Source of the DNA: Planctomycetota bacterium
Lineage (GTDB): Bacteria > Planctomycetota > Phycisphaerae > UBA1845 > UTPLA1
Length of the DNA stretch: 64,000 nucleotides
Assembly: GCA_003576905.1 (NCBI GenBank)
Contig: QEVG01000002.1
Span: forward strand, 1-64,000
Direction of reading: 5' to 3'
Shown: positions 1 through 64,000 of the stretch, piece after piece
How positions within the stretch are numbered: the stretch's first letter is position 1
Layout: each line of letters opens with the position of its first letter
Program-made: the position numbers and the translations under genes
Notes under the pieces: model-generated
Database searches by the model: none
The model's input: only the letters and a program-made list of their open reading frames with translations
Told to the model about the DNA's origin: nothing

Positions 1-492
1 CTTGCGCAGGAAGGCTGAATGAAACCTGAACAACCTGAATGCATTCAGGTTTGGGGCGGGGCGGGGCGCGAACGGTGAGTTGCGGATTTCGAGAGAGAGA
101 CATACGGGCGTCCTCCGGGCGCGGAGCGGGCGAGGCGAGCGGCGCGGGGGCATCCGCGCGGTCGCCGGGCGGGCTTCGCGCGTTATGACCTTCCTCCTTG
201 CTCTGCGTGCGCGCGGGTGCGGAACGCCGAAACGTTGAAGAGTCGAAAAGTCGAAACCTCAAAATGGAGATAGGGAACAGCGAACAGGGAACAGGAATAC
301 ACACACGCGGTCCCTTCGGGAACAGGGGGTTGATGCAGGGCTGTGACGCTGGTTGGGTGACAACGCGTGTGGCACGGTCGCGCCGGGAATCCCCGTTCGC
401 GGGCGCCCGGGACTCTGTGGGGGGCGGGCGGGTGCGGGGCGAGTGCCCGGCTTGCGAAGGCTCAGGGCACCGGAATGTGATCGGTTAAATCC
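1..492. other. Gene-free stretch at the left edge
   Basis: No convincing gene is seen in these 492 bases. The one open frame (198-488) is rich in Arg, Gly and Ser, has no ribosome binding site and resembles no family I know. The stretch holds a 20-bp palindrome at 32-51, G-rich runs around 53-70 and 418-440, and a short purine-rich direct repetition of the words GAACAG and GGGAACAG near 270-320. It lies downstream of the minus-strand gene that ends at 493. Confidence 0.6.
32..51. repeat. Perfect 20-bp palindrome
   Basis: The half-site AACCTGAATG is followed directly by its exact reverse complement, so the 20 bases read the same on both strands. A third copy of the partial half-site AACCTGAA lies just upstream at 23-30. 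A palindrome with no loop suits a dimeric DNA-binding protein better than a transcript hairpin, and no T-run follows. Its target gene would lie left of the window, or it may be a repeat element. Confidence 0.6.
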
Positions 493-1185
493 CTATTCGT
501 CGATCTGATAGAGGGGTTCCTGCCCCAGGTCCGGGTGTGCGGCGAGTTCTTCCTTGATGAAAACGGATGTGTGGATGATCTTGTCCTGGTCGTTCAGTTC
601 GAATGAAAGCAGGCCCCCAACCTGGTCCTGGAACACAACGAGGAACGTGGCGCCGTTTCGGGCATCTCCGCCCATGCCCATGTTGCCGACGCGGAACAGA
701 CCGCGCTTCGGCGGATAGGCGCGTTCGATCCTCCCAAATCGCAGAATCTGTCGGGAGAACATATCCTGCCACCAGTCGATCGCGCCGGCCCAGCCCTTGT
801 TCGTGTGGAGGCTTCGATAGGTCGGCTTGTCCTGGGCGTTGATAGCTTCCACGAGCCGTCGGGCGACGCGGTTGTACCGCAACTGTTCCTGACGAGTCAG
901 CGCCTTCGGTTCATCTCTCTCGGGGGTCCGCGGAACACCACCGTCTTCGGCGCCCGGCGCCGTTTCTTTCCAGCCGTCGCCCGGCATACGGCGAGGATGC
1001 GTATGTGCATGTCCCTCCTGCGCTGCCGGCGAATCGGCGACCGACTGCCGATCGGTTGGCTTCGTTTCGGCTTGCCGGGAACCGGCCGCGGAACTCGGAG
1101 CGCCCCGGTTCTGGTTGCAGGCAGGTGATGCCGCAAAAGGCAACAAAACAGAAAGCCCGGTCATGATGAATTCGGCCGATCTCAT
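493..1185 (-). CDS. Putative lipoprotein with NTF2-like C-terminal region
   Basis: Predicted 230-residue exported protein. The open frame runs much further upstream, but the ATG at 1185 is chosen because GGAG lies 7 bases before it and an N-terminal hydrophobic stretch ends in Ala-Ser-Pro-Ala-Cys, which could be a lipoprotein cleavage site (an inner ATG at 1164 would also keep it). Residues about 30-105 are a low-complexity linker rich in Pro, Ala, His and charged residues. The C-terminal ~120 residues look like a compact alpha/beta fold of the NTF2/DUF3887 kind (helix with AINAQDK, then strands), but this is inference from pattern only. It follows the protease gene by 53 bases and is probably cotranscribed with it. 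Function unknown. Confidence 0.65.
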   Translation of the reverse strand: MRSAEFIMTGLSVLLPFAASPACNQNRGAPSSAAGSRQAETKPTDRQSVADSPAAQEGHAHTHPRRMPGDGWKETAPGAEDGGVPRTPERDEPKALTRQEQLRYNRVARRLVEAINAQDKPTYRSLHTNKGWAGAIDWWQDMFSRQILRFGRIERAYPPKRGLFRVGNMGMGGDARNGATFLVVFQDQVGGLLSFELNDQDKIIHTSVFIKEELAAHPDLGQEPLYQIDE

Positions 1186-1238
1186 GTCGAAGCTCCAGAA
1201 TGGTCGGTGTGGCTTGCCACTCGGACCGCATAACACCA

Positions 1239-2402
1239 TCAGCCGGGAATGTCGGTTTCGCGCTCGCGTGCGATGACGATTTCGCGCACACGTCGCGGGA
1301 CGGGACCCTGCATTTCCAAGCGAACACTCCGCCACTGTCCGCCGGAGCGGGCCAGGATGACGAGCATTGACGGTGTCGGTTGATGCCAGTACACAGGCAC
1401 CAAGGTACGCCATCTGCGAAACTGCGTCAGCCATTTCTCGGCTCGAATTTCGGCCGATAGGCCCCGAAGCGACTCTTTGGCTCGCCATTTCATTTCGTAG
1501 GCGATCATCCGATCGCGGCTGCCGGATGCGAACGCGGAAAAGTACTGTTCCGCGGCCTCGCCGAGCTCTCCATTGGGCCACCCGGCGTCCGCGACCGAAT
1601 GCCATATCGTATCTCCCATTGCGTTCGACAATATCCGACAAATCCAGCCGAGATGAGTCGAGAGGCGGACATACACGTCGCTCGTGCCATACCTGAATGC
1701 GACATCGTCGTTGCCCTGACCGTCGTTGCGGTAGCAGACGCCCAAAACGAAGACGACGTCGCCCTTACTCATTAATGCCGGCCCGCCGCTGTCGCCGGGT
1801 CCGCCGATGCCCTCGAGCCTCGTACCGTCGGGCGGAGCGTCAAACGCAAAGTAAAGCAGCCTGTGGTCCGTTCGAGAGACAATATTGGTGGCGACCCGGA
1901 GCTTTCGGTCATTTAGCCTGGGTCCGGTTCGGCCGTCGCCCGTCTGGCCGCGTCCGACAAGCATGACTTCCTGCCCGTCTTCATCATCGCCGGTATAAAG
2001 TTGTGCGGGATTGACGTCGGTCAGTGGGGCGGCAAGCTGGATCATCGCCAGGTCAACCCATTCCGGCTCCGCAAGGCCGGGGGGCAGGTCACCGATCCAT
2101 GTCGGGTGAAAAACGATGCGTCGCACGCGAAGTTCGCGTCCGGCGATCCGCACGGTGCCGGACACGGGGCTGACGCCCTCGGCGACGTGCGCCGAAGTGA
2201 TAATCCAGTCCGGGGCGATGAGAGTACCTTGGGCTGCGGCGACTTCGGCGAGGAAAGGAAAATGTGCCGGTTCGGCGCGGTATTGGGCGTCGTCGCGGTC
2301 GTGGCGGATGAGAATGGCCTCGGTGCCGGCGGCCAATTGGAAGAAAGTAAGGCTCGCTATGGTGACGGCCCACAGACGCGGCGGGCTGGGCAAGGTGTCC
2401 AT
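1239..2402 (-). CDS. Secreted trypsin-like serine protease (S1 family)
   Basis: Predicted exported endopeptidase of 387 residues. The catalytic triad is visible: His72 in TSAHV, Asp118 in VDLAMI and Ser205 in GPGDSGGPAL. Residues 1-29 form a signal peptide ending near AAGTEA. After the protease domain (about 45-265) a ~110-residue tail contains EQYFSAFASGSRDRMIAYE and looks like an NTF2-like accessory domain of the sort found behind other secreted hydrolases. The ATG at 2402 is preferred; an in-frame TTG at 2420 would add six residues, and neither has a strong ribosome binding site. Substrate unknown. The next gene downstream also carries an NTF2-like region, so the two may act together at the cell envelope. 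Confidence 0.85.
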   Translation of the reverse strand: MDTLPSPPRLWAVTIASLTFFQLAAGTEAILIRHDRDDAQYRAEPAHFPFLAEVAAAQGTLIAPDWIITSAHVAEGVSPVSGTVRIAGRELRVRRIVFHPTWIGDLPPGLAEPEWVDLAMIQLAAPLTDVNPAQLYTGDDEDGQEVMLVGRGQTGDGRTGPRLNDRKLRVATNIVSRTDHRLLYFAFDAPPDGTRLEGIGGPGDSGGPALMSKGDVVFVLGVCYRNDGQGNDDVAFRYGTSDVYVRLSTHLGWICRILSNAMGDTIWHSVADAGWPNGELGEAAEQYFSAFASGSRDRMIAYEMKWRAKESLRGLSAEIRAEKWLTQFRRWRTLVPVYWHQPTPSMLVILARSGGQWRSVRLEMQGPVPRRVREIVIARERETDIPG

Positions 2403-2515
2403 GAAGTGATGGACTGCCAATGAGGCGTGAGCCTGTCATCTTTTAAGGAATTCGCCATGGGCTCTTCGGCCGAGGGGACGGGTTGATCCGCGTGATGAGT
2501 CGGTTCGGGCAGGGG

Positions 2516-3958
2516 TCAGTGGCGGGTGCCGGCGGGGCGTGGTTCGAAGCTGAACTTGTCGAGCGGCTCGCTGACGGACATGGGGTACTGCCCGGAGAAG
2601 CAGGCGGTGCAGTAGTCGCCGGGGGCCTGGCCGGCGCAGGCGAGCATTCCCTCAAGAGAGAGGTATTCGAGGGAATCCACTTCGAGATACGCCCGGATCT
2701 CCTCGATGGTACGCCCGGTGGCGATGAGCTGGTTCTGGTCGGGGAAGTCGATACCGAAGTAGCAGGGGTGGCGTATGGGGGGGCTGGCGACGCGGAGGTG
2801 TATTTCCCGCGCGCCGGCCTTTCGGAGGGCACCCATTTTTCCGCGGGTGGTGGTGCCTCGGACAACGGAGTCCTCGACGACGACGAGTCTTTTTCCGCGG
2901 ACGGCGTCGCGGATGACGTTGAGCTTCATCTTGACGGTGAGGTCGCGCTGGTGCTGGGTGGGCATGATGAAGCTTCGGCCGCTGAAGTGGTTGGTGGTGA
3001 AGCCGCGTTCGCGCGGGAGGCCGCTTTCGTCGCTGTAGCCGATGGCGGCGCAGCGGGCGCAGTTGGGCACGGGGATGACCAGATCGGCGTCGGCGGGGGC
3101 CTCGCGAGCGAGGCGCCGGCCAAGTGCCACGCGGAAGGCATGGACGTTCTGCCCGAACACGTTGCTGGACGGGTCGGCGAAATAGACGTGTTCAAAGATG
3201 CAGTGGGCGCGACGGACGGAGCCGGGGGGGGCGAACATGCGGCCGGTCAGGCCGGCTTTCGAGAGGGTGACGATCTCGCCGGGGGCGACGTCGCGGACAT
3301 ACTCGGCGTCGACGATGTCGAGGGCGCAGGTCTCGCTGGCCACGATGTGCGCGCCGCTTTCGAGCCGGCCGATGCACAGGGGCCGGAGACCGAAGGGGTC
3401 GCGGGCGGCCTCGATGCGGTCCGGGAAGATAAAGAGGAGGCAGTAGGCGCCCTGGAGGGTGCGGAGGACGGAGGCGATGGGGTCCGGCGCGTCGGCATGT
3501 TCGGGGCTGGCGAGCAGGTGGAGGATGACCTCGGTATCGCTGGTGGTCTGGAAGATCGCGCCGCGGGCTTCGCGGTCGTGGCGGAGCTGAAGGGCGTTAA
3601 TGAGGTTTCCGTTGTGTGCGACGGCGACCTGTCCGCCGCCGTACTGGACGAGGAGAGGCTGGCAGTTGACGTCGCTGCACGAGCCGGTGGTCGAGTAGCG
3701 GACATGGCCAATGGCGAAATCAGATCGGAGGGCGGCGATGGATTCTTCGTTGAAGACCTGGGTGACGAGTCCGAGGGCGGCGTGGCGCACGATGCGTCCG
3801 GCGCGGACGCTGCATATCCCGGCGGCCTCCTGTCCGCGATGCTGCTGTGCATAAATGCCGAGGTAGGTCAATTCGGCGGCGTCCGGGTGGCCGAAGACTC
3901 CGAAGAGCCCGCAATGGTGCTTTACTTCGGGAGACAGGATGGAGAGCGGGACGGCCAC
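2516..3958 (-). CDS. purF: Amidophosphoribosyltransferase
   Basis: Catalyses the first committed step of purine synthesis: PRPP plus glutamine to 5-phosphoribosylamine. The 480 residues match the Bacillus-type enzyme. Cys16 in HHCGLFGVFG is the glutaminase nucleophile, which implies removal of a 15-residue propeptide. The PRPP loop VVVEDSVVRGTTT spans 359-371. Four cysteines at the positions that hold the 4Fe-4S cluster in the B. subtilis type are present (253, 399, 450, 453), so an oxygen-sensitive cluster is expected. The start is a GTG at 3958 with AAGGAG six bases upstream. No other purine gene is nearby. Confidence 0.97.
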   Translation of the reverse strand: MAVPLSILSPEVKHHCGLFGVFGHPDAAELTYLGIYAQQHRGQEAAGICSVRAGRIVRHAALGLVTQVFNEESIAALRSDFAIGHVRYSTTGSCSDVNCQPLLVQYGGGQVAVAHNGNLINALQLRHDREARGAIFQTTSDTEVILHLLASPEHADAPDPIASVLRTLQGAYCLLFIFPDRIEAARDPFGLRPLCIGRLESGAHIVASETCALDIVDAEYVRDVAPGEIVTLSKAGLTGRMFAPPGSVRRAHCIFEHVYFADPSSNVFGQNVHAFRVALGRRLAREAPADADLVIPVPNCARCAAIGYSDESGLPRERGFTTNHFSGRSFIMPTQHQRDLTVKMKLNVIRDAVRGKRLVVVEDSVVRGTTTRGKMGALRKAGAREIHLRVASPPIRHPCYFGIDFPDQNQLIATGRTIEEIRAYLEVDSLEYLSLEGMLACAGQAPGDYCTACFSGQYPMSVSEPLDKFSFEPRPAGTRH

Positions 3959-4091
3959 GGGCGGCTCCTTGCGGAAGGATGATAGGGGCGGTCCGGAAAG
4001 GTGGAAACGATAGAGCCGCGGCGGAAAAAGTCAAAACGCGGATGTCGCGCGGCGGCGGAGTGCGTTGACGCGGGCGCGATTCGGCGCGCGT

Positions 4092-4140
4092 AAAAAAAGA
4101 GAAACCGGGTCCATTGCCTTTCGGCGATGACCCGGTTCTC
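4092..4140 (-). terminator. Rho-independent terminator of the Tyr-rich protein gene
   Basis: Read on the minus strand, GAGAACCGGGTC (4140-4129) pairs with the arm GACCCGGTTTCTC (4111-4099) across a 17-base loop and is followed by seven T residues (4098-4092). It lies 45 bases past the stop codon of the Tyr-rich protein gene. Stem and T-run are directly visible. Confidence 0.85.
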
Positions 4141-4184
4141 CGAGACGCACGCGATCGGGTGGGAGGGCGATCGATCAGGGACGG

Positions 4185-4484
4185 TTACTTGCCGGCGTTC
4201 TTCGTTTTCCACCAGTCGTCGTAGTAATCGTCGTAGTAATCGTCGTAGTAGTCCCCGTAGTATTCCTCATAGTAGCCGCCGCCGTATCCGCCGTAGTACG
4301 ACTCTTCGTAATAGCTTTCCTCGTAGTAGCCGCCTCCGCCCCAGCCGCCCCAGGTGGGCAGCCAGTCGAAGCCGCCGCCGAAGCCGTAGCCGTAATAGTC
4401 GTCGTCGCAGTCCGAGCCCATGAGCGGGACAAGCACGACCAGCAGCGCCGCACTCAACAGGACTTTTGCAAGTCTGCGTTTCAT
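4185..4484 (-). CDS. Small Tyr/Asp/Gly-repeat exported protein
   Basis: A 99-residue protein of unrecognised family. Residues 1-22 are a basic, hydrophobic export signal (KRRLAKVLLSAALLVVLVPL); the Cys at 26 follows Gly-Ser-Asp, a poor lipobox. The rest is low complexity: a Gly/Trp/Phe stretch (about 31-52), YYEES repeats (53-64), a Gly/Tyr spacer and three YYDD repeats (79-90), with a short basic tail. Twenty residues are Tyr. The start at 4484 is preferred over an upstream in-frame ATG because GAGGGAG precedes it and the signal follows directly. The YYDD region is encoded by a tandem 12-bp DNA repeat. A single-gene transcript is likely, since it has its own terminator. Possible roles, all inferred: surface or matrix protein, metal binding, or dityrosine cross-linking. 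Confidence 0.75.
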   Translation of the reverse strand: MKRRLAKVLLSAALLVVLVPLMGSDCDDDYYGYGFGGGFDWLPTWGGWGGGGYYEESYYEESYYGGYGGGYYEEYYGDYYDDYYDDYYDDWWKTKNAGK

Positions 4485-4987
4485 TTTCGGTTCTCCCTCA
4501 TCGCCCGGCCGGTCGCGTCTTCTCACTCGGCTCAACTCGCGAGGACGTGCGCGAATTCTTATTGAGCGACGTGAAGAGGCGTCTTGGCCGTCGTCCGAGT
4601 TACGCTGCGTGGGACGCAGTCATCGGACAGGCGGTTAGACACGCCGGAGCGGCAGGGGTTAGGGGCTGGGGTTAACCCTGGGGCGTTAATTCGCGGCGGC
4701 GGCGCGAATAATCGCCCGGCCGGGTGCAATACCCCTTCAGCCCGGTAGCTTCGGATAGCCGAGAACGGGGCCTTCGGCGGCCGGGTCTTGGCAGGCAGGC
4801 CGCGTCAGGGATCCGCTGAAATGGTAAGATCGCGATGCCCGCTCACAATAGGTTGCCCGGCCACAAGGGTTTATGGGAAGGCGGCGGCGAAGGTGCCGGG
4901 AATCCTGGGCGGCCGGCGGAAGCGGGATGGGAAAGTCAGGGCTTGGCCCGCGGGGTTCACAGGCGCCCTGTGACGAGGAGTGGTGCG
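4485..4987. other. Intergenic region between divergent genes
   Basis: About 500 bases between the Tyr-rich protein gene (minus) and the FHA gene (plus). Frames that run through it lack ribosome binding sites and are Arg- or Pro-rich, as expected of GC-rich noncoding DNA. It contains a small inverted repeat at 4689-4709 (ATTCGCG, seven-base loop, CGCGAAT). Promoters for both flanking genes must lie here, but I could not pick one with confidence. Confidence 0.5.
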
Positions 4988-6610
4988 ATGTTCGGAAGAT
5001 TGGCATCTGTCCGTCTGAAGGCTGCGGAGGAGGCCCTGGCCAAGGGGCTGCTCGACGAAGCGTTCGACATCGCATGCAGCCCGGACGTGGCGGATCATCG
5101 TACGGGGCGCACGCTGCTTGCGGAGCTTGGCGAGAAGCTTCTTCGGCGCGGGCAGGAACACCTGTTGGCGTATCGGTTCGACGCGGCGGATCGGGATTTT
5201 GAGCGGGCGGGGCGGTGCGGTGGCGCGAGCGAGAAGGTCGCGGAGTGGAAGGTGCGGGGAGCCGAAGCGCGGCGTCATTACGAGGCGCAGCGGAAGATTC
5301 AGGACGCAGCGTTGCAGGATGCACATCGGCATCTTGCGGCGGGCAGCATCGCGGGGGCGGTCGAGGCGCGGCAGCAGGCGCCGATGGAGAATACGGTGGC
5401 GGGCGCGCTTTCGGCGGCGATCCGGGGCCAGGTGGAGCGGGCGCAGGCGTCGCTTGATGCGGCGCGGGAGGCGGCCGGAGAGGGCAATCTCGCGGTGGCA
5501 GTGCGACATCTTCGCAAAGCGCGGTCGCTGCATAACAAGCTCGAGGGGCTGGCGGAAATGGAATCGCTCCTGGTTGAAAAGGCGCTTCAGGGCGCGGCGG
5601 AAGACTTTCGCGCCGGCAAACTGGTGCGTTCTCGGCAGCAGGTGGGCATGCTGGAGGACCTTGGCGGCGCGCGGCGAGAGCGGGTGGAGCTGGAGGAGGC
5701 ACTGGGTCTTGCGGAGGCGGCAGCGCAGGCGCTGGCGGACGATCATTACACGAAGGCGGGGGTGCTACTCGGGCGGCTGACCCAGACGGGGCTGGAGGCG
5801 GAATGGATTCGTGACGTGCGCGAGCGGCTGGCGGCGCTGGATCAGCATCGGCGGGCGCTATTGGAGGGGCCGCTGGGGCTGGCGGCGGGCCGGGAGGTTC
5901 CTTCGGCGGTGAAGACGATGCCGGGTGACACGCGAGAGACACTTTCAATTCGGCCGGGTCCGGCGTGGGCCGGGCCGCCGCCGATTCCGCGGGACGATGC
6001 TGCGGGCGCGGGGATCCTGCCGAAGCGGATCCTGCTGCGGATCGACGGCGTCGGCAGCTTCCTGCTGATTCGCGGAGACCGGATCGGGATCGGCCGGGCC
6101 GGCTCGCACAGCGCGGACCTGGAGCTTTTGAGCGATCTGTCGGAGCGGCACGCGGAGATCATCCGGGCGGGGGAGGATTACTTCGTCGTTTCGAAACAGG
6201 GCGTGGAGCTGGCGGGGCGGCCGGTGGACCATGCGCTGCTTCAGGACGGGGACCGGATTCGGCTGGGGAGCCGGACGAAGCTGACCTTCCGGAGGCCGAG
6301 CCAGAAAAGCGCGACGGCGATGATTGATCTTGGCGAGGGCGTTCGCGCGGCGTCGGGAGACTGCCGGCGCGTGATCCTGTGGGGCGGGCCGATCCTCATG
6401 GGCGGCACGAAGGAATGTCACATCGTGTTGAATTCGGGGGGGGGCGGATATGTGCTGACGGAGCGGATGGGGCAGCTTTTTGCGAAGCCGATGGGGCCGG
6501 CGGGCGAGTCGATCGTGCTCCCGCAGGGCGTGGTGACGGCACTGGGCGAGTTGCGGCTGAGCGTGAGCGGCTTCGCGGGCGGAAGTGGCGTGGGACGCGT
6601 GATCGGGTAG
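4988..6610 (+). CDS. FHA-domain protein with helical repeat N-terminus
   Basis: A 540-residue cytoplasmic protein with no signal peptide. Residues about 1-290 are Ala/Arg/Glu-rich helices with TPR-like periodicity (patterns such as ALAKGLLDEAFDIA and HLRKARSLHNKLEGL). A Pro-rich linker with GPPPIP (about residue 330) leads to an FHA domain at ~355-437, showing GIGR, SDLSERHAEI and the GV-x-L-x-G turn typical of phosphothreonine-binding FHA folds. A further ~85 residues end the protein and may be a second, degenerate FHA-like sandwich. The ATG at 4988 is chosen because GAGGAG lies just upstream, although the open frame extends left. The kinase gene begins 22 bases after the stop, so the protein is probably the substrate or docking partner of that kinase (inference). 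Confidence 0.85.
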   Translation: MFGRLASVRLKAAEEALAKGLLDEAFDIACSPDVADHRTGRTLLAELGEKLLRRGQEHLLAYRFDAADRDFERAGRCGGASEKVAEWKVRGAEARRHYEAQRKIQDAALQDAHRHLAAGSIAGAVEARQQAPMENTVAGALSAAIRGQVERAQASLDAAREAAGEGNLAVAVRHLRKARSLHNKLEGLAEMESLLVEKALQGAAEDFRAGKLVRSRQQVGMLEDLGGARRERVELEEALGLAEAAAQALADDHYTKAGVLLGRLTQTGLEAEWIRDVRERLAALDQHRRALLEGPLGLAAGREVPSAVKTMPGDTRETLSIRPGPAWAGPPPIPRDDAAGAGILPKRILLRIDGVGSFLLIRGDRIGIGRAGSHSADLELLSDLSERHAEIIRAGEDYFVVSKQGVELAGRPVDHALLQDGDRIRLGSRTKLTFRRPSQKSATAMIDLGEGVRAASGDCRRVILWGGPILMGGTKECHIVLNSGGGGYVLTERMGQLFAKPMGPAGESIVLPQGVVTALGELRLSVSGFAGGSGVGRVIG

Positions 6611-6632
6611 ATTCCCGAAGAGGGCGCAGGCG

Positions 6633-9584
6633 ATGGCTTTTTCATTCAATCAGGGCGATCGGCCGCTTCCGGGCTTCACGATCCAGCGCGGCGTGGGGCG
6701 GGGCGGCTTCGGCGAGGTGTACTACGCCGTCAGCGATGGTGGCAAAGAGGTGGCACTGAAGTACCTCCGTGAGAACCCGGACGTCGAGCTGCGCGGCGTG
6801 TCGCACTGCCTCAATCTCAAGAGTCCGTATCTTGTTGCGATCCACGACATCAAGCAGAACGACGAGAACGACTGGTTCGTGGTGATGGAGTACGTCAACG
6901 GGCCGTCGCTGCGCGACCTGATGATGGCGGAGCCGGGGGGTCTGGGGCCGCAGAAGGCGGCGTATTTTCTGCGGGAGATCGCCAAGGGGATGGCCTACCT
7001 GCACGACCGGGGGATCGTGCATCGCGATCTGAAGCCGGGCAACATTTTCTATGAAGACGGCTATGTGAAGATCGGCGACTACGGGCTGGCGAAGCTGATG
7101 TCGGCGAGCCAGCATTCGGGCCAGACGGTGAGCGTCGGCACGGTACATTACATGGCGCCGGAGGTGGGCAGCGGGAATTACGACCGGACGATCGACATCT
7201 ATGCCCTGGGCGTGATGCTTTACGAGATGCTGCTCGGGCGCGTGCCCTTCGCGGGGGCGACGATGGGCGAAGTGCTGATGAAGCACCTGACGGCGCAGCC
7301 GGAAGTGGACGAGCTGCCCGAGCCGTTTCCGAAGGTCATCCGGAAGGCACTGGCCAAGGACCCGAAGGACCGGTACCAGACGGTCCAGGAGATGATTTCC
7401 GAGCTTTTCGCCGTCCAGTCGCTGGATGAGTCGGTGGCGAGCTTCGAGGCCGACAGCCTGACGACAATCGCCGCGCGGGCCGCGAAACAGATGCACGCGC
7501 GACAGGCGGCGGGGTCGGGCGGGGTTGCCACGCTGACCGGCGTGGGCGGAAGCAGCAATACAGGGCCGCGGGACGACACCCGGCTCGTGGCGGAGGCACG
7601 GATCGGCCTTCCGCCGGGGCGGCTCTATCGCATTCAGAATCGGGTCGGTCGAGGCATGGGGAGAATCGCTGATCGCATCGACGGGACGGCGCTGGCCCAG
7701 CAGATCAACCAGGTCGGGACGACGCAGCAGGGTCACGGCCCGCGGGTGCTGATCGCGGTGCTGCTCGCGCTGGGTATCTCCTTCGGCGTGAGCCTGCTCG
7801 CTGGACGGACGACGAGCCGGGGGGTCATGGCGGTGCTGGTCTTTCTGAACATCGCCAGCATCGTTCAGGGCGTGCTCGTGGGAAGCTGGCTGAGCTACGA
7901 CCGGCTCAAGGTCGTCGGCATCTGGGTTCCGCGGCTGATCATCGCGGCGATCGGGGCGATGGGGCTTCTCATCACGGGTGAGATCGCGTCGGCGCTGACG
8001 CCGGACGTCGTGACATCCGCGTCGGCGGGAGCGGCGAAGGCCGCGGCGCGGATTCGCGCAAGCGGTGTGGCGGACTGGGCGGGCCCGCTGATCCTGTGCC
8101 TGGTTTTCGGCGACTGGGCCGGTCGGCTCTTTGAGGGCCGCAAGGGCAACATGTCGCTCGGGTCGGCATTCTCGATCGGGCTGTTCGGATTCGTGGCCGG
8201 GGCGATCCTGCTCGACGGGCAGGCGTTCAAGACGGCGGTGATCGTGGCCGGGGCGTCACTGGTGGTGCAGGCTATTGGGAGCCTATGGCCGCTACCGCCA
8301 GGCGCGGTTGTGCCCAAGACGCGCACGGATAATTCTGAGGAGAAGGAAGAAGAGACGGAGACGGAATCGGCCGAGCCGGTGGTCGTCCAGCCGCCGGGAT
8401 TCGCTTCGACACCGGCGCGGGGCGGTCGCGGCGGTCCGCCGCCGATTCCGAAGCAGGGTTCCACGAAGCCGCCTGCGGGCAGCGTCCTTGCGCCTGATGC
8501 CTCGGAGACCGATCCTCGGCTGCGCCGCAGCACGGTCGTACGCACATTCTGGCTCGTCGCCTCGGCCTTCGCGCTGTGCGTCGGGATCATTCTCTACGCG
8601 ACGCCGCACCTTGTTCAAAAGCCGATGTTCTTCGACGCGGTGTACGCGAAGGACGGGACGCCGCTTCTTCAGGAGGACATGGAGGTCGGGGCGTTCAGCA
8701 TTCTCGGCACGATCTGCATGGCGCTCTTCCTGTTCTGCTTCACGCGGTCGTGGTCGGGCTACAAGAAGGGCATCTGGCGCGGGCTGATCCGCCCGGCGAT
8801 CTTCTTCGGCGGCGCGGCGATGTCGGCTTCGTGCGGGATCGGAATGGGTATGTTCGACGCGCCTCCTGAGGCGCGCCCCTTCCTGCTGGCGGGCATACTT
8901 CTGGGCGGCATTGTGGGACTCCTCGTGTGGTGCGTGCCGGTGCCGCCCTATCGGCCCAGGCTGGACGAGACGCCGGAAGAGATTCAGAAGACGGGAATGC
9001 GCAGCGCCGGCCGGTTGATGAAGGCGGGGGGAATCGCCTTCGGTATCGGATCGGTGTTCCTGGTCCTGATCCTCTCGACAATGACGGGCGCCGACGCCGA
9101 GGAAGTGGGCCCGCCGGTCGCCATCCTGACCCTTGTCGTATCGGGGACGCTGCTGGTCAGTGGTCTTTTGCGGCAGCGGAAGTTCCGGCCGAAGCCTCCG
9201 CGCGAAGAGAAGCTGACGCTGCCGTTGCGGCACGTGTTCGAGATTGACGCCAACACGAACCTTGCGCGGCTGATCGAGCGGCACCTGGGCGTCTTCGGCT
9301 ATCGGCTCGTCACGAAGTCGGATCTGCTTTGGTCGTTTGAGCGGGGATCGTGGCCGGCGCAGTTCTGGCAGAGCGATATCCGGCAGTGGAAGGTGCGGTT
9401 CAACGTCGCGGCCTACGAACTGGATACCGGCGGCTACCGCGTTACCTGTTATATCGACCTCGACACGGGCTTCTCCGAGCCGGACCAGAAACAGCTTGGC
9501 GTGCTCTACTCGGAGATTCGCGAGCTTCAGGGCCTGCTTTCCGGGCGGGAAGTTCCGTCGGCCGCCGCGGTGCAGGTGGCGTGA
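6633..9584 (+). CDS. Multi-pass membrane Ser/Thr protein kinase
   Basis: A 983-residue PknB-type kinase. The kinase domain (about 13-265) has all key residues: Gly loop GRGGFGEVY (22-30), Lys43, HRDLKPGN with Asp132 and Asn137, Asp149-Tyr-Gly in place of DFG (Asp kept), and APE at 175-177. From about residue 369 come roughly six hydrophobic helices, then a charged Glu-rich and Pro-rich linker holding GGPPPIPK, then five or so further helices, and a soluble C-terminal domain of ~130 residues (LRHVFEIDANTNLARLIERH onward) that I do not recognise. The architecture differs from the usual single-pass PASTA kinases. It lies in an operon with the FHA gene, 22 bases upstream, and the same GPPPIP word occurs in both proteins. 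Confidence 0.92.
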   Translation: MAFSFNQGDRPLPGFTIQRGVGRGGFGEVYYAVSDGGKEVALKYLRENPDVELRGVSHCLNLKSPYLVAIHDIKQNDENDWFVVMEYVNGPSLRDLMMAEPGGLGPQKAAYFLREIAKGMAYLHDRGIVHRDLKPGNIFYEDGYVKIGDYGLAKLMSASQHSGQTVSVGTVHYMAPEVGSGNYDRTIDIYALGVMLYEMLLGRVPFAGATMGEVLMKHLTAQPEVDELPEPFPKVIRKALAKDPKDRYQTVQEMISELFAVQSLDESVASFEADSLTTIAARAAKQMHARQAAGSGGVATLTGVGGSSNTGPRDDTRLVAEARIGLPPGRLYRIQNRVGRGMGRIADRIDGTALAQQINQVGTTQQGHGPRVLIAVLLALGISFGVSLLAGRTTSRGVMAVLVFLNIASIVQGVLVGSWLSYDRLKVVGIWVPRLIIAAIGAMGLLITGEIASALTPDVVTSASAGAAKAAARIRASGVADWAGPLILCLVFGDWAGRLFEGRKGNMSLGSAFSIGLFGFVAGAILLDGQAFKTAVIVAGASLVVQAIGSLWPLPPGAVVPKTRTDNSEEKEEETETESAEPVVVQPPGFASTPARGGRGGPPPIPKQGSTKPPAGSVLAPDASETDPRLRRSTVVRTFWLVASAFALCVGIILYATPHLVQKPMFFDAVYAKDGTPLLQEDMEVGAFSILGTICMALFLFCFTRSWSGYKKGIWRGLIRPAIFFGGAAMSASCGIGMGMFDAPPEARPFLLAGILLGGIVGLLVWCVPVPPYRPRLDETPEEIQKTGMRSAGRLMKAGGIAFGIGSVFLVLILSTMTGADAEEVGPPVAILTLVVSGTLLVSGLLRQRKFRPKPPREEKLTLPLRHVFEIDANTNLARLIERHLGVFGYRLVTKSDLLWSFERGSWPAQFWQSDIRQWKVRFNVAAYELDTGGYRVTCYIDLDTGFSEPDQKQLGVLYSEIRELQGLLSGREVPSAAAVQVA

Positions 9585-9607
9585 ACCGGCCGCGCGGGCG
9601 GTTCCGG

Positions 9608-9628
9608 GCGCCGCGCGCTTTGCGGCGC
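9608..9628 (+). terminator. GC-rich hairpin after the kinase gene
   Basis: GCGCCGC (9608-9614) pairs perfectly with GCGGCGC (9622-9628). An upstream arm pair GAACCG/CGGTTC follows the stop codon. There is no T-run, so this is at best a weak or Rho-assisted end for the FHA-kinase transcript. Confidence 0.35.
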
Positions 9629-9805
9629 GCAGTCCCATCACCCGGTCCCGTTGTTTCGATTCATCCGGCAGCCCCCGTGGCAAGGGGCGGCGCTGCCGCG
9701 ATTTCACCATGCCGATATACTGCAAAGCGCGTCCGGGGCGCGGACGCCGGGTCCGCGTGACGCGCGCTGCGGGGCTGCGTTGAAGTATCGGGAAGGTGGG
9801 ACAAC

Positions 9806-10714
9806 TTGGTTCAGGCCGACGATGCCGACAGTTTTCTTGTGACCGCGATCCGAAAGGGCGATCAGCGGGCGTGGCATCAACTCATCGATCGCTACCAGGG
9901 TCGTCTCATGGCGTTCGCGCGGAGCCGGCTGAAGGAGGCGGGCGACGCCGAGGACGCCGTTCAGGAAACGCTTCTCGGATTCGTTACAAGCCTGAAGCAC
10001 TACGACGAATCGCGTTCGCTCGAGACGTATCTGTTTGCCATTCTTCGATACAAGATCGGCGAGATCCTGACGCGCCGGCAGCGCCGGGGGGAGTTTACGA
10101 CCGGCTTCGACATCGACGACGACACGCCGGGCACGCTGGAGCCGGAGGACCCCGAGACACCGAGCCGGGTCGCGGCGGGGCATGAGCGTGAGAAGCGCCA
10201 AGCGGACCTGCTCGCGACGATACTTCGGCGGCTGATCGAGGAGCTGCGCGACCGGGGCAAGCTGGAGGACCTTCAGGTCATCGAGGCCTTGTTTTACATG
10301 GGCATGCGGAACAAGGAGATCGCCGATCTGGTGGGACGGGATGAAAAGGCGATCGCGGGCATCAAGTTCCGGGCGCTGGGGCGGCTTCAGGAATTCCTTG
10401 CGGAAGCGGCCGGGACCGATCGGTCGGTTTTGGAGGATTCGCAGCTTTCGGCGGAGGCGACCATCTCAAAGATATGGCGGCAGCGGCGGCTGAGCTGTCT
10501 TAAGCGTGGCACCATCGGCTCCTATCTCCTTGGAGTTCTGGAGGAACCGTGGCTGTCGTACACGCGGTTTCACCTGGAGACCGTTCGCTGCCTGATGTGC
10601 CATGCCAATCTCGAAGACCTCTCCACCGAAAGCGAGGTCGCGCGCGACGAGCGGCTGGGGGAACAGATATTTCAATCCAGCGTCGGGTTTCTGTCGCGGC
10701 CCGGCAGCGCGTGA
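9806..10714 (+). CDS. ECF-like sigma factor with C-terminal zinc-finger-like (ZAS-like) extension
   Basis: A 302-residue sigma-70 family protein. Region 2 is at about 8-92 (DRYQGRLMAFARSRL, DAEDAVQETLLGF, TYLFAILRYKI) and region 4 at about 130-198 (NKEIADLVGRDEKAIAGIKFRALGRL). A C-terminal ~100-residue extension carries Cys231, His256, Cys262 and Cys265. The C-x24-H-x5-C-x2-C spacing closely resembles the Cys3His zinc site of ZAS anti-sigma factors such as RsrA. No separate anti-sigma gene is adjacent, so the tail may be a built-in regulator (inference). The start is a TTG preceded by GGAAGG; a different start is possible. It follows the FHA-kinase operon and may respond to it. Confidence 0.85.
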   Translation: MVQADDADSFLVTAIRKGDQRAWHQLIDRYQGRLMAFARSRLKEAGDAEDAVQETLLGFVTSLKHYDESRSLETYLFAILRYKIGEILTRRQRRGEFTTGFDIDDDTPGTLEPEDPETPSRVAAGHEREKRQADLLATILRRLIEELRDRGKLEDLQVIEALFYMGMRNKEIADLVGRDEKAIAGIKFRALGRLQEFLAEAAGTDRSVLEDSQLSAEATISKIWRQRRLSCLKRGTIGSYLLGVLEEPWLSYTRFHLETVRCLMCHANLEDLSTESEVARDERLGEQIFQSSVGFLSRPGSA

Positions 10715-11149
10715 TGCATTTCTTCTCGGGGGCTGCCTGCTCTCGCGGACGTGCGTCGAATTCGATCGTTCATTGGGTATGCCCGGTCCGGATTCCGTAG
10801 ATACCAGTGAGGAATGCCGCGTTTCTGCGTTCCCATAATGGTTGCCCAGCCGACGGCGAGCGATCTTTCGGCGGCTCTAGCTGGGCGAAGTCCGCCGGCA
10901 TGCCGAATACTCGATGGGGAAACTCCGCCGCCGGGCGGGTTTCGCGCGCCGCAAGCGCGGTGCTAAGATGTTATCGCCCCCGTATGCAGGGGCATCGGTA
11001 GCGCAGCCGGATGCGTTCGAGGCGGGGGCATCCGAACGGGCTCCGCCCTCGCTGGATCGTCGGGCGCGAACCAGGGCATCCATGATCGGCTAATGGGCGA
11101 ATCGTTCGGAAGTCGGGGCTTATCGAGCGCGTCGCGTGGAGGATCGACG
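10715..11149. other. Intergenic region before the secreted 738-residue protein
   Basis: About 435 bases with no credible gene: short frames here lack ribosome binding sites and family resemblance. It contains a candidate promoter at 10941-10969 for the following gene. A frame-extending ATG at 11093 is in frame with the next gene but has no ribosome binding site. Confidence 0.5.
10941..10969 (+). promoter_or_regulatory. Candidate promoter of the secreted 738-residue protein
   Basis: TAAGAT at 10964-10969 is preceded by TGC, giving an extended -10, and a weak -35 TTCGCG lies at 10941-10946 with a 17-base spacer. This would give a leader of roughly 170 bases. Sequence match only. Confidence 0.35.
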
Positions 11150-13366
11150 ATGGCGTCAGGTTGTCGGCGAAAATCGATGGCGGGCCAAACGGTCATCTGG
11201 TCCGCGCTTCTCGCGGGCCTGGGTCCGGCCGCGCCGCGGCCCGCGCTCGCCCAATTCATCGCCGCGGGTTTCGGACGAGCCGAAGCGACCGCTCCGGAAG
11301 ATGCAGACTCGGCCACGGCGGACAAGGACGCACCGGAGGAAGACCGGGAAAAGACTCCGCCAAAGGGCGAGACCAACACGGCCGCATCGAAGCCGGCCGC
11401 CACATCGAAGGAGGCGGAGGCGTCCAACACACCGCAGGTTGAGGTTTATATCCCATCGGTGGTGGGGCTCGTGGATGGTTTCGAATCGTCGCGGGCCGGG
11501 CGGCTCTGCGATGCATTCGCGGCGATGCTGCCGAAGCTGGAGCGCGAGTCGGACGAGGAGTTTGACGTCGGCGCGATCCTTGCGCTCCTGGCGAAGATCG
11601 GCTCGTGGCCCGACACGTCTGTGAGCCTTTGTACTTACACGCAGGATCAGGAAGGCCGCGCGCGCTGGGCGCTGCGGCTGGACTGGCCGGTTGATGATCT
11701 CCGCGACCGGGTGCGGGAGCTGATTGAAGACGAGCGGGCGAAATCGCTCTTCGCCGACCTGAAGCTGAGCGAGGACGATGACGGTTCGTGCCGGCTTGAA
11801 TTGCCGGACGTCGTGCTCGCCGTGTTTCGGAAGGACGGCGCCGGCTCGCTCGTGGCATCGTCCAGGGACGTCGAGCCGCCGAAGACGGTGTTTGGGCAGA
11901 AGCCGGGCGGCGCGTCGGAGAAAAAATCCGGCTCGCTGCTTTATTGCCGGCTGAACCTGGACGCCGGAGACGAGAACGAAAAAGCGCAGGGGCTGTTCGG
12001 CCAGATATCCATGATCAGCAGTATTCGCTACGCCGGCTCGGTGGACAAGGACGGGCTGTGGCGCGAGCGGTTCAACGTGCGGTGGAATCCGCTCCTCGGC
12101 CTGGGGATCAAGACGCTCCTTAAAAAGACAACCGGTACGTACGAATGCCCGGTGGACGCTTATGCGGTCGGCGCCGTTCACCTGGCCATGGGCGAGGGAT
12201 TGGCCGATTCGATCGCCGGGCTGGAGCAGGGGACGATCGGGCCGCGTGCCGACGGTGAAATGGCGTTCGCGGTCATGCCGGGCACGGGGTTTCTTCCGAT
12301 ACCTGACCTTTACTACCAGTTCAATGCCCGACGGGTCGATCGAATCCGCAAGGACATTCGCAAGGCGATGCGGAAGGACACGGGCCGCCGCCGCGACGAC
12401 GACCTGCCGCCGGCGTGGCACGAGAACGAGGTCGACGGCGAGACGATCTTCTGGCGCGATCCATCCGCGGACGGCGCCGGGGGACTGTCGATCGCGAACT
12501 TCCGCACGGTGCTTTTTTTCGACGAGGCGGAGGACGAGGGCGGCAAGCACCGGCTGATCATCGCCGAGACATCGACCGGGGCGGACGACGCGGTGCGGCG
12601 ATGGAAGGAGTTGAAGCGGCAGCCGAGGTCGGCGTGGAAGCGCTTGCCCGACACGTCGAAGTCGCACTGGCAGATTGTACTGAACTGGCGTCGGCTGTAT
12701 GCGTTTGCGCAGCCGTACCTGAGCCTTTTGGCGGCCAGCGCCGAGGGCGGGCAGTCCGCGCCGCGTGGCGAAGAGCTGGAGGACGCGCTTTTGGATTCTC
12801 TGATCAACGTTCGGATTGAGTATGCCGGTCTGGACGTGCGCCACGTCGGCCCCGCGCCGCTCGGGTTCATTTACGTGCCGACCGTGGCGGCGGCCTCGCT
12901 GTCGGCGGGGTCGGACCCGAGTTCCGAGGCGGAGCGCGAGCGGATGGCCTGCCGCAATCTGCGCGTGTTGCACCATCATGCCGGGCTGTTCAAGAAGGAC
13001 TACGGCCGGTGGCCGGCGACGGTGGCGGAACTGGACGGCTACGTGGATTTCGGGTCGCATCCGAACCTGCTCAATCTTCGGCCGAGGGACGACGGCCTGT
13101 TGGCGGGGTTCGTGTCGGTGTTTACGGGCGACAAGCGGAAAGTGGCGCTGGAGGCGCTGGATTCCGGCGAGATCGACGACACGCTTTACGAGATTGACTG
13201 GGCCGAGGATTCGTGGCGGCTGAAGTACCGCGCCGAGACCTTCGTGAACTACGCGACGATTTACATCGACCAGGATGGAAAGATACACCGAGTGCCGCGG
13301 TCTGAAGGAAAGCCTCCGAAGGACAAGGCGCCCGAGAAGAAGAAAAAGGAATTGGCGCGCCGGTGA
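11150..13366 (+). CDS. Large secreted protein of unknown function
   Basis: A 738-residue exported protein that I do not recognise. GGAGG seven bases before the ATG at 11150 fixes the start. A signal peptide ends near PRPALAQF (about residue 35), followed by a linker of ~60 residues rich in Glu, Lys, Ala and Pro. The remaining ~640 residues are globular, with many acidic patches and DDL/DDD words; a segment near 600-630 (CRNLRVLHHHAGLFKKDYGRW) looks like the helix-to-strand start of a pseudopilin-type C-terminus, which is only a visual impression. It ends in a Lys-rich tail. The SppA-type peptidase starts 88 bases downstream on the same strand, so the pair may act together in the envelope. Confidence 0.75.
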   Translation: MASGCRRKSMAGQTVIWSALLAGLGPAAPRPALAQFIAAGFGRAEATAPEDADSATADKDAPEEDREKTPPKGETNTAASKPAATSKEAEASNTPQVEVYIPSVVGLVDGFESSRAGRLCDAFAAMLPKLERESDEEFDVGAILALLAKIGSWPDTSVSLCTYTQDQEGRARWALRLDWPVDDLRDRVRELIEDERAKSLFADLKLSEDDDGSCRLELPDVVLAVFRKDGAGSLVASSRDVEPPKTVFGQKPGGASEKKSGSLLYCRLNLDAGDENEKAQGLFGQISMISSIRYAGSVDKDGLWRERFNVRWNPLLGLGIKTLLKKTTGTYECPVDAYAVGAVHLAMGEGLADSIAGLEQGTIGPRADGEMAFAVMPGTGFLPIPDLYYQFNARRVDRIRKDIRKAMRKDTGRRRDDDLPPAWHENEVDGETIFWRDPSADGAGGLSIANFRTVLFFDEAEDEGGKHRLIIAETSTGADDAVRRWKELKRQPRSAWKRLPDTSKSHWQIVLNWRRLYAFAQPYLSLLAASAEGGQSAPRGEELEDALLDSLINVRIEYAGLDVRHVGPAPLGFIYVPTVAAASLSAGSDPSSEAERERMACRNLRVLHHHAGLFKKDYGRWPATVAELDGYVDFGSHPNLLNLRPRDDGLLAGFVSVFTGDKRKVALEALDSGEIDDTLYEIDWAEDSWRLKYRAETFVNYATIYIDQDGKIHRVPRSEGKPPKDKAPEKKKKELARR

Positions 13367-13454
13367 GCGTCGCGGTCGATCTGTTGGGGATCGCGCGCCG
13401 AACCGGCGCTGAGCGGCTGGATAATTGGATCTGCCCTTGAAGAGGAGCACTGTC

Positions 13455-15434
13455 ATGCGTCGAAGCCTGGTAGCCCTGATCGCGGCCATGTTTGCATTTT
13501 CCGTGGCGGGCGCGTTCTCGCCCGTCGCGCGCGGGCTGGACCGCGATGAACCGAAGAAGGAAAAGAAGTCCGAGAAGGCATCCGCGAAGGATGACGACGA
13601 GGACGACGACTCGGACGACGAGGCGGAAGCCAAGGAGGAACCCGAGGAGGAGGCCACGGCGAAGAAGAGCCCGATTAAGAAGCTGATCGAGGTCAAGATC
13701 GATCAGAACCTGATCGCCGCGCGGATGCTGAATCTTCCCTTGCCGGGCAAGACACGAACCGTGCGCGACCTTTGCGACCGCTTCGACAAATGGGCGAAGG
13801 ACGACGAGGTGGGCGCGGTGCTGCTCAACCTGGAGGGTACGTACCTGGCGATGGCGGACGTCGAAGAGATTCGCGCCGCGGTCGGACGGATGCAGGCGGA
13901 GGGCAAGAAGGTCATTGCCTACCTCAACGGCGGCGACCCGATGAGCTATATCCTGGCATGCCAGGCGGACGAGATCGGCTGCGCGCCGACCGGCGGGCTG
14001 GCGCTGCCGGGGCTGGGGCGGGTGTTCCCATTCATGCGGGGTTATTACCAGATGCGCGGCCTTGAGTTCGACGTGATTACGGCCGGGAAGTACAAGAATC
14101 CGGCGCTCCAGAGCCGGCGCAGTCCGGACAAGTATTTCCAGGAAGAGTTCAACGCGATCATGGACGGCTGGTTCGGGGACTACGTGGACTTCGTGGCCAA
14201 GGGCCGGAAGCTGAAGGCCGAACAGGTGAAGGAGATCATCGACATCGCCCTGTTCAACGCAGAGGACGCGAAGAACCGGGGGCTGGTGGACACGCTGGCG
14301 TACTACGAGGACTTTGCGGAGCGCTCGGCCAAGAAGCACAAGTTCCGCAAGGTGGAGGAGCATGAATCGCCGTTCGCGCGGATCACCTCGCTTCAGGATT
14401 TTCTGTCGGCCTGGGGCCGCGAGATCGAGCGTGCGCAGGACAAGTACAAGGAAGTAGGCCCGAAGATCGCCATTCTGAATGCCCGGGGGCCGATCATTGA
14501 TATCAACCTCGGCGCGGGGTACTCGTCGATGATGATCATGCGCGACGAGTTCGTGAAGACGATCGAGGAGATACGCAAGAACAAGACGATCAAGGCGGTC
14601 GTGCTGCGGATCGACAGCCCCGGCGGCAGCGGGTACGCGTCGGACGTCATCTGGCGGAAGCTCAAGCAACTCGACGAGGAGAAGCCGGTTGTCGTGAGCA
14701 TGGGGACGGTGGCCGGCTCCGGCGGATACTACATCGCATGTCCCGGTCGGCTCATCTTTGCCGAGCCGACGACCATCACGGGCTCGATCGGCGTGCTGAC
14801 GATCCTTCAGAACCAGGCGTCGGCGATCAACCGCAGCGACATCGATCTCTGGGAGATCAAGCGGGGCAAGCGCTCGCTCTTCGGCGCGGGCTACACCGAC
14901 ATCCTGCCGGAGGATCGCGATTTCCTTCAGAAGTACCTGCTGGATTTCTATGAGATTTTCCTGGATCGCGTCGCGGCGGGCCGCAAGATGCCCAAGGACG
15001 AGGTGCGGAAGATCGCCGAAGGGCGGATCTACACGGGGCGACAGGCGCTGGAGATCGGCCTGGTCGACCGGCTGGGCGGGCTGAACGATGCCATAGCGGC
15101 GGCACGAGAGATGGCGAACATTCCCGCCAGCGCTGAAATCAAGCTCGTGGACTATCCGCGACCGGCGAATTTCGGGGAGTTCATCGAGAGTCTGGCCGGG
15201 CTCGGGGCGATGGCCGAGGTGGTAAGCCGGGCGCAGTCGCCGGCGCCGGTGATCACGTTTGACAGCCAGTTGCGCTTCTTCGGCCAGGGTTTCTCGCCGC
15301 TGTGCTGGATGGCCGTGCCGGACGCGGACCTGCTTTACGGACCGGCGGCCGCCCGGCTGGGGACGCTGGACCTGACGGCGATTCCGCTGGCGACGCCGGA
15401 CACGGTGCTTGCGCCGCTGGGCGTCGGGCGCTGA
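13455..15434 (+). CDS. sppA: Signal peptide peptidase SppA, 67K type
   Basis: A membrane-associated serine protease that degrades cleaved signal peptides. The 659 residues show the duplicated ClpP-like fold of long SppA. The catalytic Lys is Lys214 in GKYKNP (matching E. coli Lys209) and the nucleophile is Ser422 in GTVAGSGGYY; the second half also has RIDSPGGSG and TITGSIGVL. An N-terminal signal or anchor (1-27) is followed by an unusual ~45-residue segment made almost only of Asp, Glu, Lys and Ala (about 31-75). The ATG at 13455 is chosen for the GAGGAG upstream. It lies behind the large secreted protein. Confidence 0.92.
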   Translation: MRRSLVALIAAMFAFSVAGAFSPVARGLDRDEPKKEKKSEKASAKDDDEDDDSDDEAEAKEEPEEEATAKKSPIKKLIEVKIDQNLIAARMLNLPLPGKTRTVRDLCDRFDKWAKDDEVGAVLLNLEGTYLAMADVEEIRAAVGRMQAEGKKVIAYLNGGDPMSYILACQADEIGCAPTGGLALPGLGRVFPFMRGYYQMRGLEFDVITAGKYKNPALQSRRSPDKYFQEEFNAIMDGWFGDYVDFVAKGRKLKAEQVKEIIDIALFNAEDAKNRGLVDTLAYYEDFAERSAKKHKFRKVEEHESPFARITSLQDFLSAWGREIERAQDKYKEVGPKIAILNARGPIIDINLGAGYSSMMIMRDEFVKTIEEIRKNKTIKAVVLRIDSPGGSGYASDVIWRKLKQLDEEKPVVVSMGTVAGSGGYYIACPGRLIFAEPTTITGSIGVLTILQNQASAINRSDIDLWEIKRGKRSLFGAGYTDILPEDRDFLQKYLLDFYEIFLDRVAAGRKMPKDEVRKIAEGRIYTGRQALEIGLVDRLGGLNDAIAAAREMANIPASAEIKLVDYPRPANFGEFIESLAGLGAMAEVVSRAQSPAPVITFDSQLRFFGQGFSPLCWMAVPDADLLYGPAAARLGTLDLTAIPLATPDTVLAPLGVGR

Positions 15435-15485
15435 CCGGCGCAGTCTTCGGACATCGCGAAGGATCGGGAATAGTGCGGGGCTGCG

Positions 15486-15986
15486 TCATTTCGGTGGCGC
15501 GGCCCCGTCTGTTTCGGGGCAGCCCGCCGCGGGATCCCGCTCGATCCGGGCGGCCTCGCCGTTTCGAGAATCGGCGAACGCGTCGTACTCAAGTTCAATC
15601 GCGAAAAGGCGGGTCGGATCGATTCGGGTCGTGCGCGTTTCGAGGTCTTCGATGACGGGTTCGATGGCGTGGCGGAGCTTCGCGACAAAGCCCGGGATGT
15701 GCAGGCCCATGAACGTCTCGGGCAGTCCTTCAAAGAGCTTCAGGCAGGACACGTAAACCTGTCGGACGCCGACCGCCCGGCCGCGGCGGAGCAGTTCCAG
15801 GGTCACGGCGGCCTGGATGACGGCGCGGTAGAACTTTTCCCGGCGGCGGTCGGTGACGCGATGCCATATTTCCTCCCAGGCATTGTGGGCTTCGAAGAAG
15901 TGGCCATCGTTAAAAAGGCGGACTCCTTCAAGCCAGCCCGCGCGTTCGTCGTGCAGAGACAGTCCTTCCGGCGGCATGGCGTGCAT
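15486..15986 (-). CDS. DUF309 family protein
   Basis: A 166-residue cytoplasmic protein. The DUF309 signature is plain: FNDGHFFEAHNAWEEIWHR near the N-terminus, followed by FYRAVIQAAVTLELLRRG. The family is a small helical bundle of unknown biochemical function. The start at 15986 is the most likely (an ATG at 15977 is also possible); the frame extends 18 residues further but without a ribosome binding site. The gene is convergent with sppA, 51 bases away, and divergent from carB. Confidence 0.8.
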   Translation of the reverse strand: MHAMPPEGLSLHDERAGWLEGVRLFNDGHFFEAHNAWEEIWHRVTDRRREKFYRAVIQAAVTLELLRRGRAVGVRQVYVSCLKLFEGLPETFMGLHIPGFVAKLRHAIEPVIEDLETRTTRIDPTRLFAIELEYDAFADSRNGEAARIERDPAAGCPETDGAAPPK

Positions 15987-16089
15987 TTTAGCCTGTGAAA
16001 AGCATGTCGGGCACGGAGCGCGTTGCACGGTGGGCAACAAGCGCCAGGCGATTTTCGGATGCGCCGCGTGGCGCGGGACGGATTCTCGT

Positions 16090-16137
16090 TTGAAACCGGC
16101 GTCAAATTGCTATACTTCGACTCCCACGGGAGTGGGA
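16090..16137 (+). promoter_or_regulatory. Candidate carBA promoter with leader hairpin
   Basis: TTGAAA at 16090-16095 and TATACT at 16111-16116, the latter preceded by TGC (extended -10), with a 15-base spacer. A perfect 6-bp hairpin, TCCCAC-GGGA-GTGGGA (16122-16137), lies at about the transcription start. It could stabilise the leader; a pyrimidine control role is speculative. Confidence 0.6.
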
Positions 16138-16198
16138 CGGAGCACCTTCACATTCCGAAATGCCTGATTCGGCGGCGGAGGTCGCGGAAGAGCCAGGG

Positions 16199-19800
<3,602 letters not shown>

Positions 19801-19801
<1 letters not shown>

Positions 19802-20889
19802 TGAAGCGCATTCACTGCCATCTCGCGCTTGAAGACGGCACGGTGTACGCCGGCGAGGCGTTCGGCGCCGAGGGGACGGCCGAGGGCGAAGTCGTCTTCA
19901 ACACCGCCATGAGCGGGTACCAGGAGATCATCACGGACCCGTCGTACTGCGGGCAGATCGTCACCCTGACGATGCCGCTCATCGGCAACTACGGGGTGAA
20001 CCGGGAGGACGTCGAGGCGGCGAGGCCGCACCTGTCGGGATTCGTCGTCAAGGAGCTTGCGCGGCGATCGAGCAATCATCGGGCCGACCGGGAGCTGGGC
20101 GAATTTCTGCGCGACGCGGGCGTCATCGGGCTGGCAGGCGCGGACACCCGGTCGCTCACGCGGCGGCTTCGGGAGCGCGGGAGCCTTCGGGGGGTGATTT
20201 CGACCGAAATGTCGGAACCGGCGGCGCTGGTGGCGCGGGCGCGGGCGGCGTCGTGCATGGAGGGGCAGAACCTCGTCGAGCGCGTGTCGCCCCGGGGTGA
20301 GCGGGTCGTCGCGCCGGCGGGCGGGGCGGCGCGGCACGTCGTCGCCATGGACTGCGGCATCAAGGAGAACATCCTTCGGCTGCTTGCGGATGCGGGGTGC
20401 AGTGTTCGCGTCGTGCCGCCGACGGCAAGCGCGGAATCGATCCTCGAGAGCCGTCCGGACGGGCTGCTTGTCGGCAACGGCCCCGGCGATCCGGCGACGG
20501 TGACCGACGCGATCGGGACGCTGAAAAAGCTGATCGGGCGGCTCCCGATCTTCGGCATCTGCCTTGGCAACCAGCTGCTGGCCCTGGCGCTGGGGGCGCG
20601 GACGTACAAGCTGAAGTTCGGCCATCACGGGGCGAACCACCCGGTTCAAAACCTGGACACGGGGCGCGTGGAGATTACCAGCCAGAACCACGGTTTCGCG
20701 GTGGACGTGGCGAGCCTGGAGGCGGCGGGCGGCCGGGTGACACACATTAACTTGTATGATCGCAGCCTCGAAGGATTCGCCCACGAGTCCAAACGTCTCT
20801 TCGCGGTGCAGTACCACCCGGAAGCGGCGCCGGGGCCGCACGATTCGGAGTATCTGTTCCAGCAGTTTGTGGCGGGCATGAAGACCTGA
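19801..20889 (+). CDS. carA: Carbamoyl-phosphate synthase small subunit
   Basis: The glutaminase subunit, which supplies ammonia to CarB. The 362 residues show the CarA N-terminal domain (GEVVFNTAMSGYQEIITDPSY) and a class I glutamine amidotransferase domain with nucleophile Cys254 in FGICLGNQ and the His339/Glu341 pair in QYHPEA. Its ATG shares a base with the carB stop (TGATG), so translation is probably coupled. In most bacteria carA precedes carB; here the order is reversed. Confidence 0.97.
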
Positions 20890-20901
20890 CGTGCGGTGTG
20901 G

Positions 20902-20920
20902 AACAGGCTATTCGCCTGTT
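20902..20920 (+). terminator. Hairpin after carA
   Basis: AACAGGC (20902-20908) pairs perfectly with GCCTGTT (20914-20920) over a five-base loop, 12 bases past the carA stop. No T-run follows, so termination is uncertain. Confidence 0.4.
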
Positions 20921-20943
20921 GAATTCGGCGGATGGATCAATTC

Positions 20944-21025
20944 GTAGGGCGCATCCCGGACGCACCAGTTCCTGGCGGAGATGGGTTGGATACGAAATAG
21001 AATGTGCGTCCAGGACGCACCCTAC
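20944..21025. repeat. REP/MITE-like inverted repeat
   Basis: Two 21-base arms (20944-20964 and 21005-21025) face each other; 18 of 21 positions match in inverted orientation, both outer ends being GTAGGG-like. The right arm contains a perfect palindrome TGCGTCC-A-GGACGCA. The 82-bp unit sits between the convergent carA and aminopeptidase genes, the usual place for REP or miniature mobile elements. No transposase is nearby. Confidence 0.6.
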
Positions 21026-21040
21026 AGTCTTGGCCCCCGA

Positions 21041-23632
21041 TCACTGAGCCGCCGCTGTTCCCGCCGCGGCTTTGCCCTTGGCCTCCAACTCTTCAATCCG
21101 CTCGCGCAGGGATTCATTCTCCCGCTCCAGCTTGCTCAGGCGTTTTGCGATCTCATCGGGCTGCCTGGCCGCGGGGCTGGCCGAGCGAATGGTCTCGGCC
21201 GCCCGTCTGGCGGCGGCGCGCGTGCGGAGTTGCCCGGTCCGGGCGAGCCGGTCGATCTCGGGGAGCGCATCTTTGGCGTCGGGGCCGAGCTGTTCCAGCG
21301 CGCGGAGGGCCGCGCCCTGGAGGCGGCGGGTCGTTTTGCGGAGGCAGGCGGCGATGGCGTCGGTCGTCCTTTCACGCGCGGTATCGCCCAGTTCGCCGGA
21401 TTCGAGGAGCGAGGCCGCGGCGGTGACGGCCGCGGCGCGGCAGGCGATCGGGCGGCCGGGCTTCATCCAGTCCAGAAGCGTGTCGAGTACGGCCTTGCCG
21501 CCGTGCGCGCCGAGCGATTCAAGGACGGCGCTGCGAATGATCTCCTGATCGGAGTCGCGGCTCAGTAGTTTCGTCAATTCATCCGTGGGGTTTCCGGCGC
21601 AGACATCGGCCCATGCCCGGATGGCCTCGGCCTCGACGCGGTAGCTCGGGTCTCCTTTCCGGACGAGGGCGAACAGGGCCTTCTCCACCTCGGGCTCGTC
21701 CCTGAAACCGCCCAGGGTTTCGACAACCTTTCGCCGGGCGCGGGGGTTTTCAAGCGTCAGGCCTTTCAGGAGGGCGTCGCGCGCGGCGGGGGAATCGCTT
21801 GCGCCGAGTGCCGCTGCGATGGCCTCCTGCACGGCCCAGAAAGGCTCCATCGCCAATCGTTTCGCCAACAGGTCCGTGTGGCCGGCGTCCGGCGATTCGC
21901 CGAAATGTTCGGCGGCCTGAATGCGCCGAACGGGGTTCGGGTCGGCCTCTAGCTGGGCGATCCAGAGGTCGCGGCTCTTTTTCTCGCGAAGGGTCATCAG
22001 CACGGCCTGATTGGGGTCGACCCGTACCATGGACGGGCGGCGCTTCAGCGAGACGTAGAACTTTTCCCGCTTGTCCGTGATATCCGCCGTGAAAACGTGC
22101 GGCAGGTCGTCGGATTCAAAGCGAAACTCAAAGGTGAGCGGGAATGCGAAGGCGTCTTCCTTCTGCGTCTGGCGGACGTCGAGGGCGGCGAGCATGTCGT
22201 CCGGCTGCCACTTGTATTCGACGGTCACTTCCGGCGCGCCGGGCCGCTCGGTCCAGTCGTGGAAGAAGCGGCCGAAGGATCGGCCGGTGACATCTTCGAT
22301 GGCACGACGAAGGTCTATTGTCTCGACATTCTGGTGCCGGTGGCGCGTGCAGTAGGTATTGATGACTTTCCAGAAGAGATCATCGCCGAGGCGGCGGCGG
22401 ATCATGTGCAGCACCCACGCGCCCTTCGGGTAGGCGCGGCCGTCGAACTGTTGGTCCGGGTCGGTGTAGTTTTGCCAGACGATGGGCTTGTCGCGGCCGC
22501 CCTCGATCGCGCCGCGGGCCTTGCGGTGCAAGTTGACGGCGAATTCATCGGGGCCCTGGGAGTGTTCGGCCCACAGGGCCTCGAAGTAGGTCGCGAAGCC
22601 TTCATTGAGCCAGATATGCGCCCATTCGCGGCAGGTGACGAGGTCTCCCCACCACTGGTGGGCCAGCTCGTGCGCGACGAGGCCCTCGCTGTCCTGATCG
22701 AGGTGTGCCCGGTCGTCGTGAAGGGTGCCCTCGGTCAATGTTGTGGCACTGGTGTTTTCCATTCCGCCGCCGAAGTTGTAGCAGCAGACCTGGTCGTACT
22801 TGTCCCAAGGGTACTCGACGCCGATCTTCCGGCTGAAGAATTCCATCATCCGGGTGGTGCTGGCGAACGAGTTCTTGATCTTGTCCTTGTGAACCTCGGG
22901 GACATGATAGGTGACGGGCCGGCCGCGCCAGTGCTCGGTCTGGCTGACAAACTGGCCAACGACAAGGGTCATGAGATAGACGACGTGGGGCTGCTCCTGC
23001 GACCAGTGATAGGTCGTGGTGCCGTCCGGGTTGGGCTTCTTCGAGACGAGCCGCCCGTTGCTGATGACGATGTTCGGCGCATCCGCCGTGGCAATGATCT
23101 CGGTCGTCTGCATCTCGTTCGGATGGTCGAAGCAGGGCACCCAGTATCGGTTGGTGATGGCCTGGCCCTGGGACCAGACGACATAGGGCGCGTCGGGCTC
23201 ATCGTCGGAGGGGGCGAAGAAGTGCAGCCCGGCGTCGGGGTCGGTGACGGCGTAATCGATGAGGGCGGTCAGCTCGGCGCCGGCAGGGAGCGGCTCGGGC
23301 AGGTTCAGGACGAGCTTTTCACCGTCGTGGTCGAAATCGCACGGGATCGCCTCGCCGCCCTGTTGCTGAATGCGGACAGACTGGACTTTGAAATCGACGG
23401 CGTCGAGGGCGATGTGGCGGACGTCGCGCAGGGCGGCCATGTCGAGCGTGGCACGGGACTGGGCGGACTTCGCCTTGAGGTCGATGCGCATGTCGAGGCG
23501 AATGTGCTTCATGTCGACGGGGCGGTCGGCAGCGAAATGGGGGGCGCTTTCGTCGGAGCGGGCCGGCAGGGGTACGAGCAGAGAAACCGCCAGTAACGCA
23601 ACGCGGAACGGGGGAACCGACCTCGGGGGCAT
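21041..23632 (-). CDS. M1 family aminopeptidase fused to HEAT repeats
   Basis: An exported zinc aminopeptidase of 863 residues. Signal peptide at 1-25. The gluzincin catalytic core shows GGMEN (289-293), HELAH (His321, Glu322, His325) and the third ligand Glu344 in WLNEG. After the catalytic region (to about 520) comes a ~250-residue Ala/Leu/Arg-rich tandem helical part with HEAT-type repeats (for example AAEHFGESPDAGHTDLLAKR, VVETLGGFRDEPEVEKALF) and then a short coiled coil (KLERENESLRERIEELEAK). The start at 23632 has GAGAGGA close by. It is the last gene of a likely minus-strand operon asd, HD protein, aminopeptidase. Confidence 0.9.
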   Translation of the reverse strand: MPPRSVPPFRVALLAVSLLVPLPARSDESAPHFAADRPVDMKHIRLDMRIDLKAKSAQSRATLDMAALRDVRHIALDAVDFKVQSVRIQQQGGEAIPCDFDHDGEKLVLNLPEPLPAGAELTALIDYAVTDPDAGLHFFAPSDDEPDAPYVVWSQGQAITNRYWVPCFDHPNEMQTTEIIATADAPNIVISNGRLVSKKPNPDGTTTYHWSQEQPHVVYLMTLVVGQFVSQTEHWRGRPVTYHVPEVHKDKIKNSFASTTRMMEFFSRKIGVEYPWDKYDQVCCYNFGGGMENTSATTLTEGTLHDDRAHLDQDSEGLVAHELAHQWWGDLVTCREWAHIWLNEGFATYFEALWAEHSQGPDEFAVNLHRKARGAIEGGRDKPIVWQNYTDPDQQFDGRAYPKGAWVLHMIRRRLGDDLFWKVINTYCTRHRHQNVETIDLRRAIEDVTGRSFGRFFHDWTERPGAPEVTVEYKWQPDDMLAALDVRQTQKEDAFAFPLTFEFRFESDDLPHVFTADITDKREKFYVSLKRRPSMVRVDPNQAVLMTLREKKSRDLWIAQLEADPNPVRRIQAAEHFGESPDAGHTDLLAKRLAMEPFWAVQEAIAAALGASDSPAARDALLKGLTLENPRARRKVVETLGGFRDEPEVEKALFALVRKGDPSYRVEAEAIRAWADVCAGNPTDELTKLLSRDSDQEIIRSAVLESLGAHGGKAVLDTLLDWMKPGRPIACRAAAVTAAASLLESGELGDTARERTTDAIAACLRKTTRRLQGAALRALEQLGPDAKDALPEIDRLARTGQLRTRAAARRAAETIRSASPAARQPDEIAKRLSKLERENESLRERIEELEAKGKAAAGTAAAQ

Positions 23633-23673
23633 ATTTCCTCTCCGGGAGCACATCGAACAGAAGCGTGATTGTA

Positions 23674-24240
23674 TCACGGGCGGGCGGCCAGCCCCAGTTC
23701 GGGGGCGACGCTGGACAGGGCGGTGATGCAGTTGCGGATGTGGTCGTCCAAGGGGAGGCCGAGCAGTTCCGCGCCGGAGACAATGTCTTCTCGTTTGACT
23801 GCGGCAGCAAAAGAGGGCGTCTTCATTTTCTTGCGGATGCTCGCCGGCTCCATGCCCTCGAGGCGCGTGGGCCGAACGAGGGCGGCTGCGGTTATGAAGC
23901 CGCACAGCTCATCGACGGCAAAGAGGGCCTTTCGGATGGGCCGGTCGCGGGGGTATTCGTCGAGGTTCCAGTCGGCGTGGGAGAGAATTGCGCCGATAAC
24001 CTCCTCTTCGACGCCGCGCTGGCGCAGTATTTTCGCGCCTTCGCGGGTGTGGTCGGGCGGGTTCGGCCAGCGTTCGTAGTCGAAATCATGGAGAAGCCCG
24101 GCAAGGGCAAACTGATCGGCGTCACCGCCGAGCAATGCGGCATAATGGCGCATGGCCGCCTCGACGGCGAGCATGTGCTTCCGGAGGGAGTCGGACTGGA
24201 CGTATTCGCAGAGGAGGTTCAGGGCGGCTTCGCGGTTCAT
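23674..24240 (-). CDS. HD-domain phosphohydrolase
   Basis: A 188-residue cytoplasmic protein of the HD superfamily. Metal ligands are visible: His22 (RKHMLAVEAAM), His51-Asp52 (LLHDFDYERW) and His88 with a nearby Asp90 (LSHADWN). The layout resembles small hydrolases of the HDIG or YfbR kind; the substrate is unknown. It starts 13 bases after the asd stop and ends 41 bases before the aminopeptidase start on the same strand, which suggests cotranscription rather than shared chemistry. Confidence 0.85.
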   Translation of the reverse strand: MNREAALNLLCEYVQSDSLRKHMLAVEAAMRHYAALLGGDADQFALAGLLHDFDYERWPNPPDHTREGAKILRQRGVEEEVIGAILSHADWNLDEYPRDRPIRKALFAVDELCGFITAAALVRPTRLEGMEPASIRKKMKTPSFAAAVKREDIVSGAELLGLPLDDHIRNCITALSSVAPELGLAARP

Positions 24241-24253
24241 GTGACAACTTCTC

Positions 24254-25264
24254 TCACAGAGACTTGCCGATCATCAATTCCGCAATCTGCAGGGCGTTGA
24301 GCGCGGCGCCTTTGCGGAGCTGGTCGCCGCTGACGAAGAGATCGATCCCGCGGCCGTCGGGCTGGCTGACATCCTGTCGGATCCGCCCGACGAGGACGTC
24401 ATCCTTGCCGGACGCTTCGATCGGCATCGGAAAGTAGTTATTCGCGCGGTCATCCACGATCCTGACGCCGGGAGCGCTGGAGAGCAGCCGGCGCACGCCG
24501 TCGGCACCGATCGGCTCTTCGAAGGTAATGTTGATGGCTTCGCTGTGTGCCCGGAGCACCGGCACGCGAACGCAGGTCGCGGTGATGGCAATGGCGTCGT
24601 CGCCGAAGATTTTTCGCGTCTCGTGAATCATCTTTGATTCCTCGACGTTGTAACCGTCCTCGCCGACGGCGCTGTTGTGCGAGAAGACGTTGAACGCCGC
24701 CTGGTGGGGCAGCACCTTCGGTACGGCGGGCCGGCCGGCGAGAATGTCGCGGGCCTGATTCTCAAGCTCGCGCATCGCCTGGTAGCCCGCGCCGCTCGCA
24801 GCCTGGTAGGTGGCGATCACCATGCGGCGAACGCGGTTGGCCTTGTGCAGGGGCCAGACCGGCACGTTCATGATGATCGTGGAGCAGTTCGGGTTGGCTA
24901 TGAGCCGGGCCGAGCCGATCGCGGCGGGATTCACCTCGGGGATGACGAGGGGCACGGCGGGATCCATGCGAAAGGCGGAGCTGTTGTCGACGACGCGCGC
25001 GCCGGCCTCGATCGCCGCGGGGGCCCACTGTTTGCTTGACGATGCACCGGCGGAGAAAAGGGCGATGTGCACGCCGTCAAAGCTGCGAGGGCCGACCTCC
25101 TCGACCGCCAAGGTCTGGCCGCGGAACTCAATTTTCGTGCCCGCCGAGCGGGCGGAGGCCAGTAGCCGCAGCGAGCCGACGGGGGTGTTTCGCTCATTGA
25201 GGATTCGCAGGAATTCCTGCCCGACAGCGCCGGTGGCGCCGAGGATGGCAATGTTCGGCTTCAT
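24254..25264 (-). CDS. asd: Aspartate-semialdehyde dehydrogenase
   Basis: Reduces aspartyl phosphate to aspartate semialdehyde with NADPH, leading to lysine/diaminopimelate, threonine and methionine. The 336 residues have the nucleotide loop GATGAVG (9-15) and the catalytic Cys127 in ANPNCST, plus a FSHN-type segment near the middle. AAGGA lies just before the ATG at 25264; the frame extends far upstream without a ribosome binding site. It heads the minus-strand operon and is divergent from kynB, 174 bases away. Confidence 0.97.
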   Translation of the reverse strand: MKPNIAILGATGAVGQEFLRILNERNTPVGSLRLLASARSAGTKIEFRGQTLAVEEVGPRSFDGVHIALFSAGASSSKQWAPAAIEAGARVVDNSSAFRMDPAVPLVIPEVNPAAIGSARLIANPNCSTIIMNVPVWPLHKANRVRRMVIATYQAASGAGYQAMRELENQARDILAGRPAVPKVLPHQAAFNVFSHNSAVGEDGYNVEESKMIHETRKIFGDDAIAITATCVRVPVLRAHSEAINITFEEPIGADGVRRLLSSAPGVRIVDDRANNYFPMPIEASGKDDVLVGRIRQDVSQPDGRGIDLFVSGDQLRKGAALNALQIAELMIGKSL

Positions 25265-25438
25265 GATTTTCCTTCGTCGTGGAGGCAGTCCGGAGCACGG
25301 AGTATATTCCTCGACCGATCGGTGAGACAACGATAAACGCCGGTGGGGCTTCCCCGCGAAAGTGCGGCGGAGCCTGCAATCGGAAACGAGGCGACCAGCG
25401 ACGGGGCGGGGTCGAACAACTCGGCGAGGGATCGAAAC

Positions 25439-26071
25439 ATGACACGGCTGTACGACATCACGCCGCCCATTGCTCCGGGCATCGCGGTCTGGCCGGGGGA
25501 TACTCCCCTGTCGCGGGAGATCCTGCTCGATATGAAGGCGGGGGCGAACATTACGCTGTCCACCCTGCGGGCGACGGTTCATCTCGGTGCGCACGCGGAC
25601 GGCCCCAACCACTACGGCGTCGATGGACCGGCGATCCACGATCGGTCGCTGACGCATTACTTGGGACCGTGCCAGGTGATCTCGGTGGGAGTCGGCCGAG
25701 GCAGCCGGGTGATGCCGGAACATGTTTCCTGTGAAATCGGTGCGCCGCGCGTGCTCGTTTCGACGGGAACGTACCCCGATCCCCTGGATTGGAACGATGA
25801 TTTTGCGGCGTTGTCGCCGGAACTGGTTGATTGGCTGGCGGCGCGGCGGGTGATAACGGTCGGGATCGATACGCCGAGCGTCGATCTGTTTTCATCAAAG
25901 GATCTGCCGGCGCACCGGGCGATCCTGCGGCACGACATGGCCATTCTCGAGGGGATCGTTCTGAGCGAGGTCCCCGACGGCGTATACGAACTCATCGCCC
26001 TGCCGCTTCCGCTGGTGGGATTCGACGCCAGTCCGGTCCGGGCGGTCTTGCGCGCGGCGGACCTGGATTGA
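25439..26071 (+). CDS. kynB: Kynurenine formamidase-like cyclase family protein
   Basis: A 210-residue metal hydrolase that in its family removes the formyl group from N-formylkynurenine during tryptophan breakdown. The metal motif is HLGAHADGPNH (His48, His52, Asp54, His58), and DGPAIHDRSLTHYLGPCQVI matches the KynB subfamily closely. The start at 25439 has GAGGG eight bases upstream. No other tryptophan-degrading gene is in the window, so a different formamide or cyclic substrate remains possible. It is convergent with the AraC regulator gene, 28 bases away. Confidence 0.8.
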   Translation: MTRLYDITPPIAPGIAVWPGDTPLSREILLDMKAGANITLSTLRATVHLGAHADGPNHYGVDGPAIHDRSLTHYLGPCQVISVGVGRGSRVMPEHVSCEIGAPRVLVSTGTYPDPLDWNDDFAALSPELVDWLAARRVITVGIDTPSVDLFSSKDLPAHRAILRHDMAILEGIVLSEVPDGVYELIALPLPLVGFDASPVRAVLRAADLD

Positions 26072-26099
26072 GGTCATACGGGTTCGGCGGGGCGTGCGG

Positions 26100-27119
26100 T
26101 CAGAACAGCTTTCGGGCCAGCGCCGCGGAGTCCAGCTTTCGCAGGCTGCTCGGAGGGATTCCGAATTCGCGCCGAAAACTGTCGGTGAAATGGCTGTGGC
26201 TGGCGAATCCGTGGTCCAGCGCGATGCCCGTAAGGTCGCGCCGGCTGTCGGTGGCGCATTCGAGGGCGGCGCGCAGCCGCATGCGTGAGAGGAAGCGGTG
26301 CAGCGGCATGCCGGTCCGGCGGTGAAAGACCCGGCACAGATGGAACATCGACGTTCCAATGGCGCGGGCGATTTCGTCAATGCGGATCGGCTCGCGGAAA
26401 TGCAGGGCGATGTATTTCCGCGCGGCGTCGGCCAGATCGGCGTGAGCGCGGTCGGTGTCTTCTCGCGGGGTGCGGCTCTTGTGGCCGCGCATGGCATACG
26501 CCGCATGGACAATGTTGTGGAGGATACGCAGGGCCGTTTCCTCGAGGAAAACGCGGTCGACCGGCCCCCCGCTGTTGACATGTTGAAAGAGCATTCGCTG
26601 GAGCAGGTAGGTGCGCGAGTCGCAGGTGGCGTGCGTGAAGCGAAAGGGGCGGTCGGGGCGCTGCTGCACGGAGGGGTCTATGCTGCGGATCGCGTCCTGC
26701 AATACGGACGGTTCGACCAGGATGTACTCTGAAATCTCGCCCTCGGGACTAATGACGCGGCGGTAGTAACTTTCGCCCAGGTTGTAGAAATTGGTCTGGT
26801 TCGGCGTCGAAATCATCGGCGCGCCGGACTCCGGGCGGATGTAGACGCAGGTGCGGGGGAAGACGAGGTTGTGCCCGTCGCGGATGTAGTTCTCCTCGGA
26901 CCACAATCGATGTTTCGGCCCGCAGCGCCATTCGCCAAGCGTAAATGCGGTTCCCCGGTAGACAATGCGGTTGATCCACTCGGCGGGGCCGAGCGGTAGG
27001 GGCCGCGCCTTGGGCGCGGTGCGCAGGGATCCTGAGAAAGTCTGTCGCATGGCGGGCTTTGCGATTTCTGGGGCGCGGGTCGGAGGGCGCGCGGGCAGTC
27101 GGCTCTCGGCCGTATCCAT
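26100..27119 (-). CDS. AraC family transcriptional regulator
   Basis: A 339-residue activator-type protein. The C-terminal ~100 residues hold the double helix-turn-helix (RIDEIARAIGTSMFHLCRVFHRRTG, then DLTGIALDHGFASHSHFTDSFRREFG). The N-terminal ~200 residues are a ligand or sensor domain that I cannot name. The start is uncertain: the first ATG is at 27119, another is at 27050, and neither has a clear ribosome binding site. The convergent kynB-like gene or the upstream LolA-like gene could be targets. Confidence 0.85.
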   Translation of the reverse strand: MDTAESRLPARPPTRAPEIAKPAMRQTFSGSLRTAPKARPLPLGPAEWINRIVYRGTAFTLGEWRCGPKHRLWSEENYIRDGHNLVFPRTCVYIRPESGAPMISTPNQTNFYNLGESYYRRVISPEGEISEYILVEPSVLQDAIRSIDPSVQQRPDRPFRFTHATCDSRTYLLQRMLFQHVNSGGPVDRVFLEETALRILHNIVHAAYAMRGHKSRTPREDTDRAHADLADAARKYIALHFREPIRIDEIARAIGTSMFHLCRVFHRRTGMPLHRFLSRMRLRAALECATDSRRDLTGIALDHGFASHSHFTDSFRREFGIPPSSLRKLDSAALARKLF

Positions 27120-27248
27120 TCACTATATCGCAGCGGAGCCAGCGGTCTCACGAGCGAGCCGCGACGTGGAAAGACAGCGCGTCAATCGTGGTTTCAGCGG
27201 TCGCGGGGAACGGGCGCGTTCTGATCATGAATGGGCCCGATATTGCGC

Positions 27249-27986
27249 TCACGGCTTTCCGGTCAGGTCCATTACCTTGACACCATCCGGGGCTTCAAAG
27301 ATGAACCGTCTCGGATCGATTTCGGGATCGAGCTTCACTTCGGAAAGGCCGGAGAACTGAATCCGCCGGCCGGTTGCGTCGTGCCCAGTGCTGCGGACGC
27401 GGAGGGCACAGTCTTTTCGGATGTAGTGGAGGGTCTTCGCGGCTTGGCCGGGCTTGGGTGTCCTGGGACGGGTTTCGAGTACCCAGACGTCCTGGGCGTC
27501 GATTTTCTCATCGGGCAGCACCCGGACTTCGAAATTCGACGCGAGGACTTCAAAGAACGGCTCGTCGGCGAGGAGCGTTTGCGAAGCGACAGGCATGGAT
27601 TTGACTGCGGAGGGTTCCTTCCCCTTCTGATGAGTCAGGGTATAGGCATGGACGCCGTCGCCGATCGTTAGGACCGCTTGTTCATCATCCACGACGCGCT
27701 TGCCGGCCTTCGTGCGAATCTGATTTTTCATCTCGACGCGGAAGAGGAGCTTCGCTCCCTTTCGCTGGTGTTCGTAGGTACCGTTGGCCTCGCTCACGAC
27801 GGAAACCTGGCCCGAGATGACTTCGGTGTTAAGGCGGATCTTCGCGGCGACCGTCGAGTGGGCGGAGGCTTTACTTAGGCATTCGGCCCTGATGGCCCCG
27901 AGAGACTCCCTGCCTTCCGGCTGACGAGCCGGGAACATGCAGGCGGTTGCGGCGGAAAGAATCGCAGGGAGCCAATGAGTTATCAC
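27249..27986 (-). CDS. Secreted LolA-like protein
   Basis: A 245-residue exported protein that begins with GTG, with GGAGG eight bases upstream. The first ~25 residues are a signal peptide. The rest is a run of beta-strands around one helix with the feel of LolA/DUF1571-type carriers: FRVEMKNQIRTKAGKRVVDDEQAVLTIGDGVHAY, then DVWVLETRPR, IQFSGLSEVKLDPEIDPRRFIFEAPDGVKV at the end. The closing F-x-F-x-P-DGV pattern is typical of LolA-like proteins. That assignment is by pattern only. No LolB or Lol transporter gene is close. Confidence 0.65.
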   Translation of the reverse strand: MITHWLPAILSAATACMFPARQPEGRESLGAIRAECLSKASAHSTVAAKIRLNTEVISGQVSVVSEANGTYEHQRKGAKLLFRVEMKNQIRTKAGKRVVDDEQAVLTIGDGVHAYTLTHQKGKEPSAVKSMPVASQTLLADEPFFEVLASNFEVRVLPDEKIDAQDVWVLETRPRTPKPGQAAKTLHYIRKDCALRVRSTGHDATGRRIQFSGLSEVKLDPEIDPRRFIFEAPDGVKVMDLTGKP

Positions 27987-28448
27987 GGGTCAATCCTCCA
28001 AATGTTTTTGATTTTATCGGGAATTCGGACGCGCAGGCCCTTGCCGGCAGCTTTTGTAGCTCCCTAGCGACCCTCTCGCTTTCGTCAGGTCGGCTGCGAC
28101 GGAGCAGGTCCCAAGAAAAAGTGGCTTGGTGGGCGGAAAAAAGACGCTCCTGCCAAGGAATGGGGAGCTGAGGAGTCGGATGCCGCGGGTCGGTTCTGAA
28201 TCGCGTAACTGGCACATAAAGCTTTGATTTTAAAAGTTTTATGGACGTGTATGGAAGGGAGAAGTCTTTCGTGAATCGTTCACACGAGAGGCAATAATTA
28301 ATCGAAAACGCAACGAAAATAGTCGATCGGAACCTTGACTTGCTTGCGTGGGTTCTGGTAACCTTCACCCTTGAGTCGAGAGGGACTCAGAACAGGGTCA
28401 GAAGCAACCTATGCCCGCAGTTCGGGCTTGAGTATCGGAGGAGATGAA
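27987..28448. other. AT-richer intergenic region before the PEP-CTERM gene
   Basis: About 460 bases between divergent genes, with no credible coding frame. The segment 28200-28330 is visibly richer in A and T than its surroundings (for example TTTTAAAAGTTTTATGG), as expected of a regulated promoter region. A promoter candidate lies at 28335-28364. Downstream of it, GAGTC/GACTC arms (about 28374-28391) and GCCCG/CGGGC (about 28414-28428) could form small leader hairpins. Confidence 0.55.
28335..28364 (+). promoter_or_regulatory. Candidate promoter of the PEP-CTERM protein gene
   Basis: TTGACT at 28335-28340, an 18-base spacer, and TAACCT at 28359-28364 preceded by TGG (extended -10). The leader would be about 75 bases and ends in GGAGGAG before the ATG. 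Confidence 0.55.
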
Positions 28449-29018
28449 ATGCGAATCACAGCACTGGTATCAGCAATCGTATTGATGGCCGCGAGCTCCG
28501 CTCAGGCCGTTTTCGTCGGCTTTGACGTCGGCGCGAACAACACGCCTGCCGGCGCCAACGCCTTGATCAGCGACGATGGCGACTTCAACAATCCGACCTG
28601 CTCGCTCAGCGCGGATGTCGGTTTGGGCAGCCTCGCCGCCGGCGACGTGGACTTCTACAGCGTTTTCGTTCCGGAAGGCTGCATCGTGACCGCGATCACG
28701 ACGCCGCTTACACCGTTCGGCAACGTACCCGACACGCTGCTCGGCGCGTTTGATCCTGGTCTCGCGCTGCTGGCAGGCAGCGATGACGCGGGCTCCGACG
28801 GAAACAGCGCCGGCCCGGTACGCGGCTCGGCGGTCCGGTTCCTGAGCTTGGTGACCGGTACCTACTACCTCGGCGTGTCGGGCTTCCCCGATTTCGGTTT
28901 CACGGGTGACCATAGCGAAGGTGGCGACTACCTGCTGACCGTCAGCATTACGCCCGAGCCCTCGACCCTTGGCCTGCTGGCCATCGGCGCGCTGGCTCTG
29001 ATTCGCCGACGCAAGTAA
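28449..29018 (+). CDS. PEP-CTERM sorting-domain protein
   Basis: A 189-residue secreted protein. Signal peptide at 1-20 (ends SSAQA). The body resembles a pre-peptidase-type beta sandwich (GDVDFYSVFVPEGCIVTAITT, then a Gly/Asp loop and GTYYLGVSGF). It ends in PEPSTLGLLAIGALALIRRRK-like sequence: Pro-Glu-Pro, a membrane helix and a basic tail, the sorting signal cut by exosortase, which is known to go with exopolysaccharide and biofilm production. GGAGGAG lies five bases before the ATG. The gene is monocistronic, with its own promoter candidate and terminator. No exosortase gene is in the window. Confidence 0.92.
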   Translation: MRITALVSAIVLMAASSAQAVFVGFDVGANNTPAGANALISDDGDFNNPTCSLSADVGLGSLAAGDVDFYSVFVPEGCIVTAITTPLTPFGNVPDTLLGAFDPGLALLAGSDDAGSDGNSAGPVRGSAVRFLSLVTGTYYLGVSGFPDFGFTGDHSEGGDYLLTVSITPEPSTLGLLAIGALALIRRRK

Positions 29019-29066
29019 TTTACGGGATCGCTGGATCCCGATAATCACGGCAAACTGTGATTCGAG

Positions 29067-29108
29067 AGTGCCGCGGCTGATTCGCTCAGTCGCGGCACTT
29101 TTTGTTTT
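29067..29108 (+). terminator. Rho-independent terminator of the PEP-CTERM gene
   Basis: A 14-base arm beginning AGTGCCGCGGCTGA pairs at 13 of 14 positions with the arm ending in CGGCACT, over a five-base loop, and runs into TTTTTGTTTT. It lies 48 bases past the stop. Confidence 0.92.
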
Positions 29109-29156
29109 ACCCGGTATGCACCCGAGCGCGCACCACACATGCGTGGCGCAGCTCGG

Positions 29157-29184
29157 TGGAAAAGTGCGATCACTCCGTTAGACT
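29157..29184 (+). promoter_or_regulatory. Candidate fusA promoter
   Basis: TGGAAA at 29157-29162, a 16-base spacer and TAGACT at 29179-29184, about 50 bases before the fusA start and just past the preceding terminator. A moderate match to the housekeeping consensus. Confidence 0.4.
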
Positions 29185-29232
29185 TCTCCCCACTTATCGT
29201 AGCGACACCTTCTGCCCTCAGGTACGAAAAGC

Positions 29233-31350
29233 ATGGCCAGCAAATCCAGCGGGGACTCCGGTATCGAAGGCTCACATATCTCACGGGTGCGGAACATCGG
29301 CGTAGCCGCCCATATCGACGCGGGGAAGACCACGACAACGGAGCGAATCCTCTTTTACACGGGGCGGACCCATAAGATCGGCGAGGTCGACGACGGCACG
29401 ACGACGACGGACTTCGACGAGCAGGAACAGGAACGCGGCATCACGATCTTCAGCGCGGCGGTGACCTGTCCCTGGCGGGATCACCAGATCAACCTCATCG
29501 ACACGCCCGGCCACGTCGATTTTACGGCCGAAGTGGAACGCAGCCTGCGCGTGCTGGACGGCGCGATCATCGTCTTTGACGCCAAGGAGGGCGTTGAGGC
29601 CCAGTCGGAGACGGTATGGCGACAGGCCCGAAAGTACCGCGTCCCCGCGATCTGCTTCATCAACAAGATGGACAAGATCGGGGCGGACTTCGAGATGTCT
29701 GTCGCGTCCATTCAGAAGCGTCTTGAGGCGCACCCGGTCCCCGTGCAGCTTCCCATCGGCGCCGAATCGACATTCAGCGGCGTGATCGACCTGATTCGCA
29801 TGAAGGCCCTGCGCTTCGGCGGGAATCAGGGGACCCAGGTGACGGAGGAGGAGATCCCCGCAGCGCTGATCGAGCCAGCGCGGCAGATGCGGCATCACCT
29901 CGAGGAGAAGGTCGCGGAGACCGACGACGCGTTAATGCAGAAATACCTGGACGAATCGCCGCTGACGGAGGAGGAGATCAAGCGGGCGCTTCGAAAGGCG
30001 ACGATCTCCGGGTCGTTGCAACCGGTTTTCTGTGGGTCGGCGCTGAAGAACACCGGCGTTCAGCCGCTGCTCGACGGCGTGCTGGCCTTCTTGCCGTCGC
30101 CGCTGGACCGCCCGCCGGTGGAAGGGGTCCGCTCCTTAAAGGATGCGACGCGGATAACCCGGGCGCCCCGGACGAGTGAGCCGCTTTCGGCGCTGGTGTT
30201 CAAGATCGTGGCGGAGAAGCCGCTGGATTTGTTCTACGTGCGCGTGTACAGCGGCGTCCTCAAGAGCGGCATGCGGGTGTTCAATGCAAACACGGAGTCC
30301 AAGGAGAACATCAGCCGGATGTTCCGCATGTTCGCGAAGCGGCGGGAGCAGATCGACGAAGCGCCTGCGGGCGAAATCGTGGCGTGTGTCGGGCTGAAGG
30401 ACGCGCTGACCGGCAACACGCTCTGCGACGCGAAGGATCCGGCGCTGCTGGAGAAGATCGAGTTTCCGACGCCGGTGATCAGCGTTTCCGTCGAGCCGAA
30501 GAACACGAAGGACAAGGACGCCCTGCTGGAAACGCTGGGCAAGCTGGCGCGTCAGGACCCGACATTCAAGCATCACTTCAACGCCGAGACGGGGCAGACG
30601 ATCATCAGCGGCATGGGTGAGCTGCATCTCGAGGTGCTGACCTACAAACTGGAACACGACTTCGGCGTTCCAGTGAATGTCGGCAAGCCGCTTGTCGCGT
30701 ATCGCGAAGCGATCTCGCATGCGGCGGAGGCGGAAGGGCGATTCATCCGACAGACGGGCGGGCGCGGGCAGTACGCCGTGGTCCGGCTGCGCGTCGAGCC
30801 GATTCCGTTTGAGAAGGGGAAAGAGCAGTTCGAGTTTTACGACGCGATTCGCGGCGGGGCGATCCGGCCGGAGTTCATCGCGGCAGTGGAGCGCGGCGTT
30901 CGCGACGCGCTGCCGATGGGGGTTCTCGCAGGGTACGAGATTCTCAATGTCCGTGCGACGCTGCTCGACGGGCAGGAGCACGAAGTGGACAGCTCGGAAC
31001 TGGCGTTTGAGAACGCCGGGCGCATTGCGTTTGAAGAGGCGGTGAAGGCGGCGGGTCCGGTGATGCTCGAACCGGTGATGAAGCTTCAGGTCAGCGTGCC
31101 GGACGATTACTTCGGCATGGTAAGCGGCGACCTCAGCGCGCGCCGCGGCATCATCGAGGACACGGAATCGCGCGGGCAGTATCGGGTGATTCACGCAAAG
31201 GTCCCGCTGGCGGAGATGTTCCAGTATGCCACGAAGCTCCGGACGCTCACGCAGGGCCGGTCGAGCTGGTCGATGGAACCGTACACCTACGAGCCGATGC
31301 CGCTCAATCTTCAGCAGGAGCTGCTTCGAAAGCACGGGTACATCGACTGA
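29233..31350 (+). CDS. fusA: Elongation factor G
   Basis: The ribosomal translocase GTPase, 705 residues. G1 is [13 protein letters not shown] (25-37), G3 DTPGH (90-94) and G4 NKMD (144-147); domains II-V follow in normal order ([33 protein letters not shown]). Switch I reads [12 protein letters not shown] instead of the common [12 protein letters not shown], as in some planctomycete and spirochete paralogues, so this could be an spdEFG-type copy; that needs a tree. The usual partners rpsL, rpsG and tuf are absent around it. A hairpin (31415-31434) and a separate promoter lie between it and rpsJ. Confidence 0.95.
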
Positions 31351-31414
31351 CGCGGCGCATTTCGCAACTGCCGGGGAATCCACGCGTTAGCTTCCGGCCT
31401 GCGCGCGGTGTTGG

Positions 31415-31434
31415 ATCGGGAACAGCTTCCCGAT
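31415..31434 (+). terminator. Hairpin between fusA and rpsJ
   Basis: ATCGGGAA (31415-31422) pairs perfectly with TTCCCGAT (31427-31434) over a four-base loop, 64 bases past the fusA stop. No T-run follows, so it may only slow or process the transcript. Confidence 0.4.
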
Positions 31435-31549
31435 GCGATCAGCCACCGGGCCTTCGGCGCCTGAATCGACGGCGGCCTTGCCGTAAGTTGTTTCAGGGGC
31501 TTAGGTTAACGTAGCGAAACGAGTCAGCCGATTTCTTGCGGCGGTTCGC

Positions 31550-31577
31550 TTGACAACGGTGGGGGGTGTGATACCCT
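31550..31577 (+). promoter_or_regulatory. Promoter of the S10-spc-alpha superoperon
   Basis: A perfect -35 TTGACA (31550-31555), a 16-base spacer and -10 TACCCT (31572-31577) preceded by TGA (extended -10). Start of transcription near 31585, about 60 bases before rpsJ. The -10 resembles that of the PEP-CTERM gene (TAACCT). Confidence 0.7.
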
Positions 31578-31645
31578 GTCTGGTCTTGCTCCGCCCGGGA
31601 CGTGCGGGGTATTTTTTGTCCCTATTGCGGATTGGGTAAAGACCT

Positions 31646-31954
31646 GTGGCACTTGATCGGATACGCATTCGGATGGAAGCCTACGATTCGACGGCGCTGG
31701 ACTCGTCGGCGCGTGAGATCGTGGAACACGCAAAGCGGACGAACGCACGTGTTCGCGGGCCGATTCCGCTTCCGACGCGAATCGAGCGGTACACGGTTCT
31801 TCGCAGTCCGCACATTGACAAGAAGTCCCGCGAGCAGTTCGAGATGCGCACGCACAAGCGTGTGATTGACATCTTCGAGCCGACGGCGCGGACGGTAGAG
31901 GCATTGAATCGGCTGGTAGTGCCGGCAGGCGTGTTTGTAAAAATCAAGGCGTGA
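31646..31954 (+). CDS. rpsJ: Ribosomal protein S10
   Basis: Small-subunit head protein, also the NusE antitermination factor. The 102 residues are of normal length with the expected IRIRMEAYD start, GPIPLPT loop and HKRVIDI stretch. Translation begins at a GTG; no strong ribosome binding site precedes it. It is the first gene after the superoperon promoter and is followed by a 136-base gap before rplC, the widest gap in this part of the cluster. Confidence 0.97.
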
Positions 31955-32090
31955 CGCAGGATCGGTGACCTGACGTTGGCACCGATATCGGCGTCCGGAC
32001 TTCGTTGCATAACTGAATAAGAACATCTTGTCGCGTGAGCCTCATCGCGCGAACCCGGCCCACGAAAAGGTTAAGGGACATCGTATCGCC

Positions 32091-32741
32091 ATGAACGCCG
32101 CCATCCTTGGAAAGAAAATCGGCATGACCCGCGTCTTCACCGAAGACGGCACGAGCGTGCCCGTGACCGTCGTGCAGGCGGGCCCCTGCCCGATCCTTCA
32201 GGTCAAGACGAAGGAGACCGACGGCTACGAGGCCGTTCAGCTCGGCTTCGACAGTGCCCGGCCCGCGCGGTCGACGCGCCCGCAGATCGGCCACACCCGC
32301 AAGGCGAGCGCCGTTCCGCAGAAGTTCGTCCGCGAAATCCGCCTGATCGACGCGACCGACAAGAAGGCCGGCGAGACGGTCACGGTCGAAATCTTCGAGC
32401 AGATGGGCGTGAAGTACGTGGACGTGGTGGGGACCTCGATCGGCAAGGGTTTCCAGGGCGTCATGAAGCGGCACAACTTCGGCGGCCAGCCCGGCTCGCA
32501 CGGCACCGAGCGCAAGCACCGCTCGGCGGGCGGCATCGGTTCTTCCGGCAACCGCGGACACGGCCGCTGTATCAAGAAGGGCAAGCGCATGGCGGGCCAC
32601 ATGGGCCACGAGCGATGCACGGTCCGGAACCAGCACCTTGTCGGGATCGACAAGGATCGCAACCTGCTCCTGATCCAGGGGGCCGTTCCGGGTCCGAAGA
32701 ACGGCTACCTTATTGTGTCGAAGGCAAAAACCAAGGGATAA
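32091..32741 (+). CDS. rplC: Ribosomal protein L3
   Basis: Large-subunit core protein that reaches towards the peptidyl transferase centre. 216 residues. The start MNAAILGKKIGMTRVF and the extended loop with HNFGGQPGSHGTERKHRSAGGIG are typical. The ATG at 32091 is the one that gives the normal N-terminus; the AAGGG before it is rather distant (~13 bases). Confidence 0.97.
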   Translation: MNAAILGKKIGMTRVFTEDGTSVPVTVVQAGPCPILQVKTKETDGYEAVQLGFDSARPARSTRPQIGHTRKASAVPQKFVREIRLIDATDKKAGETVTVEIFEQMGVKYVDVVGTSIGKGFQGVMKRHNFGGQPGSHGTERKHRSAGGIGSSGNRGHGRCIKKGKRMAGHMGHERCTVRNQHLVGIDKDRNLLLIQGAVPGPKNGYLIVSKAKTKG

Positions 32742-32800
32742 CGGGTCCTCGGGTCGCGCGGCGTCAGGCCGGGCGGCCCTTTTTGTTACGGCGTGCGAAC

Positions 32801-33454
32801 ATGATCGAAATACCGGTCCTCAACACGAAGGGCGAAAAGGTCGGCAGCGAGAAGCTGGACCCGGCCCTCCTCGGCGGCCGCGTGCGGCACGACCTGCTCA
32901 AGCAGGCGATCGTGACGTACCGGGCGAACCAGCGCCAGGGAACCTTCAAAACCAAGAGCCGCGCCGAGGTGCACGGGGCCTCGCGGAAGCTGTACCGGCA
33001 GAAGGGCACGGGCAATGCCCGCGCGGGTAACCTGCGCACGCCGGTCCGGGTGGGCGGCGGTCATGCCTTCGCCAAGAAGCCGCGTGATTTTTCGAAGACG
33101 CTGCCGCGGAACATGCGGCGGCTGGCCCGAAACTCGGCGATCCTCGCCAAGGCGCAGTCCGGCGAAGCAGTGATCGTCCAGGGGCTCAAGTTCGACGCAC
33201 CGAAGACGAAGCAACTGGCCCAGGTGCTGCATGCCGCGAAGGGAGATCGTGGAACCCTGCTCGCGGTGACCACGGCGGACCGCAATCTGATGCTGTCGGG
33301 CCGGAACATTCCCAAGTTCGGCATGAAGGCGGTCTGGGAGATCAACGCATACGACGTGCTTCGCGCCCGGCGACTGATGTTCACGCCGGAGGCGTTCGAG
33401 GCGCTTCGCAAGGACCCGGCCGAAGCCGGCCGAGCGGCGGCCGCGCAGGCCTGA
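32801..33454 (+). CDS. rplD: Ribosomal protein L4
   Basis: Large-subunit protein lining the exit tunnel, and the S10-operon autoregulator in enterobacteria. 217 residues, with the tunnel loop signature YRQKGTGNARAGNLRTP and a normal C-terminus plus a short Ala-rich tail. No ribosome binding site is seen before the ATG at 32801; instead a small GGCC/GGCC hairpin (32767-32778) followed by CTTTTTGTT lies 14-34 bases upstream, which could attenuate transcription or couple translation. Confidence 0.97.
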   Translation: MIEIPVLNTKGEKVGSEKLDPALLGGRVRHDLLKQAIVTYRANQRQGTFKTKSRAEVHGASRKLYRQKGTGNARAGNLRTPVRVGGGHAFAKKPRDFSKTLPRNMRRLARNSAILAKAQSGEAVIVQGLKFDAPKTKQLAQVLHAAKGDRGTLLAVTTADRNLMLSGRNIPKFGMKAVWEINAYDVLRARRLMFTPEAFEALRKDPAEAGRAAAAQA

Positions 33455-33465
33455 GGTGAAATGAG

Positions 33466-33777
33466 ATGGACATCTATCACGTAATCAAGCGGCCGCTTGT
33501 CACCGAGAAGGGGACGCATCAGAGCCGGCAATCGCACGCGGCGACGCGGACGCGGCCGGGCCGCGGGGGCGCGTACAGTTTCGAAGTGCATCCACAGGCC
33601 AACAAGATCGAGATACGCGACGCGATCGAGAAGATCTACGGCGTGAAGGTGGCCTCGGTGCGGACGTGCATGCACAAGGGCAAGCGCCGGCGGTATCGGT
33701 TCAAGTTCGGCCTGACGCGGCAATGGAAGAAGGCGGTGGTCGTTCTTAAGCCGGAACACCACATTGATCTGTTCTAA
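33466..33777 (+). CDS. rplW: Ribosomal protein L23
   Basis: Exit-port protein that docks trigger factor and SRP. 103 residues. The family core is plain (VIKRPLVTEKGT, YSFEVHPQANKIEIRDAIE, VRTCMHKGKRRR). Between LVTEK and YSFEV there is a basic insertion of about 12 residues (HAATRTRPGRGG region) relative to common bacterial L23. GAGGTG precedes the ATG. Confidence 0.96.
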   Translation: MDIYHVIKRPLVTEKGTHQSRQSHAATRTRPGRGGAYSFEVHPQANKIEIRDAIEKIYGVKVASVRTCMHKGKRRRYRFKFGLTRQWKKAVVVLKPEHHIDLF

Positions 33778-33822
33778 GGTGACGCGCCGCCACGGGGCGG
33801 CCAGTGCAGGGGTTGACGCGAC

Positions 33823-34692
33823 ATGGGCGTGAAAATCTACAAGAAAACGACACCCGGCCGACGCCAGTCGAGCGTGAATGATTTCGCCGAACTGACGTCG
33901 AAGCATTCGCGTCCGGTCAAGAGCCTGACACGGCCCCTGACCAAGACCGGCGGCCGCAACAACCAGGGCTTCACGACCTCGCGTTTTCGCGGCGGCGGGC
34001 ACAAGCGCCGCTACCGCGTCGTTGATTTCCGGCGGAACAAGGACGGGGTGGCCGCCACGGTCGAGCGGGTGGAATACGATCCGAACCGCAACGTCTTCAT
34101 TGCCCTGTTGAAGTACGGTGACGGCGAGCTGCGGTACATCCTTGCTCCGAACGGCCTGAAGGCCGGGGACAAGGTGATGAGCGGGCCGACGGCTGAGCCG
34201 AAGCTTGGCTGCGCGATGGCGATCAAGGACATGCCGGTCGGCATGGACATTCACAATATTGAGCTTAACGCCGGACAGGGCGGCAAGCTGGTGCGCACGG
34301 CGGGAAGCGTCGCACGGCTGGTCGCCAAGGAAGGCGAATGGGCGACGATCGTGCTGCCTTCCGGCGAAATGCGGCAGGTGCGGACTGATTGCCGGGCGAC
34401 GATCGGCCAGCTCGGCAACATGGATTTCAAGAACATCATCTGGGGCAAGGCGGGGCGGACCCGGTATCTCGGTCGTCGCCCGCACGTTCGAGGCACGGCC
34501 CAGAACCCGGTGGCACATCCTCTGGGCGGCGGCGAAGGCCGGAGCGGCGGCGGCCGGCATCCGTGCAGCCCGACGGGCGTGCTGGCCAAGGGCGGGCGGA
34601 CGCGCAATCCGCGGAAGAACTCGAATCGACGCATTCTGCGCCGCCGCAAGAGCGTGCGCTACGGACAGGTATCGCTTCCGCGGCGGAAGTAG
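33823..34692 (+). CDS. rplB: Ribosomal protein L2
   Basis: Core large-subunit protein needed for subunit joining and peptidyl transfer. 289 residues, slightly longer than usual. The functional loop near the C-terminus reads NPVAHPLGGGEGR where many bacteria have NPVDHPHGGGEGR: the first His (equivalent to E. coli His229) is kept, while the preceding Asp is Ala and the second His is Leu. Other family features (KRRYRVVDFRR, GDGELRYILAP) are normal. Confidence 0.97.
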   Translation: MGVKIYKKTTPGRRQSSVNDFAELTSKHSRPVKSLTRPLTKTGGRNNQGFTTSRFRGGGHKRRYRVVDFRRNKDGVAATVERVEYDPNRNVFIALLKYGDGELRYILAPNGLKAGDKVMSGPTAEPKLGCAMAIKDMPVGMDIHNIELNAGQGGKLVRTAGSVARLVAKEGEWATIVLPSGEMRQVRTDCRATIGQLGNMDFKNIIWGKAGRTRYLGRRPHVRGTAQNPVAHPLGGGEGRSGGGRHPCSPTGVLAKGGRTRNPRKNSNRRILRRRKSVRYGQVSLPRRK

Positions 34693-34732
34693 GCGGCGGA
34701 GCGGAAGATTTTTTGACCGGGGTTAGGGACCT

Positions 34733-35029
34733 ATGGGACGAAGCTTAAAAAAGGGACCGTTCGTTGATCCGCGGCTTTTCGAGAAGGTCGAAAAGGCCAT
34801 CTCGGCCGGCAGCCATGAGCCCATCAAAACCTGGGCGCGGCGCTGCACGATCCCGCCGGAGTTCGTGGGCCGCACGTTTGAGGTTCACAACGGCAAGGTC
34901 TTCAAGAAAGTTTTCGTGACCGAAGACATGGTCGGTCACAAGCTGGGCGAGTTCTCGCTGACGCGGACCTGGAAGGGCCACAGCGGCGTGAAGAAGGTGG
35001 AGGCTGAGGCCGCCCCTGCCAAGAAGTAA
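34733..35029 (+). CDS. rpsS: Ribosomal protein S19
   Basis: Small-subunit head protein contacting S13. 98 residues with SLKKGPFVD at the start, [17 protein letters not shown] and [12 protein letters not shown]; a short Ala/Lys tail follows. 40 bases after rplB, 22 before rplV. Confidence 0.97.
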
Positions 35030-35051
35030 CGGAGCAGGCTGAGTATTTGTC

Positions 35052-35393
35052 ATGGCAAAGTGGACTTCGATACATCGCTACGCCCGAATCAGCCCGCGGA
35101 AGGCGCGGCTGGTGACCGGGCTCATCGCGGACCGGCACGTGGACGAGGCGCTGGAGCTGCTCAAGTTCACGCGGAAGCGGGCCAGCGTCCTGGTGGACAA
35201 GGTGCTCCGGGCGGCGATGGCCGACGCGGACGAAAAGGAAGCGAACGTGCGGCGGCTGTACGTGCACGAGGCGCGGGTGGATCCGGGCCCGATCATCAAG
35301 CGGTTTCAGCCGAAGGATCGCGGCCGGGCGCACCCGATCCACAAGCGGACAAGCCACATTGTCGTGACCGTTGCGGAAGGACCAAGGAAGTAG
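35052..35393 (+). CDS. rplV: Ribosomal protein L22
   Basis: Exit-tunnel protein. 113 residues; the core RYARISPRKARLVTGLI and the C-terminal KRTSHIVVTV strand are standard. The beta-hairpin segment DPGPIIKRFQPKDRGRAHPI that lines the tunnel is complete. Six bases separate it from rpsC. Confidence 0.97.
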   Translation: MAKWTSIHRYARISPRKARLVTGLIADRHVDEALELLKFTRKRASVLVDKVLRAAMADADEKEANVRRLYVHEARVDPGPIIKRFQPKDRGRAHPIHKRTSHIVVTVAEGPRK

Positions 35394-35399
35394 GCGAGC

Positions 35400-36149
35400 A
35401 TGGGACAGAAGACGCATCCAATCGGATTTCGCATCGGGGTGACGGAAGACTGGCGTTCGCGCTGGTACGCGCCCAAGGCGGCCTACGCGGAGTTCCTCAT
35501 TGAAGATCACAAGATCCGGCAGCACATTGACCGGCGTCTGAACCGCACGGCGCCCTTTGCGGGCTGCGCCGGCGTTGAGATCGAGCGCACGCGAAACGAG
35601 GTCAAGGTCCTGATCGCGACGGCCCGCCCCGGCATGGTCATCGGTCCGAAGGGTGCCGAGGTGGACAAGCTTCGGGAAGAGCTTGAAGAGCTGATCGACC
35701 GCAAGGTGAGCGTCAACATCAAGGAGATCAAGAATCCCGATCTCAACGCCCAGCTCATTGCGCTGGACATCGCCGAGCAGCTCAAGAAGCGCGGCAGTTT
35801 CCGGCGCATGATGAAAATGCACTGCGACTCGGCGATCGCCGCGGGGGCGAAGGGCATCAAGATCATCTGCAAGGGCCGGCTGGGCGGCGCGGAAATGTCG
35901 CGCATGGAGACCCAGAAGCTCGGTTCGATTCCGCTCCAGACGCTCCAGGCGCGGGTGGAATACGGCTTTGCGCAGAGCTTTACGACCTACGGAGCGATCG
36001 GCGTCCGCGTCTGGCTGTATCGGGGCGACTACCGCGAGTTTCTCAACGGCGACGAGGCGGCCGATACGCCGCCGCCGGAGACGGGTCGCCGTCGGGGCCG
36101 CGGGGCGGGCGGTTCCCATGGGCCGCGAAACCCGGAACAGGGAGCATGA
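35400..36149 (+). CDS. rpsC: Ribosomal protein S3
   Basis: Small-subunit mRNA-entry protein with helicase activity. 249 residues: N-terminal GQKTHPIGFRIG, KH domain GMVIGPKGAEVDKLREEL, then the S3 C-terminal domain ending GVRVWLYRGDY. A Pro/Arg/Gly-rich tail of about 30 residues is added at the end. Confidence 0.97.
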   Translation: MGQKTHPIGFRIGVTEDWRSRWYAPKAAYAEFLIEDHKIRQHIDRRLNRTAPFAGCAGVEIERTRNEVKVLIATARPGMVIGPKGAEVDKLREELEELIDRKVSVNIKEIKNPDLNAQLIALDIAEQLKKRGSFRRMMKMHCDSAIAAGAKGIKIICKGRLGGAEMSRMETQKLGSIPLQTLQARVEYGFAQSFTTYGAIGVRVWLYRGDYREFLNGDEAADTPPPETGRRRGRGAGGSHGPRNPEQGA

Positions 36150-36193
36150 CAGGCGTCCGGACGCCGGATGAGCGAACGTGAGGAGTTGGTGAA

Positions 36194-36613
36194 ATGGCAT
36201 TGATGCCGGCACGAGTCAAGTATCGAAAACACCACCGCGGGAAAGTGCGCGGCAACGCGACGCGCGGCAACACGGTCGCGTACGGCGACTTCGGGTTGCA
36301 GGTGCTCCAGGCGGGATGGATTTCCGGCCGGCAGATCGAGGCCGGGCGCATGACGGCGTCGCATTATTTGCAGCGGCAGGGCCGCGTGTTCATCCGCATC
36401 TTCCCGCACAAGAGCGTTTCGTCGAAGCCGCTCGAGACGCGCATGGGCAAGGGCAAGGGCGAGCCGGACTACTGGGTCGCCGTGGTGAAGCCCGGAACGG
36501 TGCTGTTCGAGATCGGCGGCGTTGACGAGACGGTGGCCCGGATGGCGCTGTCTCGGGTGGCGCACAAGATGCCGTTTCGTTGCCGCTTCGTGAAGCGGCG
36601 GCACGGTCTGTAA
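36194..36613 (+). CDS. rplP: Ribosomal protein L16
   Basis: Large-subunit protein next to the A-site tRNA. 139 residues with MPARVKYRKHHRGK and the FGLQVLQAGWISGRQIEAGRMT core; the MGKGKGEPDYWVAVVKPG segment is standard. 59 bases separate it from rpmC. Confidence 0.97.
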   Translation: MALMPARVKYRKHHRGKVRGNATRGNTVAYGDFGLQVLQAGWISGRQIEAGRMTASHYLQRQGRVFIRIFPHKSVSSKPLETRMGKGKGEPDYWVAVVKPGTVLFEIGGVDETVARMALSRVAHKMPFRCRFVKRRHGL

Positions 36614-36672
36614 GGCGTTTCGGAGACGGAAACGGAATCGGCGGGACACGAGGACGAATAGAGCGATCGGCC

Positions 36673-36924
36673 ATGAAGATAACCGAGATTCGCGAAATGA
36701 AGACGGAGGAGCTGCACGGCGAGCTGGATCGCCTGCGGCGGCACCTTTTCGACCTCCGCAGCCAGCGGGTGACGGAGAAGCTCGAGGATCCGTCGCTGCT
36801 CCGCAAGACGCAGAAGGACATCGCCCGGATCTTTACCGTGCTGAACGAGCGCGGCGAGAAGGACATCGAGCAAAAGCAGTATCACCTCGAGTCGGCCGGA
36901 ACGGCCGCTCGAAAGGCCAAGTAG
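36673..36924 (+). CDS. rpmC: Ribosomal protein L29
   Basis: Exit-port protein, a two-helix hairpin. 83 residues with [26 protein letters not shown] and [13 protein letters not shown]. The frame is open 31 codons further upstream, overlapping the 3' end of rplP, but the ATG at 36673 gives the normal N-terminus. An extra ~15-residue polar tail is present. Confidence 0.95.
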
Positions 36925-36958
36925 AGCGGGCGAGGCCCTCGTGAAGGATGGATCGGAA

Positions 36959-37249
36959 ATGACGACAGGACAGACGGCACAGGACACCGCTCGAAGGGGC
37001 CGCCGCACGCGCATCGCGGTGGTGGATACCGACAAGCGGAACAAGACGATCAAGGTTCGGATCGACCGGCTCGTCAAGCACGATAAGTACGGCAAGTACC
37101 TTCGGCGGCGGAGCGTCCTGCACGTTCACGACGAGAAGAACGAGGCACACGTCGGCGACGTGGTCGAGATCATGGAGTGCCGTCCGATCAGCAAGACGAA
37201 GTCCTGGCGTCTGTTGCGGGTCATCCGCCGCGCGGCGGGCACGAACTAG
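36959..37249 (+). CDS. rpsQ: Ribosomal protein S17
   Basis: Small-subunit primary binder of 16S rRNA. 96 residues from the ATG at 36959 (AAGGAT upstream); an in-frame GTG at 36941 with GAGG before it would add six residues. The OB-fold core [21 protein letters not shown] and [21 protein letters not shown] is standard. Confidence 0.96.
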
Positions 37250-37263
37250 GGAGCGGTCGTTAC

Positions 37264-37677
37264 ATGATTCAGGCGGAAAGCATGGTCGATATCGCGGACA
37301 ACACCGGCGCGAAGCGCGCCCTGGTGATCCGCGTTCTGGGCGGTTCGACCCGCCGACAGGGTTTCACGCGACGCACGGCGTCGGTGGGCGACATCGTCGT
37401 CTGCGCGGTCAAGAAGGCCCTGCCGAACAGCGACTACCTGGTCGGCAACAGCCGCAAGGAACGCAGTTCGCGGCGCAAGGTCAAGTGTGTCATCGTGCGG
37501 ACGAAGTCGCCGGTGCGGCGCGGCGACGGCAGCTACGTCCGGTTTGACAGCAATGCCGCCGTCATCATCGACGACGAGAGGAACCCAAAGGGCACGCGCA
37601 TCTTCGGCGCGGTCGCCCGGGAGCTGCGCGACAAGGGGTTCATGAAGATCGTGTCGCTGGCGAGCGAAGTCGTATAG
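37264..37677 (+). CDS. rplN: Ribosomal protein L14 with two insertions
   Basis: Large-subunit protein at the subunit interface. 137 residues instead of the usual ~122. The extra residues fall in two places: six or seven after GGS ([15 protein letters not shown] replaces a shorter HRRYAxVGD) and about seven in [19 protein letters not shown], before the CVIVRTK strand. Both insertions are basic, which suggests added rRNA contacts (inference). The ATG at 37264 follows rpsQ by 14 bases. Confidence 0.96.
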
Positions 37678-37706
37678 GACCCGGCGATCGAGAGGACAGA
37701 ACGGAT

Positions 37707-38063
37707 ATGGCCGCAAAGGTACGAAAGGGCGATCGGGTCGAGGTGATCTCCGGCGATCACCGGGGCGAGCAGGGCAAGATTCTGCGCATCGACCCGGAGA
37801 CAAACCGTGTCTGGGTCGAGGGCGTGAACCTGGTCTACCGGCACCTGAGGCCCAGCCGGACGAATCCGCAGGGCGGGCGCATCCGCAAGGAAGCCCCGAT
37901 CCATGTCTCCAACGTGCTGCCGGTCGATCCGAAGACCGGCCGGGGGGCGCGGGTGCGGTTTGACGTGGAACAGAGCGGCGGCAAGACATCGTCAAAGAAG
38001 CGTGTCACCGTCGGCGGCACGGTCCTTGAGGACGTAAAGGGATCCGCGAAGGCGAAGTCATAA
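37707..38063 (+). CDS. rplX: Ribosomal protein L24
   Basis: Large-subunit assembly initiator with a KOW motif (KGDRVEVISGDHRGEQGKIL). 118 residues; the stretch GRIRKEAPIHVSNVLPVDPKTG is standard, and a Lys/Ser-rich tail of ~20 residues is added. Confidence 0.96.
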   Translation: MAAKVRKGDRVEVISGDHRGEQGKILRIDPETNRVWVEGVNLVYRHLRPSRTNPQGGRIRKEAPIHVSNVLPVDPKTGRGARVRFDVEQSGGKTSSKKRVTVGGTVLEDVKGSAKAKS

Positions 38064-38108
38064 GTGTAAGGACGCGATCGGGCGGTCAGAGCCCGGCGTG
38101 AAAGTGAC

Positions 38109-38663
38109 ATGGCTCGGCTATTTGAGAAATACAACAACGATGTGCTTCCGGCCCTTCAGAAGGAACTGGGGCGGGCCAACCGCCTGTCGATTCCGAAGCT
38201 GGAGAAGATTGTGGTCTCCATGGGCCTGGGCAAGGCGGCCGCCGAGAAGAAGCGTCTCGACCAGGCCCAGAAGGAGCTGACGCAGATTGTCGGCCAAAAG
38301 CCGATCGTCTGCCGCGCGCGAAAGAGCGTGTCGAACTTCAAGCTTCGCCAGGGGCAGCAGATCGGCCTGAAGGTCACGCTGCGCGGTCCGCGAATGTACG
38401 AGTTCCTCGACCGCCTCATCAGCGTCGCGGTGCCGCGTATCCGCGACTTCCGCGGTCTGAACCCGAACAGCTTTGACGGTCGAGGCAGTTACAACATGGG
38501 GCTTTCCGAGCAGACCGTGTTTCCCGAGGTGGACGCCGACAAGGTCGAGTTTCAGCAGGGCATGAACATCACGATGGTGACGACGGCGAAGAACGACCAT
38601 GAAAGCCGGCGCCTGCTGACGCTGATGGGACTGCCGTTCCGGAAGGACGAAAAGGAATCATGA
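38109..38663 (+). CDS. rplE: Ribosomal protein L5
   Basis: Binds 5S rRNA in the central protuberance. 184 residues with IPKLEKIVVSMGLG, the KSVSNFKLRQGQQIGLKVTLRG core and RDFRGLNPNSFDGRGSYNMGL. The C-terminus is of normal length. Confidence 0.97.
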   Translation: MARLFEKYNNDVLPALQKELGRANRLSIPKLEKIVVSMGLGKAAAEKKRLDQAQKELTQIVGQKPIVCRARKSVSNFKLRQGQQIGLKVTLRGPRMYEFLDRLISVAVPRIRDFRGLNPNSFDGRGSYNMGLSEQTVFPEVDADKVEFQQGMNITMVTTAKNDHESRRLLTLMGLPFRKDEKES

Positions 38664-38718
38664 ACCGGCGGGCCTGGCGCAGCGCCGGGCCGACCGGAGA
38701 TGAAAGCGACGAGACGTT

Positions 38719-38904
38719 ATGGCCAGAAAGTGTTGGATGATCAAGTCGTCGAAGAAGCCGAAGTTCAGCACGCGCGCCTACACGCGGTGCCAGGTGTGCG
38801 GCCGCTCGCGGGCCGTGTACCGGAAGTTTCGGCTGTGCCGGCTGTGCTTCAGGAACCTCGCCCTCGAGGGCAAGATTCCGGGCGTTCGAAAGGCGAGCTG
38901 GTAG
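38719..38904 (+). CDS. rpsN: Ribosomal protein S14, zinc-binding type
   Basis: Small-subunit head protein, 61 residues (type Z). The zinc site is Cys24-x2-Cys27 and Cys40-x2-Cys43. A zinc-free paralogue might exist elsewhere, as in other genomes. Confidence 0.96.
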
Positions 38905-38972
38905 AACCCGGCCGCCCGAGGCTTCGACCTGGCAGTAGAACGGAAGGTTAGCGTTTAAGAGGCTGTTATCGC

Positions 38973-39368
38973 ATGTGGACTGATCCGATCGCCGATCTGT
39001 TGACCCGCATTCGCAACGGGGTTCATAACCGCGCCAAGCATGTAGCCATGCCCTACAGCAATTTCAAGCTGGCAATCTGCCGTGTGCTGAAGGATGAAGG
39101 TTACATCGCCGACGTGGAACGGATTGAGGGCAAGCCCACGGATGTCCTGCGGGTCACGCTCAAGTACGGACCGCGCGGCGAGCAGGTGCTCCGAAGCATC
39201 CGCCGCGAGAGCAAGGCCGGCTGCCGAAAGTACGTCGCCGTGGACGAGATTCCAAAGGTGCTCAACGGGCTGGGAATCGCCATCGTCTCCACGAGCCGCG
39301 GGGTCATGAGTGATCGGAAGTGCAGGCAGGAGCGTCTCGGCGGAGAACTGGTCTGCACCGCCTACTGA
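38973..39368 (+). CDS. rpsH: Ribosomal protein S8
   Basis: Central-domain 16S rRNA binder and spc-operon autoregulator in E. coli. 131 residues with DPIADLLTRIRNG at the start and the conserved STSRGVMSDRKCR near the end. Confidence 0.97.
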   Translation: MWTDPIADLLTRIRNGVHNRAKHVAMPYSNFKLAICRVLKDEGYIADVERIEGKPTDVLRVTLKYGPRGEQVLRSIRRESKAGCRKYVAVDEIPKVLNGLGIAIVSTSRGVMSDRKCRQERLGGELVCTAY

Positions 39369-39440
39369 TGTATTTTTGATCGGCCGCGCAGGCGCCGCAG
39401 CGGGCGCCCCGGGGCGAAGCCGAAGAGAGTGAAAAGAGCC

Positions 39441-40022
39441 ATGTCCCGTATCGGAAAAAAGCCAATCGCCCTGCCTTCCGGCGTGAAGGTGGAGATCAAG
39501 GGAAACCAGGTCAGCGTGACCGGACCCAAGGGCACCCAGTCGTGGGCGTACCCTGCGGGGGTCAAGGTGACCGCGGAATCCGGAAAGCCCGTCGTCGTGA
39601 CGCGCGACTCGGACTCTCCCCAGCACCGGGCGCTGCACGGGACGACCCGCGCGCTCATCAACAACATGGTGCGCGGCGTTTCCGAGGGCTACGAAAAGAA
39701 GCTCGAGATCTACGGCACCGGCTACGCCTGTGCCGTTTCCGGCAAGACGCTTGACCTGACCGTCGGCTATTCGCACCCGATCAAGCTGCCGATCCCCGCG
39801 GGCGTGAAGGTGACGATCGAGGTGGCGCAGACGAAGGGCGATGACAACCCGGCGAAGCTCTCGATCGCGGGCTCAGACAAGCAGGTGATCGGCCAGTTTG
39901 CCCGGGCGATCAAGGATGCGCGACCGCCCGAGCCGTACAAGGGCAAGGGCGTCCGTTACGCGGGCGAGCAGATCAAGCGGAAGGCCGGCAAGGCGTTTGC
40001 GGGAGCGGGCGGCGGCGCCTGA
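39441..40022 (+). CDS. rplF: Ribosomal protein L6
   Basis: Large-subunit protein near the GTPase-associated centre. 193 residues from MSRIGKKPIALPSGV; the C-terminal signature RPPEPYKGKGVRY is complete. A GTG at 39429 is in frame but would add only four residues. Confidence 0.97.
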   Translation: MSRIGKKPIALPSGVKVEIKGNQVSVTGPKGTQSWAYPAGVKVTAESGKPVVVTRDSDSPQHRALHGTTRALINNMVRGVSEGYEKKLEIYGTGYACAVSGKTLDLTVGYSHPIKLPIPAGVKVTIEVAQTKGDDNPAKLSIAGSDKQVIGQFARAIKDARPPEPYKGKGVRYAGEQIKRKAGKAFAGAGGGA

Positions 40023-40068
40023 TTCTGATCCCTTCGGCAAGGGTTTACAGAGTGGCAGGATAGCGAAG

Positions 40069-40437
40069 ATGAACGAACTGGAACTGAAAAAGTCAAGACT
40101 GGCGCAGCGCAAGAAGCGGATTCGGCACCGGTTGATGGGCACGCCGGAGCGGCCGCGCCTGACCGTGTTCCGCAGTCACAAGAACATCACGGCGCAGCTG
40201 ATCGACGACATCTCCGGTCGGACGCTGTGCGCGACCGGGACGAACACGAAGGCCCTCTCCGGCCAGATCAAGGACGGCGGCAACTGCAAGGCCGCGGAGA
40301 TCGTCGGACAGCACCTGGCCGAACAGGCGCGGATGCACGGCATTCGCAAGGTGGCGTTCGACCGGAACGGCCGCAGGTATCACGGACGCATCAAGGCCCT
40401 CGCGGAGGCGGCCCGCAAGACCGGATTGGAATTCTGA
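40069..40437 (+). CDS. rplR: Ribosomal protein L18
   Basis: 5S rRNA-binding protein. 122 residues with RIRHRLMGTPERPRLTVFRS and the FDRNGRRYHGRIKALAEAAR end. The frame is open further upstream into rplF, but the ATG at 40069 fits the family. Confidence 0.97.
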   Translation: MNELELKKSRLAQRKKRIRHRLMGTPERPRLTVFRSHKNITAQLIDDISGRTLCATGTNTKALSGQIKDGGNCKAAEIVGQHLAEQARMHGIRKVAFDRNGRRYHGRIKALAEAARKTGLEF

Positions 40438-40494
40438 ACCGGCGGGTAAACCCCCGCCAAGGACATTTGTATTTTAGCTCTCTGGAAGTGATGG

Positions 40495-41007
40495 ATGGCG
40501 AAGCAACAGGCACAACGGGAAGCGCGCGAAGGACCGGCCTACGACGATAACGTCGTAAAAGTCTATCGCTGCTCCAAAGTGGTCAAGGGTGGCCGGCGGT
40601 TTTCCTTCGGCGCGCTGGTCGCGGTGGGAGATCGCAACGGCCGCGTCGGCGTTGGATACGGCAAGGCGAACGAAGTGCCCTCGGCGGTGGAAAAAGGTCG
40701 CAAGCAGGCCATTCGCAACATGCGGCCCGTGGTTCTGCACGGCTCGACGATCCCGCACGCGGTCCTCGGACGCTTCGGATCGAGCCGGGTCAAGCTCCTG
40801 CCCGCGAGCGACGGTACAGGCGTTATCGCCGGCGCGAGCGTTCGGGCGCTGCTGGAGCTTGCCGGCCTGAAAAATTGTCTGACAAAGGTGTACGGCTCGA
40901 CGAGCCCCAAGAACCTGGTGAAGGCGACCCTTTCGGCGCTGGAGCAGCTTCGAGATCGCGAGACGACCGAGCGGCTTCGCGGCGTGAGTCTTTCCAGGGC
41001 CAGTTAA
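40495..41007 (+). CDS. rpsE: Ribosomal protein S5
   Basis: Fidelity-linked small-subunit protein. 170 residues, with VYRCSKVVKGGRRFSFGALVAVGD and VGVGYGKANEVPSAV. Only 18 bases separate it from rplO, so rpmD (L30), which usually lies between the two, is missing here. Confidence 0.97.
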   Translation: MAKQQAQREAREGPAYDDNVVKVYRCSKVVKGGRRFSFGALVAVGDRNGRVGVGYGKANEVPSAVEKGRKQAIRNMRPVVLHGSTIPHAVLGRFGSSRVKLLPASDGTGVIAGASVRALLELAGLKNCLTKVYGSTSPKNLVKATLSALEQLRDRETTERLRGVSLSRAS

Positions 41008-41025
41008 GGCGGATTTGAGGACGCG

Positions 41026-41673
41026 ATGAACATCACGACGATTACCACCCGGGCGGGCGCGAAGCCGAAGCGCAAGCGCGTCGGGCGCGGGCCCGGCACC
41101 GGTCAGGGCAAACAGGCAGGCTACGGCCACAAGGGTCAGGGCGCGCGCAGCGGCGGCCGGAAAGAGCGCGGACTTCTCTCTGAGGGCGGCGTGTTTCCCC
41201 TGTTCCGGCGCCTGCCGAAGGTGGGCTTCAACAATTTCAATTTTCGCACCGAGTACCAGGTGGTGAACCTGATCGATCTGGAGGCCCGGTTCGACAACGG
41301 GACTCATGTGACCGCGGCGCTGCTGGAAGAGGCGGGCCTGATTCGCGACGCAAAGCGCCCGGTCAAGGTCCTGGGAGACGGCGAGATCAAGAAGAAGCTG
41401 ACGATCGAGGCGCAGCGGTTCAGCAAGTCGGCGGCGGCGAAGATCGAAGCCGCCGGCGGGACGGTCAAGCGCCTTGGCGAGCAGCCCAGAAAGAAGTTCA
41501 TCAAGCGCGGACCCGTGACCGGGAAGCTGCCGAAGTCCGACGAGGGCGAGGGCGCGAAGCCGGAGGGCGGCAAGAAGGCCAAGGCAAAGGGCGAAGGTGC
41601 CGCGCCAGAGGTGGGAGCAAAGAAAGCCAAGAAGAAGGCGGAGCCCTCGGAGGGCGGATCGAAACAGGAGTAA
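41026..41673 (+). CDS. rplO: Ribosomal protein L15 with long basic tail
   Basis: Large-subunit assembly protein. 215 residues against ~145 in E. coli. The family region (RVGRGPGTGQGKQAGYGHKGQ, GFNNFNFRTEY) ends at about residue 160; the remaining ~55 residues are almost only Lys, Ala, Glu and Gly. This tail is probably disordered. Confidence 0.95.
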   Translation: MNITTITTRAGAKPKRKRVGRGPGTGQGKQAGYGHKGQGARSGGRKERGLLSEGGVFPLFRRLPKVGFNNFNFRTEYQVVNLIDLEARFDNGTHVTAALLEEAGLIRDAKRPVKVLGDGEIKKKLTIEAQRFSKSAAAKIEAAGGTVKRLGEQPRKKFIKRGPVTGKLPKSDEGEGAKPEGGKKAKAKGEGAAPEVGAKKAKKKAEPSEGGSKQE

Positions 41674-41744
41674 ACCGCGAATTCGGTCGCCGGCTGGGTT
41701 GCCGGTCGATCGCAGACGCTTACTGAGAGACGAACCCAGACGCG

Positions 41745-43142
41745 ATGTTCAAGGCATTTCTCAACATTTTCAAAGTGCCCGATCTGCGGAACAAGATACT
41801 GTTCACGCTGGGGATGCTCGCCATTTATCGCATCGGGTTTTATGTCCCGCTGCCGGGCGTGGACCAGGAGTCCCTCGCCTCGCACTTCTCGGGAATGGGC
41901 GGCGATGGCCAGCCGGGCGGCATTCAGCAGCTCACCGAAGCGTTCGCGATGTTTACCGGCGGCAATCTCCAGCAGAGTACCATCTTCGGGCTCGGGATCA
42001 TGCCCTACATCTCGGCGTCGATCATTTTCCAGCTACTCGGAACCGTGATTCCGGCGCTGGAGAAGCTCCGCCAGGAGGGCGAGGCCGGCCGCAAGAAGAT
42101 CCAGGAATACACCCGCTACGCCACGGTCGGAATCTGCGTCCTTCAGGCCGCGTTCTGGCTGCGCTATATTCAGGCGTCCGGGCTTGTCTATTCGGAATAC
42201 AGCGATTTCTCGTCGAATTTCTGGCCGTCGCTCTGCTTCTGGCTGATCGGACTTTCGACCATGACGGCTGGGACCGTGTTTCTCATGTGGCTCGGCGAGC
42301 AGATTGACGAGTACGGCATCGGCAACGGCGTCAGCCTTATCATCATGGCCGGCATTCTGGCCCGCATGCCCAACGCGGTGATGTGGGTCGCTCAGAACGC
42401 GACGATTGACGTAAGTGGCGATGCCCAGATGGGTCCGGCCAAGATCGTGTTCCTCGTGCTGGCGTTCATCGGCGTGGTAGCCGGGTCGATTCTGATCACC
42501 CAGGGCCAGCGGCGCATCCCGATTCAGCAGGCCAAGCAGACGCGCGGCCGGCGCGTGTGGGGCGGCCAGCGCCATTACCTGCCTTTGCGCGTGAATCACG
42601 GCGGCGTCATGCCGATCATTTTCGCGAGCAGTCTGATGATCTTTCCGAGCCTGATGCTCGACTGGATCGCCAACATTTTTCCTGAAAGCGGTTTCCTGCG
42701 AATGCTCGCGACCGAATTCAGCCGGTCGAGCTTCCTGTACGCCATTTCCTTCGTCGCCCTCGTGTATTTCTTTGCCTACTTCTGGACGACCGTTCAGTTC
42801 CAGCCGAAGGAGATGGCCAACAACCTCCGCGACTACGGCAGCTTTATCCCCGGCCTGCGCCCCGGCAAGCGCACGGCGGACTATCTCGAGACGGTGATGA
42901 CGCGGATCACGTTTGTCGGTGCGGGTTTCCTTGCCGCCATCGCGCTGATCCCGCAGATCATCGCCTCGGCCATGCAGATCCCCATGGACGTCTCGTCGTT
43001 CCTCGGCGGCACGGGCCTCCTGATCGTTGTCAGCGTCGGCCTGGATCTTGTGCAGCGGGTCGAGGCGAACCTGATCATGCGGAACTACGGCGGTTTCCTG
43101 GGTGACTCGGGCGGCGCGCGAATCAAGGGGGCCTATGCGTGA
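41745..43142 (+). CDS. secY: Preprotein translocase channel SecY
   Basis: The channel of the Sec translocon in the cytoplasmic membrane. 465 residues with ten hydrophobic helices; LRNKILFTLGMLAIYRIG at the start, GGNLQQSTIFGLGIMPYISASIIFQL and the GERISQ-like C5 region are recognisable (KEMANNLRDYGSFIPGLRPGKRT). Its stop overlaps the adk start by four bases (GTGA). Confidence 0.97.
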   Translation: MFKAFLNIFKVPDLRNKILFTLGMLAIYRIGFYVPLPGVDQESLASHFSGMGGDGQPGGIQQLTEAFAMFTGGNLQQSTIFGLGIMPYISASIIFQLLGTVIPALEKLRQEGEAGRKKIQEYTRYATVGICVLQAAFWLRYIQASGLVYSEYSDFSSNFWPSLCFWLIGLSTMTAGTVFLMWLGEQIDEYGIGNGVSLIIMAGILARMPNAVMWVAQNATIDVSGDAQMGPAKIVFLVLAFIGVVAGSILITQGQRRIPIQQAKQTRGRRVWGGQRHYLPLRVNHGGVMPIIFASSLMIFPSLMLDWIANIFPESGFLRMLATEFSRSSFLYAISFVALVYFFAYFWTTVQFQPKEMANNLRDYGSFIPGLRPGKRTADYLETVMTRITFVGAGFLAAIALIPQIIASAMQIPMDVSSFLGGTGLLIVVSVGLDLVQRVEANLIMRNYGGFLGDSGGARIKGAYA

Positions 43143-43786
43143 ACCTGGTCCTTCTGGGTCCGCCCGGCGCGGGCAAAGGCACACAGGCCGTCCGGATCGC
43201 GAAGGCCTTCGGGCTTCTGCATCTGTCCAGCGGTGATATTCTCCGGGCGGAGCGGAAGGCCCAGACCGAGCTGGGACGCAAGGCACAGGATTACATGGAT
43301 CGGGGCGTTCTTGTGCCGGACGACCTGATCCTGGCGATGATGATGGTTCACATCGCCAAGCCCGAGGCGGCGAAGGGCTTTTTGCTTGACGGGTTTCCGC
43401 GAACGGTGGCTCAGGCAGAGGGGCTCGACCAGCGGCTGGCCGCCCGTGGCGCTAGAATCCGGATTGTCGTCAACATGGTGATTGACGACGTGGAAGTGAC
43501 AGCGAGGCTGACTGGCCGGTGGTCGTGTCCGAAGGACGGCCGGCCGTTTCACGAGACGTTTTCGCCGCCGAAGAAGAGCGGCGTGTGCGACGACTGCGGG
43601 ACTCCGCTCACCCGGCGAAAGGACGACGAGCCGGACGTTGTGTCGCAGAGGCTGCGGACGTATCACGCGGAGACCAAGCCGCTGGTGAAGTATTACACGG
43701 AAGCCGGGATATTGAAGAACGTCGATGCGACCGGCGGCGTGGACCAGGTGACGGCGTTAATCGAGAAAGTCTGTCGGACGGCATGA
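43139..43786 (+). CDS. adk: Adenylate kinase
   Basis: Interconverts ATP plus AMP and two ADP. 215 residues with the P-loop GPPGAGKGT (7-15), the AMP-site SSGDILR and DGFPRT. It has the long lid; zinc-lid positions are Cys130, Asp133, Cys150 and Cys153, so the second of the usual four Cys is Asp. It starts with GTG, overlapping the secY stop by four bases, and overlaps map by four bases (ATGA), so the three are probably translationally coupled. Confidence 0.97.
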   Translation: MNLVLLGPPGAGKGTQAVRIAKAFGLLHLSSGDILRAERKAQTELGRKAQDYMDRGVLVPDDLILAMMMVHIAKPEAAKGFLLDGFPRTVAQAEGLDQRLAARGARIRIVVNMVIDDVEVTARLTGRWSCPKDGRPFHETFSPPKKSGVCDDCGTPLTRRKDDEPDVVSQRLRTYHAETKPLVKYYTEAGILKNVDATGGVDQVTALIEKVCRTA

Positions 43787-44610
43787 GAGATTCGAACGTG
43801 GCTACAGCCGCTCGCTCCGGCGGACTACGAGACGTCGTCCTGAAGAGTCCCCGCGAGATCGAGCTGATGCGGGCGGCCGGCCGTGTTGTGTACGACGTGC
43901 TGGGCCGGCTGCGGGAGATCGTGAAGCCCGGCGTAACGACGGGCGAACTGGGCCGCGTGGCGGATGAGATCATCAACGCGGCGGGCGGTCAGGCGCTCTT
44001 CCGGGGCGTCCAGACGCCGAATACGAAATTTCCGTTTCCCGCGGCGATCTGCGCCAGCGTGAACGAAGAAGTGGTTCACGGCATCCCGGGTGACCGGGTG
44101 CTGAAGGAAGGCGACATCATCAGCGTCGATTGCGGCGTGCGGCTTCGCGGGTATTGCGGAGACTCGGCCACGACGATTCCGGTCGGGCGTGTCAGCCGTG
44201 AGACACAGCGGTTGCTCGGCGTGACCGAGGCGGCGCTGGAGCTGGCCATTGCCGAAATGCGGCCCGGCCGGATGTGGAGCGAGATCGCGTCGCGGATACA
44301 GGCCCTCGTGGAGGACGCCGGTTTTTCGGTGGTGCGGGAATTCGTCGGCCACGGCATCGGGCAGCAGATGCACGAAGAACCGAAGGTGCCGAACTATGCC
44401 GATCGCAAGAGCCGCAAGGGCGATTTTCGCCTCGAACCGGGCCTGGTGATCGCTGTGGAGCCGATGGTGAACGCCGGCACGCGCGAGGTGAGGCCGGGGG
44501 ACTGGACAGGCTGGCCGCAGGTCACGCGTGACGCGAAGTGGTCGGCCCATTTTGAGCACACGGTGGCGATTACGCCGACGGGTGTGGATATTCTGACCGA
44601 CGGGCGATAG
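43783..44610 (+). CDS. map: Methionine aminopeptidase type I
   Basis: Removes the start Met from new proteins. 275 residues with all five metal ligands: Asp116, Asp127, His190, Glu226 and Glu258. The ATG at 43783 overlaps the adk stop (ATGA); it gives a ~20-residue N-terminal extension over the family core. An insertion near 236-247 (VRPGDWTGWPQV) replaces the usual shorter loop. infA, which often follows map, is absent. Confidence 0.96.
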   Translation: MRDSNVATAARSGGLRDVVLKSPREIELMRAAGRVVYDVLGRLREIVKPGVTTGELGRVADEIINAAGGQALFRGVQTPNTKFPFPAAICASVNEEVVHGIPGDRVLKEGDIISVDCGVRLRGYCGDSATTIPVGRVSRETQRLLGVTEAALELAIAEMRPGRMWSEIASRIQALVEDAGFSVVREFVGHGIGQQMHEEPKVPNYADRKSRKGDFRLEPGLVIAVEPMVNAGTREVRPGDWTGWPQVTRDAKWSAHFEHTVAITPTGVDILTDGR

Positions 44611-44639
44611 GGCCCGGTGCGGTCTTCGTGCCGCTTGAG

Positions 44640-44663
44640 GCCGGCTTCTTTTTTGAAGCTGGC
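44640..44663 (+). promoter_or_regulatory. Leader hairpin before rpmJ
   Basis: GCCGGCTTC (44640-44648) pairs with GAAGCTGGC (44655-44663), one G-T wobble, over a loop of six T. It stands 30 bases past the map stop and 27 before rpmJ. It could be an attenuator or processing site; there is no T-run behind it. Confidence 0.35.
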
Positions 44664-44690
44664 GGCCGGCATGTGGGAGAGTGAGTCATC

Positions 44691-44807
44691 ATGAAAGTTC
44701 GCAGCAGCGTGCGGCGGATATGCGAGAACTGCAAGCTGGTCAAGCGCAAGGGCGTAGTGCGCGTGATCTGCAAGGCCAATCCGCGCCACAAGCAGCGGCA
44801 GGGCTAG
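44691..44807 (+). CDS. rpmJ: Ribosomal protein L36
   Basis: The smallest large-subunit protein, 38 residues: it begins [14 protein letters not shown] and ends NPRHKQRQG. The zinc ligands Cys11, Cys14, Cys27 and His33 are present (the C+ form). It lies between map and rpsM, its usual place. A normal spacing of 26 bases to rpsM follows. Confidence 0.95.
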
Positions 44808-44833
44808 GCCGCCGGGATCAGGAGACGTAAGAG

Positions 44834-45217
44834 ATGCCTCGTATCGCGGGTGTGGACATACCGAACGAAAAGCGCATCGACATCGCGCTGCGTTATATCT
44901 ACGGGATTGGTCCGAGCAACAGCAAGGACATCCTGAAGGAAGCCGGCATCGACGACAAGGTCCGGGCCAAGAACCTGACCGAAGACGAAATCAGCCGGAT
45001 CGCGGCGATCATCGACCGAAACTTCGTGGTCGAGGGACAGCTTCGTCGCAAGATCGCGCAGGACATCGCCCGGCTGCGCGACATCCAGTGTTACCGCGGC
45101 CATCGGCATCGCCGGGGCCTTCCGGTGCGCGGGCAACGGACGCGAACGAACGCGCGTACGCGCAAGGGACCGCGGAAGACGATCGCCGGCAAGAAGAGCG
45201 TCAAGGAACTGCGGTAA
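44834..45217 (+). CDS. rpsM: Ribosomal protein S13
   Basis: Small-subunit head protein contacting the P-site tRNA. 127 residues with [21 protein letters not shown]-type start and the [18 protein letters not shown] tail, all standard. First gene of the alpha-operon section. Confidence 0.97.
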
Positions 45218-45267
45218 ACACCGCCGCCCGGATTCGGGCCTCGGGGCCCCGAAGGAGTTGAGATCGC

Positions 45268-45651
45268 GTGGCAAAGGCAGCAGGCAAGAAAAAGATTCGG
45301 CGAAACGTCGCCAAGGGCATGGCCTTCGTGAAGGCCACGTTCAACAACACGATGATCACGATCACGGACATGAACGGCGAAACGCTGTGCTGGCAGTCGG
45401 CCGGTACGGTCGGCTTCAAGGGGACGCGCAAAAGCACCCCGTTCGCGGCGCAACGGGCCGGCGAGTCGGCGGCTTCGGCGGCGCGGAAGTTCGGTCTGAG
45501 CGAGGTCGAGGTGAAGGTGAAAGGGCCCGGCAGCGGCCGGGAGTCGGCGATTTCGGGTCTCCAGTCGGGCGGCCTGCGGATTGTATCGATCGAGGACGTG
45601 ACACCCCTGCCGCACAACGGTTGTCGGCCGGCGAGGAAGCGGCGGGTCTAG
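45268..45651 (+). CDS. rpsK: Ribosomal protein S11
   Basis: Small-subunit platform protein. 127 residues; starts with GTG, AAGGAG ten bases upstream. [13 protein letters not shown] and [14 protein letters not shown] and the [12 protein letters not shown] end are standard. Confidence 0.97.
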
Positions 45652-45676
45652 TCAAGCGAGAGGTTGCGAAAGCGTT

Positions 45677-46312
45677 ATGGGAAGGCATCTGGATCCTGTA
45701 TGTCGGCTGTGTCGCCGTGAGGGCATCAAACTGATGCTCAAGGGCTCGCGCTGCGAAAGCGCCAAGTGTCCCATGGAGAAGCCGTCGCGAAACTCACCGC
45801 CCGGCAATTCCCGGGCCTTTCGCCGTGGCGTCAGCAGCGAGTACGGCAAGCGCCTGCGCGAGACGCAGAAGGTCAAGCGGTACTACGGGTTGTGGGAGAA
45901 GCAGTTCCGCCGTTACTTCGAGAAGGCGCAGCACTCCACTGGGAACACCGGGACCGCGCTCTTGAGCCTGCTCGAACGCCGTCTCGACAACGTCATCTGC
46001 AAGCTCGGCCTGGCCCCCTCGCGCAAAGCGGCGCGAATCGCCATTGGCCATACGCATTTCACGGTGAACGGCCGGGTCGTCAACAAGCCGGGCTACCTGG
46101 TTCGGGCCGGTGACAGGATCGCCGTTCACACCCGTGAACGCAGTCAGAAATACATTCGGGCATTTGTCGATGCGGACCCGAACCGCGCCATTCAGCCCTG
46201 GCTTCGGCTGGACCCGGCGAAGCTGGAAGCCGTCGTGGAGGCGCTGCCGTCGCGGGACGACGTGCAGATTCCGGTCGAGGAACAGCTCGTCATTGAGTTC
46301 TGTAGTCGATGA
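45677..46312 (+). CDS. rpsD: Ribosomal protein S4, zinc-binding form
   Basis: Primary 16S rRNA binder. 211 residues. The N-terminal Cys9, Cys12, Cys26 and Cys31 form the zinc site of C+ S4. The S4 RNA-binding domain is at about 98-160 (RRLDNVICKLGLAPSRKAARI). Confidence 0.97.
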   Translation: MGRHLDPVCRLCRREGIKLMLKGSRCESAKCPMEKPSRNSPPGNSRAFRRGVSSEYGKRLRETQKVKRYYGLWEKQFRRYFEKAQHSTGNTGTALLSLLERRLDNVICKLGLAPSRKAARIAIGHTHFTVNGRVVNKPGYLVRAGDRIAVHTRERSQKYIRAFVDADPNRAIQPWLRLDPAKLEAVVEALPSRDDVQIPVEEQLVIEFCSR

Positions 46313-46434
46313 TTTGTTCGGAATTGAGATTGAGCGACGCCCCGGCGCCTTGTGCGCCAGCGCCGCCGGCGCGACGCGAATCGTTCGCCCGGTCGGAGCG
46401 CGGCTGGTCGTCAATACCCAGGGAGGTAAGTGCG

Positions 46435-47640
46435 ATGCGAATTAGGTGGCGAGGTTTGGAGTTGCCGACCCGCGTCCTTCGGGATGAGGTCGCCAGCACG
46501 CCGACGTACGGTAAGTTCAGCGTCGAGCCTTTTGAGCGTGGCTTTGGCACGACGGTGGGCAACAGCCTGCGCCGGATCCTCCTCTCCAGCCTGGAAGGCG
46601 CCGCCGTCACACACGTCAGGATCTCCGGGGCGGACCACGAGTTCACCACCCTCCCCGGCGTCCTGGAGGATGTGACCGTCGTCATCCTGAACGTCAAGTC
46701 CCTTGTCGTGCGGCTCGCCACGGACACGCCGAAGACCATGCGGCTCTCGGTGCGCGGCGAACGCGGCAAAATGACGCAGGTCCGGGCGGACAGGATCGAG
46801 TGCGATCCCGCGATTGAGATCATCAACAAGGATCAACTCATCTGCACCCTGACCGACGACGCCAATCTCGAACTGGAGATGACCGTCGGGCTCGGTCGCG
46901 GATACGCCACGGCCGACGATCACAAGGTCGAGGGGCAGGACCAGGTCATCGGCGTCATTCCGGTGGACTCGGTCTATTCTCCGGTGACGCGCGTCCGGTA
47001 CCGGGTCGAAGACACCCGCGTCGGACAGCGGACCAATTACGACCGGCTGGTCATGGAAATCTGGACCAACGGAACGCTCACCCCCGACATGGCGCTGGTC
47101 GAGGCGGCGAAGATTCTCCGCAAGCACCTGAACGCCTTCGTTCAGTATTTCGAGCTCGGCACGGCCCTCGGCATGCCCGGCGGAGACTCCGATCACCTGA
47201 TCGGCGGACCGCAGGGCGGCAAGGCCGACCCGAGCCTTCTCTCGCAGCCGATCTCGTTTCTTGATCTTTCCGTCCGGGCGAGCAATTGCCTGGTTTCGGC
47301 GAGCATCACGACGGTCGGCGAGCTGATCCAGAAGGAAGAGGCCGACCTGCTTAAGCTCCGGAGCTTCGGGAAGACCTCACTCCGCGAAGTGAAGCGGAAG
47401 CTCGCCGATCACGGCCTGGCCCTGAAGTCCGACACCGGCGGCCCGGTGGATCTGGACGGGGGCGACGACGATGAAGGGGGCGACGAGGAGGAATCCGAGT
47501 ATCAGTCTTCCGGCGGTGTTTCTGAATTCGGCAGCGCGCCGGTTCGATTCGGCGTCGCGGGTTCGATGGGTTCGAATCCATTCGCTGCACCGCCGAGTAA
47601 CGGGCCGTCCGCCGAGACGACACCCGGAAACCCGGTCTGA
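46435..47640 (+). CDS. rpoA: RNA polymerase alpha subunit
   Basis: Assembly platform of RNA polymerase; its C-terminal domain binds UP elements and activators. 401 residues against ~330 in most bacteria. The N-terminal domain (GNSLRRILLSSLEGAAVT) and C-terminal domain (LDLSVRASNCL, KLRSFGKTSLREVKRKL) are intact. The extra ~65 residues (about 335-401) are acidic then Ser/Pro/Gly-rich and look disordered. GGGAGGT before the ATG at 46435 fixes the start, although the frame is open 42 codons upstream. Confidence 0.97.
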   Translation: MRIRWRGLELPTRVLRDEVASTPTYGKFSVEPFERGFGTTVGNSLRRILLSSLEGAAVTHVRISGADHEFTTLPGVLEDVTVVILNVKSLVVRLATDTPKTMRLSVRGERGKMTQVRADRIECDPAIEIINKDQLICTLTDDANLELEMTVGLGRGYATADDHKVEGQDQVIGVIPVDSVYSPVTRVRYRVEDTRVGQRTNYDRLVMEIWTNGTLTPDMALVEAAKILRKHLNAFVQYFELGTALGMPGGDSDHLIGGPQGGKADPSLLSQPISFLDLSVRASNCLVSASITTVGELIQKEEADLLKLRSFGKTSLREVKRKLADHGLALKSDTGGPVDLDGGDDDEGGDEEESEYQSSGGVSEFGSAPVRFGVAGSMGSNPFAAPPSNGPSAETTPGNPV

Positions 47641-47730
47641 TACGTTGCCCGGGCGCACCGCGACGTGCCGCTCCCGCGGGTTTGGAGCCGGGCGTGTCGA
47701 AAGGGAAAGGACAGCCGTGCCGGCTCAGGA

Positions 47731-47748
47731 AGTCCGCCTGCGCGGACT
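47731..47748 (+). promoter_or_regulatory. Hairpin in the rplQ leader
   Basis: AGTCCGC (47731-47737) pairs perfectly with GCGGACT (47742-47748) over a four-base loop, 28 bases before the rplQ start and within the 135-base gap after rpoA. A processing or translational control role is possible. Confidence 0.35.
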
Positions 47749-47775
47749 GAATGGTAAAACGACAGGTAGACAGCC

Positions 47776-48444
47776 ATGAGACATCGACTAGCAGGACGAC
47801 ATCTGGCGCGCACCCCGGCGCATCACAAGGCGATGCGCCGCAACATGGCGCAGAGCCTCTTTCAATACGGCGAGATCGAGACCACGCTGATCAAGGCGAA
47901 GGAGATTCGCCCGTTCGTCGAGCGGTTAATCACGCTGGCCCGCAGAAACACGCTGCACGCGCGGCAGCGGGTGATCGCGCTGCTTGGCGACCGCGCGGCG
48001 CTCTCCAAGGAAGAGCAGGAAAAGTACGAAGCGATGTCTCGCGCGGAACGCACTCGAGTCCTTGCGAATCGATCGGGCCGCCGTCATCGCACCGGCCAGG
48101 TTCCCGCGGCGTACAACAAGAACAAGTTTCCTTTCGTGGCGAAGTCGGTCGTTCATCGCCTGTTTACCGAGATCGCGCCGCGCTACAAGGATCGTCCGGG
48201 CGGGTACACGCGCATCATCCGGCTGGCGAAGCATCGCATCGGTGACAACAGCGACCTCGCCATTCTTCAGCTTGTGGGCAACGAGGAGGCTGTGACCGCT
48301 TCGACGCGCAAGAGCGCCATGCCCCGGCGCCAGAAGGCCGCCGAGCGCATCCGCTATCTCCAGGGCAAGGGCGGAAAGAAGAAATCGAAGTCCGAGGCAT
48401 CCGCCAGGCCCGACACCGGCGGCGGAGAAGCCAAGACTGAGTGA
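47776..48444 (+). CDS. rplQ: Ribosomal protein L17, enlarged
   Basis: Large-subunit protein at the exit side. 222 residues against ~125 in E. coli. The core is normal (MRHRLAGRHLARTPAHHKAMRRN type start, SLFQYGEIETTLIKAKEIRPFVERLITLAR). An insertion of ~45 residues (about 75-120, EEQEKYEAMSRAERTRVLAN and following) splits the domain, and a Lys/Ser/Gly tail of ~50 residues is added. Confidence 0.95.
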   Translation: MRHRLAGRHLARTPAHHKAMRRNMAQSLFQYGEIETTLIKAKEIRPFVERLITLARRNTLHARQRVIALLGDRAALSKEEQEKYEAMSRAERTRVLANRSGRRHRTGQVPAAYNKNKFPFVAKSVVHRLFTEIAPRYKDRPGGYTRIIRLAKHRIGDNSDLAILQLVGNEEAVTASTRKSAMPRRQKAAERIRYLQGKGGKKKSKSEASARPDTGGGEAKTE

Positions 48445-48478
48445 TCCCCGCCGCCCGGCGGCAGAGTGGGGTGGGGTC

Positions 48479-48904
48479 GTGAGCGACAATTCCTGCATCT
48501 TTTGCAAGATCGCGGCGGGGAGCATCCCCGCGCTTCGGGTTTTTGAATCGCCTGACGCCATCGCCTTTCTGGACATCGCGCCGCTTGCTCCGGGTCACAC
48601 GCTGCTCATCCCGCGCCAGCATTTTCAGAGTATTCTCGATGTACCTCCCGACGTGCTGGGGCGCCTGTCCGGCCATCTGCCGCCGCTTGCCCGCGCGGTG
48701 ATGAAGGTCAGCGGGGCGACGGGGCTGAACGTGCTCCAGAACACCGGCGAATCCAGCGGGCAAGCCGTCTTCCACCTTCACTTTCACCTGATCCCTCGCA
48801 CGGAAGAGGACCAGCTTGGCTTCCGATGGAACGCCGGGACCTACGGACCGGGCGAAGACAAGGCAATGCAGGCCGGCCTCCTGATGGCGCTCAAGGCACA
48901 ATGA
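48479..48904 (+). CDS. HIT family hydrolase
   Basis: A 141-residue nucleotide hydrolase or transferase of the histidine triad family (HinT-like branch). The triad is His99-x-His101-x-His103 in HLHFHLIP, and CIFCKIAAGSIP starts the domain. GTG start, 34 bases after rplQ, so it is probably the last gene of the superoperon. Substrate unknown. Confidence 0.93.
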   Translation: MSDNSCIFCKIAAGSIPALRVFESPDAIAFLDIAPLAPGHTLLIPRQHFQSILDVPPDVLGRLSGHLPPLARAVMKVSGATGLNVLQNTGESSGQAVFHLHFHLIPRTEEDQLGFRWNAGTYGPGEDKAMQAGLLMALKAQ

Positions 48905-49031
48905 CGCAAACCATCGCAGACCCGTGCCGCCGTCCGGCGGGTATCGCGACGCGCGCAGACGCCGGTAATCATTTCGTGGTGAACCCCCGCGTGTTTGATC
49001 GGGCACCCCGATTCCGCGACAATCTCAATCC

Positions 49032-51983
49032 ATGAGAACCAATCGCCTTCTCACGCGTGTCGCCGGTTGTCTTGCGTGCCTGTATGCGGGCATCGTGGCC
49101 GTGCGGCTGTCGGCACAGGCTCCGCAAACAGATGCACCGGCTTCGGCGCCTACCGTCGCGTTGTCGGCCGGTGTCGCCGACGGGCTGTCGGGGTACCGAT
49201 TCGAGCACGGTGGGCGGGCATTCGCCGACCTCGTAACGCTGGCCGACGGATCCATGCTCCTCGGAAAGGCAATGGAATGGGCCGATCAGGTTCTGATTTT
49301 TGGGGTAGATGGAACGCCGGAGGCGATTGACGCGACAAACGTCGAGAGAATCGAGTACCGCCGCCTTGCCCGGCACCGCGCGAAGCCGGACCGGCCCGAT
49401 CTGACGGTGGCCTTCATCGAGCGGCTTCCGCGCGATCAAAGTCTCCACGGAAAGGTCATCCAAGAGGACGGCGTGAGCCGGCTCGCGACAGACCCGGGCA
49501 AGGTCGCCTCGGCACCCAGGCCGGGAGCGACTGTCACGTTTCGGGTAAACGTGCTGAACGCGGGGTGGCGGGCGTCGGCCGATACGACGTGTCGAATCCT
49601 GATCGACGGCAATGAGATCAAGAGCGCGCGGCTCGGTCCCCTTGAGCCGGGGGCGACCACCACGATCGACGCGACGTGGGCGTGGCAGGAGGGCGCAAAG
49701 GTCATTCGCGTGGAACTGGCCGCGAGCGACGCCGCGCCGGAAATCAATCGATGGAACAACACTTTTGAGGACTCCCTTCGGGCACAGGCGGTCGCGGTCG
49801 TCGTCGCACGAAGTGTGCTTGAGCGGTTCAGGAGTTCGCCGAACGCGGTGGATTCCTTCTGCGTCGAGGACTGGGTGCAGTACCAGCTCCGGTGTCTGAA
49901 TGCCCTGTTTGCGCGTTCGGTCTATCCGACGACCCCCGCGGGCGTGACGGAACGCGTACGGTGCGATCGAATCGTCGTCGTGGATGATCCGGAGGACGCC
50001 GCGCAGAGGGAGCAGTGGGAGGCAGGCCTTCGCCAGGGCGGCAAGGCCGACGGCCTCGCCGAGTACGCCGCGATCATGATCTTCGATCGCGCGCCGTCCG
50101 ACGATTCACTGAACTACGCCGCGCTGAAGGTGGACTGGGAACGCCTCAAGAACGTGTGTCTCCAGCTGGGCCTCGTGGATCTGATGAAGCTGGATACCCG
50201 GCCCGATCAATGCCTGGCGACGGATCGCAACGGCCGCTATGTCAATCGGCAACATCTGTATCCGTGGCCGCGGACACTGATGCATACGCCGGGGGGCTTT
50301 CGGCTGACGGAGATCGAGTCGGCCTACCTGAATCGCGTGGTCGGCCGGCCCCGGGGGCTTCAGGGCGAATACCTTTATGCCCTTCCAAGTAAGATTCGGG
50401 TCGTGGTTCGCGCCAACAACGGGCGTCCGCTCGAGGCCGTCACGATCGATGCCTATCAGCTCCACGGTAAAGGTGAATACGCCGGAATGATCGCGGGCGT
50501 GGGGGCGCGTGACCCCCTTTATTCGGCGCCGACCGATGCCCTCGGTTCCCTGACGCTGCTCGACCAGGAAACGCCCGAATACACGACGCCGAACGGTTAT
50601 TCGCTGCGCGCCAACCCGTTCGGGCGGATCGCGTCCGACGGTTCGAACGGGCTCTTGCTGCTAAAGCTCGCGCATGGGACCGGCCCGGAAGAGTTCCACT
50701 TCGTGCGGGTGGTCGATTGTGCCCTTGCCGCGTTGCAGGGTAGCCGGGACGAGATGGTCATCGACATCCGCACGCGCTTTGCGGCACACGAAACGCCCGA
50801 AGCGCAGGCGTCGACGGCAATCCTGATGGACCCTCGCGATCCGCCGCGGACGCCGGCCACGGCGGTGTGGTACATGGGATCGATGCGGCCCTCGCGGCAG
50901 GTGGATGAGTTTCGCGTCTTTCGGCGCACGAGTCTTGGAGGCGAGGACATCGCGCCCTGGCAGCTTGTGGCGGTGAAGCGGCGCGAGGATCCCACGAGCT
51001 GGCTGCGCTACGACGGCGCGTACTGGCAGCCGCTGGCCGGCACGCGCGCCGGCTATTCGGCGGACACTTTTTTCGCGGTATCGACGGTGGATCGCGAGGG
51101 GCGCGAAAGCGCCCTGGCTTCGCCCGGTTTTCTCGCCTGTCAGAAGGACGCGCTCAAGCTGGCGATTCATCGCGACCACGCCATCATCACCCTCACCGGC
51201 GACGGGCCGACGCAGCTCCTGTGGTGGGATGGCCAGGTCGGCACGCAGCCCTACGGCGTGCGAAACCTGAGGTTTCCGGGCTACCGGCCTGCGTTTGCAG
51301 GCATCGCCATTAACGCGGATGGCCGGGTCGTCATCACCGACCCGGTTAATCACCTTCTCGCGTTCTACGACGACGCGGGCGAACTGACGGAACTCATTCC
51401 GCCTCGGGAGGCGTGGCCCGGGTTCGCCAGCGATGAGCCCGGCGAGTTTTACGCGCCCTGGGACGTGGCGGTCGACGAGTCGGGACGAATCTACGTCGCG
51501 GATTTCGCCAACGATCGGGTCCAGATTCTTGACGGGTCGGGCCGCTTCACCGGCCTCGTGGACGAGTCGGCCGGGTTCCGCGGTCCGCACGCGGTGGCCG
51601 TGTCAAATAAGCATCTCTGCGTGACCGACCGGGACGGTTCGCGGTGTCGCGTGTACGACATCAGCGGAGACTCCCCCGTGTTCGTCCGCGAAATCCCGCG
51701 GCTGTTCGACGCCGACCGGGCCCTGGTGGGCCGCGAGGGCCGCGTCTACCTGACCGGCCGTCTTGCGCCGAAGCACGACATCGGCGTGCTTGTGTTCAAC
51801 CCGGACGGAGACGGCGCGCGGTTCGACCGCGTCGAGGCGGAATCCAAGATCGACATGGGGAAGGTCTACAGCCCGCGCGGGATGTACTTTTTCATCAACG
51901 CCCTCGGGGACGACTACGGGTACTTCGTGAACTCATTCCCGTTTGACGTTCGTCGCGTGCGCCTCGATTACACGCCGCCCTGA
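49032..51983 (+). CDS. Secreted CARDB-like and NHL-repeat protein
   Basis: A 983-residue exported protein of unknown function. Signal peptide to about residue 28 (RLSAQA). Residues ~155-255 look like a CARDB Ig-type domain (PRPGATVTFRVNVLNAG, LGPLEPGATTTIDATW, NRWNNTFE). A middle part of ~450 residues is unrecognised. The C-terminal ~200 residues carry NHL beta-propeller repeats (APWDVAVDESGRIYVADFAND and GPHAVAVSNKHLCVTDRDGSR). Such architecture suggests binding or adhesion outside the cell. The ribosome binding site is weak. Convergent with the beta-propeller lipoprotein gene, 29 bases away. Confidence 0.75.
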   Translation: MRTNRLLTRVAGCLACLYAGIVAVRLSAQAPQTDAPASAPTVALSAGVADGLSGYRFEHGGRAFADLVTLADGSMLLGKAMEWADQVLIFGVDGTPEAIDATNVERIEYRRLARHRAKPDRPDLTVAFIERLPRDQSLHGKVIQEDGVSRLATDPGKVASAPRPGATVTFRVNVLNAGWRASADTTCRILIDGNEIKSARLGPLEPGATTTIDATWAWQEGAKVIRVELAASDAAPEINRWNNTFEDSLRAQAVAVVVARSVLERFRSSPNAVDSFCVEDWVQYQLRCLNALFARSVYPTTPAGVTERVRCDRIVVVDDPEDAAQREQWEAGLRQGGKADGLAEYAAIMIFDRAPSDDSLNYAALKVDWERLKNVCLQLGLVDLMKLDTRPDQCLATDRNGRYVNRQHLYPWPRTLMHTPGGFRLTEIESAYLNRVVGRPRGLQGEYLYALPSKIRVVVRANNGRPLEAVTIDAYQLHGKGEYAGMIAGVGARDPLYSAPTDALGSLTLLDQETPEYTTPNGYSLRANPFGRIASDGSNGLLLLKLAHGTGPEEFHFVRVVDCALAALQGSRDEMVIDIRTRFAAHETPEAQASTAILMDPRDPPRTPATAVWYMGSMRPSRQVDEFRVFRRTSLGGEDIAPWQLVAVKRREDPTSWLRYDGAYWQPLAGTRAGYSADTFFAVSTVDREGRESALASPGFLACQKDALKLAIHRDHAIITLTGDGPTQLLWWDGQVGTQPYGVRNLRFPGYRPAFAGIAINADGRVVITDPVNHLLAFYDDAGELTELIPPREAWPGFASDEPGEFYAPWDVAVDESGRIYVADFANDRVQILDGSGRFTGLVDESAGFRGPHAVAVSNKHLCVTDRDGSRCRVYDISGDSPVFVREIPRLFDADRALVGREGRVYLTGRLAPKHDIGVLVFNPDGDGARFDRVEAESKIDMGKVYSPRGMYFFINALGDDYGYFVNSFPFDVRRVRLDYTPP

Positions 51984-52012
51984 CGCCCATCGGCCGACAC
52001 GGCTCCACGGGT

Positions 52013-53398
52013 TTACTTGTCGAGCCAGCCTTCGCGCATCTCCTTCGGCCAGTCGGCGCTGATGCATGTCGCCTTTCCCGCCTTCCAGAGCCAGACCTCT
52101 GGCGCGGAGGGCTTTCCGTCCTTCCCTTGTTGGCGGCCCACAAAACAGGCCTCCTGCGCGCTGCGCCAGCACGGCAGGCTGAGCGACTTACCTTTGGCAT
52201 CAATTACGTCCACAAGCGATTGGGTCTGGCCCGAGGCGAATTCATAGAGGCTCAGCGCTCCCTGCGGCCCGGGCAAGAGGACCTGAGCCTCGTCCGGACT
52301 GGTTTCAAACAGGCCGAGGCTCGGCTCGACCGCCTCGGAAAAATCGCGGCCCAGGACCCGGGTCACGCTGGCGGGCATGCGCGGATCGAGCACGAACATC
52401 GTCCAGGCTTGGGGCATGTCCCGGCTGGTCGCCGGCAGCGTTACTTCGACCGACGAGAAGATCAGGCGGCCGTCGCGAAGCCATCTCGCCCCGAGCATGG
52501 GGGAGAACAGAACACCGACGCGATCGGTGCGCTGGGCCCACTCCTTCAGAAGGGCGCCGGCCTCATCGCAGACCACGACGGTGGTCAGTGAGCCAAGGTC
52601 GATCGAGCCGTCGCGCGGCGGCGCGTCGGTCGTGCCGCGGATGAAGACGAGGCTCCGGCTGTCCGGGCTCCAGTCGTAGCCCACGGCGACCGACTCGGCC
52701 ACCTGCCGTGCCTCGCCTCCCTCGGCGGTTACAACGAACAGGGATATGGTGTTGTCTTCGCGCTTCGAGCTGTTCATGAGAAACGCGATGTTCCGGCCGT
52801 TGGGCGAGACCGCCGGGGCGTGAATCTCGTTAAGCCCGCGGTAGAGCGCCTTTTGCTCCTTGAACGCATCGGCCTCCACGGTGAACACCGAGAGCTTCCA
52901 GACGGTTGCCTGGAGCTTTTCGAGATCGCTCCATTTGTCGCCCAGCTTCTCCTTCAGCTTTTCGGCGTGCCGGTCGCGGAGACACAGCAACACGGCGCCT
53001 TCATCGCCGGGCGAAAGCTCGTCGTGGGGGTCGAGTTTGAAATCGTCGAGCGAACCGGAGTAGGCCAGCAGGCGTTCATGCGCGTCTTTGGCATGGCGTT
53101 CGATTCGGTCCCGCCCGGCCTTGTCGAAGAGCGGCTCCGCATCCGACCACTTGCCGGCCCTGGCGGTGTGAACCACCGCCAGCCGCTTTCCGTCCGGGAA
53201 CCAGTCGCAGCGGGCGGGCGTGCCGGTAAGTCGCGGCGGTAGGGCCTTACCGGTGGCATCGATCAGGTACAGTCCCGTGGGCGTGGCGACGGCGGCGCGG
53301 CTGCCGTCGGGCGACCAGCAGATTCGCTTCTCGGGCAGGCAGCCCCCGGCAAGGGCTGTAAGCGCCGCGAGGATAATTGTTCTGTGCATGGTGTTCAT
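52013..53398 (-). CDS. TolB-like beta-propeller lipoprotein
   Basis: A 461-residue exported protein. An N-terminal signal ends in ALAGGC, a plausible lipobox (Cys20). The body has WD40/PD40-type repeats: ICWSPDGSRAAVATPTG, CDWFPDGKRLAVVH, APAVSPNGRNIAFLM, YDWSPDSRSLVFIRG. The start at 53398 has CAGGAG seven bases upstream and overlaps the anti-sigma-like gene stop by four bases (ATGA). Third gene of the sigma operon, so it is likely to sense or report envelope state, or be an effector under the same control (inference). Confidence 0.85.
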   Translation of the reverse strand: MNTMHRTIILAALTALAGGCLPEKRICWSPDGSRAAVATPTGLYLIDATGKALPPRLTGTPARCDWFPDGKRLAVVHTARAGKWSDAEPLFDKAGRDRIERHAKDAHERLLAYSGSLDDFKLDPHDELSPGDEGAVLLCLRDRHAEKLKEKLGDKWSDLEKLQATVWKLSVFTVEADAFKEQKALYRGLNEIHAPAVSPNGRNIAFLMNSSKREDNTISLFVVTAEGGEARQVAESVAVGYDWSPDSRSLVFIRGTTDAPPRDGSIDLGSLTTVVVCDEAGALLKEWAQRTDRVGVLFSPMLGARWLRDGRLIFSSVEVTLPATSRDMPQAWTMFVLDPRMPASVTRVLGRDFSEAVEPSLGLFETSPDEAQVLLPGPQGALSLYEFASGQTQSLVDVIDAKGKSLSLPCWRSAQEACFVGRQQGKDGKPSAPEVWLWKAGKATCISADWPKEMREGWLDK

Positions 53399-53907
53399 AG
53401 TGATTCTCCTGCTTGTGGCTTCGCCAGGGGCGAGGTCCATGTGATGCGCTTAGTGTTCCGGGCGGGGCGGACGGATCCGCCGCCGACGAAGTTGCGAACG
53501 GACCAGAACTCGTGGCCGGATGATTCCTCCGGAGACGGGGCCACCACAACCACATCGCGAAATTCGTCCGCGTCCGTCGGGGCCTGCCCCGACATTCTCA
53601 TGCCCAGCATGAACGCGAGGGCGATTGCGGCGGCCAGGGAAAGGGGCCGGAGCCATGTTGCCGACGGACGCCGATTTGGCCGGTTCAGTGCGCGGTCGAT
53701 GCGATCTTGGGGAAAAGGCGGAAGCGCGGCATCGGCAGGCTGATTCAGCGCGGCATGAGCGGTCTCCAGGACGCGGTCGATTTCCCGGGCGACGGCTTCG
53801 TCCTCGGCATGGCCCGCCAGGTACGCGTCGAGGAGTTCGGTCGTCTCTGCCGGCAATTCCCCGAGTTTTCGATCGATCAGCAGCTTTTCAAGCGTCGCCG
53901 GGTTCAT
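53395..53907 (-). CDS. Putative anti-sigma factor, membrane protein
   Basis: A 170-residue protein with one membrane helix (86-103, WLRPLSLAAAIALAFMLGM) splitting a cytoplasmic N-terminal part (1-80) from an exported C-terminal part. The start (ATG at 53907) overlaps the sigma stop by four bases (ATGA). This position and topology are typical of anti-sigma factors. The N-terminal part has no ZAS His-Cys-Cys motif, so it would be a non-zinc form. Homology to known families was not visible; the call rests on context. Confidence 0.75.
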   Translation of the reverse strand: MNPATLEKLLIDRKLGELPAETTELLDAYLAGHAEDEAVAREIDRVLETAHAALNQPADAALPPFPQDRIDRALNRPNRRPSATWLRPLSLAAAIALAFMLGMRMSGQAPTDADEFRDVVVVAPSPEESSGHEFWSVRNFVGGGSVRPARNTKRITWTSPLAKPQAGESL

Positions 53908-54443
53908 TCGCCCTTCTCCCTTGCATGTGCGGCGCTGACGTTGCGAGGACGGCCGGTCCCATCGGACCTCGCCGCCGCCCAGCGGCGCAGCCGCTGAACC
54001 GCGTGGTGTATGCGCGACCGAACCGTGCCCGTCGGCACGCCGGTTGCTTCGGCAATCTGCTCGTAGCTCAGTTCATCGACCAGTCGCATCGTGATGGCTT
54101 CTCGTTGGGCCTCAGGCAGCTTTTGTATTTCCTCGCGCATGGCGTCGATCCGCGGGTCCATGACAGTCTGCGGGGCCGTTAATTCCATGTTGAGCGTCGC
54201 GCGGCCGAGCAGCCGCGCCCGCCGTGCGCGATTGCGGAGCAGGTTTTTTGCAATTCCAAACAGCCAGGCTTCCTGGTTGATCGCCGCCTGAAGGCCGTCA
54301 AAGTCCTTCGCCGCTGCGACGAACGTGTCCTGGAGCAGTTCCTCGGCCACGCCGGCGTCGGTAGCGTGGCGTTGCAGGTAGCGCAGCAGCCGCGGGCCGG
54401 CGCCGCAATACAGCACTTCCAGTACCCTGGTCCTTTCGTCCAT
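53904..54443 (-). CDS. ECF sigma factor
   Basis: A 179-residue extracytoplasmic-function sigma factor. Region 2 at about 5-75 (ELLQDTFVAAAKDFDGL, WLFGIAKNLLRNRARR), region 4 at about 103-157 (KLPEAQREAITMRLVDELSYEQIAEATGVPTGTVRSRIHHAVQRLR). First of three genes linked by two ATGA overlaps (with the membrane protein, then the lipoprotein). The 150-base gap upstream contains TTGAAC near 54485 on the minus strand as a possible -35, but no convincing -10. Confidence 0.93.
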   Translation of the reverse strand: MDERTRVLEVLYCGAGPRLLRYLQRHATDAGVAEELLQDTFVAAAKDFDGLQAAINQEAWLFGIAKNLLRNRARRARLLGRATLNMELTAPQTVMDPRIDAMREEIQKLPEAQREAITMRLVDELSYEQIAEATGVPTGTVRSRIHHAVQRLRRWAAARSDGTGRPRNVSAAHAREKGE

Positions 54444-54593
54444 CGCCTTCCCATCCTACTTGTGGCTCGAGGCGGTGAGAAAGTTCAAATGTCCGGGAGG
54501 ATTAATTTGGTGTAATGGCGGGGACCAACGAATCAACGGGCGGATCGGGCGGAGCTCCGTGATGGGGCCGGCGTCACCGCCCGTGGTTCGGGT

Positions 54594-57311
54594 TTAATCG
54601 TGGGGCTGCGTGGCTGCTTTCGTCTGGGATTCCAGCTTCTTTCTGACCTGTTCGATGGCCTTGCCGGTGATGCCGGCGCCTTCGAGGCCCCGGATGGCCT
54701 CTTCAAACAGGCGAATCGCCTCTTCGCGATTGCCGGTTTCCAGGGCCAGCTCTGCCCGGCGGGCGAGTCTCGCCGCGTCGAAGGCCGGAGTCATTCGCGT
54801 GTAACGGGTCTGCCCCTCGGGCGTCGGCGCGTTCCACAGCGAACTCTTGAGCTTCTTTTCCGCCTCGAGGAGGTCTCCGTCACGGATCGTCTCGTTGGCC
54901 TCGTCAATGAGCACGTACGCACGGGCAAGACGCGACTTTCGCTCGAGCTCCACGCCGGGCAGGATGGAAATGGCCCGGTTGTAGCAGCGCTCGGCCTCCG
55001 CGAAATCGCGGTCGACCATCGCCTGGTCGCCCTTATCAACCCATTGCTTTCGGGATTGCGCGCTTTCAATGGCCCTTCGCAGTTCACGCGTGGCGACGGT
55101 TATCTGCAACTCCTCGGCCTTTTCGCACGCGGTGATGGCCTCCAGGAATTCGCCCTGTCGCAGGGCCTCGTGTCCCTTCTTCAGGAACTCGCGGTACTTC
55201 ATGTCCTTCTTCGTGGAACTGAGCGAGTCCTTGAGTTTCTCGGGATCCATGCCGGCGGCGGCAGCTTTCTCGGCGTACTCGTCGAGCTTGGCCTCGACGG
55301 CGGGAAGGTTGCCCTGGGCCAGTTCATCCATGCCTTCTTCCGCAAGGCGCAACGCGTCTCGCTTCTGCCAGGCTTTTTGTTGAAGCTCATCGACCTTGGC
55401 CGGGTTCACGCCGCGCTTCTGGGCGTCGCGCAAGAGCGACTGCACGGTCTCAAACTTGTTGTTTTCGAGGGCGATCTGGGCATGCACCATGTCGAGCCAG
55501 AACCGCGCCCGCTCGCGCCAGACCGGCGCCGTCTGTCCCTTCGCCTTCGTCCGGCGTGCCTCCTCGAAGACGGCCTCCGCCGCGCTGTAGTTGCCGGCTT
55601 CGTACTCGGCGATACCGCGGTCGAGAATGGCCTCGATCGGATTGTGCAGGCCCGGACCGTACTGGTAGTACCAGATCGCGCCGCCTCCGGCGAGACCGGC
55701 CGCGAGAAACAGGAACACACCGAGCGTCCAGAGGAGAATTCGCGGGGAGTGCTTTTTGTGGACTTCCTTGACCGGCGGCGGCGCAGGAATGGCGACGGAT
55801 ACGATCGGGCGTGGCGAACGGGCCTCGCGGCTGCGCTCGAATCGCCCCTCGGCCGCGCGGCCGCGATGCCCAGCCCCGGCGTGGACGTCGCGCCCGGCAT
55901 AATCAGCGCCGTGGCGCTGTTCCCCGTACCGGGTAGCGCCATAGGGCGGGTTCCGGCGCGGCCGCCTGCGTCGGCGCCGGATGTCCGAGGGAAGCGTGTA
56001 ATACTGCTCAAACGGACGATCGCAGGGTCCGGGCGGTTCCGCCTTCGAATAATAAGGAGCGGCATGGGTGGTGAAACTTTCGGCGTCGGTCCGCCCGGCC
56101 TCCTCGCGGTACTCCCAGGATCGGGTATCGCCCATGCGCTCGTTCGGCGATTCCGCGGCCTCGCTGACGGCGCGGATGGTGCGCGTCGGGGAGCCGGGCG
56201 CGCGGGTGGCAAGCGGGAAGGAGCCTTGGTTTTCAGGCGACGACGCGGGGAATAGAGACTGCGTTGTGGCACGACCTGGTCCCGGCTCGACCTCGATTTC
56301 CCGATGCCGGCCTGTGCTGCCGTCGCGGCCGGTGAGCAGGGCCGCCACGTCGTCGAGGATTTCGTCGACGGTCGTGTAGCGCTGTGCAAGATCCTTGGCG
56401 GTCATGCGCTGCAGGATTCCCGCGAGTCGCGGCGGGATAAGCGCGTTGAGCGCGCCGGGATGGGGTAGCGCCGCGGCAAGGTCGGTCTGCCAGTCGATCC
56501 ACCGCCCCACGGGGAAGGGACTGGCGACAATCTCCGCGAAATGCTTTTCAAAGGCCGCCCGGCCGACGCACAGCTCGTAAAAGACAAGCCCGAGCGCGTA
56601 GATGTCTACGCGGTTGTCGTAGCGCTTTTCGAGCAGCATCTCGGGTGCGGCGTAGCGCGGCGTGATGACCGGCGGGGCGGAGAGGTCGCCCTCGTGCGCG
56701 GCGGATGCGAGATTGGCGATCTTCGCGCCTCCGCCGCGGGTCACGATGATGTTCCCGGGATGGATGTCCCTGTGAACGATCATGTGCGCGTGCAGCGTCC
56801 GCAGTCCCATCGCCGCGGTCTTGAGCAGTCGATAGGCGTGGCGGTAATCGACCAGGCGTTTGAAGATGAGGGATTCGAGCCAGTGTCCGTGGACGAACTC
56901 CTCGACGATGAACAGCCCGGCCTCGTCTTCGATTAACTCGTGAATATTGACAATGTGCCGGGCGTCCTTCGGGATGCGGGCGAGCAACTGGGCTTCACGG
57001 CGGAAGTTTCCGCACGCGACGGGGTTGTCGATGAGTCCCGGCGACATCTGCTTGACGGCGACGAGCCGGTCGAGCATCAGATCGCGGGCCTTGTAGACGA
57101 CGGCATTGTGATAGGTTCGGATTCGCTCCAGGATCCGGTACTTTCCGATTCCCGTTCCGGAAGGAAGGCCGGGGTAAAACGGCTGTGCGCGCGCGGCGGT
57201 TTCTCCGTCCACGGCAGGGGCGAGCGACGGCTCGCGCCGCGCGGCGGACGCGTCGAGCGGTTTATCACCGCCCGGATCAACCCTCGGCATGTCGTCGCGT
57301 GGATCGTTCAT
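54594..57311 (-). CDS. Membrane Ser/Thr kinase-like protein, probable pseudokinase
   Basis: A 905-residue protein. Kinase-like domain at about 57-320: the Lys87 (VAVK), His180-Arg181-Asp182 and Asn187 (HRDIHPGN) and Ala-Pro-Glu near 222-224 are present, but the Gly-rich loop reads ERIRTYHNAVVYKA without any Gly, and the DFG triad reads Asn200-Leu-Ala. Loss of both the phosphate loop and the metal-binding Asp predicts no or very low catalysis. A Pro/Arg/Gly-rich linker follows, then a membrane helix at about 523-550 (LLWTLGVFLFLAAGLAGGGAIW) and an exported ~350-residue tail of TPR-like helices. The sigma/anti-sigma operon lies 150 bases downstream on the same strand. Confidence 0.9.
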   Translation of the reverse strand: MNDPRDDMPRVDPGGDKPLDASAARREPSLAPAVDGETAARAQPFYPGLPSGTGIGKYRILERIRTYHNAVVYKARDLMLDRLVAVKQMSPGLIDNPVACGNFRREAQLLARIPKDARHIVNIHELIEDEAGLFIVEEFVHGHWLESLIFKRLVDYRHAYRLLKTAAMGLRTLHAHMIVHRDIHPGNIIVTRGGGAKIANLASAAHEGDLSAPPVITPRYAAPEMLLEKRYDNRVDIYALGLVFYELCVGRAAFEKHFAEIVASPFPVGRWIDWQTDLAAALPHPGALNALIPPRLAGILQRMTAKDLAQRYTTVDEILDDVAALLTGRDGSTGRHREIEVEPGPGRATTQSLFPASSPENQGSFPLATRAPGSPTRTIRAVSEAAESPNERMGDTRSWEYREEAGRTDAESFTTHAAPYYSKAEPPGPCDRPFEQYYTLPSDIRRRRRRPRRNPPYGATRYGEQRHGADYAGRDVHAGAGHRGRAAEGRFERSREARSPRPIVSVAIPAPPPVKEVHKKHSPRILLWTLGVFLFLAAGLAGGGAIWYYQYGPGLHNPIEAILDRGIAEYEAGNYSAAEAVFEEARRTKAKGQTAPVWRERARFWLDMVHAQIALENNKFETVQSLLRDAQKRGVNPAKVDELQQKAWQKRDALRLAEEGMDELAQGNLPAVEAKLDEYAEKAAAAGMDPEKLKDSLSSTKKDMKYREFLKKGHEALRQGEFLEAITACEKAEELQITVATRELRRAIESAQSRKQWVDKGDQAMVDRDFAEAERCYNRAISILPGVELERKSRLARAYVLIDEANETIRDGDLLEAEKKLKSSLWNAPTPEGQTRYTRMTPAFDAARLARRAELALETGNREEAIRLFEEAIRGLEGAGITGKAIEQVRKKLESQTKAATQPHD

Positions 57312-57662
57312 GATTCGCCGCCGGAGGCGCGTTCGCCTCAGCGTAATCCGATGCGTCCGTCGGGCTGTTCAAGGCCAATTTTCGACACGGCCGTGCGCGG
57401 CGCGGGCCGGTGGTTTCCAGAGCGATTTTCGGAGGCGGAGTGACCGCGACCCGTACTTTGTGACCGCCGGGCGTTCCGTTCGCGCAAGCTCCCTGTTAAC
57501 AAGTATATCCCGACCATCCGGCGGCGCGCGGGGCGCGGTGGCCACACGATTATGAGACGCGCCAGGTGACGCACCGGCATCGGCCAATGATGTCGCGCGT
57601 GTTCGATAACTGTCACGATGGCAATACGTTGCCGCATGCCGGGGACTCGATTATCATACCCC
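57312..57662. other. Intergenic region between pseudokinase and efflux genes
   Basis: About 350 bases between divergent genes. A locally AT-richer patch at 57495-57520 (around GTTAACAAGTATAT) reads TATACT on the minus strand, a possible -10 for the pseudokinase gene, without a good -35. No credible gene: the frame that enters from the right (ATG at 57618) is an extension of the adaptor gene. Confidence 0.45.
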
Positions 57663-58910
57663 ATGGATTATCGCTCGCCGAGCCCCCTCTCCAGGGGAAA
57701 GACTCAAACTCCGAGGGCTGCACCAATTCGCTCGATTCGCTCGATTATTGTCGCCATGATTGTGGTCGTGTTTCCTGCGCAGCATGTGTCCGCACAGGGT
57801 GGCCCGGCCAAAGTCGTGGTTTCACCGGCGGCCGTGATGGCGGTTGAGCCCACGATGCGCCTTACAGGCACGGTGCGTCCGCGGCTGCGTTCCCTCGTTG
57901 CCACGGAAGTCGCGGGGCTCGTTGAAGAACTTCCGGTAGATGTCGGCGACCCGGTCAGGAAGGGAGACCTGCTCTGCAAGCTGCGCGACGTGGTTCGCGT
58001 GGCGGCCCACGAAGAGGCGGTCGCCCGGCGCGAGGAACTGGCTGAAATCTGCGAGGAGCGGAGGGCTCTGCTTTCCAAGGCGGAGTTCGAAAGAAAGCGG
58101 ATCGCCGGACTTTTTGAGGGCGATCGCTCAACGGAAAAAGAGATGAACGACGCCGCGGCGGACTGCCGGGCCGCCGAGCGACGGGTCAAACAGGCCGAGC
58201 GGGCGCTCATGGCCCAGGACGCCGTGATCAAAGTCCTAGAGGACAATCTTCGCCGGACCGAAATCCGGGCTCCGTTTGACGGGTGCATCGTGTCGAAGCA
58301 GACCGAGATCGGTTCCTGGGTGGACGTCGGCGGCACAATAGTCGAATTGGTGGACCTTTCCGTCGCCCGGGCGCGGATCAACGTGCCCGAGTCGATCGTG
58401 GATCACTGCACCGTCGGCGATCCGGCGCTGGTGACGGTCGATGCGCTCGGCGAAGACTTTTCCGCCCGGATCACGCGGGTAAGTCCCGACGGCGACGAGC
58501 GGGCGCGGACGTTTCCGATCGAGATCGACATCGAGAACCCGGGGGGGCGCATCCGCGCGGGTATGTTCGTGAAGGCGGCGGTTCCCGCCGGCAAACGGCA
58601 GGAGCGTCTGGTCGTCCCGAAGGATGCCGTGGTGGAGCGGGGTCCGGTGCGAATGATCTTTGTCGTCCGCGACGGCGATTCGGGTCCGGCGGCATCGCCG
58701 ATTCCCGTTACGGTCGTTTCCGAGATCGAGGACAAGGTCGCGGTCGAGGCACCGGGTCTTAAGGACAAGGACCGCGTGGTCGTGCGCGGAAACGAGTACA
58801 TGTTCGGGCCGTCGGCGGTGATCATCATGCCGGAAGAAGGGGCTGAGCCGGCGAAGGGCGGGAAGGAAGGCGGCCCTGAAACAACTGCCCAGGTCGGCGC
58901 CACGCCGTAG
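57663..58910 (+). CDS. RND efflux membrane-fusion (adaptor) protein
   Basis: Periplasmic adaptor of a tripartite efflux pump. 415 residues from the ATG at 57663 (an ATG at 57618 is also in frame; neither has a good ribosome binding site). N-terminal signal or anchor ends near QHVSAQ (about 45). Half-lipoyl motifs are EVAGLVEELPVDVGDPVRKGDLL and IRAPFDGCIVSKQTEIGSWVD; a long coiled-coil hairpin (about 115-195) lies between. Followed after nine bases by the permease gene. No outer membrane channel gene is seen. Confidence 0.92.
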   Translation: MDYRSPSPLSRGKTQTPRAAPIRSIRSIIVAMIVVVFPAQHVSAQGGPAKVVVSPAAVMAVEPTMRLTGTVRPRLRSLVATEVAGLVEELPVDVGDPVRKGDLLCKLRDVVRVAAHEEAVARREELAEICEERRALLSKAEFERKRIAGLFEGDRSTEKEMNDAAADCRAAERRVKQAERALMAQDAVIKVLEDNLRRTEIRAPFDGCIVSKQTEIGSWVDVGGTIVELVDLSVARARINVPESIVDHCTVGDPALVTVDALGEDFSARITRVSPDGDERARTFPIEIDIENPGGRIRAGMFVKAAVPAGKRQERLVVPKDAVVERGPVRMIFVVRDGDSGPAASPIPVTVVSEIEDKVAVEAPGLKDKDRVVVRGNEYMFGPSAVIIMPEEGAEPAKGGKEGGPETTAQVGATP

Positions 58911-58919
58911 CAGCAGATC

Positions 58920-61900
58920 ATGCGTCTTGTCGACACATTCATAGAGAATCCGGTCAAGGTCGCGGTATGCGTGATCCTGCTGGTAATGTTCGGCCTGCTC
59001 ACGATCGTCCCGCCGTCGATCATGCCTTCGCCGATCCGTGTTCCGGTGCAGCTCACGCCGAATCTCGATGAGCCGGTGGTATCGGTGACCACGACCTGGG
59101 AAGGCGCGAGCCCTGAGGAAGTGGAGCGGGAGATCATCGAGCCGCAGGAAGAGGTCCTCAAGAGCACGACAAGCCTGCGCAAGATGACCAGCACGTCGGA
59201 CCAGGGGAGCGGCTCGATCACCCTCGAGTTTGAGGTCGGCACCAATCAGGACATCGCCAAGCAGGACGTCTCGGACGCGCTGCGCCGCGTCAAGTACCAG
59301 ATTCCGCTCAATGAGTTTGATAATCCCATTGTCGAGAGCGGCCGCCCGTTCGGAGAAGAGGCCATCGCCTGGATGATCCTGTCCAGCGAAAACACCGGTC
59401 TGAGCGTGCCGGAGTTGTTCACGTTCGTCGATGAGGACGTGAAGCCGATCCTGGAACGCGTCAAGGGCATCTCGTCGATTGGCATCTTCGGCGGGCGCGA
59501 GCGCGAGATCCAGGTCGTCGTCGATCCGTACAAGATGGCCCAGGCGGGCGTGACCTTTTCCGAGCTTCAGGCGGCGCTTCAGAGCCAGAACACGAACGTT
59601 TCCGCGGGCAACAGCGCGCAGGGAAAGCGGGACATCGTCATCCGCACGATGGGCCAGTTCAAGACGCTCGACGACGTCCGAATGACTGTCATCAAGACCG
59701 GTCCCGGCGGGCCGATCCGCGTCCGGCACATCGCGGAGGTGGTGGACACCTTCAAGCGAAAGTACGGATTCGTCCGCAGCGAGGGCAAGGAAGTCCTGGC
59801 GCTGCCGGCCTACCGGGAGACGGGCACGAACGTGATCGAGGTCATGGAGGGCCTCAAGGAGGCGATCGCCCGTGTCAATCGCGAGGTGCTGGCCCACCGC
59901 GGCCTGAAGCTGGAGCTCACACAGGTCTACGACGAAACCACGTACATCAACTCGGCCATCGATCTCGTCGCCGACAATATCTGGTTCGGGGGCCTGCTGG
60001 CGATCGCCATCCTCATCGCGTTTCTGCGGAGCATTTCGGCGACGCTGGTCGTGGCGGTGTCGATTCCCATATCGATCATCGGGACGTTTCTGGTCATCCC
60101 CCTTGCCGGGCGGAACATCAATGTCGTGATGCTCGCCGGGCTGGCCTTCGCGACCGGCATGGTGGTCGACAACGCCATCGTCGTGCTGGAAAACATCTTC
60201 CGGCATCGCGAGATGGGCAAATCGCGCGTTCAGGCGGCATCCGACGGGGCCTCCGAGGTCTGGGGCGCGCTGTTCGCGAACACCCTGACCACGGTCATTG
60301 TTTTTCTGCCGATCATCTTCGTCCAGGAAGAGGCGGGACAACTCTTCCGCGACATCGCGATCGCGATCAGCGGCGCCGTCGGCCTGTCCCTGTTCGTGTC
60401 GATTACGGTGATTCCGCCGCTCGCCTCGCGGATTCTCGGCCGGCCCAAGGTGAAGGAAGACGAGAGCAGCCGCTTTGCGGATGCGGTCGCGTCGGCGGTG
60501 CGCTGGATCAACCGAACGGTACCGCGCCGGGCCGCCGTGATCGTCACGTTGACGACCGCCTCGGTTTTTATCAGCTGGGTGATCGCACCGGAACCCAGCT
60601 ACCTGCCGGCCGGAAACCAGAACCTCATCTTCGGTTTCCTGGTCACGCCGCCGGGTTACAACGTCAACGAATTCACGCGGATCGCCGAGAGTCTCGAAGA
60701 AGGCGACCCCGCGGCCGGGCGCGTAGGCATCCGTCCGTTCTGGGAGGCCGACGTCGGCACTCCGGAATATGAAAAGCTGCTGGCGGATTGGTCAAAGATG
60801 GTCGAAACCACGGTCATTCCCGGTTTCGAGCAGCAGATCGCCGCGGCGCGGCAACAGAGCGAAGACGGTGCGCTGCCGCGAAAGGAGCGGCGGAAGGCGC
60901 GGCAGCGCATCCGCGAACTCGAGCGGGAGATCGCGGAGTGGCGCGTGCCCCCGCCACCGATCGACAACTTCTTTTACGTGGCGTTTGGCGGCGGCGTTTT
61001 CATGGGCTGTTCCAGCAAGAATCCCGACATCGTGCGGCCGCTGGAAAACGTTCTGAACTCCACCGGTTTCACCGTGCCTGACGCGTTTGCGATCTTCTTC
61101 CAGAACTCGATCTTCCGCGTGGGCAGCGGAAACAGCGTCGAGGTTGAGATTCGCGGCGACAGCCTCGAAAACGTGGTCGGCGCGGCCCGAAACATCCTCA
61201 TGGCCTGCATGGAGCGGTTCGGAGCCCGTCCCGAGGCAAGCCCGAGCAACTTCATGCTCGATCGGCGCGAGGACCAGCTTGTGCCTGACCGCGTGCGCGC
61301 CGGCGATGTCGGACTGACGGTCGCGGACATCGGTTCATTCGTGCGGGCCTGCGGCGATGGGCGCGTGGTGGGCCAATACCGCGAGGGCGGCAAGAGCATC
61401 GACCTGGCAATCAAGATAGCCGGCACGGAGGATCCGACGACGGGTCGGAACTCGACGGCGCGGATCGCCGAAACGCCCATCTACTCGCCGACGGGGCAGA
61501 TCGTGCCGATCGGAGCGGTCTGCGACATTGTGAACACGACCGCGCCGCAGCAGATCAGCCACATTGAAACGCAGCGCGCGGTCAAGCTGACGGTGCGCCC
61601 GCCGGAGGGGCTTTCGCTTCCCGAGGTCATCGGCATCATTGAGAATGACATCGTCGGAGCAATGCGCGGCGACGGATACGGGCCGGTGAAAACGAAGATC
61701 GGCCCGGACGTGATCGTCGGGCTGGCCGGCAACGCGGACAAGCTGAAGAGCACGTGGGAGTCATTGCGCTGGCTGCTCGCGCTGTCATTCCTGGTGTGTT
61801 ACCTGCTCATGGCCGGGCTGTTCGAGTCGTTCGCATATCCGTTCGTCATCATTTTCACGGTGCCGTTTGCCGTTGTCGGCGGGTTCATCGGTCTTGGCTT

Positions 61901-62420
61901 GATGAACGACTGGACCTGGAGCGATCCGACGGCGGCCATTCAACAGCTTGACATGCTCTCCATCCTCGGCTTTGTCATCCTCCTGGGCATCGTCGTGAAC
62001 AACGGCATTCTCATCGTGCACCAGACGCTCAATTTCATGAGCTACGGCCTGGCCCGCGAAGATGCCATCTACGAGTCCGTCCGAACGCGCATCCGTCCGA
62101 TCCTCATGACCGTGCTGACGACGCTGTTCGGGCTGATTCCGCTCGTTGTTCGCCCCGGATCCGGTGCGGAACTGTATCGCGGGCTTGGCGCCGTCGTGCT
62201 GGGCGGACTTTTCATGTCAACCCTGTTCACGCTGGTCGTGGTGCCGGCCATGCTCTCGCTGTTCATGGGAGCGCGGGCACACCTGTCGCGCTGGCTCTTC
62301 AGCGGCGGCGCACGGGCTCGCGGCGCGGAGGGGCGCGAAGCGCCGGTTCCCGCGCCCGTTGTCCCGCCCGCGGTCGCCGCGCGGGAGAGCCAGCCCAAGG
62401 CCACGTCGGGAGTCGCATAG
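58920..62420 (+). CDS. RND efflux permease
   Basis: Proton-driven inner membrane transporter of the HAE1 or heavy-metal type, 1166 residues. Duplicated 6-TM halves with large periplasmic loops are visible (first: MRLVDTFIENPVKVAVCVILL; TM4 VVDNAIVVLEN; TM10 VVNNGILIV). In TM4 the proton-relay pair is Asp-Asn rather than Asp-Asp. The second periplasmic loop is enlarged by a charged helical segment (about 615-680, EYEKLLADWSKMVETT to RIRELEREIAEW). Substrate unknown. Ends flush with the next gene. Confidence 0.95.
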   Translation: MRLVDTFIENPVKVAVCVILLVMFGLLTIVPPSIMPSPIRVPVQLTPNLDEPVVSVTTTWEGASPEEVEREIIEPQEEVLKSTTSLRKMTSTSDQGSGSITLEFEVGTNQDIAKQDVSDALRRVKYQIPLNEFDNPIVESGRPFGEEAIAWMILSSENTGLSVPELFTFVDEDVKPILERVKGISSIGIFGGREREIQVVVDPYKMAQAGVTFSELQAALQSQNTNVSAGNSAQGKRDIVIRTMGQFKTLDDVRMTVIKTGPGGPIRVRHIAEVVDTFKRKYGFVRSEGKEVLALPAYRETGTNVIEVMEGLKEAIARVNREVLAHRGLKLELTQVYDETTYINSAIDLVADNIWFGGLLAIAILIAFLRSISATLVVAVSIPISIIGTFLVIPLAGRNINVVMLAGLAFATGMVVDNAIVVLENIFRHREMGKSRVQAASDGASEVWGALFANTLTTVIVFLPIIFVQEEAGQLFRDIAIAISGAVGLSLFVSITVIPPLASRILGRPKVKEDESSRFADAVASAVRWINRTVPRRAAVIVTLTTASVFISWVIAPEPSYLPAGNQNLIFGFLVTPPGYNVNEFTRIAESLEEGDPAAGRVGIRPFWEADVGTPEYEKLLADWSKMVETTVIPGFEQQIAAARQQSEDGALPRKERRKARQRIRELEREIAEWRVPPPPIDNFFYVAFGGGVFMGCSSKNPDIVRPLENVLNSTGFTVPDAFAIFFQNSIFRVGSGNSVEVEIRGDSLENVVGAARNILMACMERFGARPEASPSNFMLDRREDQLVPDRVRAGDVGLTVADIGSFVRACGDGRVVGQYREGGKSIDLAIKIAGTEDPTTGRNSTARIAETPIYSPTGQIVPIGAVCDIVNTTAPQQISHIETQRAVKLTVRPPEGLSLPEVIGIIENDIVGAMRGDGYGPVKTKIGPDVIVGLAGNADKLKSTWESLRWLLALSFLVCYLLMAGLFESFAYPFVIIFTVPFAVVGGFIGLGLMNDWTWSDPTAAIQQLDMLSILGFVILLGIVVNNGILIVHQTLNFMSYGLAREDAIYESVRTRIRPILMTVLTTLFGLIPLVVRPGSGAELYRGLGAVVLGGLFMSTLFTLVVVPAMLSLFMGARAHLSRWLFSGGARARGAEGREAPVPAPVVPPAVAARESQPKATSGVA

Positions 62421-63215
62421 GTGCGCGTCATTCGTTTTATGGACGACGCCGGCGCCGTCCGGTGGGGCAGGCCCGTCGATGCGAACTCGGCGCAGCCGCT
62501 GATCCCGGGCCTGTTTTCGGCGTGGCATTTCGAGTCGACGCCGGTTCCCGTCTCGCGCCGCCTCGCGCCGGTTGCCCCGCCGAACATCATCGCCATCGGC
62601 CGAAACTACCGCGAACACGCCCGGGAGATGAAGGCTGAGACGCTGGACGCCGAGCCGCTGATTTTTCTTAAGGCGACCACCTCCGTCATCGGGCCGGATG
62701 AGCCGATTGTCCTGCCCAGATCCGCGCCGGATGAGGTGGACTTCGAGGCGGAGCTTGCCGTAACCATCGGCCGCCGGGCCAGGAACGTATCCGAGTCCGA
62801 GGCGATGAAGCACGTGCTGGGCTTCACCTGTGCCAATGATGTATCCGCGCGCGATTGTCAGAAGCGCCGTGACAAGCAGTGGGCGCGCGGAAAGAGCTTC
62901 GACACCTTCTGCCCCCTTGGCCCGTCGATCGTCACGCCCGACGAGCTGGATTGGGGGCGGCTTGGGATTCGCTCGCGTTTGAACGGCGAGGTAATGCAGG
63001 ACTCCGGTACCGCCGAAATGCTCTTCTCCGTGCCCGCCCTGGTCAGCTACATTTCGCACCAGTTCACGCTCCTGCCCGGAACGGTCATCCTCACCGGTAC
63101 GCCGGCGGGCGTCGGGGCGGCCCGAACGCCGCCGGTCTTCCTGCGGCCGGGCGATGAGATCAGCGTCGAGGTTGACGGGATCGGCGTGCTGACAAACCGC
63201 GTCGTGTCCGAATAA
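62421..63215 (+). CDS. Fumarylacetoacetate hydrolase family protein
   Basis: A 264-residue hydrolase or decarboxylase of the FAH superfamily, which cleaves or decarboxylates beta-diketo acids. Metal ligands Glu109, Glu111 and Asp140 are present (FEAELAVTIG, ANDVSARD), and the substrate loop LTGTPAGVG is normal. It starts with GTG directly after the permease stop, so cotranscription with the efflux pair is likely. Substrate unknown. Confidence 0.92.
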   Translation: MRVIRFMDDAGAVRWGRPVDANSAQPLIPGLFSAWHFESTPVPVSRRLAPVAPPNIIAIGRNYREHAREMKAETLDAEPLIFLKATTSVIGPDEPIVLPRSAPDEVDFEAELAVTIGRRARNVSESEAMKHVLGFTCANDVSARDCQKRRDKQWARGKSFDTFCPLGPSIVTPDELDWGRLGIRSRLNGEVMQDSGTAEMLFSVPALVSYISHQFTLLPGTVILTGTPAGVGAARTPPVFLRPGDEISVEVDGIGVLTNRVVSE

Positions 63216-63292
63216 CCAAGCATTGTTCTCGGGCGTGACGCTTCCAGGGCGATCTCAACTCGCGCGATTGCCTCCCCGATATCTGAGCCGAG

Positions 63293-63736
63293 ATGCCCAG
63301 CACCGACACAGTATCCGCGCCCTCGCGGCTGTTCGTGCGCCATGAGACGCGCTACGAAGCCTCGGTCGAAGTGCATCCCGACCAGGCGGACCAGTTTCGC
63401 ATGAGCTTTCCCGACGCACTGTCGGACTTCAAGGTCGTGGACGTCAGCAAGGGGGGGCTCGGGCTGCGTTCGAGCGTGTTTCTCCCGCGAAATCTCCGAA
63501 TGATCCTGACAGTAACGGGGAGAAACGAAGAGGGCGTTGAGCTGCCCCGACCGTTGACGATCCGCGTGATCGTGCGGCGTTGCAGCCTCATGGACCACAA
63601 GCCCAGCTACCTCGTCGGCCTCCAGTTTGTCGACGCGGCAGGACGGGACGAGCAGCAGCTCGTCAAGGCGGCAGCGCGAGCCGAAGAATCAACGGGCCGG
63701 ACGATGGATTCGGGAGGAACGACCCGTGGCGCTTAG
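63293..63736 (+). CDS. PilZ domain protein
   Basis: A 147-residue cyclic di-GMP effector. The nucleotide-binding motifs are RxxxR (Arg16-His-Glu-Thr-Arg20) and DxSxxG (Asp50-Val-Ser52-Lys-Gly-Gly55). C-terminal ~35 residues form a polar tail. Its stop lies inside the start of the next gene (11-base overlap with a GTG start), so expression of the two is coupled. Confidence 0.9.
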   Translation: MPSTDTVSAPSRLFVRHETRYEASVEVHPDQADQFRMSFPDALSDFKVVDVSKGGLGLRSSVFLPRNLRMILTVTGRNEEGVELPRPLTIRVIVRRCSLMDHKPSYLVGLQFVDAAGRDEQQLVKAAARAEESTGRTMDSGGTTRGA

Positions 63737-64000
63737 CCCCAGCGAGGAACTTCGCGACCAGCTCCTGGCCGTCGGTGCGATTCCCCCGGCGCAGATTCAG
63801 GAGTTCGAGGCCGAGGCCCGCGAGTCGGACACGGACCTCGAAACGGTAATCCGCAAGCGGCGCGTGCTCAGCGAGACGAACTTGCACGCGCTGCGCGCCA
63901 TGCGCCTCGGCGCGCCGTATTGCAACCTGTCCGATTTCATCCCCCGGTTGCAGAACGCGGAACTGATCGACGAGGCGCTCGCCCGGCGGCATACGATGTT
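63726..64000 (+). CDS. PilB/GspE-type ATPase, N-terminal fragment (cut by window end)
   Basis: The first 91 residues of a gene that continues past the right edge. GTG start with GGAGG eight bases upstream. Residues about 30-90 (VIRKRRVLSETNLHALRAMRLGAPYCNLSD, then ELIDEALARRH) match the MshEN domain at the N-terminus of type IV pilus or type II secretion assembly ATPases, which binds cyclic di-GMP in MshE. The nucleotide-binding domain is not in the window. The overlap with the PilZ gene points to one cyclic di-GMP-linked pilus system. Confidence 0.75.
   Translation, partial: MALSPSEELRDQLLAVGAIPPAQIQEFEAEARESDTDLETVIRKRRVLSETNLHALRAMRLGAPYCNLSDFIPRLQNAELIDEALARRHTM

Follow-up and report, generated by a model that had tools for sequence, protein, structure and literature searches.

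The gene at positions 9806–10714 (+) of the window, the whole 64 000-nucleotide stretch of contig QEVG01000002.1 analysed here, encodes an ECF sigma factor that carries, as a C-terminal extension, a Cys/His module distantly related to the zf-HC2 anti-sigma domains. We consider it rather probable that this module is a class I-like anti-sigma domain stabilised by zinc, acting in cis here and in trans where it is split off, under the control of an FHA–kinase pair. The original prediction, made from the window alone, had proposed a zinc anti-sigma-like module within the sigma factor. Sequence comparison now supports such a module through a profile match to zf-HC2, through the invariance of its putative ligands, and through the relatives in which it is encoded as a separate gene beside the same sigma factor.

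The sigma factor and its C-terminal module

The sigma gene begins with TTG and encodes 302 amino acids, and has full-length orthologues in the same order (49–79% identity). Region 2 (9881–10087; residues 26–94) is a confident Pfam match (PF04542, Sigma70_r2, 1.5e-13), and its region 2.2 contains the motif DAED (D47 A48 E49 D50); of 78 orthologous sigma factors, 75 have an acidic residue at position 49 and at position 50. Region 4 (10274–10387; residues ∼157–194) falls below the Pfam cut-off when taken by itself (PF08281, E 0.068), and is covered by TIGR02937 (sigma70-ECF), which spans residues 22–198 at 4e-22. Regions 2 and 4 had both been called normal; Pfam bears this out for region 2, while for region 4 it holds only by way of the longer TIGR02937 match. 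Two features of CorE-like sigma factors (former ECF44/ECF238), a CXC in the linker between sigma2 and sigma4 and a cysteine-rich domain, are absent from the window protein, whose last 98 residues include only three Cys. The protein stops 37 residues past C265, and reading the sequence after the module reveals no transmembrane helix, there being no hydrophobic stretch long enough.

The module core (10496–10600) is C231-x24-H256-x5-C262-x2-C265, with the four residues precisely where they had been predicted. Conservation of these residues in homologues sharing the extension had been chosen beforehand as a check, and in every homologue examined all four were invariant. Invariance was seen in 27 orthologues within the order, in 26 modules sampled phylum-wide and in 48 that are more divergent; over all distinct modules the count is 103 of 103, down to ∼21% identity. 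Almost as constant are R234, A267, N268 and D271. Leading into the core is a pre-helix, ISKIWRQRRLS (10463–10495; W224, R228), which is kept in fused and separate forms; W224, just ahead of the module, is common to nearly all of them. After the core comes a tail running from ANLEDL to FQSSVGFLSR (10601–10711), in which S292, G294, F295 and L296 are invariant in the alignment of the order. The tail keeps an S/T pair, in the pattern S/T-S/T-x-x-aromatic-L, and is a candidate fourth helix or phosphosite. When the 98 residues of the extension were shuffled at random, the motif appeared in 9 of 200 000 shuffles. AlphaFold gave the extension a pLDDT of ∼26 within the full protein, with two sequences only as input, and of 53 when it was modelled alone, both too low to define a fold.

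Relation to zf-HC2 and to known sigma factor fusions

The spacing had been described as near-identical to that of RsrA. The order Cys-x24/25-His does agree, but the gap from His to the next Cys is x5 rather than x3 and is fixed throughout the family, so the module is not the H-x3-C form of RsrA. The canonical C-x25-H-x3-C-x2-C occurs in none of the 103 members; 99 have C-x24-H-x5-C-x2-C and 4 have C-x25-H-x5-C-x2-C.

A profile match of the extension was the other check set in advance, and its outcome was divided: the single window sequence failed against zf-HC2, while family members and the family profile gave matches. Pfam and NCBIfam scans of the window tail as a single sequence returned no useful match and none to zf-HC2; a LIM match at 0.1 was taken as noise. 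Against PF13490 the best E values within the module family are 1.4e-4 and 0.0016, and no member alone passes the Pfam cut-off. In hhalign, aligning the family profile with one built from 26 zf-HC2 modules of sister genomes gave P 4.6e-7 over 32 columns. When the ligand columns were held fixed and the rest shuffled, none of 200 shuffles equalled the profile score (z 5.7), and a reversed profile failed to match zf-HC2; the likeness therefore goes beyond the Cys/His spacing. A search of PDB sequences with the module profile gave nothing significant. Judged by these comparisons, the module family is related to zf-HC2 yet lies outside the curated family, as an H-x5-C subtype of its own.

With the ZAS proteins of the RsrA/ChrR type (class I ASD, PF13490) the module shares its order of Cys-x24/25-His and C-x2-C, a presumed helical layout, a place directly downstream of the sigma factor and a significant profile–profile match; it differs in having H-x5-C in every member where theirs is H-x3-C, in scoring below the Pfam cut-off, and in belonging, either fused or as a partner, to a distinct sigma factor that is linked to a kinase. 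Zinc-finger anti-sigma-like domains fused to the C-terminus of an ECF sigma factor are known from ECF48, ECF52 and ECF53 of Actinobacteria, for example SCO4117 (PMC8999054, PMC5826349). Those proteins have transmembrane helices, to which ECF52 adds parts that bind carbohydrate, and SCO4117 is recognised as pfam13490, whereas the window extension has ∼100 residues, ends with the module, comes from Planctomycetota, has FHA and kinase genes as neighbours, and belongs to a family that has been fused and split repeatedly. While fused zinc-finger anti-sigma domains as such are already known in this membrane-bound form, the soluble, kinase-linked and repeatedly fused or split H-x5-C form appears to be new: our literature search did not find it, although the tables of the main ECF classification may mention it. 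Hx3Cx2C has served as the criterion for scoring zinc-binding anti-sigma domains (PMC7406223), and by it the H-x5-C module would not be counted.

Fused and separate forms among Planctomycetota

Other planctomycete families encode the module on its own, as a protein of ∼120–150 residues. Its gene lies directly downstream of the orthologous ECF sigma gene at loci L060 (genome G063), L058 (G095) and L053 (G110). The partner at L060 (1408–1842, −) has a canonical C9-x27-H37-x3-C41-x2-C44 module first and the H-x5-C module after it. Families f38 and f79 also have two modules, of which the first no longer has its ligands but still matches zf-HC2 by profile (2.1e-7), and the second keeps all four. Sigma and separate module genes of f79 are ∼1.1 kb apart at L038, and gaps of similar size occur in five other genomes of this family; the gap at L038 holds a 235-aa ORF (586–1293, +) that we take, from reading its sequence only, to be an AIM24-family protein.

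A survey of 392 Planctomycetota genomes found an orthologue of the sigma factor in 84 and the module in 84; 83 genomes have both, and each occurs once without the other (Fisher p 2e-83, a value that ignores the relatedness of the genomes). The thresholds (E ≤ 1e-18 for the sigma factor and E ≤ 1e-6 for the module) were set after the gap in scores had been seen, and in seven genomes checked individually the orthologous sigma factor scored far above every paralogue. When the 30 genomes carrying a fused form are set aside, 53 still have both. By arrangement, the 84 module matches divide into 30 that are fused, 20 in an adjacent gene, 6 with a single intervening gene, and 28 that lie on a different contig or are otherwise unlinked. 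On a tree of 80 sigma domains, branches with good support, such as those inside family f39, make the fused label change at least four times. Since fusion or splitting has happened repeatedly, and since the two are almost never found apart, sigma factor and module very likely act on each other. Relatives in which the module is a gene of its own, partnering this sigma factor, point to a common off-switch within a protein-kinase pathway. The recurrent change between fused and separate arrangements also offers a natural experiment in inhibition in cis versus in trans.

The two exceptional genomes are G425, with the sigma factor (L232) and no module, and G374, with a module (L133) and no sigma factor; G374 is 80% complete and has its module on a 4-kb contig. 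One genome, G367, has both a fused sigma–module protein and a separate module gene, with module sites at C1:1728647–1728784 (L144) and C1:2232790–2232930 (L131), as well as a second orthologous sigma factor at 6298416–6299000.

Gene neighbourhood, candidate mechanism and alternatives

Upstream of the window sigma gene are an FHA-domain protein of 591 aa (4835–6610, +; FHA 4e-6) and, immediately next to the sigma gene, a Ser/Thr protein kinase of 983 aa (6633–9584, +; Pkinase 1.5e-50), so that the FHA–kinase pair formerly noted in the cluster is indeed there. The order FHA–kinase–sigma is conserved in the family. Among 55 genomes of the same order, 36 carry a window-type kinase upstream of the sigma gene, at most 8 kb away and on the same strand; in the other 19 none is beside it, in part through contig breaks and in part through real separations. 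None of the 55 lacks the module, save where a contig end cuts the sigma match. Kinases are again upstream in distant families (L116, L118, L120 and L121), and at L118 an FHA gene too. Just downstream of the window sigma gene is a 757-aa protein without a Pfam match (11093–13366, +). A sigma gene followed by its anti-sigma gene on the same strand is the usual layout, and 9 of the 10 zf-HC2 matches in this genome conform to it, each coming right after a same-strand ECF sigma gene. No anti-sigma gene lies beside the window sigma gene, as had been stated, the sole zf-HC2 match on the contig being ∼99 kb off and below the cut-off.

The window sigma factor resembles the kinase-linked ECF43 (EcfP/PknT) and the planctomycete groups ECF59, 61, 62 and 217 in having its gene beside that of a Ser/Thr kinase, in Planctomycetota. 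Sigma factors of ECF43 are without DAED and are inactive until phosphorylated in region 2.2 (PMC8999054). Unlike these, the window sigma factor has DAED together with a dedicated zinc module; with the acidic motif retained it should be able to bind RNA polymerase and would require an inhibitor to hold it silent, a brake for which the zf-HC2-like module is the candidate.

The mechanism we favour would run as follows. The extension would be an H-x5-C, zf-HC2-like anti-sigma domain, presumably stabilised by zinc. At rest it would fold against regions 2 and 4 of the sigma factor and so might keep that factor off RNA polymerase, and in relatives the same module would work in trans, as an anti-sigma protein dedicated to this sigma factor. 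Class I anti-sigma domains contact sigma4 with helix 1 and sigma2 with helix 4 (PMC7406223); the module has room for a three-helix core, and its FQSSVGFL tail could be helix 4. The upstream FHA protein and Ser/Thr kinase would relieve the hold, most simply by phosphorylation of the module or of its S/T-S/T-x-x-aromatic-L tail. There is precedent in SigH and SigE of Mycobacterium tuberculosis, where PknB phosphorylates the ZAS anti-sigma factor and the sigma factor is freed (PMC8999054). Release by phosphorylation is nevertheless the weakest step, and we put it somewhat below an even chance. Given the kinase context, phosphorylation is no less likely than redox to be the input; redox control of the module, as originally proposed, is no more than possible.

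Several observations bear on whether the module inhibits. In the 28 cases given above its gene is not linked to that of the sigma factor, an uncommon arrangement among anti-sigma factors. A partner of a sigma factor may, moreover, activate and not only inhibit: the activity of CorE requires its cysteine-rich tail (PMC8999054). The module could accordingly be an on-board metal or redox sensor of the CorE/CorE2 kind, the sigma factor working only when metal-loaded (or reduced). CorE/CorE2 (ECF238) likewise have a metal-ligand C-terminal extension of their own, and such metal-sensing extensions on sigma factors are established (PMC8999054); a further precedent is OrbS, for which an on-board iron sensor is reported (PMC9023288). 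An invariant Cys/His cluster would also suit a sensor, but an exceptionless four-ligand site fits structural zinc at least equally well. The domain of CorE/CorE2 is cysteine-rich, with unrelated spacing, and acts positively and in dependence on metal, whereas the present motif is zf-HC2-like and the linker is without CXC. The separate form, in which a further zf-HC2-like module comes first, moreover has the anatomy of an anti-sigma factor, and we regard a sensor as unlikely.

Another way to account for the conserved gene order and the conserved S/T pair of the tail is that the module docks the sigma factor to the FHA protein or the kinase, with phosphorylation falling on the sigma factor itself, as in the ECF43 type, and with zinc purely structural. 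Region 2.2 is acidic in 75 of 78 orthologues, however, so the EcfP mechanism does not apply, and the module persists where the kinase is missing beside the sigma gene (19 of 55 genomes, partly owing to contig breaks); docking seems to us improbable. That the tail is an ordinary extension, its Cys/His spacing due to chance or left over from a decayed relic, would agree with the single window sequence having no profile match. A chance spacing is ruled out by conservation, with ligands invariant in 103 of 103 modules, and the near-perfect co-occurrence with the sigma factor, even when the module is separate, likewise opposes this explanation, which retains hardly any probability.

Returning to the anti-sigma domain under FHA–kinase control, kinase-linked ECF groups other than ECF43 keep an acidic region 2.2 and may differ from EcfP, according to a 2022 review that describes their mechanism as open and notes that an anti-sigma gene does not as a rule accompany them (PMC8999054). 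A dedicated zinc module, whether fused, adjacent or unlinked, is a concrete and testable candidate for the missing regulator. It is tempting, though tentative, to see one system in the FHA protein, the Ser/Thr kinase, the sigma factor that keeps DAED and an overlooked H-x5-C module through which the kinase would free the sigma factor. As part of that view, and with similar reserve, the module may have moved freely in evolution between being a domain of the sigma factor and being a separate, even unlinked, protein. Release by the kinase via the module would, if true, answer how kinase-linked ECF sigma factors outside ECF43 are turned on. Tandem copies of the kinase, two to four in number, occur in four genomes (G012, G016, G027 and G058), upstream of the sigma gene or elsewhere.
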